Assembly (NCBI RefSeq): GCF_010672455.1
Contig: NZ_JAAHGO010000012.1
Span: 753,808 to 817,807 of the forward strand
Direction of reading: 5' to 3'
DNA length: 64,000 nt
Source of the DNA: Okeania sp. SIO2C9
GTDB taxonomy: Bacteria; Cyanobacteriota; Cyanobacteriia; Cyanobacteriales; Microcoleaceae
Positions 1 through 64,000 of this stretch are shown piece after piece (position 1 is the first letter of the stretch; each line of letters begins with the position of its first letter). A program made the position numbers and the translations under genes. The notes below the pieces were generated by a model, which was not told where the DNA came from, did no database searches, and saw only the letters and a list, made by a program, of their open reading frames with translations.

Positions 1-194
1 TTGGTCGGTGGTCGGTGGTCGGTGGTAGGGGTTAAGTATTAGGTAAATTATTAATTGTTAGTTATTAATTATTAATTATTTACCGAAAAATTGTGGTTTA
101 AAGCTTCCCCTTTTAAGGAGAAAATAAAGAAAAATTTTCCTTTGAGTCAATCCTATCCGTTTTGAAGGAAAGGTAATTATTAATTATTAATTAT
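1..194. repeat. Intergenic repeats at the left edge
   Basis: The window opens in a GGTGGTC short tandem repeat, then AT-rich TAATTATTAAT repeats. From about 81 to 180 there is a copy of an interspersed repeat that begins ACCGAAAAATTGTGG and ends in a stretch resembling GAAAGGTAATTATT. It recurs about ten times in the window (for example near 28948, 34944 and 61195). No gene is seen. Confidence 0.7.
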
Positions 195-1140
195 TATAGT
201 TATTCTGAATAATATTGGGACACTAAGAGACGCAATAATCTCGAATAATATCATCAATGGATTTATCTTTTCCTTCGTACATTCTTTTCTTTTTTAATGC
301 ACCAAAGTCGTGTTCTATATCATTTAAATCTGGAGAGTATTTAGGGAGAAATATAACTTCATGTCCTTGGCTATTGACTAATTCCCTAATCAGCGTTTTT
401 CTGTGAATTGGTGCATTGTCCATTATTAGGACTGATTTTTGCTCAAGTGATGGTAATAAATATTGTTCTAGCCATCCGGAGAATCCAACAGCATTTAAGC
501 TTCCTTCAAAAATCATTGGGGCTATTTATACTTTTTTTATTTTTCTTCTTCCTGCCACCAAGTTTTCTCTTTTTTTTCTTTTGCCTTGTTTGTCCCCTCT
601 GACTTTTTTCCCTCTTTTTGACCAGGCTTGCTAGACATTCTTGAACTGACTCAAATCCACTCTCGTCAATATATACAAGGCTTTATATACCATAATTTTT
701 GATCGATTCTCTCAGTAATTTATAGTACTTTATTCTTTCAAGTCTATTTCTTTGTCGATACCTTAATTCTTTTTTTTTGTGTGATTTTCATTTGATGCAA
801 CGCATAACCAATTGAACTAATATTAACTCCAAACTTAACAGCGCGATCGCACAATCTAAAATCTGGATTTTCTTTCACATCTTGTTCTAATGCCTGCCAA
901 TCTAGTTTTCGCCGACGTCTTGTGACTTTTGTCGGTTTTAAATCCACTCTTGCTAGCCACCGATATATTGTAGAACGTCCCACTTTATAGATTCTGGCAG
1001 CCGATAAAATACTTCCTCCGTGTTCAATATAATCAATGACTCTTGTTCGTAAATCTAGACTGTAAGACATTCTTTAAATGATTTATTCTGGTTTATATTT
1101 TACTCTTTATATTGTACCACTCTTATTCATAATGACTATA
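195..1140 (-). mobile_element. IS630-family insertion sequence, decayed
   Basis: The ends are imperfect terminal inverted repeats: the left end reads TATAGTTATTCTGAATAA and the right end, on the other strand, TATAGTCATTATGAATAA. Both abut TA, the target used by the IS630/Tc1-mariner superfamily. The element is about 946 bp and carries one transposase reading frame on the minus strand that is broken at several points. It is therefore recognisable end to end but probably inactive on its own. Confidence 0.8.
223..1070 (-). pseudogene. IS630-family transposase, broken
   Basis: This is a DDE transposase that cuts and joins DNA at the element ends. The N-terminal part (1070 to 744) is a helix-turn-helix region starting MSYSLDLRTRVIDYI. 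The middle (about 740 to 540) holds the first catalytic Asp in YIDESGF. The C-terminal part (516 to 223) holds MDNAPIH and LPKYSPDLNDIEH. The first switch of frame lies at an A9 run, where IS630 elements of cyanobacteria are known to frameshift, so that break could be programmed. However, an in-frame TAA lies just before YIDESGF and a second frame change lies near 530, so the gene is most likely dead. Confidence 0.85.
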
Positions 1141-1314
1141 ATTATTAATTGTAGAAGAGCCAGTTTATTTGTAATATTCTTTTTTAAATTTGGTATGATA
1201 CATTGAAATTGTGAATAATATTAATAGACATCTCCACCAAATGAGGGAGTAGGGAGTAAGGAATAGAGAGTAGGGGGAAATAATTGATTTTATTTTTTAT
1301 TATTAGAGATGTCT

Positions 1315-1584
1315 AATGACTTTGGATAAATCTAGAATTTAATCTATCAAAAATAAAAGCGCGAACAAAAAACTTTTTCCTTCTACTACTGTTTGTTCTT
1401 CTTTCTTCCCTCCTGAGGACTGAGGAGTGAGGAGTGAGGACTCAATAATAATGACTTTGGATAAATCTAGAATTTAATCTATCAAAAATAAAAGCGCGAA
1501 CAAAAAACTTTCTCCTTCTACTACTGTTTGTTCTTCTTTCTTCCCTCCTGAGGACTGAGGAGTGAGGAGTGAAGACTCAATAAT
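1315..1584. repeat. Tandem duplication, period 135 bp
   Basis: Two nearly identical 135-bp units (1315-1449 and 1450-1584) both begin AATGACTTTGGATAAATC and end in a GAGGAGTGAGGACTCAATAA-like stretch. They differ at very few positions, so the duplication is recent. The unit has no long reading frame and lies just upstream of the next gene. Confidence 0.9.
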
Positions 1585-1627
1585 TAAGATTAGTATCATA
1601 TACTAATTCACCAATACCTAATTATTT

Positions 1628-2734
1628 TTGATGAAAAAACTGATTACTACACTAACACCTGAGCAAGAAGCTCTGATTCGAGTGTATCGAAAAAAGTGGC
1701 ATACAATAGCACATTCTACCCAACCTATTAATCGTCAAAAAGCTACTAAAGCGATTCAGTTAGCCTACAATTTAATGGGCGATCCAAATCCAGAGATTCT
1801 TTTTTGTGAAAGCCCCTATGCAGCTTTTAACACTCTGCTTAGTGTAATTTGGCAGCGATGGGAAAGCAAAGATGACTATGGTCATCGTCACATTTTCGGA
1901 GATAGATGGCAACTTTTGAGAGAACAACTAAAGTTGCAAATTACCGATAAATTATGTGAAGAAATAGATAGCAAAATTCGGGAAGATACTGATAGTTCAT
2001 TAACAGAAGAGTCATTAAAACCAGAGGAACTTTGGAGTCATATTCTTTACTCTCAAATAGAAGAAAAATGGCAAGAAATAATTTCTGAAATTTCCATTAA
2101 GTTGTTGTGCTTGTGGAGTTATCCTATTCCCACAGAATTATGGAGTAGTTATGTCGCTTGGATAGATTTTTGTATTTCTGTTATTAATTGTGATTATAAT
2201 TCAAATGACTGGCAAGTATTAGAGTCTATTGTCAGAAACTGTGGTTGGATATATCCTTTGAGACATCTGTGTATTATTTGCGATCGCCCTAGAAAGTTAT
2301 TCTTGGATGATGAATATCGCCCCCACGCTGAAGGCAAACCAGCAATTGAATTTGCTGATGGTTATAGTTTATATGCTAATCATGGTGTGAGACTACCAGA
2401 AGAATATGGAATATTATCTCCCCAAAAATGGGAAGCAAAATGGCTTTTGTCTACAAAAAATGCTGAACTCAGACGAGTCTTAATTCAAGAAATTGGTTAT
2501 GAGAAAATTTGCCAAGATTTACAAACTTTAGAAATAGATACATGGCAAGAATATACTCTCTTAAGAATAGATGATGATGCCGATATTGAGCCAATATTAA
2601 TCTTAAAAATGATTTGTCCAAGCACGGGAAATATTCATACTTTAAGGGTACCTCCTGATATACACTCGGCGAAAGAAGCTATTAGTTGGGTAAATTGGGG
2701 AATTTATCCAGAAGAATTTTATATACAAACTTAG
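1628..2734 (+). CDS. DUF6745-like hypothetical protein
   Basis: This is a 368-residue protein that I place, from memory of the family, with cyanobacterial DUF6745-type proteins. Those typically open with a stretch like LTPEQEALIRVYRKKW and carry SPYAAFNTLL, then a central SLYANHGVRLPEEYG segment followed by the LRRVLIQEIGYEKI-like region. All of these are visible here. There is no signal peptide or membrane segment, so it should be cytosolic. In other cyanobacteria the domain often sits beside leucine-rich or pentapeptide repeats, but none is present here. No function is established. It is a single gene flanked by repeats on both sides, with no evident operon. Confidence 0.7.
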   Translation: MMKKLITTLTPEQEALIRVYRKKWHTIAHSTQPINRQKATKAIQLAYNLMGDPNPEILFCESPYAAFNTLLSVIWQRWESKDDYGHRHIFGDRWQLLREQLKLQITDKLCEEIDSKIREDTDSSLTEESLKPEELWSHILYSQIEEKWQEIISEISIKLLCLWSYPIPTELWSSYVAWIDFCISVINCDYNSNDWQVLESIVRNCGWIYPLRHLCIICDRPRKLFLDDEYRPHAEGKPAIEFADGYSLYANHGVRLPEEYGILSPQKWEAKWLLSTKNAELRRVLIQEIGYEKICQDLQTLEIDTWQEYTLLRIDDDADIEPILILKMICPSTGNIHTLRVPPDIHSAKEAISWVNWGIYPEEFYIQT

Positions 2735-3070
2735 CAATATCATCTAATTGACATCCTCTGCGGTCTGAAAGCACTCCCCTATAGATTATGCAACGCCTTT
2801 AATGTCTCCAGGGGTTAAAACACCCTGGATTCTAAGTGGATGTGATGGGTGCGGACGCTATTGCCACGCAAAACACTGCTTACGATATTTTTTAGTCAGA
2901 TTATCCAACCCATATCGCTGTGGAAGCATCAACACTTCCCTAGCAACCTTGGCTAAATCTAAACTTAGCTGTGCTGCTACTTTTTCCGTCAGGCTATATG
3001 GCCATTTGCGTTCCGCAAAGCTCCGAATGGCGCCCCTACAATATAGACTCTTATCTTTAACACTGAATAA
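2735..3070. other. Intergenic region without a gene
   Basis: No credible gene. Short reading frames on both strands here are not supported by any recognisable motif. The stretch is repeat-derived, with fragments such as TTTGCGTTCCGCAAAGC that recur elsewhere, and it runs into the MITE beginning at 3071. Confidence 0.5.
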
Positions 3071-3215
3071 TATCATGTCCGGTAGCATCGGTATTGTATA
3101 GCAAAGGTAGGCAACAGCTCCGGAAGGCAGGAAGGCTTAAGACAAGAAAAAAACTTAAATTCCCTGTAGATATCCACGCTAACTTTTACACAAACGATTG
3201 CCTTCGGACATGATA
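3071..3215. mobile_element. MITE with TATCATGTCCGG ends and TAA target duplication
   Basis: The left end TATCATGTCCGG and right end GGACATGATA form terminal inverted repeats and are flanked by TAA on both sides (3068-3070 and 3216-3218). The interior is closely related to the copies at 53049 and 57332. A second terminus of the sister type (ACCGGGTTTGATA) follows at about 3228-3240, so this is a composite site. Confidence 0.8.
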
Positions 3216-3240
3216 TAACACCGATGCTACCGGGTTTGAT

Positions 3241-3356
3241 ATTAGGGCATGAGCAAAACTACGAAGCCCTATTATAACTGTTTTACCGTAAGCGTAGCTC
3301 CCCCGAAGGGGGCACATGATATAAAAATTGCACTGAGGTAAGTTGCTAACACTACA
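3241..3356. other. Intergenic repeat debris
   Basis: Short region carrying a CCCCCGAAGGGGG palindrome next to CATGATATAA. This is another right end of the TATCATGTCCG family, similar to the end seen at 18485-18510. No gene is seen. Confidence 0.4.
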
Positions 3357-3830
3357 TTAATTTTTTGCCGATCTATTTGATTTAAAATTAATTAAATTAT
3401 TCAGAATTCCAAACCAAAAAGGCGCTCCCTGAGAAATCGCAATAATACTTATAATCCATCCTGTAACGGCTTTAATAATATAAGAAAAACTCAAGGGTGT
3501 AAACTGTTCTTTGAGTGGTTGTGAAAAATTCCATCCAATTGGCAAATTATCAATTCCATCCAAAGCCATAAAAGTTGTAGCGAATTGTTCTTGAATACAA
3601 GTTTGAAATTCGGTATCCTCATTGACCTGCGAACATGAATTTGATTCAGAATTTGAGACTATTACTTCCGTTATTTTATTACTTAGAGTTGAGGTAATTT
3701 CGCTTTTTGATAAATTATCGATAATGTTTACTGTGTCAATATTGAACATCAAAACAACTATTACAGATAATATAATAGAAATGTATTGCCTTTTTTGATC
3801 GTAAATTTCTAAAGCATATTCTATTGACAT
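3357..3830 (-). pseudogene. C-terminal remnant of a cyanobacterial membrane protein
   Basis: 157 residues are open from ATG. Two hydrophobic stretches are visible: one near residues 15-35 and one near 115-135 (GWIISIIAISQGAPFWFG). The C-terminal GAPFWFGILNNLIN-like ending is typical of a family of longer cyanobacterial membrane proteins whose function I do not know. Upstream of the ATG the frame stays open for about 16 more codons (ending QLQSWYD, a natural continuation) and then hits TAA with no usable start. The ATG also has no Shine-Dalgarno sequence nearby. I therefore read it as a gene that lost its N-terminal half, although a short functional protein cannot be excluded. Confidence 0.55.
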
Positions 3831-4083
3831 ATCATACCAAGATTGAAGTTGTTGATCTAAATATTTAAGTTGCTCTCCTTTTTACAAATTGCAGGAGGTG
3901 TCCAATAGCTAAAAGTCTGATATTATCGTCAATTTATCAAGACTTACGCACGAGGTACGAAAAAGTAGCATTTGAGATTGCTTCCCTATGGGTCGCAATG
4001 ACGGAAATAGGTTCTACTGTGTAAGTCCTAAACTTACTATTATAACTTAATTATTGGTCTTTATCAAACTACAAATTGTCAAA

Positions 4084-4109
4084 CTAAAAGGCAGGCAAAA
4101 TGCCTACCT
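4084..4109 (-). terminator. Rho-independent terminator of the ctaA-ctaB side
   Basis: On the minus strand a 9-bp stem (AGGTAGGCA / TGCCTGCCT, one G-T pair) closes a 3-nt loop and is followed by TTTT. It lies about 40 bp past the ctaB stop codon. Confidence 0.75.
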
Positions 4110-4148
4110 CAAACAAGATTTTATTGTTTAATTACTGTTTAATTACAA

Positions 4149-5135
4149 CTAAGATAATATTGCCATAGCACTACTAATCAAAGTCTGAAAATTATCCGCA
4201 ACAACAGTAGTAATTCCACGAGTAAAAGGTAAACTGTCAATCACCATTACTAAACACAATAACATCATGTAGTAGATGGAATATTTGAATAGCGATCGCG
4301 CTACATCTCTATTAGAAGGCTCTTTTAATAATAGCCAAGCTTTCTGGATAAAGACTCCACCAAGGAGAGTTGCTAATATTGCATAAACAGCTCCACTCGC
4401 GTGCAACGGATAAACTAGCAACAAAGTCATCGGAACCAAAATCAGAGTGTAAACCCAAATTTGTTTGGCTGTTTCCTCATCTCCTTCAATCACAGGTAAC
4501 ATTGGCACGCCAACTTCTTTATATTCATCGCGAATATAGATTGCCAAAGCCCAAAAATGAGGTGGAGTCCAAATAAAGATGATGGCAAACAACAACCAAG
4601 CTGCCCAACTCAGCTCCCCTGTCACCGCGGCCCAACCTACTAATGGGGGAATAGCACCAGCAGCACCGCCAATTACAATATTTTGTACGCTGTGACGTTT
4701 TAACCAATGGGTGTAAATACCAACATAAAAAACTATTCCAGACATTGCCAACAGTGCTGCTAGTAAATTAGCAAATACTGTGAGCAAAGTAAATGATGTA
4801 GCTGCTAGAATGAATGCAAAAATTAAAGCATCGCGAGGTTTGACTCTCCCAGAAGGAATAGGACGCCAGCGAGTACGCTCCATAATATAGTCAATATCGC
4901 TGTCATAGATGCAGTTGATAGCGTTAGCTGAACCAGAAGCTAATGCACCACCTATTAATGTCACGAATAATAGAAGGGGAGAGACTTCTCCTTTTGCTCC
5001 CAACCACATTCCGGCTGCTGTTGTAATCAGTAGCAGTAGAATAATTCTAGGTTTTGTTAGTTGATAATAGCTTTTGAGTACTTGTAAGATATTATCATGG
5101 CGTCGTGGAAGACGATGAGAAATAACTTCTTGCAT
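4149..5135 (-). CDS. ctaB: Protoheme IX farnesyltransferase (heme O synthase)
   Basis: This is an integral membrane prenyltransferase of the UbiA superfamily. It adds a farnesyl group to heme B, giving heme O for the aa3-type cytochrome oxidase. The 328 residues match the family length. The Asp-rich prenyl-diphosphate site is visible as [18 protein letters not shown], followed by RPIPSGRV. The second motif region appears near [15 protein letters not shown]. About eight hydrophobic helices follow. The gene is on the minus strand downstream of ctaA in the same direction, with repeat-filled spacing of 569 bp. The oxidase subunits lie divergently, so the locus holds the complete heme A and oxidase module. 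A clear terminator follows. Confidence 0.96.
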
Positions 5136-5704
5136 AGATTCTTAGTTTGTTAATTTTGTGTTTTAACTGATTTTTGTTTCCGTAGTCTAAAGTTTATGAG
5201 CAAATAAAAACGGATATTAGTACCAGTTAATTTGTGGTGTTAGTCAGTTTGAAAAATTTAGTCCGGTTGAATATTTATACAGCACATTTCGGGCAAACAA
5301 TCTACAGCTCACAAATGGTAAAGTTATTGTAGGTCCGGCATCTTGCCCGCTAGTTATGTTCCTCACCGATAGCTGACAGTGTTGTAAACGGACACTAAAT
5401 ACAGTGAGGACACAATTCGGAGCTTGGCGCTAGCCAATGCCATTCGCCCCTACATAGTTTTCAAGGTGAATTTGCGTAAGTCCTGTAATCTAATAACTCA
5501 TAAAAGAGGGGTATATTACTGTATCCATGTTAACAATTAACTAGCTTTTAGCATTTCCTGACGGAATGCTCCGCAAACAGCTATCAGCTTTTATAGGTCT
5601 GGGTTTAAATCCCCAGTCTATAAACCGTAAGGTTTAGAAAAGGGTTTCAATCCCCTTCTAAACGTTTACTCCTGACTGCTGAGTACTGAGTGCTGACCGC
5701 TTTT
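5136..5704. other. Repeat-filled spacer between ctaA and ctaB
   Basis: No gene. The spacer holds a fragment of the palindromic GGGGCGAATGG repeat (5440-5453), a copy of the GCATTTCCTGACGGAATGC element around 5550-5590, and paired AAATCCCC / GGGTTT motifs. An independent promoter for ctaB may lie near its start, but I cannot point to one. Confidence 0.5.
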
Positions 5705-6619
5705 TTAAGCTTTTGCAAATTGTCGATCGCGTAAAGCAATAACAGTAAACGCTACTAAAGTTCCCAGTAATGCTGCTCCTACGGCTTGATGAGATACGGT
5801 TAATAACTCAATTTGTAGACGTAACCGGAAGGTCATAACTCCCAAACCTATCTGAGCTAATACTAATAAACCAGCCCAGTTTGCTAACTTTCGCAGCAGC
5901 GGATGTAAGGCAGAGGTGCGCCACGCCATTACTACCAATATTAATGTTGCTAAAGTCGGAGGAACAACACCAGCAATATGACTATTCATTATTTTACAAA
6001 GTTCCGCCACTCCAAAACATTGATGCAACGCCCACTGAGAAGCAACTAACCCACCGAGTAAACTTTGTAAATAAACTAAAATTGCAGCAGTTAATCCTAT
6101 CCAAGGTAGTTTACCAACATTGCCCGTACCTGTGTATGGCATCATTGATATACCTATAACTAATAGAGTCATAAAATATAGCAAAGCAGTACCAAGGTGA
6201 GCGGTGACAATATCAAAGCGTAACAGTTCTGTAACAGTTAATCCACCGAGTACGCCTTGAAAAACTATTAGTCCTAGAGCAAAGGTGGATGCCCAAGGTA
6301 GCCAACCTGGTAATTCTTGTCTATGCCACCATGATAAGCCCATAAGAGCGATCGCGCCAAAGCCAATTAAGCTGGCATCTAGTCGATGAAACCACTCTAA
6401 AAATACTTGTAGATTCATCTGTGCCATTGGTACTAATTTACCATAACACAAGGGCCAGTCAGGACAGGCTAAACCAGCATTCATAACCCTGGTAGCACTG
6501 CCAATAGCCATTAGTAGTAGGGTCGCTATACATAGTTTCCAAACCAACCCACGAATGCGATCGCGTGCTGGAGACTGAGAGGGAATAATTGTATTGTTAT
6601 TTAAAACAGAATTGGCCAT
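5705..6619 (-). CDS. ctaA: Heme A synthase (COX15/CtaA family)
   Basis: This is a membrane monooxygenase that oxidises the C8 methyl of heme O to the formyl group of heme A. The 304 residues form about eight membrane helices. The four conserved histidine sites are visible: WFHRLDAS, TAHLGTALLYF, MNSHIAGVVP and TVSHQAVGA. A conserved loop Cys pair also appears near HQCFGVAELC. The gene starts with ATG at 6619. It is divergent from ctaC across a 900-bp spacer and upstream of ctaB on the same strand, so the two heme-modifying enzymes sit side by side with the oxidase they supply. Confidence 0.95.
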   Translation of the reverse strand: MANSVLNNNTIIPSQSPARDRIRGLVWKLCIATLLLMAIGSATRVMNAGLACPDWPLCYGKLVPMAQMNLQVFLEWFHRLDASLIGFGAIALMGLSWWHRQELPGWLPWASTFALGLIVFQGVLGGLTVTELLRFDIVTAHLGTALLYFMTLLVIGISMMPYTGTGNVGKLPWIGLTAAILVYLQSLLGGLVASQWALHQCFGVAELCKIMNSHIAGVVPPTLATLILVVMAWRTSALHPLLRKLANWAGLLVLAQIGLGVMTFRLRLQIELLTVSHQAVGAALLGTLVAFTVIALRDRQFAKA

Positions 6620-7519
6620 AGGATTTTTATTGGCTTGAATCTAAAATCTTGCTAAATTATTGAAGTAGCAGTCAGCACTCAGCTATTAGCAATCAGCTTC
6701 TAGTTGCTTGTCTGATGGAGGATAAAATCCCTATTAACAGGCAGCACGGGCTTTTTAACATATAGTTAGGTAGTTAGGTGAATTAAACCCTCAAATTTTT
6801 AGCTGATAGCTGTTTGCGGAGCATTCCGGTACGGAAATGCTAAATGCTGATAGCTAGTTAACATCTGACAATTATTAATGCGTCTGATTTTTGTTACTAT
6901 AAGGGATACTATCTGAAGATTTGTTGTGCTTTAGAAAGTTTTCTGATTTTAATTTTCTTTACAGTTTACTGTTCTATTTGTTACTAATTTTCCCGAAATT
7001 TCATTCTTAACTTTTTCTTTAATTTCTAATAAATTAATAAATTCAAAGTATGCAATTTAAGAGTACATATTCAATGTAACTTTATTTATACAAACTGTGG
7101 GGTAATTTTTGAGGAAAATAGTTAAAATAGTATAAACTTTCTCCAGAGAAATGTAGGAAAAACTAAGATAATCTATAATTTTTATAAACAGTAACAATTG
7201 TATCTAAATTATGAGTAGGCACTTAGTTTAACTTATATAGTTGAGTATGACAAAAAGTCAAACAATCCTCTAGGTAGACTAGGGTTTTTCAAGCTGACAG
7301 AGATTTTAACGCTGCTGTCAACTTCAAATAACTGTTTGTATCAGTAGCTTGAGTTTCAAGCGAATTTAAGCCTGCTCTTGAAGATAAGTTGCAGACTGCG
7401 GTCAGTGGTCTTCTGGGAAGCAGGAAGCTAGCTCCAAAGCTCATGCAATTCCGGTGTGGGTAAGTTTGGATAAGTTTAGTAGAACGGGAGAAAGACTAAG
7501 TTAAAGAGGTAATATATAT
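6620..7519. promoter_or_regulatory. Divergent control region between ctaA and ctaC
   Basis: A 900-bp stretch without a gene. The ctaA-proximal part holds repeats such as TGTTTGCGGAGCATTCCGG and GCTGATAGCTAGTTAA. The middle, about 6890-7250, is very AT-rich and is the likeliest place for promoters of both directions. I do not see a motif I would name with confidence. Near 7387-7434 a short stretch resembles the end of a TnpB gene. Confidence 0.45.
7387..7434 (+). pseudogene. Possible TnpB C-terminal scar upstream of ctaC
   Basis: One frame reads DCGQWSSGKQEA, resembling the variable C-terminal tail of IS200/IS605-type TnpB proteins (ACGQ... followed by a KQE-type ending). Two clearer scars of the same kind lie upstream of ctaD and ctaE. 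Alone, this match would be weak. Confidence 0.3.
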
Positions 7520-8539
7520 ATGGAAGAAAAAGAAAAAATACCAGTCTCAGTAATCACCCTAGTAGTTGGTATAATAGTTACCATAATTAGCGTGTGGTTA
7601 GGTCAAAATCATGGTCTATTACCAGAGCAAGCATCAGTACAAGCTCCTCTGGTGGATGGTTTTTTTGATGTCATGTTTACTATAGCAGCAGCTTTATTTC
7701 TAGTGGTAGAAGGAACAATCGTCTTCTCTGCAATTAAATTTCGTAGACGTGAAGGAGATGATAGTGATGGCGCTCCCTTTAGGGAAAATTTACCATTAGA
7801 AATATTTTGGACGGCAATTCCATCCATAATTGTGATTGGTCTTGGTATCTACAGTGTAGATGTATATAGACAGATGGGTGGATTCGACCCAGCAGGAACA
7901 AAAGTAGCTCATGTTTCTTCATCCGAACTTCAAACAGTGAAGCCAGGTTCAGCTCTGGCAGCTCCCCTAATAGCAGACGCTGAAGGAATGGAGTCAGAAG
8001 AAGTAGCTACAAAAGAAGGGAGCAAATATGGCTTTGGAGCAGCTCCTGAAGCAGGAGCAAACCCGGCAGATGTAGTCGTTGATATCACAGGAATTCAGTA
8101 TGGATGGCTGATGACCTATCCCGAAAGTGGTGTTTTAGCAGGGGAACTCCATATTCCTGTCAACAAGGATATACAAATCAACCTTTCTGCTGATGATGTT
8201 ATTCATGCTTTCTGGATACCTGCTTTCCGTTTGAAGCAAGATGCAATTCCTGGTAAAAAGACCCAACTCCGGTTCGTAGCTACTAAAACTGGAGAATATC
8301 CAGTATATTGTGCAGAACTTTGCGGTGCTTACCACGGAGCGATGAGAACACAAGTAATTGTTGAAACTCAAGAAGAGTATGAAGCTTGGATAAAAGAAAA
8401 TACTTTTGCCGAGCAACCACAGTTGAATCAAGCTGTAGCAGTAAATACTGCTGATTTATCAGAATCGGAGTATCTTAGCCCTTATGCTAATGAAATGGGT
8501 ATCGATTCCGAAACATTAAATCAAATTCACCCAAACTAG
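7520..8539 (+). CDS. ctaC: Cytochrome c oxidase subunit II
   Basis: This subunit receives electrons from cytochrome c or plastocyanin through its CuA centre and passes them to subunit I. The 339 residues have two N-terminal membrane helices (about 8-28 and 45-72) and a periplasmic or lumenal cupredoxin domain. CuA ligands are visible: His229 in DVIHAFW, then Cys264, Cys268, His272 and Met275 in the YCAELCGAYHGAM motif. An extra Ala/Glu-rich insertion at about 135-180 lies between the helices and the cupredoxin fold. AAAGAGG precedes the ATG at good distance. This is the first gene of a plus-strand ctaC-ctaD-ctaE set, with spacers of 442 and 704 bp that are full of repeats and TnpB remnants. 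Confidence 0.97.
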   Translation: MEEKEKIPVSVITLVVGIIVTIISVWLGQNHGLLPEQASVQAPLVDGFFDVMFTIAAALFLVVEGTIVFSAIKFRRREGDDSDGAPFRENLPLEIFWTAIPSIIVIGLGIYSVDVYRQMGGFDPAGTKVAHVSSSELQTVKPGSALAAPLIADAEGMESEEVATKEGSKYGFGAAPEAGANPADVVVDITGIQYGWLMTYPESGVLAGELHIPVNKDIQINLSADDVIHAFWIPAFRLKQDAIPGKKTQLRFVATKTGEYPVYCAELCGAYHGAMRTQVIVETQEEYEAWIKENTFAEQPQLNQAVAVNTADLSESEYLSPYANEMGIDSETLNQIHPN

Positions 8540-8595
8540 ACTAGAACTACTATTAGCTATGGCGGGCAGTTTGCTCCGCAACGCTAGCGCGAACG

Positions 8596-8652
8596 TCCGT
8601 GACAGCCTGTGGACTGGATAACGCCGACGTTGCCAGGTTGAAGCAGGAATAG
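8596..8652 (+). pseudogene. TnpB C-terminal scar between ctaC and ctaD
   Basis: Eighteen codons read SVTACGLDNADVARLKQE and then TAG. This is the typical ending of cyanobacterial IS200/IS605 TnpB genes (VTACG ... KQE stop). Nothing of the preceding catalytic domain remains, so only the 3' end of the element was left behind. Confidence 0.6.
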
Positions 8653-8660
8653 AACAGATT

Positions 8661-8713
8661 GTTTAGAGAAAATCATAGATTTATATAGATAATCGTAGGT
8701 TTCTAAGAACGGA
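8661..8713. repeat. 53-bp dispersed repeat, copy 1
   Basis: The stretch containing AATCATAGATTTATATAGAT is repeated almost exactly at 15357-15413, between the metallophosphoesterase and sulfatase genes. No coding sense is apparent. Confidence 0.8.
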
Positions 8714-8908
8714 AGAGTTGGGGAGGAGTCAGCTCCAAAGGTAAAAAAAAATGAGTTCAACCTCCCCAACTTTACAAAAAGGCGGTGGGTCTCATCGTCT
8801 CTGTCTGCAGAGGGTTAAGTGGTTGCACTCCCTATGTTTCGCTCCGCGACATGTAACGCGCAGCGTTGCGCCAGCAAAACAGAAAGCCCTATCCGTGAGG
8901 TTGGGAAA

Positions 8909-8938
8909 CCTACATCATAATCTTTGATTTGATGTAGG
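8909..8938. promoter_or_regulatory. Hairpin ahead of ctaD
   Basis: A 9-bp perfect stem (CCTACATCA / TGATGTAGG) with a 12-nt loop lies 43 bp before the ctaD start. There is no T-tract, so it looks more like a leader-RNA structure or mRNA processing site than a terminator. Confidence 0.5.
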
Positions 8939-8981
8939 AGAACTTCACTAATTAATTCGTAATTGTCAAAAGAATTTACAG

Positions 8982-10721
8982 ATGACACAAACACAAATTC
9001 CTTTAGAAACCAAACCACAACCGGAAAAAGCACATCCGGAGGCATGGAAATGGTATCACTACTTCGGCTATAACATAGACCACAAGGTAATCGGCATTCA
9101 ATATCTGGTTACCGCCTTCATCTTTTATCTCGTCGGTGGTCTCATGGCCATGGCTATGCGTGCGGAACTCTACACGCCAGATGCAGACTTTCTCGACCCA
9201 AATGTTTACAACTCCTTCCTGACAAATCACGGCACGATTATGATTTTCCTATGGATCGTGCCTGCTGCCATTGGAGGTTTTGGCAACTATCTGGTCCCCC
9301 TAATGGTGGGAGCTAGAGACATGGCATTTCCTAACCTCAATGCGATCGCCTTCTGGCTCAACCCAGTTGCTGGAGTATTCTTAATTGCTAGTTTGGCTTT
9401 TGGAGGGGCACAAAGCGGATGGACAGCTTATCCACCACTCAGCCTTATTACTAATAACATCGGACAAACTTTTTGGATTCTCTGCATCGTATTAGTGGGA
9501 ACTTCCTCCATAATGGGTGCGCTAAACTTTATCGTCACCATCCTCAAAATGAAAGTTCCTAGTATGAAGTGGGAACAACTACCTCTATTCTGCTGGGCAA
9601 TCTTAGCTACTTCCGTTTTGGCACTATGCTCAACTCCTGTCTTAGCAGCAGGTTTAGTACTTTTATTATTTGATATCAACTTTGGCACCGGCTTCTTTAA
9701 ACCAGAGATGGGCGGTGATGTGGTCATCTACCAGCACTTATTCTGGTTCTATTCTCACCCTGCAGTTTATCTGATGATTCTGCCAATTTTTGGCATTCTT
9801 TCAGAGGTTATTCCCGTTCATGCACGCAAAGGCATATTTGGTTATAAAGCGATCGCCTACTCCAGTCTCGCTATTTGCGTAGTAGGTTTGTTTGTATGGG
9901 TACACCATATGTTCACCAGTGGAACTCCTCCTTGGATGCGGATGTTCTTCACCATCTCAACTCTAATTGTGGCAGTTCCCACCGGAGTCAAAATCTTTAG
10001 TTGGGTAGCCACTCTCTGGGGCGGAAAAATCCGCTATACAAGTGGGATGCTGTTTGCCATTGGTCTATTAGCAATGTTCGTTATGGGTGGACTAAGTGGT
10101 GTAACTATGGGAACAGCTCCCTTCGACGTTCATGTCCATGACAGTTATTATGTAGTAGCTCACTTCCATTACGTTTTATTTGGTGGTTCAGTATTTGGTC
10201 TATATGCAGGTATCTATCACTGGTTCCCCAAAATGACAGGTCGGATGTACAACGAAACCTGGGGTCGGGTTCACTTTGTCCTGACTTTAATTGGTACAAA
10301 CCTCACTTTCTTACCCATGCACCAATTGGGTTTACAAGGAATGCCACGTCGTATTGCTATGTATGACCCTCAGTTTGAAGCTATTAACCACATCTGTACT
10401 TATGGATCAATTATTCTTGGCCTGTCTGTAATTCCATTCTTCATCAACATGGTTTGGAGTTGGATGTACGGACCAAAAGCTGATGGTAATCCTTGGGGCG
10501 GTTTATCCTTGGAGTGGACAACTAGCTCACCTCCTATAATCGAAAACTGGGAAGTGTTGCCAGTAGTTACTTATGGTCCTTATGATTTTGGCTCTAAGAA
10601 GACTCTTGGTATTCGAGAGCGCTTCAAGCTAATTTCACAAGGAAGTTCTAAAGTAAAGGAAACAGGGGTACCTGTATCTGAAGCTGAGTCTTCATCCTTT
10701 AACGATGATTCTCAGAATTAA
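8982..10721 (+). CDS. ctaD: Cytochrome c oxidase subunit I
   Basis: This is the catalytic subunit of the terminal oxidase, reducing O2 to water at the heme a3-CuB centre and pumping protons. The 579 residues carry twelve predicted membrane helices. Metal ligands are visible: the low-spin heme His in TNHGTIMIF, the His-Tyr crosslink region in FYSHPAVYLMILP, the CuB histidines in VHHMFTSG, and the heme a3 and a histidines in VVAHFHYVLFGG. HDSYYVVAHFH is intact. The length and Ser/Glu-rich C-terminal tail fit cyanobacterial CtaD. The gene is second in the ctaC-D-E set. Confidence 0.98.
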   Translation: MTQTQIPLETKPQPEKAHPEAWKWYHYFGYNIDHKVIGIQYLVTAFIFYLVGGLMAMAMRAELYTPDADFLDPNVYNSFLTNHGTIMIFLWIVPAAIGGFGNYLVPLMVGARDMAFPNLNAIAFWLNPVAGVFLIASLAFGGAQSGWTAYPPLSLITNNIGQTFWILCIVLVGTSSIMGALNFIVTILKMKVPSMKWEQLPLFCWAILATSVLALCSTPVLAAGLVLLLFDINFGTGFFKPEMGGDVVIYQHLFWFYSHPAVYLMILPIFGILSEVIPVHARKGIFGYKAIAYSSLAICVVGLFVWVHHMFTSGTPPWMRMFFTISTLIVAVPTGVKIFSWVATLWGGKIRYTSGMLFAIGLLAMFVMGGLSGVTMGTAPFDVHVHDSYYVVAHFHYVLFGGSVFGLYAGIYHWFPKMTGRMYNETWGRVHFVLTLIGTNLTFLPMHQLGLQGMPRRIAMYDPQFEAINHICTYGSIILGLSVIPFFINMVWSWMYGPKADGNPWGGLSLEWTTSSPPIIENWEVLPVVTYGPYDFGSKKTLGIRERFKLISQGSSKVKETGVPVSEAESSSFNDDSQN

Positions 10722-10948
10722 CTAGCTATCAGCTATCAGCTACGGAATTGAATATAAGTAGGTAGGTGAGAAAATTTACAACTATGTCATTGCGACGGTA
10801 ACAGCGTGGAAGGAAGCAATCTCAAGGGTTTTGACGGCATAAACATTTTGTTACATAGTGACGTTTATTCACGCCTACCTACTTAAGGAAATATTATTTC
10901 TTTTCTCTTGGTCGATTAGATATGGCGAGGTCTCCTCGCCATCCCACC
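10722..10948. other. Spacer downstream of ctaD
   Basis: Contains a copy of the GTCATTGCGAC element (about 10783-10830) and, at about 10909-10945, the nested palindrome GGTCGAT ... GGCGAGGTCTCCTCGCC that elsewhere lies inside a larger repeat. No gene is seen. Confidence 0.5.
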
Positions 10949-11179
10949 TCTAGTTGTGGTCATGTACAAGATATGCCATTAAATCTCAGAACTTTTGATT
11001 GCCCTGATTGTGGCATATCTATAGACCGCGTATGAGATGCAAGTATTAATTTAAGAAAGCGAGTGCTAATTGGCGAGGTTTCCTCAGAATGTAAGACGCA
11101 CTCAAGACATGCGGTCGGCTTGACCGTTGATGCCTGTGGACGGAGTGCTGCCGACAGTTCCGGTGGAAGCAGGAAGTAA
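10949..11179 (+). pseudogene. TnpB (IS200/IS605 type) 3' remnant
   Basis: One frame is open for about 76 codons except for a single TGA. It shows the TnpB zinc-ribbon region (SSCGHVQDMPLNLRTF, then DCPDCGISIDR), the DASINL motif that contributes to the RuvC site, and the variable tail VDACGRSAADSSGGSRK before TAA. TnpB is the RNA-guided nuclease of these elements. The N-terminal three quarters are absent, so only the 3' end remains. The 3' end of such elements normally also encodes the guide RNA scaffold, and a copy of that RNA region could be what has persisted. Confidence 0.8.
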
Positions 11180-11240
11180 ACATTAAAATATCACGCTATG
11201 TGACGTTTTATATCGGTTTTATGAAGCAGTTCATGGGCAA

Positions 11241-11366
11241 TATCAAATCCGGATAATTACTATACCCAAGTCATTGCGACTGTAACGGAGTGGAAGGAAG
11301 CAATCTCCTCAACCCCTGAGATTGCTTCCTATCGTCGCAATGACGACTGTTCAACCGGATTTTATA
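11241..11366. mobile_element. MITE-like element, TATCAAATCCGG end, carrying a GTCATTGCGAC hairpin
   Basis: The left end is TATCAAATCCGG and the right end CCGGATTTTATA. The interior is an inverted pair, GTCATTGCGACTG near the left and CGTCGCAATGAC near the right, with GGAAGCAATCTC / GAGATTGCTTCC facing each other. Flanks are CAA and TAA, so the target duplication is imperfect. Confidence 0.6.
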
Positions 11367-11425
11367 TAAGTCCTGAGATATAAACTTTCAGAAATTATTT
11401 TTGTTTATTTTAGGTACAAGAAATT

Positions 11426-12061
11426 ATGCAAGGTTCAACAATTGAAACAACTAATAATTTAGTTGATACTTCCGTCCAATCTGCGTCAGCAGAGGCAGGC
11501 CATCACGAAGAACATCAGGATTTACGAGTTTTTGGATTAATCACATTTCTTGCTTCTGAATCTTTGATGTTTGGGGGACTATTTGCTGCTTATTTAATTT
11601 ACCGAGCAAATGCCGGGGTTTGGCCTCCTGAAGAAACAGAGGTAGAGTTGTTACTGCCAACCATCAACACTATTATTCTGGTTTCTAGTAGTTTTGTGAT
11701 TCACAAAGGCGATACTGCAATCAAAAAGAACGATCTCTCAGGAATGCGTCTATGGTATATAGTTACCGCCGCCATGGGTATTATCTTTTTAGGCGGTCAG
11801 GTTTATGAGTACATGACTCTAGGTTATGGCCTGACTACTAATGTGTTTTCCAATTGTTTTTATGTGATGACTGGTTTCCACGGTCTACACGTTTTTGTTG
11901 GCGTTCTACTTATTCTCGGTGTATTGTGGCGTTCTCGTCGTGCTGGTCATTACAATGGAGAAAAGCACGTTGGTATTGAGATGGCAGAAATATATTGGCA
12001 CTTTGTTGATATTATCTGGATTGTTTTATTCACTTTGCTTTACATTTTGACTCAGATTTAA
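11426..12061 (+). CDS. ctaE: Cytochrome c oxidase subunit III
   Basis: A 211-residue, five-helix type subunit III, the length usual for cyanobacteria. It stabilises the catalytic core and the proton uptake path. Family features are visible: LITFLASESLMFGGLFAAY near the N terminus, GFHGLHVFVGVLL in the middle and IYWHFVDIIWIVLF at the end. The start ATG is preceded by an AT-rich leader without a strong Shine-Dalgarno sequence. It closes the ctaC-D-E set, separated from ctaD by 704 bp of repeats including a TnpB remnant. Co-transcription across that distance is not certain. Confidence 0.96.
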   Translation: MQGSTIETTNNLVDTSVQSASAEAGHHEEHQDLRVFGLITFLASESLMFGGLFAAYLIYRANAGVWPPEETEVELLLPTINTIILVSSSFVIHKGDTAIKKNDLSGMRLWYIVTAAMGIIFLGGQVYEYMTLGYGLTTNVFSNCFYVMTGFHGLHVFVGVLLILGVLWRSRRAGHYNGEKHVGIEMAEIYWHFVDIIWIVLFTLLYILTQI

Positions 12062-12493
12062 AGAAGCACCTCAGCGGTCAGCAATCAGCTATCGGCTTCT
12101 CTGGCGCGCCTTTTCAAATAAGCGTGGGGTACTTAAACCCTTGAAATTTTAGCGCTCCAGCTAAATGCTGTTTGCGGAACATTCCGGAACGGAAAAGCTA
12201 ATAGCTAGTTAATGTCTACGCGAAGGAGTTTACTGTCGCTACACTTGCGTTGCATTTGAAAAATTATACACCATTTGTAGGGGTTAACGGCCGTTAACCC
12301 CTACTATATTTTGTGGTTATATAGAATCCGGGGTTATACAGTTTCTCTCAAGAATAATTCGACCTATTTTCCAAGTGTGTAAATAAATTATGAACTTTCC
12401 CAACATCAACAGAAAAACTATCACATTTTTTCTTTAAAAGTTTAGCTAAAGTAACACAACGGACGACTGTCATCTCCCCTGATTTTTCACTAT
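12062..12493. other. Spacer between ctaE and the araC-like gene
   Basis: Genes converge here. The region contains a CGGAACATTCCGGAACGG-type repeat near 12173, a 28-bp perfect palindrome at 12277, and an AT-rich stretch ahead of the minus-strand stop. No gene is seen. Confidence 0.5.
12277..12304. terminator. 28-bp perfect palindrome, probable bidirectional terminator
   Basis: The half-site GTAGGGGTTAACGG is followed directly by its exact complement, then TATATTTT. It lies between two convergent genes (ctaE and the AraC-type regulator). With no loop it would fold as a hairpin or cruciform. It also belongs to the class of short palindromes that recur in the window. Confidence 0.5.
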
Positions 12494-13501
12494 CTATGCC
12501 TTCTTTCCCAACGTCTCTGAAGGCAACTCCCCAAACATGGTTTTGTAATCTCTAGTAAAATGACATGGACTGTAAAAGCCAAATTCACTGGCGAGGATAG
12601 CGATCGTACAACTTTCTGGATCGCTTGCCTTCAGGTGTCGTCGCACTGCATTGAGTCGTTGCACCTTGAGATAACGCATCGGACTCAAGCCAAATAAGTC
12701 CTGAAAACCATAAGATAAGGCACGACTGCTAGATCCTAAATTTTCAGCTAGTTGTTTTAAAGTCAAAGGTGTTTCCAAGTGTGCTAACATTTTTTGCTCT
12801 GCTTGGGCAATCAACTTTGCTCTTCGGGAAGGTTTGAGGAAAGACTTGGAATTTAACTTGATGGGAATGTGACTAATCAACAAAGGAACTAAATCATCAG
12901 TAATGAGTTTCTCAATATGAGGGTTTTGAAACCAAGTCGGTTGGTGTACTGCTAACCAAAATACTTGTTTCAGATAATCTTTAATTTCTTGAATCCCAGT
13001 TAGAGGTAAATTCACATGATTTTTTCTCCGGAAATTATCGTCTAGATCGTGGCGCTGTAGTTGGTCTGCATAAGTATGAAAAGTTTGAATAGGTATAGAA
13101 ATTTGTGTCACCGTTCCACCTTGAGGAAATATTATGTCTGCTTCGATGTTATTCAAAGCAAAAACAGTCCTTTTAGGTTTTATAGGGTGACGGAAGGAGT
13201 AATATTCCTTTTCATTCTCAGACCAAACTATCGCAAAAGAGATGCATCCCTTTGTACCATCACCCGAAAATTGAATCCCTTGGTTCACCTGATTACATAC
13301 GAAAAATATGTCACCAACCTGAATCGACAAAAACTCAGCTTGAACAGAACCGGGAGTGAGTTGTATTATTTCCTTATTTTTATAGTTAGAAAACTCTTTG
13401 AAATGCTCCACATATGTAAATGATTTGGAGATAATCTTCGGATTGCCTATCCCAGGATCATCTTGAGTCTGGGTAGTTTTACTATTTTTTATATTCATCA
13501 A
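12494..13501 (-). CDS. AraC-family transcriptional regulator
   Basis: 335 residues. The C-terminal 100 residues hold the paired helix-turn-helix DNA-binding region: first helix pair in TLKQLAENLGSSSRALSYGF, then the linker GLSPMRYLKVQRLNAVRRHL, and the second in IAILASEFGFYSPCHFTRDY followed by the FGELPS ending. The N-terminal 200 residues form a sensor region I cannot assign to a ligand. There is no membrane segment. It is transcribed away from the metallophosphoesterase-sulfatase-FGE genes across a 462-bp gap, so it is a reasonable candidate regulator of them, which is inference only. Confidence 0.9.
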   Translation of the reverse strand: MMNIKNSKTTQTQDDPGIGNPKIISKSFTYVEHFKEFSNYKNKEIIQLTPGSVQAEFLSIQVGDIFFVCNQVNQGIQFSGDGTKGCISFAIVWSENEKEYYSFRHPIKPKRTVFALNNIEADIIFPQGGTVTQISIPIQTFHTYADQLQRHDLDDNFRRKNHVNLPLTGIQEIKDYLKQVFWLAVHQPTWFQNPHIEKLITDDLVPLLISHIPIKLNSKSFLKPSRRAKLIAQAEQKMLAHLETPLTLKQLAENLGSSSRALSYGFQDLFGLSPMRYLKVQRLNAVRRHLKASDPESCTIAILASEFGFYSPCHFTRDYKTMFGELPSETLGKKA

Positions 13502-13963
13502 TCAACTTACTTTTACATCACTCCATCAAAAAAAAACAATCAAAGAAAATATAAGTAAAACTAATATCAACTTCAACTTAGTTATTTAATTTGTATAACT
13601 GAGAAAGTTTCAATTTTTGATTATCCACAGAGATAGACTACCACTAAACTAATCTTCAAGTCTTTGAATTACTCTGTTGTGCTACGGAGTGGGTATGAAA
13701 TATCCTAATTAGATTTTCGATTAATAAATTCAAAGAAGTCCAATTCAGTCCAGGTGATAGGGTTCCGATGCAGCGATCGGGACTCTACAACCCCTCCCAA
13801 GGCCATCCAGATTGTGTTTTGGGAGGTGCTCAAAAGTGTTCAGGACTTACGCAGTGCCGCTATATATAGCTTATAAATTGGTAGTAACTCTGGATATACC
13901 CAATACATTTAGTGTAGCTGCCTAATTCCTGATGTTTCTAACCCCTTTTATGAGGTTTTATCG
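13502..13963. promoter_or_regulatory. Divergent intergenic region before the phosphoesterase gene
   Basis: AT-rich near the regulator start and less so towards 13963. It contains one GCGATCGG-like HIP1 variant and no obvious repeats of the families seen elsewhere. It presumably holds promoters for the araC-like gene and for the plus-strand cluster. GAGG precedes the ATG at 13964. Confidence 0.45.
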
Positions 13964-15349
13964 ATGTTTTTCAACAGTATTTTTAACCAGATTTGCAGGA
14001 TGTTTGCGGTGTTTGCGATCGCACTCTCCCTCTTCCTTAATACTGCCATTTCATCGGCAATAGCCCAAACTGCCGAACCAGAGACGTTCAACGTGTGGGT
14101 TGCCGGCGACGCACACATAACTACGGACAGCCTGTATGGCATTGAATCCCTGAAGCTGGCCTTACGACAGTCGGAAGGTTACTGGTCGCCCTTCTTTGTA
14201 GAAGAAGAGAAAGACGGGGTGTTTCTCCCGGTTCCCGCCATCAATTGGGACATCATGCTCAACCTTGGCGACTATAGTTCTTCGGGGTTCTTCCCCAACG
14301 ATGAGGAGGGTCGCATGGTTGTAGACCAGTACAAGGCCTTGACAAAGCACTACCGTGAAGACGTTTATAGCGTCATCGGCAACCATGATGCCAACTATTA
14401 CGACCAAGGCCCTGGTTCCTGGTTCAGCAAATGGATCGATCCCCTGGGTGAGAACACAGAATTTTCGGGTGTCAATCCTGAGCTGCGTCGCTTTCCAGTT
14501 ACAGGAACTTGGGAACATTACAAGTTTGAAGCAGGTAATGTCCTGTTTCTGATGCTAGCTGACCGAAACGATGTGTCCAATCCAGTCGGTCGGGGCAACA
14601 GTGAAGACCATGAGTTTGGAGGATTCCCCTCTGGTGCTGTGACACGTGATACATTTAACTGGTGGAAGCAACAAATTGAAGATAACCCAGAAAAGATCAT
14701 TATCACCGCGCACCATCACGCTCTCAAGGGCACAACCACGACATCAGGTTTCGATGACCCCAGTATTCACCCAGGCGATGGGATTGGAGGCTATCTGGCT
14801 TACATTATCGAGAACGAGAATCCAGAGGAATTCCAGTGTACGGTATACACTGACTCGCCTGGGCTTGAGGACCCCGACTACCCCTGTGAGGAAATCATCG
14901 GTCTCGGGCCTTTCGAGCAATATCTTGAGGATTATTATCAGGAGCACGGAGAACCCGCCATCGACCTGTGGCTGGGTGCTCATTCCCATAGCTATCCAGG
15001 AGAAGTTGTTAATGGCAAAGGGATGACTGCAAAACGTTGGGGTGTCACCTTCCTTCAGGTGGGGGGTCTGACTCATTACTATTCCGCAGGTGTGCCCTTG
15101 AGCCGATGGCTCGGCTTCACTGATGGCAGTCAGTCGTTGGATATCCGCATGTATATTCATCGGGCTCCTTATTACTCCTTCATTAATCCAGAGGTAGCGG
15201 AGGAGGAAGATATTCCTCTTCCCTATACCGATGTTCCCAAAGGAGCCATTAAGGAAAATGGCTGGTATGAGCAGCCGGAAACATACACGATCCAGTTGCG
15301 TCGTAAATTCGAGGCACCAGACCCAGATACCAGACCTGCAAAAACTTGA
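13964..15349 (+). CDS. Secreted calcineurin-like metallophosphoesterase
   Basis: 461 residues with an N-terminal signal peptide (hydrophobic core FAIALSLFLNTAISSAIAQ, probable cleavage after AIA or AQT near 37), so it acts outside the cytoplasm. Metal-binding motifs of the metallophosphoesterase fold occur in order: VAGDAH, LNLGDYSSSG, GNHD in VIGNHDANYY, the HHHA site in ITAHHHAL, and GAHSHSY near the C terminus. Substrate is unknown; phosphate ester scavenging is a reasonable guess. Its base composition and codon choice (many CTG, GGC and GAC codons) are GC-richer than the flanking genes but like the next gene, suggesting that the two arrived together. GAGG lies just before the start in a leader (ATGAGGTTTTAT) that the sulfatase gene also has. 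Confidence 0.9.
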   Translation: MFFNSIFNQICRMFAVFAIALSLFLNTAISSAIAQTAEPETFNVWVAGDAHITTDSLYGIESLKLALRQSEGYWSPFFVEEEKDGVFLPVPAINWDIMLNLGDYSSSGFFPNDEEGRMVVDQYKALTKHYREDVYSVIGNHDANYYDQGPGSWFSKWIDPLGENTEFSGVNPELRRFPVTGTWEHYKFEAGNVLFLMLADRNDVSNPVGRGNSEDHEFGGFPSGAVTRDTFNWWKQQIEDNPEKIIITAHHHALKGTTTTSGFDDPSIHPGDGIGGYLAYIIENENPEEFQCTVYTDSPGLEDPDYPCEEIIGLGPFEQYLEDYYQEHGEPAIDLWLGAHSHSYPGEVVNGKGMTAKRWGVTFLQVGGLTHYYSAGVPLSRWLGFTDGSQSLDIRMYIHRAPYYSFINPEVAEEEDIPLPYTDVPKGAIKENGWYEQPETYTIQLRRKFEAPDPDTRPAKT

Positions 15350-15356
15350 AGGTCTG

Positions 15357-15413
15357 ATTTATAGAAAATCATAGATTTATATAGATAATCATAGGTTTAT
15401 AAGAATGGCAAAG
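15357..15413. repeat. 53-bp dispersed repeat, copy 2
   Basis: Near-exact second copy of the stretch at 8661-8713, sharing AATCATAGATTTATATAGAT and flanking bases. It sits between the phosphoesterase and sulfatase genes. The rest of this spacer (to 15569) is GC-richer and carries no gene I recognise. Confidence 0.8.
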
Positions 15414-15569
15414 CCCGCCTCAACTGATGCAAGGAACTCACTAGCTGTTTTATACAGCCCAAATCTGAGGTTCTTGTTTGATCATTCCTAATAGCGAAGG
15501 AAGGAGTTAGGTGGGCAATACCCGTTCTAGGGATCTACCCAAGTACAAAGTTTTGTTTATGAGGTTTTA

Positions 15570-17048
15570 TTGATTTGGAAAGGGATTGTGGGGGGTGCGA
15601 TCGCAATCTCTCTCTTCCTCAGCACGACGATCCTGCGAGTCATGGCAGAAGAGGCCCCTTCTCGCCCCAACATCCTGTATTTCCAGGTTGACAACCTGGG
15701 GTTTGGCGAAATTGGTACCTACGGTGGTGGCATCCTGCGCGGCACTGCAACACCCCGTATCGATCAGTTTGCCACAGAAGGATTCAAGCTACTGAATTTT
15801 GCACCCGAGTCCCAATGCACGCCCTCGCGCTCGGCTATCATGACTGGTCGCTACTCCATTCGTTCTGGAACGCACACTGTTGCATTACCAGGATTGCCTA
15901 ATGGAATCGTTGCCTGGGAAAAAACTATGGGCGACGTGCTGTCGGCAGCCGGATATAACAACTACATTGTAGGGAAGTGGCACATTGGTGACACACCAGG
16001 TCGGTTTCCCACAGATCACGGCTTCCTGCACTGGTATGGTATTCCCCGCAGCTATGACGAAAGTTTGTATTTTGAAGACCCCTTCTACGATCCCGAACGC
16101 GACCCCGGCTCTCATGTGGTAGAATCAGTCCAGGGAGGAGAGTTAACAGAACACGCTCTCCTGACTGTCGATGTCAAACGCAACCTGGATCTCGAATACA
16201 TGACGCACGCCAAGAAATGGATGCAGGAAAGCAAGGATGCTGGTAAACCCTTCTTCATGTATTTCAACCACAGCCTGATGCACATGCCTATTGTTCCCCG
16301 AGAGGAGTTCAAAGGCGCGACAGGGTACGGCGACAACGCTGATAGTCTCATGGAGTTGGATAGCGATTTCGGTGAAATGCTCGACTATTTGGAGCAACTC
16401 GGCCTTGCCGATAATACAATCGTCGTGTTCGCAGGCGAAAACGGTCCGGAGGAAGCCATAGAGTGGCGTGGCAACCCGGGGTTCTTTGAAGGTTCTTACT
16501 TTGCTGGCAGCGAAGGGAATCTGCGTACCCCCTGCATCATTCGCTATCCAGGCAAAGTGCCGTCAAATCGTGAGAGTGATGAGATCGTTCATATCACCGA
16601 TATGTTCACGACTTTAATTCGCTGGGCAGGGGCGGAAATCCCCGACGATCGGATAATTGATGGGCAAGATCAGCGAGATTTCTTCGAGGATAAGACAGAG
16701 GAGTCAGCCAGAGAGGGCTTCCCCTACTGGAACGGCCCCGACCTTTATGGTATCAAGTGGCATCACTATAAGGCTAAGTTCGTCGATCAGAAATACATGT
16801 TCGATCCGGCTTTGAAACTGCCAATTCCCAATCTGATCAATTTGAAAGAAGATCCCAAGGAACGCATCCCAAATAATCCTCGCTACTATTGGGCATCATA
16901 TCACGTATTCAGCATATTGGGTGACTTCCAGGAAAGTGTGGAAAAGGAACCGTTGATTCCTGCAGGTGCTCCTCTGGACGCGACACCTGACGATTATTTG
17001 CCAGAATCATCGCCTCAACTGTCTCAAATCAATTTTCCTCCGTCTTAA
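15570..17048 (+). CDS. Secreted type I sulfatase (formylglycine-dependent)
   Basis: 492 residues of the alkaline-phosphatase-like sulfatase fold. The sulfatase signature is visible as CTPSRSAIMTGRYSIRSG. Cys83 in CxPxR is the residue that must be converted to formylglycine for activity, and the maturing enzyme is encoded immediately downstream. GKWHIGD supplies conserved Lys and His, and GENGPEE is the C-terminal metal site region. A signal peptide covers about residues 1-26, so the protein is exported. The start is TTG: the preceding ATGAGGTTTTAT matches the leader of the phosphoesterase gene, and no ATG lies nearby in frame. Substrate is unknown; sulfated polysaccharides or sulfate esters are typical for the family. 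Composition is GC-rich like the phosphoesterase gene. Confidence 0.93.
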   Translation: MIWKGIVGGAIAISLFLSTTILRVMAEEAPSRPNILYFQVDNLGFGEIGTYGGGILRGTATPRIDQFATEGFKLLNFAPESQCTPSRSAIMTGRYSIRSGTHTVALPGLPNGIVAWEKTMGDVLSAAGYNNYIVGKWHIGDTPGRFPTDHGFLHWYGIPRSYDESLYFEDPFYDPERDPGSHVVESVQGGELTEHALLTVDVKRNLDLEYMTHAKKWMQESKDAGKPFFMYFNHSLMHMPIVPREEFKGATGYGDNADSLMELDSDFGEMLDYLEQLGLADNTIVVFAGENGPEEAIEWRGNPGFFEGSYFAGSEGNLRTPCIIRYPGKVPSNRESDEIVHITDMFTTLIRWAGAEIPDDRIIDGQDQRDFFEDKTEESAREGFPYWNGPDLYGIKWHHYKAKFVDQKYMFDPALKLPIPNLINLKEDPKERIPNNPRYYWASYHVFSILGDFQESVEKEPLIPAGAPLDATPDDYLPESSPQLSQINFPPS

Positions 17049-17053
17049 AATAA

Positions 17054-17093
17054 TAGCCTCCCAAGGGTTGTGATCCTCTCCCTTTGGGAGCTA
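17054..17093. terminator. Hairpin after the sulfatase gene
   Basis: CTCCCAAGGG pairs with CCCTTTGGGAG (one bulged T) a few bases after the sulfatase stop. No clean T-tract follows, so termination would be partial. Confidence 0.5.
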
Positions 17094-17135
17094 TCGATTA
17101 CGCAAAAGTCCGTAGGATTTTTGCCAACAATGAGA

Positions 17136-17175
17136 ATTCTCTGTTCAAAGCCATTCTGCACCTTGAACAGAGAAT
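17136..17175. promoter_or_regulatory. Strong hairpin in the leader of the FGE gene
   Basis: A perfect 13-bp stem (ATTCTCTGTTCAA / TTGAACAGAGAAT) with a 14-nt loop ends 28 bp before the FGE start codon. It could be a second terminator, an attenuator or an mRNA stabiliser. Confidence 0.5.
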
Positions 17176-17203
17176 ATTGTATTATCGAAATATCAAGCAT
17201 TTT

Positions 17204-18199
17204 ATGAAAACTTTTTGCTTAAAATCACTTATTATATTTTTCCTAACAATATCCCTTATTCTCCCTTTCTCCACACCAGCACAAGCATCTTCTACAAATA
17301 ATAGTTGTCCAAGGGGAATGGTATTTATTCCTGGAGGCACTTTTAGAATGGGATCGGATTCTCATTATCCATCAGAAATTTCTGCTGAAGACGTCACTGT
17401 AGATAGTTTTTGCATTGATCGCCACGAAATCACCAACGCCGAATTCCGCAAATTTGTCAAGGCAACAGGCTATAAAACCATTGCCGAACGCCCCCTCTCA
17501 AAATCACAATTCCCCAATCTAACCGACAAGCAACGACAACCTGGTTCCCTCGTCTTTCAACCTCCCTCTGAAGGTATTCAACAAGTTGCTTACTTAAGCT
17601 GGTGGCATTGGACAGTGGGTGCTAATTGGCAACATCCCTACGGTCCTCATAGCAACATCAGAGGCAAAGATAATTATCCTGTGGTTCACATCGCTTATGA
17701 AGATGCTGTTGCTTATGCTAATTGGGCGGGTAAATCTCTCCCCACAGAAGCTCAATGGGAATATGCAGCGCGGGGTGGTCTTCAGGAACAAGAATTTACT
17801 TGGGGAAATCAATATTCTGCAAAGAAAGCCAACACTTGGCAAGGGATGTTTCCCTTTTTCAATACCAAAGAAGATAACTATTTAGGAACTGCACCAGTAG
17901 AATCTTTTCCTCCCAACGGTTACGGACTTTATGAAATGACCGGAAACGTTTGGGAACTGACATCAGACTGGTATCAAGTCGGACATTCTGGCAAAGACCA
18001 TAGTGTAAACCCCCTCGGACCTGACAAAACCGCCAGTTTCGATCCCATCAAACCCCAGGAAGGAGCTTTGCACGTTATTAAAGGTGGTTCTTACCTCTGT
18101 GCTAAAAATTATTGTAGTCGTTATCGACCTGCTGCCAGAGAGTCTCAAGCTCCTGATACCGGAACAACTCATATTGGGTTTCGTTTAGTAGTTTCGTAG
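17204..18199 (+). CDS. Formylglycine-generating enzyme (SUMF1/FGE family), exported
   Basis: Converts the active-site Cys of type I sulfatases to Cα-formylglycine. From the ATG at 17204 the protein is 331 residues and starts with a clear signal peptide (MKTFCLKSLIIFFLTISL, then ending near AQASS). A 40-codon upstream TTG extension is possible but would spoil the signal and overlap the hairpin. FGE-sulfatase domain features are visible: MVFIPGGTFRMGSD, the ITNAEFRKFV motif, the WEYAARGG motif and GNVWELTSDWY. The redox pair is present as GGSYLCAKNYCSRYRPAAR, Cys299 and Cys304, spaced as in the human enzyme. It lies directly after the sulfatase and would mature it. The gene is AT-richer than the two upstream genes. 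Confidence 0.93.
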   Translation: MKTFCLKSLIIFFLTISLILPFSTPAQASSTNNSCPRGMVFIPGGTFRMGSDSHYPSEISAEDVTVDSFCIDRHEITNAEFRKFVKATGYKTIAERPLSKSQFPNLTDKQRQPGSLVFQPPSEGIQQVAYLSWWHWTVGANWQHPYGPHSNIRGKDNYPVVHIAYEDAVAYANWAGKSLPTEAQWEYAARGGLQEQEFTWGNQYSAKKANTWQGMFPFFNTKEDNYLGTAPVESFPPNGYGLYEMTGNVWELTSDWYQVGHSGKDHSVNPLGPDKTASFDPIKPQEGALHVIKGGSYLCAKNYCSRYRPAARESQAPDTGTTHIGFRLVVS

Positions 18200-18354
18200 T
18201 GGACTGACACACCTTATTAGATGGGGGGATGAGGAGATGGGGAGATGGGGAGATGGGGGGATGGGGAGATGGGGGGATGGGTAAGAATCGTTACCCAAAA
18301 CTTGCCCAACTTAACGAAACCTCAAGCAACAGTTCTAACAATGTGGAGCTTTAA
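18200..18354. repeat. GGGGAGATG minisatellite and spacer
   Basis: About 18220-18281 is a run of GGGGAGATGG units. The remainder is spacer. No gene is seen. Confidence 0.7.
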
Positions 18355-18507
18355 TATCATGTTCGGTAGAATAGTTATAATTAGGATCGTAGTTGGGCTT
18401 TAGCCCTAATAGTAAGTATTGTAAGGGCTAAAGCCCAACTACAAACAAAAATTTTATTATAAGTAATTATCCGCAATTCGTAGCTCCCCCGGAGGGGGAA
18501 CATGATA
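18355..18507. mobile_element. MITE with TATCATG ends and TAA target duplication
   Basis: The left end TATCATGTTCGG and right end GGAACATGATA are flanked by TAA on both sides. The interior is an inverted repeat of GTAGTTGGGCTTTAGCCC with its complement and a CCCCCGGAGGGGG palindrome near the right end. Confidence 0.75.
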
Positions 18508-18641
18508 TAACCCATAGTTGTAGACTAACGACAGTTAGCGTATTTCTGTTTGACAGTTTGCTATTCCCTGTTCCCTATTCCCTGCCGCGTAGCGCTATAG
18601 TGAGAAAATATATAGATGTCTAATATTGAGAAATAGTCAGG

Positions 18642-19622
18642 ATGCAAACTAAAGAAAAACTTATGCTACCAAAAATGGGCTGTGGTACATGGGCATGGGG
18701 CAACCGCCTCCTCTGGGGATATGATGAAAGTATGGATAATGAGTTGCAAAATGTCTTCAATCTTTGTGTTGCTAATGGTGTGACTTTATTTGATACAGGG
18801 GACTCCTACGGTACAGGTAAATTAAACGGACGTAGTGAAATGCTATTGGGACAGTTTTCCCAAGCATACACGGGGGCAAATCAAGAGAATATTTGCATTG
18901 CCACAAAACTTGCTGCTTATCCCTGGCGATGGGGTCGTCAAGCAATGATTTCTGCTGGGGAAGCATCGGCCCAACGCCTCGGAAAAAATGTCGATTTGGT
19001 ACAGATGCACTGGTCTACAGCAAATTATCTACCCTGGCAGGAATGGGGGCTTTTAGATGGTTTGGCTGACTTATACGAACAAGGCAAGGTAAAAGGTGTG
19101 GGACTATCGAACTATGGGCCTAAACGGTTAATGAAAGTGTATGAAAGACTTCGTGATCGCCATATTCCTATAACTACTCTACAGGTTCAATATTCTCTAT
19201 TATCAACCTATCCTGTTACAGAATTAGGAGTGAAAGAAATCTGTGATGAATTGGGAATTAAATTAATTGCATATAGTCCTTTAGCATTGGGAATATTAAC
19301 AGGAAAATATTCAGAAAACGGCTCTCTTCCTCAAGGTATTCGAGGTTTTTTGTTTAAGCAAATATTATCAGGAGTTCGCCCCCTACTATCATGTTTAGAA
19401 GCAGTGGCAAAGTCAAGAAATAAAACGATGTCGCAAGTAGCAATTAACTGGTGTATTTGTAAAGGTACAATTCCTATTCCGGGGGCAAAAAATCTAGCAC
19501 AGGCAGAACAAAATATTGGTGCATTGGGTTGGGAATTAGATTCTGGTGAAGTTACGGAATTAGATAATGCTGCGGCGAGAACAGATAAGAAAATGGTACA
19601 AAATATTTTTCAGACTAAGTGA
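18642..19622 (+). CDS. Aldo/keto reductase
   Basis: 326-residue NAD(P)H-dependent oxidoreductase of the aldo-keto reductase fold. The catalytic tetrad is visible: Asp in FDTGDSYG, Tyr in the same motif (DSYG), Lys in CIATKLAAYPWRWG and His in LVQMHWST. NADPH-site sequences include GVGLSNYGP and AYSPLALGILTGKY, with IPIPGAKNLAQAEQN near the C terminus. There is no signal, so it is cytosolic. Substrate cannot be read from sequence. It begins with ATG at 18642, has no neighbour close enough for an operon and is flanked by repeats. Confidence 0.94.
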   Translation: MQTKEKLMLPKMGCGTWAWGNRLLWGYDESMDNELQNVFNLCVANGVTLFDTGDSYGTGKLNGRSEMLLGQFSQAYTGANQENICIATKLAAYPWRWGRQAMISAGEASAQRLGKNVDLVQMHWSTANYLPWQEWGLLDGLADLYEQGKVKGVGLSNYGPKRLMKVYERLRDRHIPITTLQVQYSLLSTYPVTELGVKEICDELGIKLIAYSPLALGILTGKYSENGSLPQGIRGFLFKQILSGVRPLLSCLEAVAKSRNKTMSQVAINWCICKGTIPIPGAKNLAQAEQNIGALGWELDSGEVTELDNAAARTDKKMVQNIFQTK

Positions 19623-20120
19623 TATAGCAGAAGGAAGAAGGAAGAAGGAAGAAGGAAGAAGGCATCCCCCCTACCCCCCTTTGAAAGGGGGGAGTCAGAA
19701 GGAAAAGTTTTACGTTGTCTGAGTTTTAAACTTTTGAACTAGACATCTCCACCAAAAGAGGCAACAGCTCATCTGGCAACAGGGAGAAATAATTGATAAT
19801 ATCAAATCCGGTAGCATCGGTGTTATTCAGTATTTAAAGATAAGAGTAGGGGCGAATGGCATTCGCCCTATATTGTAGGGGCATTAGTAGCAGCTTTGCG
19901 ATAGAAAAAATTTTGGGTTATAGCAATAGTCCTCTTGATTTATAATCTATAAATCTGTAATAATTAAAGTCTAGTTAGCGCAAGGTTAAGTTAAACGCTA
20001 ATACCAATAACACTTGCTAATCTCGTTTTTATAACAGTTAATAACCACCCTAATATTGAGGTGGTTATTTGAGTTGTTCTACTCCTAAAGAATAATTGCG
20101 AATTTGCTTGATATTAATCC
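19623..20120. other. Intergenic repeats downstream of the aldo/keto reductase
   Basis: Starts with a degenerate copy of the TATAGCAG ... TTGTCTGAGTTTTAA element, interrupted by GAAGGAA repeats, then AGACATCTCC, then a left end of the TATCAAATCCGG family at about 19801 with a GGGGCGAATGG palindrome inside. A 10-bp stem hairpin (AATAACCACC / GGTGGTTATT, 20040-20069) could act as a terminator. No gene is seen. Confidence 0.5.
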
Positions 20121-20200
20121 TTAACCCGATTTAATAAATTTTATAATTTGTACCAATAAACTAATAATCAAAACACTCAAAACCGAGTTTTTTTTCGATT
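20121..20200 (-). pseudogene. 3' fragment of a second DUF4112 gene
   Basis: The end of this frame (LIISLLVQIIKFIKSG) matches the end of the intact DUF4112 protein at 22359 (LVISLLVKILQFIVSG). The DNA is also alike (CCAATAAACTAATAA in both). Only the last ~25 codons remain, so this looks like a relic of a duplication around the parA-HEPN pair. Confidence 0.6.
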
Positions 20201-20277
20201 TACCTGAAGAGGAGATTGACGTAAGGTTATTTGTTAAATTTGGAATCGGAACGCAACATTTCAGTATAAAAAAATTA

Positions 20278-21044
20278 TCAAATAATTGAATGAATACTAT
20301 CAACAACCTCTTCAATAAAGTCAACTGCATCGCCCACCATAATTTCGTCAATTCCCCATCTATTGCCTAAACTTAAAGTAGGGTCTATATCCGCCTCGTG
20401 AGCAATCTTATTTCGACGGTCAATAATAATTTTTAATTCTTGCTTAATATCCTTATCTGTTCTACCCATAATATTTCCAACTTCTTGCCACAATTTTTTA
20501 TCTGAAATTAGCCTAATTGCATCTGCTATACTATCTGGTTGTTGAAAACTTTTATAACTATTTCGCTGTCGAATTTAATCTTCTAAATAAGATGCAAAAT
20601 TTGGAGGATTTTTTAACCCCTCCCTTGCAGTACCTAAAGAAATTTGGGCATTGCTGAATTGAAGTATGAATGCGCGATTGTTTGGTTCTCGCCTTCGCCC
20701 CCGCGCATCCCCCACGCATTGGGGGACTTTTAGAGTTTTATTCCCCCCTTGCATTGGGGGGTTAGGGGGGCTTGCATCATACCCAGAATCAGCAACGTCG
20801 AAATTTGAAAACGAGAAAATGCAGGGGGTTCAGAACGCAAACCTTGATATATTTCTAGCATTCCTAGTTTAACAACTTCATGTATATAATAGTCTAAGGC
20901 ACTTACAGCTAGAACCAAGGCAGCTCTTAATATATCAGAAAGATCGAGAGCTGGGGTAGACTGCGCTTTAACAGAGTTATGAACAGCTATCAAATCTCTA
21001 ACACGATTAATACTGATATGAAACTGGTCAAGCGCAGACTGCAT
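20278..21044 (-). pseudogene. HEPN-domain protein (RiboL-PSP-HEPN-like), disrupted
   Basis: The N-terminal part (21044 to 20800) reads MQSALDQFHISINRVRD and ALVLAVSALDYYIHEVVKL. The C-terminal part (to 20278) carries the HEPN catalytic-type motif RRNKIAHEAD (R-x4-H), followed by DAVDFIEEVVDSIHS. HEPN proteins are often RNases in toxin or defence systems. A 153-bp MITE interrupts the gene. Removing it with one 8-bp duplicate rejoins RFQIS directly to LGTAREG. A separate in-frame TAA breaks YLED/IRQRNS. The start overlaps the end of the parA-like gene by 17 bp, so the two were translationally coupled. It is non-functional as it stands. Confidence 0.8.
20647..20799. mobile_element. 153-bp MITE inside the HEPN gene, 8-bp target duplication
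   Basis: Ends are GGCATTGCTGAATT and AATCAGCAACGTC. GAAATTTG flanks both sides (20639-20646 and 20800-20807). The interior is GC-rich with CCCCCCTTGCATTGGGGGG-type pairing. A second copy, inverted, is at 23278-23429. Confidence 0.9.
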
Positions 21045-22348
21045 TTGAGGTTAAATTAATGATTCGATCAGCTAGGGTTGAAAAACGATCTCTGAAAGTA
21101 TCTTGTGCTTTTAAGGTATTTTCTAACACTTGCCCACCTTGTCTAATTTGCTCTTTTGTCAATGCAAAAACAGGTGTTTTACAGTTCTGAGATATGGCAA
21201 TAAGACTGCTAAAATCAGACATTTTTATCAAACAATAGTCATTCATATCTTGAGAAGAGTAAACTTTATTAGGTAATAACATATTTTGCTCTTTTAATGA
21301 TGGAACTAATATGATGTCCGGTTGAATAGTTATAAATAAAAATGGAGGAGTAATGAGTTATGAGTAATGAGTTATGAGTAATGAGTTATGAGGAGGGAAT
21401 TTTAAGCTATAAATGAAGAGAAAGTTTTTTGATCACGCTCTTATCCGGACATGATATAATTTATGAGTAATGAGTTATGAGTAATGAGTTATGAGTAATG
21501 AGTAATGAGTTATGAGGAGGGAATTTTAAGCTATAAATGAAGAGAAAGTTTTTTGATCACGCTCTTATCCGGACATGATATAATTCATCTGAAACAGCTT
21601 TTTGAATTCTATCTATCCATTCCTGAAAACTATCAGAAGGTTTTTGATTTATAATTTGATAGTTTTGGATAATTGTTCCTAGAAAAAGAGGTGTTACTTT
21701 CGGAAAAGGATAAGTAGCTTCTTTCAAAACTTTTAAGTCACTAGCTTTTTCTGCCCAAATATGCCATTTTGGCATTATTCTAGCTAGTGAATCAATTGCC
21801 ATTATGGAAAAAAAGTCAGGAACAGTAGGCACAATAAAAAAATCGCTAGTCATCAGTAAGTTCTGATTTACTGAACTTAAGCTAGGATTCATATCAATTA
21901 AAATATAGTCGGCAGAAAATTTTTCTGCTGTTTTTTTCAATAGATAAGAAATTGAACCGGGAAGGTTTTGAAGAGTTTGAATAGAACCACTTAATTCTTG
22001 AGCTATTCCTAGAGTTACCTCATATTCTGCTAATCCCACATGACCGGGTAACAGAAACAAACCATCTTGTCATTCAATGGGAATACAATCAACTGCTTCT
22101 ACTAATCTTGGCTGAGACTCGAATGCAGGTGCTAAAGCAGATTTAATATCTTGTTTTTTACTGTAAATTTCTTCTAATTCTTGTTTACTAGAAAACCCCA
22201 ATACCATACCGGTTAAATCGCATTGTGGATCTGTATCTACTAGAATTACTCTTTTTCCCTTTGATGCTAACATCCAACCCAAATTAAATGTTGTTGTTGT
22301 TTTACTAACCCCACCTTTATGGTTGAAAAGTGCAATTTTCTGAACCAT
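21028..22348 (-). pseudogene. ParA/Soj-like ATPase, disrupted
   Basis: Deviant Walker A at the N terminus (HKGGVSKTTTTFNLGW), then LVDTDPQCDL and LIDMNPSLSSVNQNL, typical of ParA-type ATPases that act in segregation or positioning. The natural start is MVQKIALF at 22348. An in-frame TGA follows IPIE at 22072. The frame then continues (LFLLPGHVGLAEYEV) to 21581, where a MITE enters. After the MITE the same protein resumes (VPSLKEQN, then KMSDFSSLIAISQN) to 21028. Removing the MITE with one TAA copy rejoins DEL to VPSLK. It lies 10 bp after the DUF4112 gene and overlaps the HEPN gene, so it is the middle gene of a three-gene operon. Confidence 0.85.
21310..21580. mobile_element. MITE inside the parA-like gene, TAA target duplication
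   Basis: Ends are TATGATGTCCGG and CCGGACATGATA, flanked by TAA (21307-21309 and 21581-21583). The interior contains ATGAGTTATGAGTA repeats and an internal duplication: the right end plus about 120 bp occurs twice (first right end near 21459). Confidence 0.85.
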
Positions 22349-22358
22349 TTTTCTCAAC

Positions 22359-22868
22359 CTAACCTGACACAATAAACTGTAAAATCTTCACCAATAAACT
22401 AATAACTAAAAAACCCAAAGTAGCAATAACAATAACAAATAAAATTAAACCGCCCAACAGCAAAAAAACAAACCCGCGATCGGCACTTTTACTAACTTTA
22501 GGAGACTCTAAATGAGCCTCCAAAATATCCATATTTTTAGAATTTGCCTTCCAAGCAACATCAAATAAATCTCCAAAAACAGGTACAATTCCTGCCAAAG
22601 AATCAAATACAATATTAGACGCCATTCGCATCAGAGTTTCCCTGGGCAAACCCATCATTGCTGCTGAAAATACAATATAAACAGAAATAAGTCCTCCTAA
22701 AAAATCACCACCCCCAGGAATCAATCCTAGAAGTGGGTCAATACCAACGCCATAAGAAGTACCAGGAACACAAATAGCATTATCCAGTAAATCGCTAATT
22801 TTACGCAGTTGTCTGACCTTAGCTGCTTGAGAGCGATCGCCAGAGGTAGTGGGAGATGGTTTTGCCAT
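22359..22868 (-). CDS. DUF4112 membrane protein
   Basis: 169 residues. The DUF4112 core is visible: RKISDLLDNAICVPGT, GIDPLLGLIPGGGDFLGG, and LAGIVPVFGDLFDVAWKANS. A membrane segment covers about 48-68 and a C-terminal one about 132-165. Function is unknown. On the minus strand it is the first gene of a DUF4112, parA-like, HEPN run and the only intact one. The start ATG is at 22868. A fragment of a second copy lies beyond the HEPN gene. Confidence 0.9.
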   Translation of the reverse strand: MAKPSPTTSGDRSQAAKVRQLRKISDLLDNAICVPGTSYGVGIDPLLGLIPGGGDFLGGLISVYIVFSAAMMGLPRETLMRMASNIVFDSLAGIVPVFGDLFDVAWKANSKNMDILEAHLESPKVSKSADRGFVFLLLGGLILFVIVIATLGFLVISLLVKILQFIVSG

Positions 22869-23277
22869 TGGAAGTTATGTGAGTAAAATTCAATAAATGT
22901 GTAAGTTCAGTAGGGTTTCAGCAATTAACAATTAACAATTAACAATTAATAATTACCTCTTTTTAAAACGGATAGGATTGATTAAAAGGATTTTTTTTAA
23001 TTCTCTTGGTCGATTGGATATGGCGAGGAAACCTCGCCATCCCTCGACCGCTTTATCCCCTTAAAAGGGTCGGCTTCAAGGCGTTAATTGTTGAATGAAT
23101 AATTATTAACTATCAACTCTTAATTATTAATTATTCATTATTAATTATTCATTATTCGGTCACATCACTCACACCCTACTGAACTTACACTTTATGCTTA
23201 AAGACTACAGCGTTGCTGATTTGAGGTGATCATGTTCGGATTCAGAGGGGGAGCATACTCCTCATTTATCTTCTTTC
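22869..23277. repeat. Repeat-filled spacer before dnaK terminus
   Basis: Contains AACAATTAACAATTAA short repeats and an inverted copy (about 22953-23075) of the ACCGAAAAATTGTGG-type repeat. Nested in it is the GGTCGA ... GGCGAGG palindrome. No gene is seen. Confidence 0.6.
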
Positions 23278-23429
23278 GGCGTTGCTGATTCTGGGTATGA
23301 TGCAAGCCCCCCTAACCACCCAATTTGGGGGGGAATAAAACTCTAAAATTCCCCCAATGCGCGGGGGATGCGCGGGGGCGAAGGCGAGAACCAAACAATC
23401 GCGCATTCATACTTCAATTCAGCAACACC
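23278..23429. mobile_element. 152-bp MITE, 8-bp target duplication, second copy
   Basis: Same element as 20647-20799 in the other orientation. Ends are GGCGTTGCTGATTC and AATTCAGCAACACC, flanked on both sides by CTTCTTTC (23270-23277 and 23430-23437). Confidence 0.9.
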
Positions 23430-23480
23430 CTTCTTTCTTCCCTCCTGACTCCTGACTCCTGACGCCTGACTCCTGACTAC

Positions 23481-25394
23481 TTACTTTTTAGTTTCAGTAA
23501 AGTCAGCATCAATTACATCATCTCCACTAGCAGAGCTTGAGGAAGATTCAGCAGAACCATCACCATTAGGAGGAGGAGTTGCTCCATCAGGAGAACCTTG
23601 TTGATAAATATTGCTGCTAACAGTGTAGAGAGCTTGTTGCAACTCAGTAGTCAGAGACTGAATACGTTCGTCATCTTCTTGAGAAACAGCATCACGCAAA
23701 TCTTTAATCAACCCTTCAATCTTAGTTTTATCAGCTTCAGGAACTTTATCTCCCAACTCCTGAATTTGCTTCTCAGCTTGATATGCTAAAGAGTCTGCTT
23801 GGTTTTTGCGGTCAATTTTTTCACGACGCTCTTGGTCAGCAGCAGCATTAGCTTCTGCTTCTTTCACCATCCGATCTACTTCAGAATCTGGTAAAGTAGA
23901 AGCACCTGTAATACTGATAGACTGCTCCTTACCAGTACCTTTATCCTTCGCAGCTACATTCAGAATACCATTAGCATCAATATCGAAGGTAACTTCAATT
24001 TGAGGTACACCACGAGGTGCTGCGGGGATACCATCTAGGCGGAAAGTTCCTAAACTCTTGTTGTCATTAGACATTTCCCGCTCGCCCTGTAGTACATGAA
24101 TTTCTACATTTGTCTGACCGTCTACAGCAGTTGAGAACACTTCTGACTTTTTCGTAGGGATAGTAGTGTTACGAGGAATAATTTTGGTCATTACGCCACC
24201 CAAAGTTTCTACACCTAGAGATAGAGGAGTAACGTCTAACAACAGAATGTCTTTAACTTCACCTGCTAATACACCTGCTTGAATTGCAGCACCAACAGCT
24301 ACCACTTCATCAGGGTTAACACTTTGGTTTGGATCTTTACCGAGAACTTTCTTGACAATATCATGGACTGCGGGAATCCGAGTAGATCCACCAACTAATA
24401 CCACTTCATCAATGGCGCTTTTATCTAACTTAGCATCTCTAATGGCGTTTTCTACAGGAATGCGACAGCGGTCAATCAGGTCAGCACAGAGTTCTTCAAA
24501 TTTACCTCTAGTTAAGGTGGTATCTAAGTGCTTAGGTCCATCTTGGGTAGCGGTAATAAATGGCAGGTTAATCTCTGTCTGAGTAACACTAGAAAGTTCA
24601 ATCTTAGCTTTTTCTGCTGCTTCTGTTAAACGTTGCAGTGCTTGCTTATCTTTCCGTAGGTCTATTCCTTCTGCTTTTTCAAATTCCTTAGCGAGGAAAT
24701 CAACAATTTTCTTATCAAAGTCGTCACCACCAAGGTGTGTATCGCCGGAAGTAGCTAATACTTCAAATACACCATCACCTACTTCTAGGATGGAAACGTC
24801 AAATGTACCACCACCAAGGTCAAATACTAAGATAGTTTCGTTACTTTTCTTATCTAACCCATAAGCTAAAGAAGCTGCTGTCGGTTCGTTGATGATCCGC
24901 AATACTTCTACACCAGCGATTCTACCTGCATCTTTGGTTGCCTGTCTTTGGGAGTCGTTGAAATAAGCTGGTACGGTAATTACTGCTTGTGTTACTGTTT
25001 CGTTAAGATATTTACTAGCATCATCAACCAGTTTACGCAGAACCTGGGCTGAAATTTCTTCGGGGGCAAATTGTTTTTCTAATGCTGGGCAATCTAATTT
25101 AACGTTACCATTAACATTGAGAACTTTATAAGAAACTTCAGTAGTTTCATTGGTTACTTCATCAAATCTACGCCCAATGAACCTCTTTACTGAGTAAAAG
25201 GTGTTTTGGGTGTTCATCACAGCTTGACGTTTGGCGATTTGCCCTACGAGTTGCTCTCCTTTTTTACCGTAGGCAACTACAGAAGGGGTTGTACGGAAAC
25301 CTTCTGCATTAGCAATTACTGTGGGTTTACCACCTTCCATAACTGCAACACAGGAGTTTGTTGTACCTAAGTCAATTCCGACTACTTTTGCCAT
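23481..25394 (-). CDS. dnaK: Chaperone protein DnaK (Hsp70)
   Basis: ATP-dependent Hsp70 chaperone, 637 residues, the usual length. Signature stretches are visible: [17 protein letters not shown] at the N terminus, [17 protein letters not shown] with [13 protein letters not shown], and [12 protein letters not shown] in the nucleotide-binding domain. [14 protein letters not shown] starts the linker and substrate domain. The C-terminal lid ends in the acidic tail [13 protein letters not shown]. No grpE or dnaJ is next to it. The upstream 180 bp is AT-rich; I saw no CIRCE operator. It is one of the several dnaK paralogues cyanobacteria usually have, and which one it is I cannot tell. Confidence 0.98.
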
Positions 25395-26462
25395 AAGAGT
25401 TTTTTTGCTCCAAATTACTACAAAATTTTTTACTTTTTGTCAACCTTAGTTTTTGTTTTTTTCGGTTGACTTAAGGACTAATATTTAAGCCTTCTGGATT
25501 TAGTCCAGGGCTTGTCCATTTTTTATACAGTCTTTAAGATTAAGTTACTTATATCTATACTGCGATTATTTAGACAATTCCATGAAGGCGTGTTTACCGA
25601 ACATCAGGGAATATTGGACTTTGAGGAACTTTTATAATTTTGCTCCTTTACTCTTTACTAATTTACGCTCCTTGAGGGCTTTGTTGCCATTGTGGCAAAC
25701 CGTAAGTTATGTGTTGTGTTTGCCGTCTAGCGATCGCCTCTTCAATAGTTCAATAAAAAAAAGAAGGCTACAAAACGGAAACCTGTTCAACAATTAATAA
25801 TTAACAATTAATAATTAATAATTAGGACTTGCTAGTTAAATCTAAAAGTATTTACAGATAAAGGTTTTAGTCTTTTTAAGTATCAAAATCTGTGAGGTTT
25901 TAGGTGGTAATGGTTCAATTAGGAGCGGATTTTAGTCAAGAGTTGAGCAGAAAAATCATTCTTACAATTCTTACTTCTACCTCCTCACTCATCCCCATTT
26001 CTCCTATCTCCTGTCTTCTCCTCCACGGTCGGGGGAGGGGCGAGGGGTGGGTTGTCTCCTGTCTCCTGTCTTCTATCCCTACTAAAAGACTTTTGAGCAC
26101 AAACCCTCATTACTTCTCCTTGAAAAGAACTGGAGTTTAGACTACGAAAAAATTTCCCAAGATTGTTTTGGGTGAAAAAAGAAGGCAAATTAACCCAAAA
26201 ATTGAGTCTATATTTTTATAATTTTTGGCTTTTTTGGGGGAAATTTTTCGTTTTTTTACTACAGGATAACAGGTTCTTTTACTTCTTAATTTTACCTAAT
26301 TATTAATTATTAATTATTAATTATTAATTATTAATTATTAAATAATTCTGGTAAAAATCCTCCCCTTGATCGGGGAAAAAAAAGAAATAATATCTCCTTA
26401 TATTCAATCAAGAAAGGTTTTAACCAGAGGTAATTATCCATTATCCATTATCCATTAATTAA
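25395..26462. other. Upstream region of dnaK and repeats
   Basis: About 25395-25570 should contain the dnaK promoter; no motif is clear enough to name. The rest holds AATTAATAATTAATAATT runs, a CTCCTGTCTCCTGTCTTCT block with ACTAAAAGACTTTTGAGC that recurs near 32120 and 39250, and TAATTATTAATTATT runs near 26290-26340. No gene is seen. Confidence 0.5.
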
Positions 26463-26554
26463 CTGTTTTCCCACCAGTGGATTTTCCACGGGATTTAGGA
26501 GTTTTAGCAGGAGTTCCTATCTCGACCAACAGTCCGAACATTAATTGTGAGACC
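26463..26554 (-). pseudogene. Transposase fragment
   Basis: One frame reads FGLLVEIGTPAKTPKSRG and then KSTGGKTVN before a stop. This resembles the C-terminal IGTPAK.PK.RGKSPG ending of a cyanobacterial transposase group. Only about 30 codons remain. Confidence 0.45.
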
Positions 26555-26903
26555 CTTTTTCAATTTTCTCCCTGTTTCTGAAATTTGATTTATTAATATT
26601 TGTTAACCATCAACTTTGCTAGTATTCAGTAGTGATTGCACATGAGATTATACCAAATTGAAAAAAGAATGTTACAAATAAACTGGCTAGTAAATAACTA
26701 ATAATCCACCTAACACCTAACACCTAACACCTATTATTTTGGGTTTAATACTCCACCGTCTACAGGGTGTTAACAATTGGTTGAGGTTATAAGACACGGA
26801 GTGGTCAGTCCTTGACTTATCCCGATCCATTTTTTCTTCCTTCTTCCTTCTTCCTTCTTCCTTCTTCCTTCTTTCTTCTTCCTTCTTCCTTCTTCAATAC
26901 AGT
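26555..26903. other. Spacer with short repeats
   Basis: Contains CACCTAACACCTAACACC repeats, a copy of the TTTTGGGTTTAATACTCC element (from about 26738; others at 32650 and 41916), and TTCCTTCTTCCTTCTTCC runs up to the next stop codon. Confidence 0.5.
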
Positions 26904-27932
26904 TTAATATTTAATCACAGTTGCTCCCCAAGAAAACCCAGCAGCGCTACTGGCTAAAACTACTAAATTACCAGGTTTTATTTTCTCTAATTCTATAGTT
27001 TTAGCTAAACCAAATAAAGTATCTGCTGCTCCCAAATGACCGCTTTCTTTTAAAGAAATAAATGTATTTTTTTCGGTTAATTTCAGAGATTCAAAAATTG
27101 ATGATAATAAGCTTTTTTTAATTTGATTAGTAAATAAAAAATCTATTTCTTCTATGGAAAAACCACTTTTTTGTAATGCAGTCATTATGACTTTTTTATA
27201 ATTTTTTAAATAAATTTCCGATAAAATTTCGTCTAATTTTTCACGGTCTTCTACTTTGACATAATTAAGTTTTAAGTCTATATTTTCACCTTTTACAGGT
27301 AACTTAGTACCGCCCAAAGGTACTCGAATAAAATCAGCTAATTTCCCATCAGTCATGCCATGATAGGAGAGAATTCTGTTACTAGACTCTCCTTTTTTTA
27401 ACAGCGCTGCAGCGGCACCGTCGGCGTAAAAAAGTAGGGAGTTTGTATTTTTATCCGAGTAATTAAGCAACTGGGATAATTTATCGCTACAAACAACTAA
27501 AGCATAATTTAAGCTCGAATCTGCCAACAACATATTCCGGCAAATATGAATGCCTAAATTGCCACTGTTGCAAAAATTTCTAACTTCAAAAGCATGAGCA
27601 TTTTCAGCACCAATAGCAGCTTGAATTTTGGCTGCGGGAGACCAAAATCTGTAATCGTAATCTCCCCCACCACAATAAACAATTAAATCTATTTTTTCTG
27701 GTTGAATTTGAGCTTTCTCGATCGCCGATATTGCTGCTTTAATTCCCATATCGCTAGGATGCTCGTCTTCAGCAGCAATTGGTTTTTTTTCCATGCCTAA
27801 TTTTTCTGTCAAAACCCACAGGGGAATATCTGCTAGTTTAGCGATCGCTTCGCTAGTCATAACTCCTGAAGGAATATAATAACCAATTGTTGCAATACCA
27901 ACCGTTTCATTATTTTTTTCGTTTTCAATCAT
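26904..27932 (-). CDS. Beta-ketoacyl-ACP synthase III-like enzyme (thiolase fold)
   Basis: 342 residues of the FabH-like thiolase superfamily. The nucleophile Cys121 is visible in VRNFCNSGNLGIH, and FYADGAAAALLKKG and the closing SSAAGFSWGA match the family. Where FabH has His in HQAN, this protein has Asn269 (FTNQIKK), and the FabH Asn loop reads SGHLGAAD with His299 and Asp304. That pattern suits the acyltransferase or specialised-metabolite branch better than the housekeeping fatty acid initiator, which is inference. It is a single gene with no biosynthetic neighbours in reach. The start ATG at 27932 lies in AT-rich DNA. Confidence 0.85.
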   Translation of the reverse strand: MIENEKNNETVGIATIGYYIPSGVMTSEAIAKLADIPLWVLTEKLGMEKKPIAAEDEHPSDMGIKAAISAIEKAQIQPEKIDLIVYCGGGDYDYRFWSPAAKIQAAIGAENAHAFEVRNFCNSGNLGIHICRNMLLADSSLNYALVVCSDKLSQLLNYSDKNTNSLLFYADGAAAALLKKGESSNRILSYHGMTDGKLADFIRVPLGGTKLPVKGENIDLKLNYVKVEDREKLDEILSEIYLKNYKKVIMTALQKSGFSIEEIDFLFTNQIKKSLLSSIFESLKLTEKNTFISLKESGHLGAADTLFGLAKTIELEKIKPGNLVVLASSAAGFSWGATVIKY

Positions 27933-28036
27933 ACAGTTTCTATTCTTTAGTCAAATATTTCACAATTATAGAGGGAGTAGGGAGTAGGGAGTAGGGAGTA
28001 GGGGAAAATAATTGATAGTTTCTGTGCGATAATTGA
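27933..28036. repeat. Partial unit upstream of the tandem array
   Basis: Carries GGAGTAGGGAGTAGG repeats and AATTGATAGTTTCTGTG, the first part of the unit that then repeats in full from 28037. Confidence 0.6.
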
Positions 28037-28915
28037 ATAGAGGGAGTAGGGAGTAGGGAGTAGGGAGTAGGGGGAAATAATTGATAGTTTCTGTGTGATA
28101 ATTGATTTGATTTTTTATTATTGGAGATGTCTATTAGACATCTCCTTTAAAGCCTTTTAATCACGCTTATTATTCGTAATATTCTTTTTTCAAAATGGTA
28201 TTATAGTCCAATATGGTTCACAATAGTACCAAAACTCATAAGGTATGGAAGATGGAAGCATGATTGGTATCTCTTCAGATTACAGAACTGCAAAAAAATC
28301 CCTCTTCCCTCTTCCTTCTTCCTTCTTCCTTATTATAGAGGGAGTAGGGAGTAGGGAGTAGGGGGAAATAATTGATAGTTTCTGTGTGATAATTGATTTG
28401 ATTTTTTATTATTGGAGATGTCTATTAGACATCTCCTTTAAAGCCTTTTAATCACGCTTATTATTCGTAATATTCTTTTTTCAAAATGGTATTATAGTCC
28501 AATATGGTTCACAATAGTACCAAAACTCATAAGGTATGGAAGATGGAAGCATGATTGGTATCTCTTCAGATTACAGAACTGCAAAAAAATCCCTCTTCCC
28601 TCTTCCTTCTTCCTTCTTCCTTATTATAGAGGGAGTAGGGAGTAGGGAGTAGGGGGAAATAATTGATAGTTTCTGTGTGATAATTGATTTGATTTTTTAT
28701 TATTGGAGATGTCTATTAGACATCTCCTTTAAAGCCTTTTAATCACGCTTATTATTCGTAATATTCTTTTTTCAAAGTGGTATTATAGTCCAATATGGTT
28801 CACAATAGTACCAAAACTCATAAGGTATGGAAGATGGAAGCATGATTGGTATCTCTTCAGATTACAGAACTGCAAAAAAAATCCCTCTTCCTTCTTCCTT
28901 CTTCCTTCTTCCTTC
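28037..28915. repeat. Three tandem units, period 291 bp
   Basis: Three nearly identical 291-bp units. The landmark palindrome GGAGATGTCTATTAGACATC recurs at 28123, 28414 and 28705. Each unit also holds GGAGTAGGGAGTAGG runs, a CAATATGGTTCACAATAG segment and a TTCCTTCTTCC run. Copies differ by single bases (for example CAAAATGG versus CAAAGTGG in the last). There is no coding potential. Confidence 0.95.
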
Positions 28916-28939
28916 TTCCTTCTTCATAAAAATTGATTA

Positions 28940-29113
28940 ATTTGCTTACCGAAAAATTGTGGTTTAAAGCCTCCCCTTTTAAGGGGATAATAAGCGGTCG
29001 AGGGATGGCGAGGTCTCCTCGCCATATCCAATCGACCAAGAGAAGAAAAAATTTCATTATTAGTCAATCCTATCCTTGAAAAGAAGAGGTAATTATTAAT
29101 TATTAATTATTCA
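28940..29113. repeat. Interspersed repeat with nested palindrome
   Basis: Full copy of the ACCGAAAAATTGTGG repeat. Its middle contains the nested palindrome GGTCGAGGGATGGCGAGG / CCTCGCCATATCCAATCG, absent from other copies. It ends in TAATTATTAATTATT just before the next stop codon. Confidence 0.75.
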
Positions 29114-30102
29114 TTATTCATTATTAATTGTTGAATCATCCTCAGAATTTATAGAATTTATTTCTGTAGGAAGAGTTAAAGTCACAATGCTGAAAAGATT
29201 AAGACTGCGATAACCATCAGATATAATATCTGCATATTCTTTTGAATAAAATGGACCGTTATTATAAGCAAATCCTTCTCCTACTTGATATCTTGTTAAT
29301 TCTGGTAGTGAAGTAGTCACTACTTGAATCTGCCGTTCGTTTTGTGGCGCTACTATTACATGATATCTAGCAGCATTTGACTCTTGACTAATGTATTCAG
29401 AAAGTAAGCCATCTAATTCTCCCATAATTAGCCTTTCTTTTTCAGAAACTTCTTCATCAATATTCACCAGAGCATTGATAATATCTTTTAATTCTGATAC
29501 TTGCTTCTGTGGTGGAGAAGTTGTCAAATAATCATTTACATCCTGACGTAAACTTATCAAATTTACAGAACTATTTTCTGTTTGATTGTTTGTGAAATTT
29601 TCCCAGGAAAATGGATGTCCCAATGGTCAGCAAATGATTGAATAAACTCTTTTTCTCTGGGGTCAATTACTTCATCAATCATAGCTACCTGGCTTAAAAT
29701 ATTGATAATTTTTTTAGCTCCCGAAGGTTTTAAAAATGACTTGGCTAAATCTCCAGCTTCTTTTCTTTCAAAATTAAGAGTTTCTTTGATTAAAGTCCAG
29801 AAGCCTTTTTTTCTTTCTCCTGGTACCCATAATGACATTCCTACAAGAATATAGAAAAATGCCAAACCATTAAATAATATGTTGTCTATAAAACTTACAT
29901 ATTCTTTAGTGAAAAGAGAGTTAATTGCAAAAATAGTTCCAATAGTAAAAGAAAGTAGATTGCCAGTAACAGATTGACTTTCTGCAACTACACGCTCATG
30001 TTTTCTTTTCCAGATTGGATTCATTGTTAAGTAGACTTCTGCAAGAGAAAATCCTATGGATAAAAAAGCTAATACAGATATTACTTTCTGAAAAAATTCC
30101 AT
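29114..30102 (-). pseudogene. TerB-like membrane protein, frameshifted
   Basis: The first part (30102 to about 29608) begins MEFFQKVISVLAFLSIGF, with about three hydrophobic segments, and reaches ILSQVAMIDEVIDPREKEFI, which resembles a TerB (tellurite-resistance type) helical domain. The second part, in another frame from about 29605 to 29114, continues the same domain (ALVNIDEEVSEKERLIMGEL) and a C-terminal region. The junction is HWDIHF/SWENF. Adding one T to the TTTT run at the junction would restore a single protein of about 330 residues. It is either a recent pseudogene or a sequencing error in a homopolymer. Function is unknown. Confidence 0.7.
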
Positions 30103-30485
30103 GATACTGCTCCAAAATGTAATAACAATTTAGAAATTTACAACCAGAGAATACATAACATACATATTACAATATGGTTGATATTTGCTTGTTCTATAGC
30201 TGCTATTAGGCTAGGCACAGACAAGTTATAGATAAAATTAATTTACCACAATTTCCAGAATCAATATAATATAATTAATTATCTTAAAAATTATCTGTAA
30301 TTAACTATGACCGAAAAACTTTGGTCTCAAGTCTCGCTCTTTTAAGGGGATAAAAAGCGGTCGAGAGATGGCGAGGTTTCCTCGCCATCTCTAATCGACC
30401 AAGAGAAAGAGAATATTCGCCAAGGTCAAACCTCCTTATTATTGCAGAGGTACTGATAACTGATAACTGATAACTGATAACTGAA
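30103..30485. other. Spacer between divergent genes
   Basis: AT-rich promoter region of the TerB-like gene, then a variant of the ACCGAAAAA repeat with the nested GGTCGAGAGATGGCGAGG palindrome (30306-30405), then CTGATAACTGATAACTG repeats right up to the dusB start codon. Confidence 0.55.
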
Positions 30486-31514
30486 ATGACTGTTCTATCT
30501 CCTGAATTAAAACAAAAATTAGCTACTCCACTCAAAATTGGTAATTTTGAAGTAAAAAGTCGCGTGCTTCAATCACCATTATCTGGTGTAACAGATTTAG
30601 TCTTTCGTCGTCTAGTACGTCGTCATGCTCCAGAGTCGATGATGTACACTGAAATGGTAAACGCCACAGGATTACATTATGTGAAAGAATTACCTCAAAT
30701 AATGGAGGTTGATAATAATGAACGACCAATAAGTATTCAATTATTTGATTGTCGCCCAGATTTTTTGGCAGAAGCAGCAGAAATGGCTGTAAAAGAAGGA
30801 GCAGATACTGTTGATATTAATATGGGTTGTCCTGTTAATAAAATCACAAAAAATGGTGGGGGTTCTTCATTATTAAGACAGCCAGAATTAGCTGGAGAAA
30901 TTGTTAGTAAAGTCGTAAAAGCTGTGCCTGTTCCTGTTACTGTAAAAACAAGAATTGGTTGGAGTAATAAAGAAATTAATATCCTTGAATTTGCTAAAAG
31001 AATGGAAGATGCTGGTGCACAAATGTTAACTTTACATGGTCGGACTCGTGCTCAAGGATATAATGGCCCGGCAAAATGGGAGTGGATTACAAAAGTAAAG
31101 GAAATACTTTCAATTCCAGTTATTGCTAATGGGGATATTTTTTCTGTGGATGCTGCAATACGTTGTTTGGAGGAAACTGGTGCTGATGGGGTAATGTGTT
31201 CCCGTGGTACTTTGGGTTATCCTTTTTTGGTGGGAGAAATTGATTATTTCTTGAAAAATGGAGCAGAAAAAGTAGCGCCTACTGCAGTAGAAAAACTCGA
31301 ATGTGCTAAAGAACATTTACAAGCACTATGGGAATATAAAGGCGATCGCGGTATTCGTCAAGCTCGCAAACACATGACTTGGTATGCAAAGGGTTTTCCT
31401 GGAGCAGGGGAGTTGCGGGGTCAATTGGCAAAAGTGGAAACCGTGGAACAAGGTTGCGATTTGATTGACAAAGTAATTGAAAATTTGGTAGTCCTGCATA
31501 GTAATGGTAAATAG
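30486..31514 (+). CDS. dusB: tRNA-dihydrouridine synthase, DusB type
   Basis: FMN-dependent enzyme that reduces uridines in tRNA to dihydrouridine. 342 residues. The FMN/TIM-barrel start is visible as PLSGVTDLVFRRLVRRHAP. The tRNA-binding and active-site region is DINMGCPVNKITKNGGGSSL, with the catalytic Cys in GCP. KTRIGW, LHGRTRAQGYNGPAKW, PVIANGDIFS and GADGVMCSRGTLG follow in the usual order. The helical C-terminal domain carries RKHMTWYAKGFPG. The ATG sits directly after a TGATAACTGA repeat, with no good Shine-Dalgarno sequence. Confidence 0.96.
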   Translation: MTVLSPELKQKLATPLKIGNFEVKSRVLQSPLSGVTDLVFRRLVRRHAPESMMYTEMVNATGLHYVKELPQIMEVDNNERPISIQLFDCRPDFLAEAAEMAVKEGADTVDINMGCPVNKITKNGGGSSLLRQPELAGEIVSKVVKAVPVPVTVKTRIGWSNKEINILEFAKRMEDAGAQMLTLHGRTRAQGYNGPAKWEWITKVKEILSIPVIANGDIFSVDAAIRCLEETGADGVMCSRGTLGYPFLVGEIDYFLKNGAEKVAPTAVEKLECAKEHLQALWEYKGDRGIRQARKHMTWYAKGFPGAGELRGQLAKVETVEQGCDLIDKVIENLVVLHSNGK

Positions 31515-32149
31515 GCAGGACTTAGGCAGATTCAGCTTGAAAGCGCCATATGTAGGGGCGAATGGCAGGCTAGCGCAGAGCTGCCGCTAACGCCCTCAGT
31601 CAATATAGTTTTTATGCGTAATACCAATTTGAAAAAAGAATGTTATGAATAGTAAGAGCGATAAAAATACTTTACAGGAGCTGTTCCTTTGACAAAGCGG
31701 TGCGACCCCGCGACGACGCCAGCTCGCTTGCGGAACGCGCACCAAGAGAAAAAGATAATTTACGGCCTAAAAACTGGTATTGAAGCAATTCCCATACGAC
31801 TCCTGACTCCTGACTCCTAATAAATAGCCTAACTATTTGTAGCAAACATTTATCAATTTGGTATAAGTCCTGATAGGAATAAGCTAGTGCGGGCATCCTT
31901 CCCGCGAGTTAGGGTATCCTCGAAGCAAGGGAGCAAGATGCTCCCACTGTGGGCTAAAACGCTCAAAAAGTTAGTATTTTAGGCGCATAGTTTGGCAGAA
32001 TAATCACTCTTACAATTCTTACTCCTACTTCCTCGCTCATTCCCATTTCTTCTGTCTCCTGTCTTCCCCTCCCAGGAGGGGAGGGGCGAGGGGTGGGTTG
32101 TCTCCTGTATCCTCCCCCTACTAAAAGACTAGTGAAGCGCAAACCCTAA
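31515..32149. other. Intergenic repeats between dusB and the YidD-like gene
   Basis: No gene. It holds a half copy of the GGGGCGAATGGC palindrome, a reading frame opened by GC-rich repeats at 31690-31740 (not a gene), a CGGGCATCCTTCCCGCG hairpin at about 31890-31910, and a second copy of the CTCCTGTCTTCCCCTCCC / AAAGACTAGTGAAGCGC block. Confidence 0.5.
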
Positions 32150-32557
32150 TTACGAACCACAACTGCCAAAGTCTGGGCTACAATCTAACTCACAGCTACC
32201 ACAATCTAATTCTGGAAAATCACAGCTATCACAATTACAGTCTGGCAAAGCAGACTCACAGCTTTCTTCCGCTACATCACCGCAACAATTAATGAACTCA
32301 GAACCTTGTTTTTTTTTGGATTTCTTTTCGTGACTAACTGCTTGTAACTTCAAAATCTGATTAGCCTCTTTGCAAGCTTTAAACCTTTGACGCGCAGCTT
32401 GAATAGCTGTCAAAAAATCTTGCTCCATAAACATACGCTTTATATATTGAGAACAAGATTCATCATCGTACAATATTCTATGGGCACAAGAAAATCCTTT
32501 TCTCGGCGAAATGTACTGTTGATATCCGTCAATCAAAGCAACAGCAATTTTATTCAT
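32150..32557 (-). CDS. YidD-like membrane protein insertion factor with a Cys-rich tail
   Basis: 135 residues. The first 70 match the YidD (membrane protein insertion efficiency factor) pattern: LIDGYQQYISPRKGFSCAHR, then CSQYIKRMF in place of the usual CS.YA. The last 50 residues are not part of the usual ~70-85-residue YidD. They are rich in Cys, Asp and Ser (CCGDVAEES, DCNCDSCDFPELDCGSCELD) and could bind metal. YidD acts at the cytoplasmic membrane face, helping YidC-dependent insertion. There is no adjacent rnpA or yidC, unlike the classical arrangement, so this is a stand-alone paralogue. Confidence 0.75.
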   Translation of the reverse strand: MNKIAVALIDGYQQYISPRKGFSCAHRILYDDESCSQYIKRMFMEQDFLTAIQAARQRFKACKEANQILKLQAVSHEKKSKKKQGSEFINCCGDVAEESCESALPDCNCDSCDFPELDCGSCELDCSPDFGSCGS

Positions 32558-32916
32558 AACAAAGAAGATATTAATTCAGGCCAATTTATACTACAAAAAT
32601 TAAACCCTCATTTCCTAATACATATCTCTATTGCCTATTTTTATCTTTTTATTTTGGGTTTAATACTCCGCCGTCTACAGGGTGTTTACAATTGGTTGGG
32701 GTTTGAGTCCCTATCCATTTTTCTTCCTTCCTTCTTTCTTCTTCCTTCTTGCTTCTTCCTTCTTCAAAAATTACAGAAGTCCATTTTCAGAAAAAGTATC
32801 AAAGTATTAAGGTCTGTTGCAATTTCTTCACATACCCTCAGAGAATCAACCACGACACCCAAGTCCGTGATACCATCCCAACTTGTAAGTATAAAAAAAA
32901 GATTGGGAGAAGACCT
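32558..32916. other. Spacer upstream of chlP
   Basis: Divergent intergenic region. It contains a copy of the TTTTGGGTTTAATACTCC element (32650-32720), a CTTCCTTCTTTCTTCTTCC run and a non-repetitive 140 bp ahead of chlP likely to hold its promoter. A GGGAGAAG Shine-Dalgarno sequence lies 5 bp before the TTG start. Confidence 0.55.
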
Positions 32917-34137
32917 TTGACTCTAAGAGTTGCTGTAGTTGGTTCTGGCCCAGCAGGTTCATCTGCTGCTGAAACTTTAGTAAAAGCAGGTATTGAAACT
33001 TATTTATTTGAACGTAAACTAGATAATGCTAAACCTTGCGGTGGAGCTATTCCTCTGTGCATGGTGAGTGAATTTGACCTACCAGCAGAAATTATCGATC
33101 GCCGCGTTAGAAATATGAAAATGATATCTCCCTCTAATGTTGAGGTGGATATCCATATACAAAAACAAGATGAATATATAGGTATGTGTCGTCGGGAAGT
33201 TTTAGATGGCTTCCTTAGAGACCGGGCAGCTTCTCTCGGAGCTAACCTGATTAATGGCACGGTTTATAAACTGGATATTCCTTCTAATGATAGAGACCCC
33301 TACACTCTTCATTACTCTGACCATTCAGAAGGTAATGTCCAAGGGACAGCTAAGACCTTAAAAGTAGATTTAGTTATTGGAGCTGATGGGGCCAACTCCC
33401 GTATAGCTAAGGCCATTGATGCTGGAGATTATAATTACGCGATCGCTTTCCAAGAGCGTATTCGTCTCCCCGAACATCTCATGGCATATTATGAAGACCT
33501 AGCAGAGATGTATGTAGGTGATGATGTTTCCCCAGACTTCTATGCTTGGGTATTCCCCAAACATGACCACGTTGCTGTGGGTACTGGCACAATGAAACCT
33601 AACCAGGCCAGAATTAAACAGTTACAAGCAGGTATTCGCGCTCGTGCTGCAAAGCGTCTGGAAGGTGGAGAAATTATTAAGGTAGAAGCTCACCCAATTC
33701 CTGAACATCCTCGTCCTCGTCGGGTTCGTGGTAGAGTTGCTCTCGTCGGAGATGCTGCTGGTACTGTAACTAAGTCTTCTGGTGAAGGTATTTATTTTGC
33801 GGCTAAGTCTGCTCGGATGTGTGCTGAAACTATTGTGGAGACTTCTAATAATGGTGCGACTATTCCTACTGAAGCAGATTTAAAACTTTATCTGAAGCGG
33901 TGGGATAAGAAGTATGGCATGACTTATACAGTATTAGATATTTTACAGAGAGTATTCTATCGTTCTGATGCTACTCGCGAAGCTTTTGTAGAAATGTGTG
34001 CTGACTTGGATGTGCAGAAGCTAACTTTTGATAGTTATTTGTACAAGACTGTCGTACCTGCTAATCCTTTAACGCAAATGAAGATTACTGCTAAAACTAT
34101 TGGTAGTCTTCTCCGGGGCAATGCTTTAGCACCCTAG
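32917..34137 (+). CDS. chlP: Geranylgeranyl reductase (chlorophyll phytyl side chain)
   Basis: Flavoprotein that reduces geranylgeranyl groups to phytyl for chlorophyll a and tocopherol. I choose the TTG at 32917. It follows GGGAGAAGACC, gives LTLRVAVVGSGPAGSSAAE as the N terminus and a 406-residue protein, matching other cyanobacterial ChlP. An upstream in-frame ATG at 32749 would add 56 residues encoded by repeat DNA. The dinucleotide site is VVGSGPAGSS. PCGGAIP and CRREVLDGFLRDRA follow. GADGANSRIAKAIDAGDYNY is the second flavin motif, and VGDAAGTVTKSSGEGIYFA the third. This is an essential photosynthesis gene and marks the host as an oxygenic phototroph. Confidence 0.97.
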   Translation: MTLRVAVVGSGPAGSSAAETLVKAGIETYLFERKLDNAKPCGGAIPLCMVSEFDLPAEIIDRRVRNMKMISPSNVEVDIHIQKQDEYIGMCRREVLDGFLRDRAASLGANLINGTVYKLDIPSNDRDPYTLHYSDHSEGNVQGTAKTLKVDLVIGADGANSRIAKAIDAGDYNYAIAFQERIRLPEHLMAYYEDLAEMYVGDDVSPDFYAWVFPKHDHVAVGTGTMKPNQARIKQLQAGIRARAAKRLEGGEIIKVEAHPIPEHPRPRRVRGRVALVGDAAGTVTKSSGEGIYFAAKSARMCAETIVETSNNGATIPTEADLKLYLKRWDKKYGMTYTVLDILQRVFYRSDATREAFVEMCADLDVQKLTFDSYLYKTVVPANPLTQMKITAKTIGSLLRGNALAP

Positions 34138-34350
34138 TGCCGCTACGCGGAAGTTAAAAGTCAGTAGGGGCGAATGCCATTCGCCCCTACAAAAGCGAGT
34201 GCGTAATTCTGAGGTTTCCTCAGAATGTAAGACAGACTCAAGAGAGTCAATCATTTTTGATTTGTAATTGTTTTAGGATTTTGTAACTGGTCAGTTATTT
34301 CCGCCATCCTGCGCTAGATGTGTTAAAGTACAAAGTTAATTAAGTTAATA
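34138..34350. other. Spacer after chlP with a TnpB-like scar
   Basis: A GGGGCGAATGCCATTCGCC palindrome at about 34168 is followed at 34196-34250 by a stretch (AGGTTTCCTCAGAATGTAAG) identical to part of the tnpB remnant at 10949-11179. The tip of another such element has therefore been left here. No gene is seen. Confidence 0.5.
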
Positions 34351-34385
34351 TTAAAATCCTGCGGAATATTGCTGCGGGATTTTAA
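34351..34385. terminator. Hairpin terminator between chlP and tRNA-Arg
   Basis: A 12-bp stem (TTAAAATCCTGC / GCGGGATTTTAA, one G-T pair) with an 11-nt loop. The stem ends in TTTTAA on either strand, so it can terminate transcripts after chlP. Confidence 0.6.
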
Positions 34386-34445
34386 GGTTTATATGTAGAG
34401 TGTTTTGCATAAAAGTTAAATATTCTACTAACAACTAAAAAATAT

Positions 34446-34766
34446 GGGGCTGTGGCTCAGATGGATAGAGCAAGCGCCTCCTGAAGTATCGGGCACCATG
34501 TGAGGAAACTCCGTGAGTGAATGTGGTCAAACTCAAGGAAGCCTAAGTCTATTATTTTGTAGATATGGTAATCTTGAGCCAAGCTTTACCTAATTATTGG
34601 TAAAGAAGGTGCAGAGACTAGAGTTTTAAGGAGAAATAAAATTCTTTTTAAACTAGGCCACCACCTAAAGCTATTTTAGAGCTATGGTGAAGGGATAGTC
34701 CAGAGAGTGGGGAAACTTACACAAATCTGAAGCGCTAGGTCGCGCGTTCGAATCGCGCCAGTCCCG
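34446..34766 (+). tRNA. tRNA-Arg(CCU), interrupted by a group I intron
   Basis: The exons (34446-34482 and 34730-34766) fold into a complete cloverleaf. Acceptor GGGGCTG pairs with CAGTCCC. D arm is GCTC/GAGC. Anticodon stem is AGCGC/GCGCT with loop CUCCUAA, anticodon CCU. The variable loop is AGGTC. T arm is GCGCG/CGCGC around TTCGAAT. The discriminator is G and CCA is not encoded. The intron enters directly after the last anticodon base. It reads AGG codons for arginine. Confidence 0.95.
34483..34729 (+). ncRNA. Group I self-splicing intron in tRNA-Arg(CCU)
   Basis: 247 nt, no reading frame. The splice-site rules of group I are met: the 5' exon ends in U (of anticodon CCU) and the intron ends in G. 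Conserved core elements are visible in order: P-like AATCTTGAGCCAAG, the R/Q-like GGTGCAGAGACTAGA, and S-like AAGGGATAGTCCAGAG. Such introns are known in tRNA-Arg(CCU) of some cyanobacteria and alphaproteobacteria. Splicing should be autocatalytic with guanosine as cofactor. Confidence 0.93.
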
Positions 34767-35161
34767 TTAGATAAGCGTTCGGCACTCAGCAGTCAGCAGT
34801 CAGGAGAAATGTTTAGAAGGGGATTTTAACCCCTCAGCTTCCGGTATAGAAACCGGGGGTTTTAACCCAAGTAGGGGCGAATGGCCATTCGCCCCTACAA
34901 GCTGAATGCTAAAAGCTAATAGCTAGTTAAAAAATTTAATCATTACCGAAAAATTGTGGTTTAAGGCATAGCCTTTGAAGGAGATAATAAAGAAAAATTT
35001 TGATGATTAGTCAATCCTCTTAATTTATCAGAAAAAGTAATTCTAAATTCTTAATTCTTGAACGAGGATAATAAAGAAAAATTTTGATGATTAGTCAATC
35101 CTCTTATTTGTAAGAAGAAGTAATTCTAAATTCTAAATTCTAAATTCTAAATTCTTGAACT
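34767..35161. other. Repeats between tRNA-Arg and the DUF938 gene
   Basis: CAGCAGTCAGCAGTCAGG repeats, the full GGGGCGAATGGCCATTCG palindrome near 34872, then two partial copies of the ACCGAAAAATTGTGG repeat in tandem (34944-35110), ending in AATTCTAAATTCTAAATTC runs. No gene is seen. Confidence 0.6.
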
Positions 35162-35785
35162 ATGACTTCTTTTAGCGATGCTCGGCAATATGCTCCCGCA
35201 ACTGAGCGCAACCGCTCATTTATTTTGGAAGTGCTACAGCGAGTTTTGCCTCCAACGGGAAATATTCTAGAAATTGCTAGTGGTACGGGAGAACATTCTA
35301 TTTTCTTTTCTCCCTACCTGAAACCTCGTCAGTGGTTTCCTTCTGACCCCAACCCAATGTTGCGCGATAGTATTGTAGCTTGGCAACAACATAGTCCGTC
35401 AGATAATCTGCATTCTCCTCTTGATATTGATGTGCGGGAGTCAGTTTGGGCGGTGGAAAAAGAAGGTATTGAGATTGCTGCTATTGTCAATATTAATATG
35501 ATTCATATTAGTCCCTGGTCAACTTGTTTGGGATTAATGGCAGGTGCAGGGCGTTTGTTGCCGAAGGATGGGGTGCTATATTTGTATGGTCCATACAAAC
35601 AAGGTGGGAAACATACTACACCAAGTAACCAGAGTTTTGATGAGTCTTTGCGTTCTCAAGATCCTGAGTGGGGAGTGAGAAATTTAGAGGATGTTATGGC
35701 AGTAGCGGAGAAGGAGGAGTTAAGGTTTGTGGAGATGGTAGAAATGCCTGCAAATAATTTGTCTTTGATTTTTCATAAAGACTAA
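35162..35785 (+). CDS. DUF938 family SAM-dependent methyltransferase-like protein
   Basis: 207 residues. The DUF938 hallmarks are visible: an N-terminal APATERNRSFILEVL segment, the SAM-binding loop ILEIASGTGEHSIFFSPYL, then WFPSDPNPMLRDSI, NMIHISPWSTCLGLMAGAGR and LYLYGPYKQGGKHTTPSN. It is a cytosolic Rossmann-fold enzyme whose substrate is unknown. It is transcribed alone. The ATG lies a few bases after an AATTCTAAATTC run, so the ribosome site is embedded in repeat DNA. Confidence 0.92.
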   Translation: MTSFSDARQYAPATERNRSFILEVLQRVLPPTGNILEIASGTGEHSIFFSPYLKPRQWFPSDPNPMLRDSIVAWQQHSPSDNLHSPLDIDVRESVWAVEKEGIEIAAIVNINMIHISPWSTCLGLMAGAGRLLPKDGVLYLYGPYKQGGKHTTPSNQSFDESLRSQDPEWGVRNLEDVMAVAEKEELRFVEMVEMPANNLSLIFHKD

Positions 35786-36329
35786 TATCATTTTCGGTTA
35801 AAGATTTGTATTTGAGTTTGCGTAGGTTGGGTTGAGGAACGAAACCTAACACATATCTATAGGTCTAGATCCAGTTCCAATTCGCCACTATTATCATCAT
35901 TTTCTATAAAAATTAAGATAAATGTACTTAAGTAAAATTACTTGTCAAAATGTATGTAATTGAAATTTTTAATTAGTAAGATAATAATATATACGGAACA
36001 GAATGATGGCATTAGACATCTCCGACAATTCACTTGAACGCCTGTGTTAAATCTTAATTTCTGGAGAGGTCTATCGATACAGAGTGCATTGACTTTGAAA
36101 CCTTTGAAGATTTGAGAGGTTTACCATGGCAAGTTTAGAGAAAGATATTTCAAGTTGAGAATAAACAATTAATAGACCAAAACTTACACTGGAGGCGATC
36201 GCTCAATCGGTTCTAAGTGAAATCGTTAAGCTAAGTTTTAAAAACCGATTACAGTCTTCCTCAAACTCAGTTTATTAATTTTTCTGTGTTGGTGTTTAAG
36301 CATAATTAATGTCAATGCTACACCCATAA
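35786..36329. other. Intergenic region without a recognisable gene
   Basis: Carries a GTAGGTTGGGTTGAGGAACG repeat at 35823 and an AGACATCTCC fragment at 36014. One short frame at about 36085-36140 (DFETFEDLRGLPWQV) looks protein-like but is broken on both sides. I do not call a gene. Confidence 0.4.
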
Positions 36330-36503
36330 CGTTACCCTTGGACGGGATTAGGATATACCTGTGACTGGGGAGCAAAAGCTGAAAAAAAAGCGAAGTTGGA
36401 TTGTGAATTTGTCATCTTCTTACCTTCTCAAGACTCATTATCTTCTTCTCTAGAAGTTAAACGAGTTTTCTCCACTGAAGAATATTGCAATTCTAGCCAA
36501 TAA
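36330..36503 (+). pseudogene. C-terminal fragment of a cyanobacterial hypothetical protein
   Basis: A 55-codon open stretch reads PWTGLGYTCDWGAKAEKKAK, with CEFVIFLPSQDSL and VFSTEEYCNSSQ before TAA. The PWT.LGYT.DWG ... EFV...V.S...Y pattern is familiar from the ends of cyanobacterial proteins of unknown function. There is no start codon in frame, so the upstream part is lost. It lies 28 bp before the next gene. Confidence 0.45.
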
Positions 36504-36531
36504 ATGATGAACTATTTGGAGGACTTTAACC

Positions 36532-38022
36532 ATGTCACAACTACCTATTATTCCTTCTGATTTTGAAACCAAAGTGATTCGCCACAGAGGGCCAGGAGGT
36601 GCTTGGCAAAGAACCGTAACCTTGCCCATACAAGGAAGATTTGTGGAAGAGAGTCATTATGCTACCAAGCAAGATAATTTTCCAGGCAATGGCAATCCCA
36701 ACTTTCCCGAATCAGCCACCGAGGGAATTGACGAACATTTGAGACGATCGGCGCAACTTTATCAACAATATGACCAAAATAGTGATGTTGATACCTTGTA
36801 TCAAACCAACTGGCAAACGGTTTGGACTCCCCCCGAAGGAGGACTTCATGGTCAAGGTTCAGTGGGTAATTTAAAACCAACTGTGGTAGAAGAGATGTGG
36901 TTTATGACTATGATGTGGGCGAATGCTAATGAAAAGCCCTCACCAGGCACAAAATTTCTCCTCAGTGCTAATAATCGACACATTGTCGTTGTCGCCGGAT
37001 ATGAAACTGGACCTGGAACTCAAGAATTTCTGGGTGGAGTTACCAGGGAGGTTCATGCTTGGTTAGGAACCGACAACAACTCTCACATAGAAATTTGTTA
37101 TCTCAAAGATCAAAGGGTTCCCATCGGTCCAGTGGAACTCGCAGAAACTGCTATAGAATCTTATCAAGTCACGGCGGAACGTTTGAATATTCGAGAAGAC
37201 CCTTCTTTGGATGCAGCTATTCTAGGGACTATAGTGAAGGATAAAATCATTCCCGATGCACCCAAACAATCAGATGGTGAGCGAACTTGGATGAAAGTAA
37301 CTTTATCTAACCTGAGTGGATGGGTATCTATGCGGTTTCTTCGTCCTGTTCAACAGCAGAAACAACGTTATCGGGTTATAGCCGATTTGTTGAATGTTCG
37401 AGATCGTCCTTCTTTGCAAGATTCTACCATTCTCGGTACGTTAAAACGGGATGAAATTGTAGAACTTCGTGATCACAACTCAGAAGCTTACTGGCTGAAT
37501 ATAGCGCAAATTAATGGTGATTTAGCAGGTTATGCTTCTCGAAAATATCTAGACCCCATAGGTGCAGTATTAGAAGCGTTTCCTTGGTTTACCATTGCCT
37601 TAGCTGAAGAGGGGGTGCGAGAAAAAGATCCGGGTGAGAATACCAGAATTGTCGAATACCTCAAAAGCACCACTTTAGAAGAGCCTTACGCTTCTAGCGA
37701 TGAAACCGCTTGGTGCAGTTGTTTTGTCAATTGGTGTGTGGAAAAAGCTGGTTATGCAGGAACCGATAGTGCCTGGGCTAAAAGTTGGCTGCATTGGGGA
37801 AAACCCATTGAACAACCTCAACGGGGCTGTATTGTGGTCTTTGATCGCCAAAGTCCTCAAAGTAGTGGTGGTCATGTTGGTTTTTATGCAGGGGAAAATG
37901 GGAATGAAGTCATAGTCTTTGGCGGTAACCAATCTGACTCTGTTAATTATTCCCTCTATCCTAAAGATGGATATCGAGGAAATACAAGGTATCGTCTTCT
38001 TGGATATCGCCTGGCATCCTGA
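36532..38022 (+). CDS. Predicted peptidoglycan hydrolase: N-terminal domain, two SH3b, CHAP-like (TIGR02594 type)
   Basis: 496 residues. Residues 1-200 form a domain I do not firmly recognise (GTKFLLSANNRHIVVVAGYE ... REVHAWLGTDNN). Two bacterial SH3 repeats follow: about 210-270 (RLNIREDPSLDAAILGTI) and 280-340 (LLNVRDRPSLQDSTILGT). The C-terminal 150 residues are a TIGR02594/CHAP-like amidase: catalytic Cys in AWCSCFVNWCVEKAG, His in SGGHVGFYAGEN and a following Asn in FGGNQSDSVN. There is no signal peptide, so it would need lysis, a holin or a special exporter to reach its substrate. GGAGG precedes the ATG. The protease gene starts 85 bp downstream on the same strand. Confidence 0.85.
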   Translation: MSQLPIIPSDFETKVIRHRGPGGAWQRTVTLPIQGRFVEESHYATKQDNFPGNGNPNFPESATEGIDEHLRRSAQLYQQYDQNSDVDTLYQTNWQTVWTPPEGGLHGQGSVGNLKPTVVEEMWFMTMMWANANEKPSPGTKFLLSANNRHIVVVAGYETGPGTQEFLGGVTREVHAWLGTDNNSHIEICYLKDQRVPIGPVELAETAIESYQVTAERLNIREDPSLDAAILGTIVKDKIIPDAPKQSDGERTWMKVTLSNLSGWVSMRFLRPVQQQKQRYRVIADLLNVRDRPSLQDSTILGTLKRDEIVELRDHNSEAYWLNIAQINGDLAGYASRKYLDPIGAVLEAFPWFTIALAEEGVREKDPGENTRIVEYLKSTTLEEPYASSDETAWCSCFVNWCVEKAGYAGTDSAWAKSWLHWGKPIEQPQRGCIVVFDRQSPQSSGGHVGFYAGENGNEVIVFGGNQSDSVNYSLYPKDGYRGNTRYRLLGYRLAS

Positions 38023-38107
38023 AATAATGCCCTCAATATTCAAGCATAACCCTATTGATGTGAGGAGATTTCAAAATCACTATCAACTTATTTGGAGCGT
38101 TAATATC

Positions 38108-38932
38108 ATGGTAAACACCATTGTACGTGCAGGTAATTTTTCCGCTCGTCTAAAACCCGGGCTAGATAATACGACGATTAAGTATTCTCCTGAATATCAA
38201 GCGTCTGAGATTAGCGATCCTAATCTTAAGTTTGAACTAGCTGAACCTCAACGCCTAGAAATTAATTGGTTTGATACTATTGAGTACCATTACAAGTTTG
38301 AACTTGAAGAACCCATTAATGATCGATATAACTGGTACGCCTTCCAAGATCACGTTGATATTTATGATGATGAGGGAGACGTAATTATTTCCCCAACCAG
38401 AATTCTTGATGTCCCTTACTTTCCTCAAAATGACAACATAATACGTTATCTTCAAACCTGCAATATGACCTGTGCGGCCATGGTTGTAGAATACTTCTAT
38501 CCTGGTACTAATAGGAATACCCCAGGCCAACTAGAAGATAGTCTGACTGAATATTGTGTCAGGAATTATGGCTATAACTCCATTTATTATCACCATCGTA
38601 TTGTCGATACCCTAAAACACTGGAACGTTAAGAGTACCTTTAGTACAACCACACGTTTCAGCAAAATTAAGCATCATCTTGATCGGGGAAATCCTGTCAT
38701 TTATTCTGGCAAGTTTACTAAATCAGGCCATATCATTGTTTTGCGTGGATATGATGAAACAGGATTCTGGGTCAATGATCCCTATGGTGAATGGTATAAC
38801 TGGGGTTATGACAGGAACACACCAAATAACATGAAAAAAGGAGAAAACCTACATTACTCCTACAATATGATGGGAGCTTTGAGCAACTCTGGAAGACAAG
38901 CAGGATGGGCTCATCTTTGTGAAAAAATGTAG
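38108..38932 (+). CDS. C39-like cysteine peptidase
   Basis: From the ATG at 38108 (preceded by TTTGGAGCG) the protein has 274 residues. An in-frame upstream extension overlaps the previous gene and is unlikely. The C39-like (peptidase_C39_2) fold is indicated by VPYFPQNDN, Cys in QTCNMTCAAMVVEYFYPG, His in SGHIIVLRGYDETGFWVND and the following Asp in NDPYGEW. The N-terminal 110 residues include ILDVPYFPQ, preceded by a beta-rich region (FDTIEYHYKFELEEPI). There is no signal peptide. It pairs with the CHAP-like hydrolase just upstream. Both look like enzymes acting on cell wall or secreted peptides. Confidence 0.8.
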   Translation: MVNTIVRAGNFSARLKPGLDNTTIKYSPEYQASEISDPNLKFELAEPQRLEINWFDTIEYHYKFELEEPINDRYNWYAFQDHVDIYDDEGDVIISPTRILDVPYFPQNDNIIRYLQTCNMTCAAMVVEYFYPGTNRNTPGQLEDSLTEYCVRNYGYNSIYYHHRIVDTLKHWNVKSTFSTTTRFSKIKHHLDRGNPVIYSGKFTKSGHIIVLRGYDETGFWVNDPYGEWYNWGYDRNTPNNMKKGENLHYSYNMMGALSNSGRQAGWAHLCEKM

Positions 38933-38951
38933 TTGGTGAACCAGAAAGTTA

Positions 38952-39131
38952 TATCATGTCCGGTTGAACAGTGATAAATAAATAACTACGGAGTCCTCAG
39001 GAGTCAACCCACCCCTCGCCCCTCTCCCTCCCAGGAGGGGAAGTCAGGAGTCAGGAGGAAAGAGGGAAGAAAGAAGAAGAACTGGAGTTGAAGGAGAAAG
39101 TTTTTTTATAACTAATTATCCGGACATGATA
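38952..39131. mobile_element. MITE with TATCATGTCCGG ends and TTA target duplication
   Basis: The left end TATCATGTCCGG and right end CCGGACATGATA are flanked by TTA on both sides (38949-38951 and 39132-39134). The interior holds a CCCTCCCAGGAGGGG palindrome and GGAGTCAGGAG repeats. It starts 20 bp after the protease stop codon. Confidence 0.85.
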
Positions 39132-39378
39132 TTATAGCAATTCCCAAGAAGAGTGAGGTACAAAATTCTGGGTTTTAGGGAACAGGGAATAGGGAATAGA
39201 AAAGAAATTAAAGATAGGTGTACCTCTGCTGTCTACTGTCTCCTACCCCTACTAAAAGACTAGTGAAGCGCAAACCCTAAATATAGGAAGGAATTCAGCC
39301 TCTTAATATTTACTTGATAAATCAGCTCTAATTCTATAATTACTCTAATCTCCCCCACTCCCCCCACTCCCCCATTCC
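39132..39378. other. Spacer after the MITE
   Basis: Contains the TACTAAAAGACTAGTGAAGC repeat and a half-copy of the 137-bp element that is whole at 55927 (CTTGATAAATCAGCTC near 39312). No gene is seen. Confidence 0.5.
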
Positions 39379-40865
39379 CTATTTTCCGAAGAGGTCTAAT
39401 GATGATTTTTTACCGGATGTCATTAATAAACCAACTTCTTCGACTGTAGCGGTGGCAGCGTCTAGAATATCCACAAACTTACCTTCATATATAATGGCAA
39501 TATGATCGCTCATTGCCATGATTTCTTCTAATTCTGTGGAAATATATAAGATAGCTGCCCCTTGTTGTTTTTGAGCAAGTAAAGCTTGTTGTACATATTC
39601 GGTGGCACCGATATCTAAACCACGGGTAGGTTGCATAGCAACGATTAATTTTGGTTCCCCAGAAAGCTCCCGCGCTAGGATAATTTTTTGTTGATTTCCT
39701 CCAGAAAGTTGATTGACTTTTAACTGTGGATGACTGGTACGAATATCAAATTTTTCTATGGCATTTTTCCCGTGATTATTTATTACTTCGGACTGCAAAA
39801 ACCATAACGACAAAAAGGCAAAAACCTAAATAATTTCAAAATCAAATTCCGAGCAATACTAAAATTCATAATTAACCCCATTTTCTGGCGGTCTTCGGGA
39901 ATATATCCCACTTTTAAATTATCTACAAATTCGATCTTTCCTTTCTCCACAAAACGCAAACCGTTAATAGCATCAGCTAATTCTCTTTGACCATTGCCAT
40001 CGACTCCTGCTACTCCTAAAATTTCACCACTATGTAATTGAAAAGATAAATCATTTACTGCGGATAAACCTCGGTCATTTTTGACTTCTATATTTTTCAC
40101 TTCTAGAATAATTTTGCCTTTTTCGGCAGGAATTTTATGAGAAATTAAATTGACTTCTCGACCTACCATCATTTCAGCTAATTTATGGGTAGTAGTTGCT
40201 GCTGTTTTGATAGTATCTACTACTTTTCCCCGACGTAAAACTGTGACAGTATCACAAACATTTATTACTTCTTCTAGTTTATGACTGATAAAAATAATTT
40301 TGTGATTATTTGCTGCTAATTTTCGCAAAATATTCAGTAAGGAATGTACTTCTGCTGGAGTTAAAACTGCTGTAGGTTCATCTAAAATTAAAATTTTTGC
40401 TTGACGATAAAGTACCTTGAGAATTTCTACCCGCTGTTGAATACCTATTGGTAAATCTGCTACTTTGCTATTCACTGGTATTTCTAAATTATAGGCTTTT
40501 GCCATAGCGTTAATTTCTGCGGATTTTCTGTTGAAATTCAGATGAAATTTTCCACTATTTCCCAAGATAATATTTTCTGTTACTGTTAATGTTGGTACTA
40601 ACATAAAATGCTGATGAATCATGCCAATACCATAATTTATTGCTACACCAGGCGAGGAAATTTTGATTGGTTTATCTTCTAGATAAATTTGACCATAATC
40701 TGGTTGATATAGTCCTGATAATATGTTCATTAATGTGGTTTTTCCTGCACCATTTTCTCCGATAATAGCGTGAATAGAGCCGGCCGCAATGGAAATATTA
40801 ATATTATAGTTAGCGAAAAAATTTCTGAAACTTTTAGTAATATTTTCTAAATGTAAATATAGCAA
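39379..40865 (-). pseudogene. ABC transporter ATPase of the simple sugar/nucleoside type, frameshifted
   Basis: Two ATP-binding domains, as in the RbsA/YufO-type ATPase that drives sugar or nucleoside uptake. First domain: Walker A IIGENGAGKTTLMNILSG, Q-loop MIHQHFMLVP, LPIGIQQRVEILKVL and Walker B ILILDEPTAVLTP. The second domain has the degenerate Walker A GVAGVDGNGQREL, the signature QLSGGNQQKIILARELSG and a Walker B reading LIVAMQPTRGLDIG, so catalytic Glu is absent as usual for that half. The frame breaks near 39800: RYGF is followed by a stop, while LQSEVINNHGK continues in another frame. One extra T in the TTTTT run would rejoin them. The start is uncertain (TTG at 40865 is plausible). 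Reading frames upstream to 41033 are repeat DNA. No permease or binding protein gene is adjacent. Confidence 0.8.
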
Positions 40866-41608
40866 TATGATTTGAGTTGTGAGATATTGGAAACTTTTAG
40901 GCAACAGCTCATCTGGCAACAGGCAACAGAGAAGAAGAAAAAAACGTATCATATGAATGTAATAATTGCTATATTCTATACTTTTAAGGAACACTTGAAT
41001 TCTCACAACTGATTCCTGATTGCTATATTTCATGAAGTATTAGATAATATTTTTTTTTGATTTTAATGTTGTAATTCAAATCATTATTAGTGCCAGTTAT
41101 GAATAAAATTTTGTATCTGTATAAGGGTTGCGATCGCTACTTTTTAACTCCCTAATAATAAAGTTTTAGGTAAGCATTCAGCCGTCAGCTATCAGCTATC
41201 AGCTATTGTTTTTAGTTGACGATCAAAGCTTTATTAATTATCCTACTAGAAAAATTTGCTCCCTTGCCCTTAAAATCTATATTAATTTAAACACTGTCTT
41301 TAAGGAGAGAGTCTTGTTGCTGATAGCTGAAAGCTAATAGCTGAATGCTTACAGTTTTAGAGTATTTAAGCAATTGAAATATCTATTATTTTTACTTCAA
41401 CAATAGGAAGATTAATTATAAAGATTAATCTTGATTTTTTACAGAATAATTAAGGCTTAAAGCTTCTTGTTTGAAGAAAAAATAAAGAAAATAAATCCTT
41501 TTATTTTCAGGAGAGATAATAATCAATAATTAATTATTGAAAGTAATACTTCCTTGAAGAGTTGCTTCAGACATCGACTGATGATGTACCTTAGACAAGG
41601 AAATATTT
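40866..41608. other. Repeat-rich upstream of the ABC ATPase
   Basis: GCAACAGCTCATCTGGCAAC repeats at about 40902-40928, CAGCTATCAGCTATCAGC near 41190, one HIP1-like GCGATCGC near 41131, and a degenerate ACCGAAAAATT-type repeat at about 41440-41530. No gene is seen. Confidence 0.5.
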
Positions 41609-41826
41609 GGCGTTGGTAAATTAGTGTATGATATTAATCTTAAATTACTTAGGAGTCAATCCACCCCTCGCCCCTCCCCCTCCCAGGAGGGGGAGTCAGG
41701 AGTCAGGAGGGAATAAACAAGAAGAAACCCCAAATAGAAGGAGAAAGTTTTTTAGTCGCGTAAAGGTCACGGAGTTCTATAGCGCTCTTATCCGGACATG
41801 ATATCATACCTCAAATTACCAACGCC
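41609..41826. mobile_element. Nested repeat element with GGCGTTGG ends and 10-bp flanking duplication
   Basis: Outer ends GGCGTTGGTAAATT and AATTACCAACGCC are inverted repeats flanked on both sides by GGAAATATTT (41599-41608 and 41827-41836). Inside, GTATGATATTAATC and CCGGACATGATATCATAC form the ends of a second, inner element of the TATCATGTCCGG family. Confidence 0.75.
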
Positions 41827-41836
41827 GGAAATATTT

Positions 41837-42587
41837 TTCCCACTGTTGTCTTCTGGAGCTATTCCCGACTATAGCAAGATTTTTGATGCTATAAAGACGT
41901 TTATCTTTATTCTTTTGGGTTTAATACCCCGCCGTTTACCGAATAATTAAGGTTTAAAGCCTCTCATGAGCAAGGAGAAACAAGAAAAAAATTTCCCTAC
42001 CACGTCAATCCTCTCCTTGAAAAGAAGAGGTAATTATTAATAATTAATTATTAATTGTTGAAACGGTGTTTACAATTTGTTAGGGTTTGTAGACACGGAG
42101 TGGAAGGTCGTTGACTATCCCCATCCACTTTTTCCTCCTTCCTTCTTCCTTCTTAAATGCTATACAGTTTAGTAAAACTTTGAAGAATATTATAACTATA
42201 AAAAAATATGAGTAACAGTCTTAACTCTAAGCTTAAATATCCACTACTTTATCACACTCAATTAGTTTATTGAAAGAATATTATTCAAAATACTAACATT
42301 ATTGTAGGAGATTATACTTACTACATTTTCTTTAAGAATCCAGAAAATTTTAATGGCATTTTCTCTATAATTTTGATTTTGTTTGATATAGATTAATTAT
42401 TTGTATAGCAAGAAACTAGTTAGTGTTTTACTTCTGCTGATGATGAACCAAATAAAGGAAAATGTTTTTCCCACTTTGAGCTCTCTTGGTGTGCTACCAG
42501 GTGTGTCTGTCACCAATGCGGGGTCGCACCGCTATTTATTGCTATAAATAATCTTCTATGTTTTTGAAGAAATATTATTTAAAGATC
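41837..42587. other. Intergenic repeats upstream of the DHFR-like gene
   Basis: Holds the third copy of TTTTGGGTTTAATACCCC, split by an inserted ACCGAATAATT-type repeat (41935-42050), so the outer repeat resumes at about 42062. From 42160 to 42540 the DNA is AT-rich and non-repetitive, with no gene I recognise. Confidence 0.5.
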
Positions 42588-43103
42588 ATGAGAAAAATTC
42601 GGTTATTTATTGCTGCTAGTCTGGATGGATATATTGCCAGAATATCGGGAGAAGTTGATTGGTTATTTACTGACCAAGATTACGGATATGATGATTTTTT
42701 TGCTGAGGTGGATACTGTATTAATGGGTAGAAAAACTTATGAGAAAGTTCTGGAATGTGGAGAATATCCATATATTGGAAAACAGGGTTTTGTCTTTTCC
42801 AAAACTCACCACGGTCAAAGAGATGAAAATGTAGAATTTATTGGAGAAAATTTGCTGGAGTTTGTTAATAATCTCCGTCAATCTAGTGGTAATGATATTT
42901 GGCTAGTTGGCGGTGCAGAGATAATTCAATATTCGATCAAGTATGGTTTTCTTGATGAATTAATTTTGGCGATTCATCCAATTATTTTAGGGGATGGTAT
43001 TCCTTTGATTGTTAAAGATAAAAATCTGAAGACGAAACTAAAGTTTAAGAAAATAAAAAATTACAATTCGGGATTGTTACAGGTATTTTATGATTTGGTA
43101 TAA
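42588..43103 (+). CDS. DHFR/RibD-C family reductase
   Basis: 171 residues from the ATG at 42588, chosen because MRKIRLFIAASLDGYIA is the usual family start. Ten codons of an upstream ATG are also open. The fold is the dihydrofolate reductase-like RibD C-terminal domain: SLDGYIAR, VDTVLMGRKTYEKV, IWLVGGAEIIQYSI and LILAIHPIILGDGIPL are visible. It is an NAD(P)H-dependent cytosolic reductase with unknown substrate. It is stand-alone, without riboflavin genes nearby, so the housekeeping RibD role is unlikely. Confidence 0.88.
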   Translation: MRKIRLFIAASLDGYIARISGEVDWLFTDQDYGYDDFFAEVDTVLMGRKTYEKVLECGEYPYIGKQGFVFSKTHHGQRDENVEFIGENLLEFVNNLRQSSGNDIWLVGGAEIIQYSIKYGFLDELILAIHPIILGDGIPLIVKDKNLKTKLKFKKIKNYNSGLLQVFYDLV

Positions 43104-43462
43104 TAAAAATTTTACAACTGTTTGCTACAAATAGCTAGGCTATTTCTTAGGAGTCAGGTAGGGGAGCCGCCGGATTGGCGAGGTACAGGAATCAGGTAGT
43201 GGAGCCGTCAGGTCAGATTGGCGATGTACAAAATGAATAGCTTTGATGCCATTTTTTTAGTCGTAACTTATCTTTTTAGTCTAAGGAGCATCTCCTGTAG
43301 ATTCTTTGAATCAGCCTTATTATTCATTCTTTTTTAAATTTGCTGTAAGGCATGTCTGAAAACTGCCTTTTGATCGACTTAATTCCATAACTAAAAAAAC
43401 ATAAAAATCATCAAATATAATTTGCGGTATAACTAATATTTTTTTAGAATAAAAGTAAGAAT
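43104..43462. other. Spacer without a gene
   Basis: Contains a short imperfect duplication (GGAGCCGCCGGATTGGCGAG and GGAGCCGTCAGGTCAGATTG at 43166 and 43201), then AT-rich DNA leading to the next start codon. Confidence 0.45.
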
Positions 43463-45328
43463 ATGCTATCTATTACCAAGAAAGATTTTATCAAATCAGG
43501 CTGGCAGGATGTAGTTAATGCTAGTGAAAAAAAAGAGTGTTTTGCCTACATTAAAGGCTTCTGTCAAAAAGCGCAGGAGGCAGAAGAAGCAGAAGATATT
43601 AGGGAACAAACTATATTTAAAATATTAGCAAGAGTAACTCTAGTTGATATTCGGCGAACTCACCGACAATTAAACGAGGAGGACTTCGCTAAAATCGACT
43701 TGACAGAGGAACATTTAAACTTTCTGGTTGAAATTGCTCCTGAGATATCAGACCCCGAACTTCAGGCAAGAATTGCAAATATTCTGTGGAGCAAACAACG
43801 TAACTATTCGATGGCTAAACTTGCAGTTAATGCTTACATAAAATCTGCTATAGAATTAGAATATTTTACTGCCATAAAATTAGGAATACCTACAAAATGG
43901 ATAGGTTGCTATGACCGAATAGAAAGAGCATTTCAACTAGCAAAAAAAATCAACTATCAAGTTGAAAAAGTAGTTGAACATATAGAAAAAGTTCTCGAAC
44001 GCTACCAAGGAGAAGACCCTCTTTGGTTATCAGCAAAACTAATGGAACTTTTACAAAAAAATCAACTTGGCTGCCCCAAAAAATATGCTGCTCTAGCTGA
44101 AAAAGCTGCCCTTCTCTCAGAATCATCTTATGACTGGGATAGGGCAAGAAATTATTGGGAAATAAAAGCAAAATGGCATCAAATAGAAAAGGATAAAGAA
44201 AAGGAGCGTGCGACTTTAATGCTTGCTGCTGACACCTATTTTAAACAGGTTGACAAAGCCATAAAAAACAATCAAATTTTTTATTTAGCAGCATCAAAGA
44301 ATCTTCAGAAAGCTATTGAAGCCTTTAGAAATATTCCTGGCACAAAGGAAGAGACTGTAGTGGCAAGAGCAAGAGCGGAAAAAGCTCATAAACTTCTACT
44401 TCAGTACCAAGAAAAATCTAGGAAGGAATGGATTACTAATTATTCCGATTCAGTTGACTTTACCGAAGCATTAGAGAAAGCTAGGGCAATTGTTAGAGGT
44501 GAAAAATTAGAAGATGCTCTTTTTTCCTTAGCTTTATCAACAAATTTTACAGAAGTCTCTCAACTTAAAAAACAAATAGAGCAGATAGTTTATGATTTTC
44601 CTGTGTTTCCTCTGATTAAAAAAGAGAAAATAAATCATACGGGTAAAGTTGTAGCTAGACAAAAAGTGGAAGCTACACAATTTGAGGAACTTAAAGCAGC
44701 AATGGAATTTGAAATGTATCATACAAGTGCATCCTACCAAAGTATTCAAGCCCAAGTATTAATAGATCCAGCCAGAGAACAAATAAATTTAGAACATTCT
44801 GTACAACTTAAAGACTTTTTTCCTATTGTTTCAAATAACCCTTTTGTACCACCAAAGCGAAAATATCTGTTTGCAAAAGGATTATATGCTGGTTTAACTG
44901 GAGATTTTTATACATCTACTCACATCCTCATTCCCCAAATTGAAAATGCCATCCGTTATCTACTTTGGAAACAAGGTGCATTACCTTCGAGTTATGAGGA
45001 TAAAGGAATTCAAAACGAATATAACTTGAACAAAATTCTTTACCTCCCTGAGATGGCTGATATTTTCGACGAAGACACACTTTTTGACCTTAGAGGTTTA
45101 CTTGTTGAAAATTCAGGCTCTAATTTGAGAAACCGTATGGCTCATGGTTTGCTGGATGATGAAGATTTTTTAAGTCCTCTGATGTCTTACCTATGGTGGG
45201 TGACATTGAGACTATGTTGTTTACCAGTCGTTATATATCAACATGAGGAAGGAAGAAGGAAGAAGGAACAAGTAAGAAGGAAGAGAGCAGAAGAACTGGA
45301 TGGGGTTTCTGACTTCAACCAATTATAG
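43463..45328 (+). CDS. DUF4209 family protein (HEPN-like C terminus)
   Basis: 621 residues. The N-terminal 400 residues are alpha-helical and charged. The C-terminal 150 match DUF4209: ILIPQIENAIRYLLWKQGA, YNLNKILYLP, and LRNRMAHGLL with the R-x4-H type motif (RNRMAH, Arg556) seen in HEPN ribonucleases. The role of DUF4209 proteins is not established; an RNA-targeting or stress function is suggested by that motif only. The last ~27 residues (HEEGRRKKEQVRRKRA ...) are encoded by the first copy of a 111-bp tandem repeat that also supplies the stop codon, so the original C terminus has been replaced. It is stand-alone. Confidence 0.8.
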   Translation: MLSITKKDFIKSGWQDVVNASEKKECFAYIKGFCQKAQEAEEAEDIREQTIFKILARVTLVDIRRTHRQLNEEDFAKIDLTEEHLNFLVEIAPEISDPELQARIANILWSKQRNYSMAKLAVNAYIKSAIELEYFTAIKLGIPTKWIGCYDRIERAFQLAKKINYQVEKVVEHIEKVLERYQGEDPLWLSAKLMELLQKNQLGCPKKYAALAEKAALLSESSYDWDRARNYWEIKAKWHQIEKDKEKERATLMLAADTYFKQVDKAIKNNQIFYLAASKNLQKAIEAFRNIPGTKEETVVARARAEKAHKLLLQYQEKSRKEWITNYSDSVDFTEALEKARAIVRGEKLEDALFSLALSTNFTEVSQLKKQIEQIVYDFPVFPLIKKEKINHTGKVVARQKVEATQFEELKAAMEFEMYHTSASYQSIQAQVLIDPAREQINLEHSVQLKDFFPIVSNNPFVPPKRKYLFAKGLYAGLTGDFYTSTHILIPQIENAIRYLLWKQGALPSSYEDKGIQNEYNLNKILYLPEMADIFDEDTLFDLRGLLVENSGSNLRNRMAHGLLDDEDFLSPLMSYLWWVTLRLCCLPVVIYQHEEGRRKKEQVRRKRAEELDGVSDFNQL

Positions 45329-45500
45329 GCAACGCGAGTGACGGTGGGGTTTTATGAGGAAGGAAGAAGGAAGAAGGAACAAGTAAGAAGGAAGAGAGCA
45401 GAAGAACTGGATGGGGTTTCTAACTTCAACCAATTATAGGCAACGCGAGTGACGGTGGGGTTTTATGAGGAAGGAAGAAGGAAGAAGGAACAAGTAAGAA
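45245..45500. repeat. Tandem repeat, period 111 bp, about 2.3 copies
   Basis: Units start GAGGAAGGAAGAAGG at 45245, 45356 and 45467 (the last partial). The unit includes GGATGGGGTTTCTGACTTC and GCAACGCGAGTGACGGTGG. The first copy overlaps the end of the DUF4209 gene. Confidence 0.9.
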
Positions 45501-45886
45501 TTTAGGCTGTGGAAATTTTTTAATAGTGTACTAACTCATATCAAATCCGGTTGAATAGTTATTATAAAGTTGGGAAAGATGGGGAAATTGAAGTAATTAT
45601 AGAGTTATAAACATACACTGTATAACCGGATTCTATATTATACCCTTGTTCCCTTCGGTCACGAGCAGACGGACATGAGATCAGACTGCACACTGCCCTA
45701 AATACAGCTACTGAACCGACACAGCTAAAATGGTGCATTAGATGGGGAGTGTGGGGAGGGTGGGAAGTGTGGGAAGTGTGGGGAGGGTAGGGAGAAAAAG
45801 ACACCTAGAAACAAAAATAAGAGTGCACAGTTTTAGCTGTGTCAGTCTACTACACTTGTTGAAATAAGTCTTGAGGAGTCACGAAA
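45501..45886. other. Spacer with one small MITE
   Basis: Besides the element at 45539-45637, this holds a pair of GTGTGGGGAGGGTGGG-type repeats near 45750 and the promoter region of the next gene. AGGAGTCACGAAAATG provides a Shine-Dalgarno sequence. Confidence 0.5.
45539..45637. mobile_element. Small MITE, TATCAAATCCGG family
   Basis: The left end TATCAAATCCGG and right end AACCGGATTCTATA are inverted. Flanks are TCA and TTA, so the 3-bp duplication fits TNA but is not exact. Confidence 0.6.
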
Positions 45887-46246
45887 ATGCAAAGTCAGAA
45901 TATAAATTTCATCCAAAATCTGTTCCAAAGCCGCTTAACTACTCTGGAGCATATCTTAAAGTCAGCTCAAACTCATTTCTGTGATGGCGAACAGTTCCTT
46001 CAGAAGCGCATTGTGGCTGATATGTTTCCTTTTGGTACACAAATTGCTTTCACCTGCAATCAACCACGCAACTTTGCTCTGTGGTGTGACAGCAAGTCTG
46101 CGAATAATCTAGACCCAGAAGTCACATCTCTAATTCAGGCATACGAACACATAACAAACACCAAGCAACTTCTTTTAGGCATTAACGTTGAAGACGCAAA
46201 GCTAGCTGAGATTACACGCGTTGATTTAAGCCAGGGTTTCTATTGA
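45887..46246 (+). CDS. DUF1993-like protein, C-terminally truncated
   Basis: 119 residues. The DUF1993 pattern is visible: an N-terminal helix (FIQNLFQSRLTTLEHILKSA), then QKRIVADMFPFGTQIAFTCN and, further on, LAEITRVDLSQGFY. DUF1993 proteins usually run to about 165-170 residues, and after QGFY they continue with a LELPG-type segment. Here a TGA follows directly, and the DNA becomes a GGAGTAATGAGTAATGAG repeat. The protein has thus lost its last third. It may still be expressed, since the Shine-Dalgarno sequence is good, but folding is doubtful. Confidence 0.65.
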   Translation: MQSQNINFIQNLFQSRLTTLEHILKSAQTHFCDGEQFLQKRIVADMFPFGTQIAFTCNQPRNFALWCDSKSANNLDPEVTSLIQAYEHITNTKQLLLGINVEDAKLAEITRVDLSQGFY

Positions 46247-46618
46247 GTTAGGAGTAATGAGTAATGAGTTAGGAGTTAGGAGTAATGAGTAATGAGTAAT
46301 GAGTAATGAGTTAGGAGTTAGGAGGAGGATTATTGAATGCGATTACTGTATAACCGGATTTTATATAACCCCTCCCAGGAGGGGAAAACCCACATTCCGC
46401 ACTTCAATTTGTAATATCAAATCCGTTGGCTTCGGAGTAATATAATTCTGTTGATCGTCATACAATGTGTAAGGGCGAATGGCCATTCGCCCCTACAGTT
46501 CTTTAATACTGAATAACACCGATGCTACCGGATTTGATATAACATGAAAATTAGTATAAAATCAATCGCTTGTCCCTGTTGCCTGTTGCCTGCTATGTGC
46601 AAAAAGTCTATATCTTTT
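46247..46618. other. Spacer with repeats
   Basis: TTAGGAGTAATGAGTAATG runs (46246-46325), an ACCGGATTTTATATAA end near 46355, the MITE at 46415-46539, and CTGTTGCCTGTTGCC before the next stop codon. No gene is seen. Confidence 0.5.
46415..46539. mobile_element. MITE, TATCAAATCCG ends, TAA target duplication
   Basis: The left end TATCAAATCCG and right end CCGGATTTGATA are flanked by TAA on both sides. The interior carries the palindrome GGGCGAATGGCCATTCGCCC and ends in CACCGATGCTACCGG, the mirror of the start of the copy at 19801. Confidence 0.8.
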
Positions 46619-49600
46619 TCATGAGTCAATGTCTAGAGCGCTTTGCAGACAAGCCTTCATTTTTTCAGCTAAGATGCGCACACTGGGTTCTGAGAGAATC
46701 TTACTATGAGCGCCATGAATGTTATAAACCTCTAGTCCTTCTTCAGCTATACCTTCCCATCCATTTGTAGGATCGGAAGATGTTATAGTTGTATGTTTAG
46801 CTTTAAATAGAGTTATTTTACCCGGATATGAATGTGGTGTATAGCATTGAGGAGATACAGACGGAGAATTTATTTTGTGATGCTTTTTAGTAACATTAGA
46901 AGTTGATGACCTCATAGATAGATATAATTTTTTAGGAAATTTGGTAAACAACTTAGTTAACAATTTTTTGACCTTGTCAAATAAGTAAGGCAGTCTCTCT
47001 TGAGGTTCAAATAATAGAAAATTACCCCAATGAATATCGATATTTCGTATCACATTTAAAATTAATCTCTGGAAACGAGAAATATTGTTCCAGTTTGGGG
47101 GAAGCTTAACATTTGGATGTACAGTATCAAACAAAATTAACTTGGCAACCGTTTCACCCTGTGCATGAAGCTGTTTTGCCATTTCAAAAGCTACATTTCC
47201 TCCATTAGATACACCTAATAATATGTAAGGTCCTTGGGGTTGAAAAGCTTGCATTTCTTGAATGTAGTGAGCTGCTAAATCCTTCATAGGAGGTAGAGAA
47301 ACTTTTTCTTCTTTCCCTTTTTTTGCCGCTAATCCATAATTTAACCCATAAAAGGGTTGTCTTTGACCCAAATAACTTGCCAAAGGTCGGTAAAAACTTA
47401 AACCTTCACCGAGAAGATGAATAGCGAATAAGGGTGTTTTATCCCCCAGTGGTTGAATAGGTACTAATGATTGCCAAGATGATGACCATTTCTCTTCAGA
47501 TAAAATCTTCGCTAGTTTTTCAACTGTTGGAGCTTGAAACAGAGCAGCTAAAGGTAAATCTTTCTGAACAGTTTTTTCAATTTCAGCCAATAGTTTAACT
47601 GCCAAGATAGACTGTCCTCCTAAATCGAAGAAATTATTATAGATTCCGATAGGTTGGACTCCCAAAACTTTTTCCCAAATCTGAGTCAGTTGGCGTTCTA
47701 ATTCGTTGCGAGGAGCAACATAGGTATGTTCTAACGTTTGCTGAATGAGTGCATCCATCCATTTGATGATGGCATCAAATTCACCATCTTCCAAACTCTG
47801 TTTAAGTTGTAAACGTTTAATTTTACCCGTTGCTGTTCTCGGAATCGCTGATTTTTCAGTTAAAACTATATAATTGGGATTTATACCCAAGGTTTGAGTT
47901 ACTTTTCCCCGAATTTCTTTAGCTAATTTGGCTAATTGACTTTCTTCCGTAATTAGTGTATTGAAGAAAATAGCTAACTCATCAGTATCACTTTCTTGTT
48001 GTCGAATATTACAGGCAACAGTATAAGAAGGTTCAACCCCTTCAACTGCTTCGACTACTAATTCAATTTCCTGACAGGAATAATTCTTACCATTGATAAT
48101 GAGGATATCTTTTTCTCGTCCTGTCACCGTGAGGTAATTCTGATTGAGAAATCCTAAATCTCCTGTATTGAACCAACCATCTTCTGTAAAAAGTGTTCTA
48201 TTCAATGTTGGATTATTGTAATATACACCAGTTCTGTTTACACCCCAAATCTGAATACGACCAACCTCACCCTCATTGAGTAAATTATTCTGATCATCAA
48301 CAATACGAATTCCACAACCCGGTAAAGGTTTACCAATTTGTACAAATTGTTCGCCACGCTGGTTATAACCCATTGCTATCCACTCACGGTTACTGGCAAC
48401 AACCCCCGTTTCAGAAAGACCATAACCAACATTCAGGACATCCGCACCCAATCCCAATGGTTGTAACGTCTGTAAAAAAGAACGGCAAGTTTGAGGCACA
48501 ATTTTTTCTGCCCCTAAACCAATGGTTTCGATTGAAGTCAAATCCCAGTGAGGTTCGGAAATTTGCTGAATTTGCTCCATAATCTGTGTCATGGCAAAGT
48601 TTGTTAATACGCTGCCATTCACTTTGTATCGATCGACAATACCTAACCAAAGCAGAGGGTTTCGGAAAAAGCGTTCTGCAGGAAGATAAAGGGTTTGACC
48701 TGATTTCGGGTTAACTATACCAAATCCTGAAGCATTATCAAAAGGAACCCAAGTCAAGGAGCAATAAGACGGATCGGATTTTTCATTTCCTGACAAAAAT
48801 TGGCTAATAACTGTGACAGCATCAAAAGAAATCAGTTTTGGAGTACCTGTTGTACCGGAACTGGTGAGCAATAGAGCTAAATCTTCAGGTTGGTTGGAAT
48901 GGAAATTCTGACTGGGAGCAAATTCTTGAGATTTTTCGATAGTTAGTAGGTTAGGGGTAGAATCTTTGAGAATATCGTTAATTGTTTCTGTCAGATTCTT
49001 GGTGGTCAAAATTACAGGATCATCTAACCCTTGCCAAACCTGTTGCAGTTTAGCATTTTGAGAAGTTGCGTTAGAACTATTGGGAGAAATTGCCGCAGGT
49101 ACAGCGACAAAACCACCTAAAAAACAACTCCAAACCGCTGCTACAAAATCATGACAATGTTCAAGATGAATGAGAACAAAGTCTCCAGGAGATAAACCTT
49201 GTTCTTGTAAGTAACCGAGTAAGGTTGTAGACTGTTGCCAAAGCTCACCATAAGTTCGGGTTAATCCTTGATTTTCCCTCAAATCAATAAGTTTACTTTC
49301 AGAAAAGCGGTCGATTTTTTGTTTTAAGGTTTCTGCTAGGGAGGATACGAACTCAACAGTTCCCGTCACTTTTTCCCCGTAGGCGATCGCTGCTGCTTTT
49401 TCTTCTATTCCATTCTTAGAGAACCCATCTAAACCTAAACTGGTTTGTAATTGAGTGTCAATTTGTTTAAAATAATCACAACGCTTGATGTGATTTAACG
49501 TTGCTTCTTTAACTGTCAAAAATTGAGCAGTTCCTGGTCGTAGATTATAAAGAAAAGACCCATTTCGTTGAAAGTCTAGGTCAGGAACATCTTTAGGAAT

Positions 49601-50953
49601 TTGCAGTTGAGCAATTTCTTGGTTAATTTCAGCAAGTTGTCTTGCTAATTCATTAAAAAGATCCTGACCTACAGGGGTGAATTTGGCATATTTGCGCAAT
49701 TGCTCAAGTCCGATTTGCAGTTGCAAAGGAATCTTAATAAGTTGACTTTTGGTAAAGTCTAAAAGTTCGCCTGTAGGATTTGCTCGATAAACATTTAACC
49801 AGAACTGAGCAACGGGTGTATAAACATATATGGCATGGAAAATCCCTCGTAGGGGACGCAAATCCAAACGCCAAGGCGAATAATACAAATTGTTAGCTTG
49901 AGCATCTTCGACTGAATCTAACAAAAGAGGGCTATTTTGTTCAATTAAGAATAAGCGGTTGTGGTGAAACTCGTGAATAAAGTTATCAGCTAATCTATAG
50001 GGATTTTCAATCACGCTACAAATTAGAGCGCCAGAAAAATCTGAGCTACTGAGGTTGGTGAAATTTCCTACATCTATTGGTTTGAGAGCTAATACCTGCA
50101 TAAAATAATGCAATTGCTCGAAAGTCTGAGGATGATATTGCTCAATCAATGCTAATCCGTCTTTAACCAGGGTGACATATTGCCCCTGATACTTCATTCC
50201 TGCCTCAACAACTGCTTGACCATCTGGAAAAGCTGGAGAATTAAAACAATAAGGTTGAAATCGTAATTCCCGACTGGAAAGTTGAATGGTTGGGCATTTG
50301 CCTACTTTCAAATTCTCATCAGCTAATGTGGTATTTGGGGTTAATTCTAGGGTTTGTTTGTTGTTTGCAACTACAACTTCTAATTTTTCTGAATTAATAC
50401 CGTAAATTTCTATTGTTCCATTCCCTTCTAGGTAAAGAGATGTACCTGGAATCGCTACTGGTAAATGACAAATTAAAGGGGTTTTAAATTGATAGCTTTG
50501 CTGAGACAGAAAACCGTAGGCGATCGCAAAGAGCTTAAATTGATTGAGGTGAAGGATTAGTGCTTGAAGAGGTATTTTTTGTTGAATTGCCTGACAATAT
50601 TCCTGAGTAACGAGGGGTAAAGGTTTCTTAGTTATGGTTGCTGTAACTAAATCGAATGCTAATAGACACCAATGATTGGCAAAAGGATCGGACCAGATTA
50701 AGCTAAACTTTTCTGATGCTTCTGTAGCGATTTTATGATAAACTTCTAAAAATTCTTTAATCTCTGAAGTGTCTTCCTGAGAATCCGCAAATTTAGGGTG
50801 ACGCATCAGGACTTGTTGTATGGCGATCAGGGTATTAATATTTTGCTGTTGGCGATCATCAAAAAGTTTAGGGTCAGTCCAAAAAAAACTTGATTGATCA
50901 AATTTATATTGTTCTTCACTTATTTTTAGGTCTAGCTCTGTGTTGATTGACAT
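46619..50953 (-). CDS. Multidomain HEXXH - adenylation - carrier - thioesterase protein
   Basis: 1444 residues. Residues 1-500 form a HEXXH-motif domain of the kind linked to peptide modification (TIGR04267-like): the metal site is NFIHEFHHNRLFL (His327, Glu328, His331), followed by LYYSPWRLDLRPLRGIFH and VAQFWLNVY. Residues 540-1065 are an adenylation domain: LLTSSGTTGTPK, NVGYGLSETG, WFNTGDLG, GREKDILIINGKNYS and Lys1044 in RTATGKIKR. Residues 1075-1150 are a peptidyl carrier domain, with phosphopantetheine Ser1115 in FFDLGGQSILAVK. Residues 1165-1440 are a type I thioesterase: Ser1249 in GVSNGGNVAFE, Asp1276 in LFDTVHP, and His in NIHGAHSKIL. There is no condensation domain. Two precursor-like peptide genes lie just upstream on the same strand. 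I infer an enzyme that activates and attaches or releases an acyl or amino acid group on those peptides. Confidence 0.9.
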   Translation of the reverse strand: MSINTELDLKISEEQYKFDQSSFFWTDPKLFDDRQQQNINTLIAIQQVLMRHPKFADSQEDTSEIKEFLEVYHKIATEASEKFSLIWSDPFANHWCLLAFDLVTATITKKPLPLVTQEYCQAIQQKIPLQALILHLNQFKLFAIAYGFLSQQSYQFKTPLICHLPVAIPGTSLYLEGNGTIEIYGINSEKLEVVVANNKQTLELTPNTTLADENLKVGKCPTIQLSSRELRFQPYCFNSPAFPDGQAVVEAGMKYQGQYVTLVKDGLALIEQYHPQTFEQLHYFMQVLALKPIDVGNFTNLSSSDFSGALICSVIENPYRLADNFIHEFHHNRLFLIEQNSPLLLDSVEDAQANNLYYSPWRLDLRPLRGIFHAIYVYTPVAQFWLNVYRANPTGELLDFTKSQLIKIPLQLQIGLEQLRKYAKFTPVGQDLFNELARQLAEINQEIAQLQIPKDVPDLDFQRNGSFLYNLRPGTAQFLTVKEATLNHIKRCDYFKQIDTQLQTSLGLDGFSKNGIEEKAAAIAYGEKVTGTVEFVSSLAETLKQKIDRFSESKLIDLRENQGLTRTYGELWQQSTTLLGYLQEQGLSPGDFVLIHLEHCHDFVAAVWSCFLGGFVAVPAAISPNSSNATSQNAKLQQVWQGLDDPVILTTKNLTETINDILKDSTPNLLTIEKSQEFAPSQNFHSNQPEDLALLLTSSGTTGTPKLISFDAVTVISQFLSGNEKSDPSYCSLTWVPFDNASGFGIVNPKSGQTLYLPAERFFRNPLLWLGIVDRYKVNGSVLTNFAMTQIMEQIQQISEPHWDLTSIETIGLGAEKIVPQTCRSFLQTLQPLGLGADVLNVGYGLSETGVVASNREWIAMGYNQRGEQFVQIGKPLPGCGIRIVDDQNNLLNEGEVGRIQIWGVNRTGVYYNNPTLNRTLFTEDGWFNTGDLGFLNQNYLTVTGREKDILIINGKNYSCQEIELVVEAVEGVEPSYTVACNIRQQESDTDELAIFFNTLITEESQLAKLAKEIRGKVTQTLGINPNYIVLTEKSAIPRTATGKIKRLQLKQSLEDGEFDAIIKWMDALIQQTLEHTYVAPRNELERQLTQIWEKVLGVQPIGIYNNFFDLGGQSILAVKLLAEIEKTVQKDLPLAALFQAPTVEKLAKILSEEKWSSSWQSLVPIQPLGDKTPLFAIHLLGEGLSFYRPLASYLGQRQPFYGLNYGLAAKKGKEEKVSLPPMKDLAAHYIQEMQAFQPQGPYILLGVSNGGNVAFEMAKQLHAQGETVAKLILFDTVHPNVKLPPNWNNISRFQRLILNVIRNIDIHWGNFLLFEPQERLPYLFDKVKKLLTKLFTKFPKKLYLSMRSSTSNVTKKHHKINSPSVSPQCYTPHSYPGKITLFKAKHTTITSSDPTNGWEGIAEEGLEVYNIHGAHSKILSEPSVRILAEKMKACLQSALDIDS

Positions 50954-51531
50954 TACAGCTCCATAAAATTGATAGAATGACTTTACTTTTACATTTTAAT
51001 ATTATAGGAACGTTGTATACAACGTCCCTATTGGATGATATATAATCCGGCTAAAAAGTTGTCATTGCGACGGTTACTCCGTGGAAGGTTTGCGGAGCAT
51101 TCCGGAATGGATAGCAATCTCGTCAACCCCTGAGATTGCTTCCTATCGTCGCAATGACTTAATCACTAAAGTTGTCATTGCGACTGGAACGGAGTGGAAG
51201 GAAGCAATCTCGTCAACCCCTGAGATTGCTTCCTATCGTCGCAATGACTTAATCACTAAAGTTGTCATTGCGACTGGAACGGAGTGGAAGGAAGCAATCT
51301 CGTCAACACCTGAGATTGCTTCCTATCGTCGCAATGACGAGTGTTCAACCGGATTCTATATTAATCACTAATCATCCGGATTTGATCCGAGATTTTAATA
51401 AGCGACTTTGTATACAACGTCCCTACTCTTTGAGTGGATTACTTATCCATAGTTATTCATGGTTGAAGCAACTTCATTTGTCAAATTAATTGAGCCATTT
51501 TAATCTCGGTCTATTTGGGAGAAGTCTAATC
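50954..51531. other. Leader region between the small peptides and the large enzyme
   Basis: Apart from the hairpin array at 51057-51338, this contains ACGTTGTATACAACGTCCCT palindromes at 51009 and 51410, and the end of the duplicated peptide unit (GATTACTTATCCATAGTTAT). There is no further gene. The last 40 bp are AT-rich and hold the leader of the large gene. Confidence 0.5.
51039..51360. repeat. GTCATTGCGAC hairpin array inside TATATAATCCGG / CCGGATTCTATA ends
   Basis: Three units, period 90 bp in the last two (GTTGTCATTGCGACTGG at 51171 and 51261). Each is an inverted pair of GTCATTGCGAC and GTCGCAATGAC with GAAGCAATCTC / GAGATTGCTTCC inside. The first unit carries an extra TTTGCGGAGCATTCCGGAAT insertion. 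The outer ends are those of the TATCAAATCCGG family. Confidence 0.8.
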
Positions 51532-51711
51532 CTAAGAATAGCTACCCATCTCACCACCATAGCTGTAACCAGCCAGGCCACCACCACCGCGAGCAACGAA
51601 GCGAACAGCAGAGTTGCTATTTTGTTGTTGCCCTTCCATCTGCGCAATTAAATTACTGACTTGCTCTTTTTGCTCTTGGTTGAGTTGGCTATAGTTAATG
51701 CTGTTGATCAT
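51532..51711 (-). CDS. Putative precursor peptide A (Gly/Tyr-rich C terminus)
   Basis: 59 residues starting ATG at 51711, with AAAGGAAATA as Shine-Dalgarno sequence. The first ~41 residues (NYSQLNQEQKEQVSNLIAQ, then GQQQNSNSAVRFVARG) are almost identical to those of peptide B. The last 18 are different (GGGLAGYSYGGEMGSYS). A conserved leader with a variable Gly-rich end is the pattern of ribosomally made, modified peptides. There is no signal peptide or membrane helix. It is placed between peptide B and the large HEXXH enzyme, same strand. Modification is inference; I recognise no named family. Confidence 0.75.
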   Translation of the reverse strand: MINSINYSQLNQEQKEQVSNLIAQMEGQQQNSNSAVRFVARGGGGLAGYSYGGEMGSYS

Positions 51712-51964
51712 TATTTCCTTTGATTTGGGTATTTTTAATGACGACTATAATCTCAGAAAAATACAAAAGCAATAGGAAATGAGAATCTTCACCCAATCTT
51801 CATAAAACTAGCTTACTATATCCGAAAATTTACTGATATTCATGGTAGGAATTTAGAGATCAAATTTTAATATGGGACGTTGTATACAACGTCCCTATTG
51901 TTTGACTGGGTTACTTATTCATAGGTATTAATGGTTGAACCAGCGACATTTCTTAAATTATAAA
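51712..51964. promoter_or_regulatory. Spacer between peptides A and B (duplicated leader)
   Basis: The DNA upstream of peptide A (AAAAGCAATAGGAAAT and TCTTCATAAAACTAG) resembles that upstream of peptide B. The DNA following B (ACGTTGTATACAACGTCCC, GTTACTTATTCATAG) resembles that following A. Promoter, gene and 3' flank were duplicated as one unit, so each peptide probably has its own promoter. Confidence 0.6.
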
Positions 51965-52147
51965 TTATCGGCCGCCAAACTCACCGCCCATAGAACCGCC
52001 AGAACCCGGGTTCACGATAGTCTCACCGCGAGCAACGAAGCGAACAGCAGAGTTGCTATTTTGTTGTTGCCCTTCGATCTGCGCAATTAAATTGCTGACT
52101 TGTTGTTTTTGCTCTGGGTTGAGTTGGCTATAGTTAAGACTTTTCAT
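51965..52147 (-). CDS. Putative precursor peptide B (Gly-rich C terminus)
   Basis: 60 residues starting ATG at 52147. Leader MKSLNYSQLNPEQKQQVSNL and GQQQNSNSAVRFVARG are shared with peptide A. The C-terminal part is GETIVNPGSGGSMGGEFGGR, rich in Gly and Ser. The leader is amphipathic and Gln/Asn-rich. The only differences in the leader are conservative, whereas the C terminus shares almost nothing with peptide A but Gly residues. Paired with the downstream HEXXH-adenylation-carrier-thioesterase gene, this suggests substrate peptides. A structural or stress role is an alternative. Confidence 0.75.
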   Translation of the reverse strand: MKSLNYSQLNPEQKQQVSNLIAQIEGQQQNSNSAVRFVARGETIVNPGSGGSMGGEFGGR

Positions 52148-52305
52148 GGTTGTTTCTTTTTATTGGAGTATCTTTAATCACAACGATAATCTTAAAAAAA
52201 AATAAAAGCAATAGGAAATTAGAATTTTAATCAAATATTCATCAAAGCTTCATTAAACTAGGCTATATCTTCATCAAATCTTCATCAAACTAGGCTACTT
52301 TTCTC
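52148..52305. promoter_or_regulatory. Upstream region of peptide B
   Basis: Contains AAAAGCAATAGGAAAT, shared with the peptide A upstream region, and a tandem CTTCATCAAA(C/T)TAGGCTA-type repeat. A promoter here is likely but I cannot fix its boxes. Confidence 0.45.
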
Positions 52306-52676
52306 GGCGTTGCTGAAGCACGTGTATGATATTAATCCTAATTACTTAGGAGTCAACCCACCCGCGCGCCCCTCCCAGGAGGGGGAGGACTGAGTCAGGA
52401 GGAGAGAGAATTACAAAGATGAGTGTAGTTATGACGATTGGAGAATTTTTTTATCTCCAATAAAACGGATTTGATATTACAGCGGTTTTCATTTGGGTAG
52501 ACCACAGTAGGGACGTTCCATGGAACGTCCCTACAAAGTTTTGCTTGTGAAGATGTGGTTCATCAATTTGAAAAGCGCTGTAGGAGGGAAGAAATAAGAA
52601 GGAACAGTAGTAGAAGAGAAAGTTTTTTGCTCGCCCTCTGATCCTGAATGATATCATACCTCAAATCAGCAACGCC
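52306..52676. mobile_element. Composite repeat element with GGCGTTGCTG / CAGCAACGCC ends
   Basis: Outer ends GGCGTTGCTGAAG and AAATCAGCAACGCC resemble those of the 8-bp-duplication MITE. Inner ends GTATGATATTAATCC and AATGATATCATACC match the nested element at 41609. Flanking bases do not form an exact duplication. The interior includes a GGGACGTTCCATGGAACGTC palindrome. Confidence 0.6.
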
Positions 52677-53569
52677 TGAAAATCAACTATATTAGCGTGT
52701 CTTTATAGAACCCATTTGAGATCTATATAATTATGCTAGTCAAGTCTTTTCGTGCATCAATTTTGACCGAAAATCATCTGAAAGAGTGTTGAATTTTTTT
52801 TTATTATTTCTCCCCACATCTTCCCTCTTTCCTCTTACCTCCTGTCTCCTGATCTCCTGTCTCCTGTCTCCTGTCTCCTGACTCCTAGCTAACGCGTATA
52901 TTTATGAAGATACGCTTAGGGGTTCTATATAAGTTATGATAATTTTTTCATTCAGGCGATCGCTATAAATTTTCAAGCGTTAGCAGAGCTTTGCGTCAGC
53001 AATCGCCTGAATTAGTAGGCGCTATATATAGTGTATTTGCGTAAGTCATATCATGTCCGGTAGCATCGGTCTTGTATAGTAAATAGGCAACAGGCAACAG
53101 GCAACAGGCAACAGGCAAGAAAAAAACTTAAATTTCCTGCAAATATCCACGCCAACTTTTACACAAACGATACCAACGGACATGATATCATGATAAATTT
53201 AGGCGCAAAACCCTCCCTGTTAGCTGTTCGCATCCATTCAGTTTCCTAGAAGATGTGTTACGGTCGCACTCCCCTCTTCAAGAATTTAGAATTAAGAATG
53301 CGCGAATTTAGAATTACCTCTCCTTGAAAAGAAGAGGATTGGATTAAAAGGAATTTTTTTCTTCTCTTGGTCGAGGGATGGCGAGGTCTCGGAGCCATAT
53401 CCAATCGACTCCTGTGAAGAAAAATTTTCATCTCTTTGTCAATCCTCTCCTTGAAAAGGAGAGGTAATTATTCATTATTCATTATTCATTATTAATTGTT
53501 GAAACCTACCACCTAAGAACTTGATGAACGCACTACCCGATCGGGCGTGATACTAAGTGCAATTTCTAC
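52677..53569. other. Long repeat tract before the GTPase gene
   Basis: CTGTCTCCTGTCTCCTGTC repeats (52840-52890), the MITE at 53049-53187, two joined partial copies of the ACCGAAAAATT repeat with a GGTCGAGGGATGGCGAGG palindrome (53310-53470), and ATTCATTATTCATTATTC. No gene is seen. Confidence 0.5.
53049..53187. mobile_element. MITE with TATCATGTCCGG ends and TCA target duplication
   Basis: The ends TATCATGTCCGG and CGGACATGATA are flanked by TCA on both sides. The interior shares AAATTTCCTGCAAATATCC with the copies at 3071 and 57332 and contains AACAGGCAACAGGCAAC repeats. Confidence 0.85.
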
Positions 53570-54901
53570 TCAACTTTTCATCCCTTTAAATCTCTCCTTC
53601 GCTGACTCAAACGCTTCCTGCATCACACCTTGAATTTTCTCTGGGTCTGGCTTTTTCCCTCCCATCAAATCTCCGAAATAAACACAAGCACTTTCACCTA
53701 ACGCCCAAGTATATGCAGCGGCCCAAGAAGCTGCGATCGCGCTACCAAATCCTGGTATAAATTTCACTAACTCTCTCCCCACTGCTTGAGCAACAAAACC
53801 GCCACCAATAACACTAACAACTCCTCCTGCTTGAGATGGCGATATTGTTTGCCCATACAAATTTCCTAATAAACCTACCATGGACACTTGCAAAGCTGTT
53901 AATACTGGCATTGTGGCAAAAGGTAGAGGTACTGCTGCCGCGGTGGCTGCCATAATAGTAAATGATAAAATATAACGTCGCCCCACGTCTCGATAAATAT
54001 TGCCCAGTTGTTTGCTTGCTTGTTCGTCTAATAATTGATAAATTGTTTGTGCTTCTGCTTCTGGAAGTAATTCTGCTAAACTATCTCGAAAGGCTTCTAA
54101 ACCATAAAATACAGGATTATAGTCATCCTCTTCTAGGGTAAAATCGATAAGTGTAGAGCGATCGCTCAATTTCTCAAAATTTTCCTGAATAGCAGTAAAA
54201 GCACGGTTAATTTCTTCATATTCTGGAGGGTATTCGGGATGGTTATCAGTAGGGTTTGGATAAAGTTCATGGAGACAAGTTATTGCTAAAAGACAGGGAA
54301 TATTTGGATATTCTTGTCGCAACTGTTCTGCTATCTGTCGTAATGTATCGGTAGCAAAATCATTGATTTTTACGGTCAAAATCAAGATTCTGGCGCGGTT
54401 ACTTTCTTGCTGTAACTCTCCGAGGAGTTCGTCAATAATAACTGGTGTTTCCTGTTTGACATCTCCCAACCCCACAGTATCAGTGAAAATCAATAAGGGC
54501 AAATCGTCGGAGGGATAAGCATAACGTTGGGTATGTTGGGTATGAGGGCGAAATCCTTGACCGACTATTTCTGGGGAAACTCCTGTTAAAGCACGCACGA
54601 TGGAACTTTTACCTGCTTGGGGTTTACCTATTAATAGTGCTTCAGTGGTGGGAAGTTCTGCGCGTACTTTTGCCAATATTTCAGCAACTTGAGCTTCATC
54701 GACCATAAACCATTGCTTTATTGTTTGTGCTGCCCGATCTACAGGAAAAAATTTAGTTAAACGGTTACTGGTATCATGCCAAATTCCACCAATACGATGT
54801 TGCCAAGAGTCTGTTTTTGATTCTGTTTTTACATCTTCAGTCGGTTGAGCGGACTGTTCAGAATTAGGTGTTGGGGAGTTAGTATCAGATTGTTCAGTCA
54901 T
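53570..54901 (-). CDS. Dynamin/Era-like GTPase with DUF697-type membrane domain
   Basis: 443 residues from ATG at 54901; a GTG four codons earlier is also open. The P-loop is IGKPQAGKSSIVRAL (residues 92-105), and G3 is FTDTVGLGD with Asp141. Instead of NKxD the fourth G region reads ITCLHEL, so guanine specificity is not canonical. Residues 300-430 carry hydrophobic helices (ATAAAVPLPFATMPVLTALQ, then GLLGNLYG and GFGSAIAASWAAAYTWALG), as in DUF697 proteins that bring the GTPase to the membrane. The N-terminal 40 residues are Ser/Thr/Glu-rich and probably disordered. It lies next to a broken lipoxygenase gene with no functional link apparent. Confidence 0.85.
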   Translation of the reverse strand: MTEQSDTNSPTPNSEQSAQPTEDVKTESKTDSWQHRIGGIWHDTSNRLTKFFPVDRAAQTIKQWFMVDEAQVAEILAKVRAELPTTEALLIGKPQAGKSSIVRALTGVSPEIVGQGFRPHTQHTQRYAYPSDDLPLLIFTDTVGLGDVKQETPVIIDELLGELQQESNRARILILTVKINDFATDTLRQIAEQLRQEYPNIPCLLAITCLHELYPNPTDNHPEYPPEYEEINRAFTAIQENFEKLSDRSTLIDFTLEEDDYNPVFYGLEAFRDSLAELLPEAEAQTIYQLLDEQASKQLGNIYRDVGRRYILSFTIMAATAAAVPLPFATMPVLTALQVSMVGLLGNLYGQTISPSQAGGVVSVIGGGFVAQAVGRELVKFIPGFGSAIAASWAAAYTWALGESACVYFGDLMGGKKPDPEKIQGVMQEAFESAKERFKGMKS

Positions 54902-55043
54902 TATAATTATCACTTATTATTAAAGCTCGTAGCAGAGCTTCAACTCTACTACAAAGGACTATTGAGTGTTTGTATCAGTACAACAAGCATCGCAACTGCT
55001 ATTATCACTGCTGGCAAAACCAGAAAATATTTCCTTAAAGTCT

Positions 55044-56275
55044 TTAGCCTTCTTGAAAGTGCCATGATATAAATTTCTCCTTTACTATTTTTGTCTCTAC
55101 CATTAGTAGTCCAGTAGGGTGTGTTAGCGTTTGCGCAGCATTCCGCAGAAAAGCGTAACGCACCGAAGCATTAAACAAAGCAATGGGAGCAGAAATATAC
55201 TTTTGTTGGGTAAGATTGTCGTTGATGAAATTGCCATTGGGTAAACCATCTAGTAATTTATAATCAGAAGCATAAAGCCGCCCCTCTGTTAAAGCTTTAG
55301 ATAAAGAATCTGTGACTCCAAATTTTTTGGCGATCGCTTGATACTGTTCTGGAGTAATTGGTAAACGAGAATCCATTTGAGTAAATTGCTCTAAAACAAG
55401 AGGGTTGGGTCCAGCAACTTGTAAATAGGCAAAAATCAGGTCTTCGGTAAAGCGATCGGAAATAGCAGGTTTTTTGATAATCTGGTACAACTTATTGTAG
55501 TCATCAAGAGTGAGAGATTCTGATGTCTCTGTATTTTTTTCCTCATATATTTTCGCAACGAACTTGACGATATTTTCTAGACGGTTAATAATTGATGTCT
55601 CATCAAAAGCAATTGATTTTTCCGGTTGCTTAATTCCAAATAATTGAGTAATTGTACTATCAAAGTTTTGCAAAGATTCTTGTACATCTTGATCATATTT
55701 GCTGTGTTTTTCCTTCAAAGTAGGGAAAGTTTTTTGTAAATTTGCTTCTAATTTTTCAACTAAAGCTTGAAGACTTTCTTGAGTTTTCGGTTGACTAATA
55801 TCACTGTCCAGAGATTCTATATCTCGACTGAGTTCAGCCCAATCATTCTGGAATTGCTTCCAAGAATTTTCCCGCTTATAAAGATAGTTATTAATAACAA
55901 TTATAATCAGGTAATATAGAACCTTAGAGCTGATTTGTAAACTGAGCTGAAATCCCTTTCTAGCATGGGTTTTTCAAAAGTTATGCCCTTAGGGCTTAGA
56001 TAGTGTCAAACCCTTACAATGTAAAGTATTTATCCTCTTAATGTTTACTTTATAAATCAGCTCTTAAATATCCAGATGATATTTGGAAAAGCTCCCTTTG
56101 GTAAAACGGGAAATCCTAAGAATTCTGGCACATTGGTCATTGCCAAGGGCGGTAGATAACTATAGTTATATTCGTAGGTTTTGTCTGGAAAAAAATGCAC
56201 TTGACGATATAAAGAGACCAATAAGGTCGCTATTTTGATGAGAGACGGGGGGTTTTTGTGTTCAATTTGAGTCAT
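55044..56275 (-). pseudogene. Lipoxygenase, N-terminal half only and interrupted by a MITE
   Basis: Lipoxygenases dioxygenate polyunsaturated fatty acids. The N terminus (ATG 56275, with GAGG before it) reads YEYNYSYLPPLAMTNVPEF. A 137-bp MITE lies at 55927-56063. After its removal together with one TTA, the frame runs straight from IIWIFK to VLYYLIIIVINNYLYK. It continues to RFTEDLIFAYLQVAGPNPL, PITPEQYQAIAKKFGVTDSL, EGRLYASDYKLLDG and KYISAPIALF, all typical of the lipoxygenase domain start. At about 55170 the gene runs into an AGCGTTTGCGCAGCATTCCG repeat. The iron-binding histidine region and the rest are missing. It cannot be active. Confidence 0.85.
55927..56063. mobile_element. 137-bp MITE inside the lipoxygenase gene, TTA target duplication
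   Basis: Ends GAGCTGATTTGTAAA and TTTATAAATCAGCTC are inverted repeats flanked by TTA on both sides. A partial copy is at about 39298-39330. Confidence 0.85.
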
Positions 56276-56303
56276 TATTGATACCTCATTCAAGTCAAAA
56301 TTA

Positions 56304-57186
56304 AATTCAAAAGTCAAAAGTCAAAAGTCAAAAGTAAGAATTTAAGTCAAAAGTCAAAATTAAATTCAAAAGTCAAAAGTCAAAATTCAAAAGTAAGAAT
56401 TTAAGTCAAAATTCAAAAGTCAAAAGTAAGAATTTAAGTCAAAAGTCACAATTGAATTCAAAATTCAAAAGTCAAAAGTCAAAAGTAAGAGTTCAAGTCA
56501 AAATTCAAAATTCAAAAGTAAGAATTTAAGTCAAAAGCCAAAAGTCAAAAGTAAGAATTTAAGTCAAAAGTCACAATTGAATTCAAAAGTCAAAAGTCAA
56601 AAGTCAAAAGTAAGAGTTCAAGTCAAAATTCAAAATTCAAAAGTAAGAATTTAAGTCAAAATTCAAAAGTCAAAAGTAAGAATTTAAGTCAAAAGTCAAA
56701 AGTCAAAAGTAAGAATTTAAGTCAAAATTCACAATTGAATTCAAAATTCAAAAGTCAAAAGTCAAAAGTAAGAATTTAAGTCAAAATTCAAAAGTCAAAA
56801 GTAAGAATTTAAGTCAAAAGTCACAATTGAATTCAAAATTCAAAAGTCAAAAGTCAAAAGTAAGAGTTCAAGTCAAAAGTCAAAATTCAAAAGTAAGAAT
56901 TTAAGTCAAAATTCAAAAGTCAAAAGTAAGAATTTAAGTCAAAATTCACAATTGAATTCAAAATTCAAAAGTCAAAAGTCAAAAGTAAGAATTTAAGTCA
57001 AAATTCAAAAGTCAAAAGTAAGAATTTAAGTCAAAAGTCACAATTGAATTCAAAATTCAAAATTCAAAAGTCAAAAGTAAGAGTTCAAGTCAAAAGTCAA
57101 AATTCAAAAGTAAGAATTTAAGTCAAAATTCAAAAGTCAAAAGTAAGAATTTAAGTCAAAATTCAAAAGTCAAAAGTAAGAATTTC
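56304..57186. repeat. Heptamer tandem-repeat array, about 880 bp
   Basis: Made almost wholly of AAAAGTC and AAAATTC heptamers punctuated by AAAAGTAAGAATTTAAGTC and CACAATTGAATTC. Larger units of 100-130 bp recur within it. It starts just before the lipoxygenase start codon and has no coding content. Heptamer repeats of this kind are well known in filamentous cyanobacteria. Confidence 0.95.
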
Positions 57187-57615
57187 TGAAATTCTTAGTT
57201 CGTAAACCCGGTTTCTGCGTAAGTCCTGTTGGTCAAAAAATAGTTTTAATCAGAACTACAAAGGTTTTCATTTGGGTAGACCACAGTAGGGACTTTCCAT
57301 AGAAGGTCTTTACAAGGTTTGATGTCTAAAAATGTGGTTCATATCATGTCCGGTAGTATCGGTATTGTATAGAGAAGGTAAGTGAAGAAGGAAGACGAAA
57401 GAAGGCTTAAAAGCTTGAAAAAACGTAAATTTCCTGTAGATATTCACCCTTGGTTTTACATAAACGCGCCCCAACGGACATGATATAATTTTAAATTCTA
57501 AATTCCGTTAACGCCTCTACAAGACAAGGAAAAACCTTATATAACGGTAGATATTTTCCCAACTTTATACACAAACGCGCCCCAACGGACATGATATAAT
57601 TCTAAATTCTAAATT
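57187..57615. other. Spacer with MITE copies
   Basis: Beyond the MITE at 57332, a second right end (CGGACATGATATAATT near 57587) and a repeated AAACGCGCCCCAACGGACAT show that the right half of the element is duplicated. It ends in AAATTCTAAATTCTAAATTC. No gene is seen. Confidence 0.5.
57332..57485. mobile_element. MITE with TATCATGTCCGG ends, right half duplicated
   Basis: The left end TATCATGTCCGG follows TCA and the right end CGGACATGATA is followed by TAA. About 110 bp beyond, the right half occurs again. The interior is related to the copies at 3071 and 53049. Confidence 0.7.
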
Positions 57616-58089
57616 CTAAATTCTTAAAGATTTTACCATCAACACAGACTCAGACTGAAAACCTAACTTCTGATAAAGATTAAGAGCGGGTTGGTTAGAG
57701 ACAAACACTTGCAAACCAATTTGCCGATCGCCCCTAGCTTTTGCCCAATTTTCGGCATGGGTAACTAATGCTGAACCGATACCAAGTCGTCGATGGGGTG
57801 GGGACACATACAAAAGAAATATGTGAGTTACCCGATTGCCCTCTACCTGATCTATAGCATTCCCCAACCACAGACAACCTATTGGTGAAGTTGCTGGTTT
57901 ATCTATGACCTCAACCCACCAAATAGGAGTTTGAGTTGACAAGTAGCGATCGACTGTTTTGGCAAGATGACTAAAATTTTGCTCTGGGAAAAGTTCTTGA
58001 TAAGTCCGATGCATAAATTTAACCAGCATTGCTCGATCTATACCGGAACCCTTACGAAGTTGGTAATTTGAAATTAACTTGCTAACCAC
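57616..58089 (-). CDS. GNAT family N-acetyltransferase
   Basis: 157 residues. The acetyl-CoA site is the usual GNAT motif A: IFLLYVSPPHRRLGIGSALV (R-x-x-G-x-G as RRLGIG). After it come LQVFVSNQPALNLYQKLGFQ and a C-terminal beta strand, giving a complete fold. The N-terminal region contains RTYQELFPEQNFSHLAKTVD. Substrate unknown; cytosolic. The stop of the small membrane protein gene is 6 bp upstream on the same strand, so the two are probably one transcript. Confidence 0.9.
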   Translation of the reverse strand: MVSKLISNYQLRKGSGIDRAMLVKFMHRTYQELFPEQNFSHLAKTVDRYLSTQTPIWWVEVIDKPATSPIGCLWLGNAIDQVEGNRVTHIFLLYVSPPHRRLGIGSALVTHAENWAKARGDRQIGLQVFVSNQPALNLYQKLGFQSESVLMVKSLRI

Positions 58090-58095
58090 TGAATA

Positions 58096-58278
58096 TTACC
58101 AGAAATGAACATTGGGTATGGATAGCATTGCTTCTTCTTGAGGATAATTTAATTCCTCTGTGGGAGCGGGTGCTGCTAGATCCCCTGGTAAAAAGATACG
58201 AGCGCTGACTGCTACCATAGCGATTAAAAATATGACTACAACTATGAATGGAGCAATATATTGACGAAAAATTTGCAT
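58096..58278 (-). CDS. Small single-pass membrane protein
   Basis: 60 residues from ATG at 58278. One transmembrane helix (APFIVVVIFLIAMVAVSA), then RIFLPGDLAAPAPTEELNYP and a short hydrophilic tail. An open frame extends upstream but is repeat DNA (GGGAGTAGGGAGTAGG read backwards), so I take the ATG. I do not recognise the family. Similar small membrane proteins of unknown role are common in cyanobacteria. It precedes the GNAT gene by 6 bp, indicating a shared operon. Confidence 0.7.
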   Translation of the reverse strand: MQIFRQYIAPFIVVVIFLIAMVAVSARIFLPGDLAAPAPTEELNYPQEEAMLSIPNVHFW

Positions 58279-58706
58279 GGTTTTTGTATTAAATAGGTAG
58301 TAGGGAGTAGGCAGTAAGGGAAAAGAATTGATGATTTTTGTAAGAGGGAGTAGGGAGCAGGCAGTAGGGAGTAGGGAGTAGGGCAAAAGAATTGATAATT
58401 TCTGTAAAAGAGGCAGTAGGCAGTAACTGCGCTTGACCTGTCGCGGAGCGACAAAAACTTTCTCCTTCTCCTCCTCTTGTTTCTTTCCTCCTGACTCCTG
58501 ATACCAAATCCGCATGTAATAAAAGGTGTTAACTAATATAGTATGTATACACCTTTTTCTTAACCCGGATTTGGTATGACTCCTCCCTAGACATAATATT
58601 ATCAGGACTTATGCACGGATACTAAATCTAGTGAGGGCGAATGCCATTCGCCCCTACATATCCTGACTCCTGTGCGGGAGAATGCCATTCGCCCCTACAC
58701 TCCTCC
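58279..58706. other. Spacer of repeats with one palindromic MITE
   Basis: GGGAGTAGGGAGCAGGCAGT runs at 58300-58430, a TGTCGCGGAGCGACA palindrome at 58439-58453, the element at 58502-58576, and two GCGAATGCCATTCGCCCC palindromes at 58640 and 58680. No gene is seen. Confidence 0.55.
58502..58576. mobile_element. 75-bp palindromic MITE, TGA target duplication
   Basis: Ends TACCAAATCCGC and CCGGATTTGGTA are flanked by TGA on both sides (58499-58501 and 58577-58579). Inside, AAAAGGTGTTAAC faces ACACCTTTTT. It is the shortest member of the TNA-target group here. Confidence 0.8.
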
Positions 58707-60518
58707 TTAGAAAAAATCGTCATCATCTAATCCTGGTCTTGGCATTGGCAAAATTTTTGATTTATTGAGCTGTCGCAAGCAAACCCAACCGAGAACTCCA
58801 ATAATTAGGAATATCCAGCCAATGTTTGGTTTGAGCAACAGAAAACCACCAGTTGCCAAGAGTGCCCCAAATAATAATAGTATAGATGCGAGTACTTTTT
58901 GTAAATCTTTACCTAAATCCTGTGCTGGAGATAAACCTGTTTTCATCCTTTGCTGTTTCCAACCAGGGCCACCGGGAAGTGTTCGTCGATAAAATTCCTC
59001 TAAAGTTGCATCAGACTCTCGTGGGGTTAGAAACATTGCTGTTACCCAGAGTAATGTTACGGTGCCAGTAATAAACATAATTCGCAAACCAAAGTCTTCT
59101 ATTTTGAAAGCAGGAACTAAACTTGTTGTCATCCCTACAAAGAAACTAGCGACAATAGCGGTTAATTCTGCTGCTGCATTCACTCGACACCAAAACCAAC
59201 GTAATATTAATACTAATCCTGAACCTGTACCAATGGCTATTACTAATCTAAATACTGTGGCTACATCTGTTGCTAAAAATGCTGCAATTGCTCCTAAAAC
59301 TGTTACTAATAGAGAGGAAAGTCGCCCTACTAAAACTAATTGTGGTTGAGTCGCATCGGGTTTAATAAATCTTCTATATAGGTCGTTAGTAATAAAGGAA
59401 GCTCCCCAGTTAATTGAGGTAGAAACTGTACTCATAAATGCTGCGACTAAGGAGGCAACAACTATACCTAAAATTCCTGGGGAAAGAAAGTCAATCATTA
59501 ATTTGGGATAACCCAATTCTCTGTCTTCTAAATTAGGGTAAATTACAATGGATGCTAGAGCTACTAAAATCCAAGGCCAGGTTCTAATAACATAGTGCAT
59601 AATATTAAATAACCAGGCTGCTTTTTCTGCTTCTGTTTCATTTTTAGCTGCGGCAAATCTTTGTACAAATTCTCCACCTCCATCACTCCGTCGCCAAGAC
59701 CACCATTGAAGGGCAATATAAGCAAAAAATGTACTGGCAGTTATGCCTGCTGTTTTACTAAAATTAATCAAAGCATTGCCATTTTTACCAATAGTTAAAG
59801 GTGAAAGGGATAAAATATCTTTATCTGGCATTACTGGAGGAACTTTTGTTATTAATTCTTGGATACCACCGACACTGTTAACAGCAAAAAAGGCGACAAT
59901 AATTGCTCCAAATAGTGCTAAGAAAAATTGGAAAAAGTCTGTGGCAACTACTCCCCATAAACCAGATAAACCAGCATAAATTAATACAAAAATACTGACA
60001 CCAATAACGCTTAGTAATTTCAGATTATTTTCACTAGCATCAATGCCTAAATTTTGCCAAATTTCTAATGCTTCGACTACTTTAACCATAGCTAACATAG
60101 CATAACCAATGGCAATACAATTCATGGGAATAGCAAAAATAAAAGCTTTAACTCCCCGGAGAATAGCAGCCATATTTCCACCGTAACGAAGTTCAGTTAA
60201 TTCTGCATCAGTAATAACTTCGGAACGTCGCCACATTCTGGCAAAAATATAGATCATTATTACATGGGAAATACCAAAAATCCACCATTCCCAGTTACCA
60301 GCAATTCCTCGGTTAGCTACAACTCCAGTAATATAGAGAGGAGTATCTATAGAGAAAGTTGTAGCTGCCATACTCGTACCAGCTAACCACCAAGGAAGCG
60401 ATCGCCCAGAAACAAAGAAGTCTGCTAAACTTTTTGAACCTTTGCGAGAAAGATATAGTCCCATCCACATTGTTAAGATGAGGTATATTAAAACAATTAG
60501 CCAATCAATTAGTTGCAT
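58707..60518 (-). CDS. Sodium:solute symporter (SSS family)
   Basis: 603 residues from the ATG at 60518, chosen because MQLIDWLIVLIYLILTMW places the first helix at the N terminus; 17 further upstream codons are open. Thirteen or more membrane helices are present. Family features: DFFVSGRSLPWWLAGTSMAA, then TTFSIDTPLYITG and NWEWWIF. A central GLSGLWGVVATDFFQFFLAL segment holds the second core helices. SLVAAFMSTVSTSINWGASF matches the sodium-site helix 8. A soluble stretch and more helices follow before the DDDDFF tail. It imports a solute with Na+; sugars, amino acids or organic acids cannot be told apart. It is stand-alone. Confidence 0.92.
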   Translation of the reverse strand: MQLIDWLIVLIYLILTMWMGLYLSRKGSKSLADFFVSGRSLPWWLAGTSMAATTFSIDTPLYITGVVANRGIAGNWEWWIFGISHVIMIYIFARMWRRSEVITDAELTELRYGGNMAAILRGVKAFIFAIPMNCIAIGYAMLAMVKVVEALEIWQNLGIDASENNLKLLSVIGVSIFVLIYAGLSGLWGVVATDFFQFFLALFGAIIVAFFAVNSVGGIQELITKVPPVMPDKDILSLSPLTIGKNGNALINFSKTAGITASTFFAYIALQWWSWRRSDGGGEFVQRFAAAKNETEAEKAAWLFNIMHYVIRTWPWILVALASIVIYPNLEDRELGYPKLMIDFLSPGILGIVVASLVAAFMSTVSTSINWGASFITNDLYRRFIKPDATQPQLVLVGRLSSLLVTVLGAIAAFLATDVATVFRLVIAIGTGSGLVLILRWFWCRVNAAAELTAIVASFFVGMTTSLVPAFKIEDFGLRIMFITGTVTLLWVTAMFLTPRESDATLEEFYRRTLPGGPGWKQQRMKTGLSPAQDLGKDLQKVLASILLLFGALLATGGFLLLKPNIGWIFLIIGVLGWVCLRQLNKSKILPMPRPGLDDDDFF

Positions 60519-60569
60519 AAATTTGTGTTTAATTAGGAGTCTGTGTGTTTGTGAATGTTTTTTGAGCAT

Positions 60570-61398
60570 ATAGTTTCAAACTTAAGAATATCATGGATTT
60601 TATAGATGAATTTACTGTTTATATTATTTATAGCAATCCTATTTCAGTTGCGGGCAAAAATATCTTTATGGATTAGGGAGTAGGGAGTAGGGAACAGGGT
60701 TAAAAGTTTCATAGTTTTTATATATCCTGAGATTTTTTACCGAATAATTAACTAATTAATAATTAAATAATTCGCGCCTTGAAGCCTCCCCTTTGAAGGG
60801 GAAAAAAAGCGGTCGTTTGCGGAGCAGTCCGTTAGGATGGGATGGCGATGTCTCCTCGCCATATCCAATCGACCAAGAAAAGAAATAATATTTCCTTACA
60901 TTCAATTCCGTAACGGTTTTAACCAGAGGTAATTATCAATTATCCATTATCAATTATCCATTAATGAAGAATCATTTCATACTGCTATATATCTAATTTT
61001 TTTATCCAAAGTCAGCAAACAAAATATTAAGATTTTTCTCTGTCAAGCTTTTTAGTAAATAGTTCAACAATGAATAATGAATAATGAATAATGAATAATT
61101 ACCTCTCCTTGAAAAGAAGAGGATTGACTAATAATGAAATTTTTTTTTATTATCCCCTTAAAAGGGGAGGCTTTAAACCACAATTTTTCGGTAAGCAAAA
61201 TTAATTGTATAGAAATAGCCAGAGCCGTTAGGATTTATCAGTCATAATGAATCTTAAACTAGGCAATGTTTTTTCTACTGTTCCCTGCTATATATTTGAT
61301 AATTTCTAAAAATCAGATTAATGCTGAATAATTAACATTTTTTTTGTGGAAAAAAATCATCTTATTATCAGGTAAAAATTACATAATCAACAAAAAAA
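60570..61398. other. Gene desert, part 1: repeats
   Basis: A copy of the ACCGAATAATT repeat with the nested GGTCG ... GGCGATG palindrome (60737-60930), then an inverted copy (about 61094-61195) ending CCACAATTTTTCGGTAAG. Between them are ATTATCAATTATCC and AATGAATAATGAATAATG runs. No gene is seen. Confidence 0.6.
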
Positions 61399-62192
61399 TG
61401 CGGTTTGTAACTGGACTAGCACCTGAAATAGAAAAACTGTTAAAAAGAATCGAGTAAAAAGGTAAATATAATCAAGTGTGTTAAAGAGCGTTTAGGTATT
61501 CAATTAAGTAATAAAGGTGATGCAATTATAGCGCTGCGCGCAGGCAATAGGCAATAGGCAATAGGGGGAATAAAAATCTTAGCTATAGTATTATAATCAG
61601 AATCTTAAAAATCAGTAAAAACACTATATTTAATTGGTTAAATAATCAGGAAAAATATGACTTTATTTGGTGATATGAGGGTTAAGATAGAGGCAGAAAA
61701 AATTCAGCAGAAGCAAAAGAAGAAAAAGTAAAAGAATAGATTAAAAAAAACTTCCAAAATTTTGAAAATAGTACAGGAAAAAACTCAAGGTGAATAGGCC
61801 AGAGAGATAAGTAAAACAAAAATAAAAAGATTAGAAAAAAAGGAAGGGGTTGGTATCATATAAAAAAAATGGTAAAAAGCCAAGCTGAACCTAAATTATA
61901 TAGCAGAAGAAATAAGGAAAAATTTTGCTTTGTCTGAGTTTTAAGCTTTTTATATGTCTGCGCCCTTTGCTTCGACTGCTATATGAGTAAAAAAAAATGC
62001 AATTAAGGAAATAATAGATTTATATTATGTGGATGAAAGCGGATTTAGTTTAGTTTTATATTTACTTTAACCACAGCAAAAAAAAGGAGAAAAAATAGAA
62101 GTATAAAGTAATATGAGTAGAAGGTTAAATATCTTAGGATTTCTGAAAAGAAATAATCAATTGAAAAGTTATGTATTTGAAGGTTATTTGTA
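61399..62192 (+). pseudogene. IS630-family transposase remnant (second type)
   Basis: Degenerate fragments lie in the correct order on the plus strand: MRFVTGLAPEIEKLLKRIE, then a broken helix-turn-helix region, VKSQAEPKLY, IKEIIDLYYVDESGFSLVLY (first catalytic Asp) and MSRRLNILGFLKRNNQLKS with YVFEG. Many stops and shifts separate them. A TATAGCAG ... CTGCTATA element is inserted at 61899-61983 and an AGGCAATAGGCAATAGG repeat near 61545. The second catalytic half (the DNA..H and Asp/Glu parts) is absent. This transposase differs from the one at 223-1070. Confidence 0.75.
61899..61983. mobile_element. 85-bp element with TATAGCAG / CTGCTATA ends
   Basis: Inverted ends enclose TTTGTCTGAGTTTTAAGC and CTTTGCTTCGACTG. 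It lies inside the IS630 remnant. Other copies are at 62780-62884 and, degraded, at 19623-19735. Confidence 0.65.
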
Positions 62193-63562
62193 AGCATTTC
62201 CTGCGGAATGCTGCGCAAACAGCCGTCAGCTATTAGCTAGCCTCCTAGGTCGGAACTGCGTTAACAGCTATTAATTTTGGGTCCGCGTAAAAGCAACCTT
62301 TTAAATTGAAAAAGAATCAAAAATTACTGCCAAAGTCCCAGAACAAAACCTGAGAAGTAATTATTCATTACTAATTGCTGTTTGGGTAGCATCCCGTAGG
62401 GAAGCGCTGACTGCTGATAGCTGAATGCTTACAGTTATTTTAATAAAAATCTGATGATAGTCGGTATAGATAAATTAAATAATAACCTATAAAAATTAAC
62501 ATTATTAGCAATAAATAATGCTTCTGTTTAGCATAATTAAAAACTCTGGAAGCGATAAACATAATAGAAAAAAAAGGATGAATAATATTATTTTTATCTA
62601 CTTACTCACCACGATTAAATCAAATATAAATATAGCAATCCGCTCATTGGTTGTGACAATTTTTATAATAGTTAATTTGAGCTAAAAACCTTTAAAAATA
62701 ACTCCTGACTCCTGACTCCTAACTGCCACTCAAATATTACAACTTAAATAGGATTGCTATATTGTGGATATTTATCAAATATAGCAGAAGAAAGAAGGAA
62801 GAAGGAAGAAGGAAGAAGGAAAAGTATTACCTTGTCTGAGTTTTAAGTTTTTGATCTGTCCTAACCTTTGCTTCGACTGTTATATAAATTGTTATAGCCT
62901 ACTGTTTATGAAAGCTACTTGAACTGAATCAAAGCAGTAGAAGATGTTCTAATTAATTTGAGTTCAAAATATACAATTAACTTTGTGTAGGTACTTATGA
63001 ATATACTGCTCAGTAGGAAAAATTTATATTAAAAAAACAGAATGTCATTTCAGTTATCAGTTTGCTACGCACATGAAAAATTTCCTAAGTCCGAGCTACG
63101 CTTTTTCCTTCGGAATGTTTTGCTGTGCATATTAAACGCAAATATGTCGCGTAGCGAAATAGTTAACAGTACCTTTTGCAATAAGGAGGCAAGAAAATAG
63201 TGAATTTTCTTTTTTATCCCTTTTAAAGGAGAGACTATTGACCTAATTTGATGGTCAGTAAAGCGACATTTTTATAAGTATAAAATAACTTTATATCGAT
63301 TTTATATGAGGCTGTAAAGAATTATGAAATTTATTAACTTGTCTACCTTGAGCTATAGTCAACTCTGATTAAAATATTATTTTATGCCACTTTACATTAA
63401 TTTAGTGTTAAACCTTTGTTTATACATATTGATAGTGAAAATACTCTAAAAATATTAACTCATTTATGGTATCATTGTTAAAGAGTATCTACACAAGTAA
63501 TAATTTTCAAAATAATGAGCTTACTATGTAGATAATATTATTACTTGATTGAAATTAGTTAA
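62193..63562. other. Gene desert, part 2
   Basis: Contains a GCATTTCCTGCGGAATGC element at 62190, GCATCCCGTAGGGAAGCG at 62388, CTCCTGACTCCTGACTCC at 62701, the TATAGCAG element at 62780-62884 and AT-rich DNA from 63230 on, which must include the promoter of the response regulator. I see no gene. Confidence 0.5.
62780..62884. mobile_element. 105-bp element with TATAGCAG / CTGTTATA ends
   Basis: Second copy of the element at 61899. It shares TTGTCTGAGTTTTAAG and TTTGCTTCGACTG and is expanded by AAGGAAGAAGGAAGAAGG repeats. Confidence 0.65.
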
Positions 63563-63934
63563 ATGAAAAGAATAATAATTGTAGATAATGAGCCTGATAT
63601 GGAGTATTTATTTACTAAAAAATTTAGAAAAGAAATTAAATCAGGTTCTCTCACATTTATTTTTTTTACCTCAGCAATTGAGGTACTATCATACCTGAAT
63701 TCTCAAGAAAATTATTCCATAGATTTAATTATATCTGATATTAATTTGTCTACAATAAATGGCTTAGAAATGCTCAAAAAAATTAAAGAAAAATACAAGA
63801 AAATAAAAGTTTTTATGTTAACTGCCCACGGCTATGATGAACACTACAAAATTGCCAAAGAATATGGGACAGATGATTATCTAGTCAAACCAATTAACTT
63901 TGAAGAAATCAAACAAAAAATACTTGACTTATAG
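63563..63934 (+). CDS. Single-domain response regulator (CheY-like receiver)
   Basis: 123 residues, receiver domain only. Acidic metal-site residues are in IIIVDNEPDMEYL. The phosphoacceptor Asp is in LIISDINLSTINGLEML. The conserved Thr is in KVFMLTAHGYDEHY and the Lys in DYLVKPINFEEIK. It has no output domain, so it acts by binding partners or passing phosphate on. A second regulator starts 25 bp later on the same strand, so this is the start of a two-component operon cut by the window edge. Confidence 0.95.
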   Translation: MKRIIIVDNEPDMEYLFTKKFRKEIKSGSLTFIFFTSAIEVLSYLNSQENYSIDLIISDINLSTINGLEMLKKIKEKYKKIKVFMLTAHGYDEHYKIAKEYGTDDYLVKPINFEEIKQKILDL

Positions 63935-63958
63935 TCTAAAAAATAAATCATAAAAATT

Positions 63959-64000
63959 ATGTTATCAAAAATACTTGTAGTTGATGACGAACCAGATCTA
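63959..64000 (+). CDS. Response regulator, N-terminal start only (cut by window end)
   Basis: The last 42 bases encode MLSKILVVDDEPDL, the typical start of a receiver domain with the acidic pair DD. The gene continues beyond the window. The close spacing to the preceding receiver gene suggests a shared operon. Confidence 0.85.
   Translation, partial: MLSKILVVDDEPDL

Follow-up and report, generated by a model that had tools for sequence, protein, structure and literature searches.

The window analysed here is a stretch of 64,000 nucleotides from Okeania sp. SIO2C9, whose genome is 10.9 Mb in size. Within it lie two small genes and one very large one on the minus strand, in the order peptide A, peptide B and then an enzyme of 1444 residues. 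The features of the locus are these.

51965..52147, minus strand: precursor-like peptide A, 60 aa, with a leader ending in SAVRFVARG and a Gly-rich end containing GGEFGG
51532..51711, minus strand: precursor-like peptide B, 59 aa, with a leader as in peptide A and an end containing GGEMGS
51081-51371: repeats between peptide B and the fused enzyme
46619..50953, minus strand: fused enzyme, 1444 aa, aKG-HExxH domain, adenylation (A) domain, carrier and thioesterase
49649..50164, minus strand: aKG-HExxH (TIGR04267) domain, aa 264-435, with HEFHH at 327-331 and SPWR..LRP..GIFHA
47768..49303, minus strand: A domain of the StsA/McyG type, about aa 551-1062 (limits set by us)
47507..47692, minus strand: carrier (PP-binding) domain, aa 1088-1149, with Ser1115
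46664..47434, minus strand: thioesterase (TE) domain, aa 1174-1430, with Ser1249 and possible partners Asp1276 and His1416

Every feature claimed by the initial annotation was found where it had been placed on the minus strand, including HEFHH (327-331), SSGTTGTPK (698-706), LGGQS with Ser1115 and GVSNGG with Ser1249. The Pfam matches of the enzyme are all above their cut-offs: AMP-binding with 128.8 bits over aa 562-912, thioesterase with 78.1 and PP-binding with 50.3. No condensation, KR or PKS domain was found in the enzyme by the same scan, so the lack of a condensation domain remarked on earlier is real. The suggested profile check of the HEXXH part gave a clear match to TIGR04267, a model named aKG-HExxH-type peptide beta-hydroxylase, scoring 93.9 bits where the cut-off is 40. 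We take Asp1276 and His1416 to be the likely catalytic partners of the TE Ser1249.

The eight neighbouring genes that were scanned encode an ABC ATPase, a RibD-like protein, DUF7380 and DUF1993 proteins, a GTPase, one protein without a match, a GNAT protein and an SSF symporter. No radical SAM gene, leader peptidase or peptide exporter was recognised among these eight. The locus had been described as having no radical SAM enzyme or transporter nearby. This holds for radical SAM enzymes and recognised peptide exporters, with the ABC ATPase and the symporter present.

The peptides and their occurrence in Okeania

The claim of two precursor-like peptides with near-identical leaders is borne out. 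A closely related locus is present in O. hirsuta PAB10Feb10-1, of the same genus, with the gene order kept: two peptides and then an enzyme of 1444 residues. That enzyme is 94% identical to the one in the window over its full length; for the first 540 residues the figure is 93%. This gives two peptide copies in each of two species, with 72-90% identity to peptide A. The first 41 residues, the leader, are nearly constant across these four peptides. The ends differ in length and sequence, yet GGE[FM]G is common to all four, so the earlier description of the Gly-rich ends as unrelated has to be given up. The same motif turns up 3 times among 3811 other small ORFs of the fetched loci, two of the three being these very peptides once more in L033, and GEGG turns up 5 times. 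The peptides have no Pfam match, and their best NCBIfam match is a lipoprotein model at 9.8 bits against a cut-off of 100.

On present comparisons we regard the peptide genes as more than chance, since copies exist in two species, the leader has dN below dS and a purine-rich stretch precedes the starts. The leader result holds in all six pairwise comparisons, though from few changes (1-6 synonymous, 1-7 non-synonymous); for peptide B of the window against peptide B of O. hirsuta, dN is 0.062 and dS is 0.333. The purine-rich stretch, of the AAGGAAA/AAAGAAA type, is upstream of all four starts.

How far the module extends was surveyed with several queries. Residues 1-540 of the enzyme match three of the five genomes of the genus (the window's own, O. 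hirsuta and, weakly, a third Okeania, G244) and 9 of 243 genomes of the order, own genome included. Peptide A finds a match in 2 of 61 genomes of the family. A leader profile built from the four peptides matched 8 of 388 genomes of the order, and two were kept after inspection. The six weak matches were judged spurious by eye, being antitoxin-like ORFs of 66 aa in two genomes and fragments or unrelated proteins in four. The co-occurrence check put forward in the initial annotation comes out positive: the leader is present in 2 of the 388 genomes searched in the order, and both hold the fused enzyme, although these are two close species only.

The third Okeania has lost most of the module at the equivalent site. 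What is left of a window-type enzyme there is no more than its C-terminal 146 residues (78% identity), between genes like the one at window positions 45887-46246 and the GTPase gene, and the peptides and the rest of the enzyme are absent from the site. The loss may be a single deletion and is no proof of a functional link. An ABC gene is present at this site too, in the absence of the module.

The two halves of the enzyme

The best solved relative of the HEXXH domain is ChlH (8s5f, E 7e-16), and the second is the chain 22nu, which bears the name radical SAM core domain-containing protein. Of the HExxH motif, the HE and the final His are invariant across 12 aligned relatives, as are one Leu, one Arg and an RP pair; the His of GxxHA is replaced by Gln in the G282/G265 type. 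The HExxH, R..RP and HA positions are all intact in the window domain. The assignment of iron- and alpha-ketoglutarate-binding residues is putative. An AlphaFold2 model of aa 1-540, made from 2 sequences only, had a mean pLDDT of 33.7 and was discarded.

The TIGR04267 family is now described as a family of alpha-ketoglutarate-dependent iron oxygenases acting on peptides, in the sections of PMC12636437 and PMC13060819 drawn on here. According to the portions of these papers and of PMC12707348 that we cite, the residues hydroxylated by known members are Asp, His, Gln, Phe or Pro, and the members tested act on RiPP precursors. PflC and PosC in addition cut the backbone oxidatively, and PflC hydrolyses a truncated peptide (PMC12636437, in part). 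The family is recently recognised and its reactions are at present unpredictable (PMC13060819, in part). We predict from family membership that the HEXXH domain in the window is an iron/alpha-ketoglutarate peptide oxygenase. The earlier idea that the enzyme trims the peptides becomes a minority option because the family is described as one of oxygenases; it keeps some standing through the backbone cleavage reported for PflC in the excerpt of PMC12636437.

The family is uncommon. It matches 5 of 339 genomes across the phylum, four of them above the cut-off, and 27 of 388 in the order, 26 of them above it. One of the 14 control genomes (Haloferax volcanii) matched in both surveys, below the cut-off.

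The A domain has clear relatives among solved proteins: 316 bits to 6ulw (StsA), 307 to 6ulx and 306 to 4r0m (McyG), with the next at 136. Amino-acid A domains have Asp at position 235 and Pro after the Gly of A5 (PMC11253843, in part). The window domain has Ala at the first of these positions (PFDNASG) and Leu at the second (YGLSE). In the alignment StsA has Ile and Met there, and McyG has Val at the 235-equivalent; the lack of the Asp and of the Pro is shared with both. The three best matches in the window's own genome are NRPS proteins that also have condensation, KR and carrier domains. In a tree of 27 rows, with long branches flagged, the window domain joins those of O. hirsuta and G244 at 89/92. 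Together with three domains of KR-containing proteins and three of shorter ones, these kit A domains make up a nine-row set (96/99) that stands separate from the amino-acid A domains.

By these scores and this placement the A domain groups with StsA and McyG, whose acids are of the keto, hydroxy or arylpropionyl kind, and not with amino-acid or fatty-acid domains. An acid of one of these kinds is what we predict for it from the grouping. The initial annotation had the enzyme load an amino or acyl acid. The amino part is now unlikely, given the grouping with keto-acid/McyG domains and the Ala and Leu at the two positions. A fatty acyl-AMP ligase was also considered, as FAAL is among the top NCBIfam matches, but this identity was rejected because no FAAL among the solved proteins reaches half the score of StsA or McyG.

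Pairing of HEXXH and adenylating enzymes in cyanobacteria

The initial annotation knew of no system that this domain order matches. This stands for the exact fusion but not for its parts, since related unfused kits exist. The first is in G244, away from the remnant described above. Its A-T-TE protein (adenylation, carrier, thioesterase) is the best match to that half of the window enzyme, with 834 bits and 47% identity over the full length; the next best among five genomes, O. hirsuta aside, has 418 bits and 39%. Upstream on the same strand come, in this order, a gap of 0.77 kb, an FAD oxidoreductase, a weakly YcaO-like protein (22.2 bits, cut-off 25.7) and a stand-alone HEXXH gene (63.7 bits). 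A candidate peptide of 58 aa lies 0.8 kb beyond the HEXXH gene, and an NRPS gene is found farther upstream. The candidate peptide has no match in the other genomes of the 61 in the family, and the gap holds what looks by eye like a short transposase-like fragment. For these reasons, and given the NRPS gene, the A-T-TE of G244 could serve something else.

The second kit is in G722 (L112). A tandem of four peptides, every one with three GEGG, is followed by a HEXXH gene (83.7 bits) and a protein of 845 aa. The latter has an AMP-binding match of 86.2 bits, a carrier match of 17 bits (below the cut-off of 20.8) and a C-terminal part that is weakly TE-like (hhalign probability 34% one way and 20% the other) with GFCLAG, containing a Cys, in the elbow. 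We read it from these weak matches as a putative A-T-(TE-like) protein. No second copy of it was found among the 200 genomes of its order, and at E 1e-60 it does not match the A-T-TE of the window. After it comes a weakly ATP-grasp-like protein (23.9 bits, cut-off 27).

The pairing recurs in the order of G459, presumably the Synechococcus group. Eight of 200 genomes there have a HEXXH relative, and at five of the eight loci (L030, L106, L107, L108 and L112) the first recognised gene after HEXXH encodes an adenylating enzyme. Four of these five loci are not independent, since L030 and L106-L108 form a single HEXXH clade in the tree. No paralogous peptide array is visible at those four. Such small-ORF arrays are found at 8 of 38 HEXXH loci in all (the window, L020 of O. 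hirsuta, L031, L082, L087, L088, L109 and L112), and none was accepted at the other 30.

Pairing with an adenylating enzyme is nevertheless the minority state in the window's own order. There are 30 HEXXH places there, of which 28 were examined in long stretches (G037:C80 and G193:C72 were left out). Only three have an adenylating enzyme, namely the window, O. hirsuta and G244; the other 25 have none in the fetched stretch, and at 14 of these a neighbouring or fused radical SAM protein matches a ChlB-type protein with more than 200 bits. A plasmid collection held 16 records with HEXXH homologs. Six were examined, two of them unannotated, and blast found no adenylating enzyme in the 16 kb fetched from these six.

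In a HEXXH tree of 32 rows (near-copies and L110 left out) the window domain falls among those associated with radical SAM enzymes, and the domains of G244 and G722 fall elsewhere, at supports of 82/89 and 86/79 that do not reach the starred level. The HEXXH domains of the window and G244 are thus in different groups though their A-T-TE halves are mutually closest, which suggests that the pairing may have arisen repeatedly. If that is right it fits a functional coupling of the two activities, and the oxygenase half of L112 is an analogue and not an ortholog of that in the window.

A proposed reading and its alternatives

The window enzyme shares with ChlH, BpmH/BipH, PflC/PosC and PesO a HEXXH domain at the level of TIGR04267 (aligned here to ChlH 8s5f) and the company of small precursor peptides. 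In the parts of PMC12636437, PMC12707348 and PMC13060819 covered, none of the known hydroxylases has a fused A-T-TE, and the partners given for them are radical SAM, MNIO, nitroreductase and Asn-synthetase-like enzymes. The parallel drawn earlier to FxSxx-COOH/FxsB loci holds for the shared TIGR04267 domain; it fails in that the window peptides lack the FxSxx end and the eight neighbours include no radical SAM gene. The A-domain relatives StsA and McyG differ in having condensation, KR or PKS domains where the window protein has none of these. CorA, HapA1 and PpaA1, quinone and furanone synthetases, have the same A-T-TE order and keto-acid logic, a likeness by domain order alone, and the bacterial A-T-TE synthetases RalA and EchA are named in the part of PMC10316625 cited here. 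That part also describes PpaA1 as an A-T-TE with a fused Fe/aKG domain. This is like the window enzyme, but there the oxygenase is at the other end and is of the HEXXH family, and ribosomal peptides lie alongside. The kits of G244 and G722 share HEXXH, A-T-TE or A-T-(TE-like) and small peptides with the window, but in separate genes and with different leaders; their extra genes are the weakly YcaO-like and FAD-dependent ones of G244 and the weakly ATP-grasp-like one of G722. G007 (L031), with five peptides followed by HEXXH and a cyanophycin-synthetase-like ATP-grasp, likewise has separate genes and different leaders. There is no published counterpart of the fused architecture among the matches listed, which were judged by titles and the starts of abstracts, with most subscription journals outside the scope. 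The HExxH-A-T-TE fusion with peptides appears to be undescribed in the literature covered, and peptide hydroxylation by TIGR04267 enzymes is itself known.

We give roughly an even chance to the locus being a compact RiPP-type module that joins oxygenation of a Gly-Glu-Gly core to the transfer of a carrier-bound acid to the peptide. The two small genes would encode precursors in which a conserved leader of about 41 residues precedes a Gly-rich core with the conserved Glu of GGE[FM]G. The fused enzyme would recognise the leader, and its aKG-HExxH domain would oxygenate the core, with the conserved Glu or its neighbour as the likeliest site. The A domain would adenylate a small acid of the alpha-keto, alpha-hydroxy or arylpropionyl kind and load it on Ser1115 of the carrier. 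The TE would then pass this acid by way of Ser1249 to the peptide, plausibly as an ester on the new hydroxyl or else onto an amine. Leader binding and core oxygenation are drawn from the HEXXH family and the transfer by the TE from the fusion. The parts of this scheme deserve different degrees of belief. The peptides are quite probably the substrate of the fused enzyme. It is about an even call that the A-T-TE half acylates them instead of making a separate small molecule. The site of modification and the acid are tentative at best. The scheme draws support from the TIGR04267 match with its intact HExxH, R..RP and HA positions, from the small genes with a conserved leader and a variable core beside a putative modifying enzyme, from the co-occurrence of the two and the arrangement kept in O. 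hirsuta, from the kits of G244 and G722, from the five of eight G459-order loci where an adenylating enzyme follows HEXXH, from the repeated pairing suggested by the HEXXH tree and from the place of the A domain among those of KR-containing NRPS proteins. Against it, no leader peptidase or dedicated exporter was recognised in the eight neighbours, 25 of the 28 HEXXH places examined in the window's order show no adenylating enzyme in the fetched stretch, four of the five G459-order loci are one clade, the TE part of the G722 protein is weak, the precursor family is absent from Pfam and NCBIfam, the co-occurrence comes from two close species, G244 holds an A-T-TE and a HEXXH gene but without window-type peptides, and A-T-TE enzymes on keto acids make small molecules without any peptide (PMC10316625, in part).

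That last point leads to the strongest rival, in which the A-T-TE works in the manner of quinone and furanone synthetases, turning an aryl-alpha-keto acid into a dimer or releasing it, the fused oxygenase tailors the acid while carrier-bound or once released, and the peptides are bystanders or regulators. We consider this a serious minority position, at something over a fifth of our belief. The A-T-TE order, the keto-acid type of A domain, the fused dioxygenase of the fungal quinone synthetase PpaA1 (PMC10316625, in part) and the pairing of HEXXH with a ligase at L030 and L106-L108, where no peptide array is visible, all speak for it. It has to face the facts that the described aKG-HExxH enzymes act on ribosomal peptides (PMC12636437, PMC13060819 and PMC12707348, each in part), that two peptides are kept beside the enzyme in both species and that comparable parts accompany four GEGG peptides at L112. 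It is rather improbable, but worth stating, that the peptide is itself the acid. In that case the HEXXH domain would first oxygenate or oxidatively cut it, its core carboxylate would be adenylated and transferred to the carrier, and the TE would cyclise or release it. TE domains do cyclise peptides, and the best solved match of the TE here is 7crn, named an NRPS protein. Yet the domains with which the A domain can be aligned along its length use single small acids, and we know of no A domain of the StsA/McyG clade that takes a 60-mer. For the cleavage step this idea can appeal to PflC, a HEXXH enzyme that can cut the backbone (PMC12636437, in part).

Two further explanations treat the locus as less of a unit. 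HEXXH is the signature of zincin proteases, so the domain might trim the peptides while the A-T-TE half does something unrelated. The hydrolysis of a truncated peptide by PflC (PMC12636437, in part) is in keeping with this, but the TIGR04267 match, the positions shared with ChlH, and the fusion to and pairing with adenylating enzymes make it very improbable in our view. Slightly less credible again is the notion that the peptide ORFs arose by chance in intergenic DNA rich in repeats and that the locus amounts to one orphan enzyme. The ORFs are short, have no family match, and repeats (51081-51371) lie between peptide B and the enzyme. However, there are four copies in two species with dN below dS and a shared GGE[FM]G, the frames are kept despite changes in core length and purine-rich stretches stand upstream.

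The RiPP-type module, if it is right, would have its most distinctive consequence in a claim that we hold as doubtful: that RiPP and NRPS logic meet in one polypeptide, the HExxH domain making a hydroxyl on a ribosomal Gly-Glu-Gly core and the enzyme's own A-T-TE using a non-amino acid to esterify that hydroxyl or to cap an amine. The outcome would be a ribosomal, depsipeptide-like acylation of side chains, for which we found no description, and its parts also occur unfused in two cyanobacterial orders. The fusion offers a concrete and testable case where a ribosomal peptide would receive a carrier-bound building block. A single protein of about 1.4 kaa, expressible together with two tiny substrates, would then unite two assembly logics, and this might account for the adenylating enzymes that adjoin HExxH genes in some cyanobacteria.

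Remnant and repeats at the window-type enzyme locus

A third Okeania genome (G244) holds a remnant of the window-type enzyme at the syntenic place (locus L127):
8694-9122, minus strand, window-type enzyme remnant
It comprises only the last 146 residues of the enzyme and abuts a GTPase gene; the peptides and the remaining part of the enzyme are absent from this place. In the window itself, near-identical repeats (GTTGTCATTGCGAC...) and palindromes (GGGACGTTGTATACAACGTCCC) were seen by eye in two gaps, one separating peptide B from the enzyme and the other separating peptides A and B:
51081-51371 and 51874-51895, repeats and palindromes

Peptides and other genes beside HEXXH genes

Tandem peptides stand before HEXXH genes at these loci:
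L112 (G722, another order), 7326-9041, plus strand, four peptides in tandem, each holding GEGG three times
L031 (G007), 7855-11806, plus strand, five tandem peptides, then HEXXH and a cyanophycin-synthetase-like ATP-grasp
The GEGG peptides are followed by HEXXH and A-T-(TE-like) genes, and the five peptides of L031 share QAKI near their ends. At locus L109 a HEXXH gene has two AKIG peptides nearby. Peptide pairs were also observed at three radical SAM and HEXXH loci (L082, L087 and L088), where most of the peptides carry GKEPIAW and then DFSSH close to the end.

Two further contexts lie at other loci:
L094 (Streptomyces plasmid), 4533-9125, plus strand, 1530-aa ORF with a HEXXH match at about residues 1157-1354
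L107, 12071-13087, and L108, 3520-4581, a 338-353-aa protein after HEXXH and ligase
The N-terminus of the 1530-aa ORF looks P-loop-like by eye. The 338-353-aa protein has no Pfam match at either locus.

An apparently interrupted tRNA gene in the window

ARAGORN reported no tRNA genes across the window. The RF00028 model of group I introns matches at 34470-34722 with 64.3 bits, and this intron appears to split a tRNA gene in the anticodon loop:
34446-34767, plus strand, apparent tRNA gene with group I intron
Read by eye, the anticodon loop is CTCCT, which is Arg-like.
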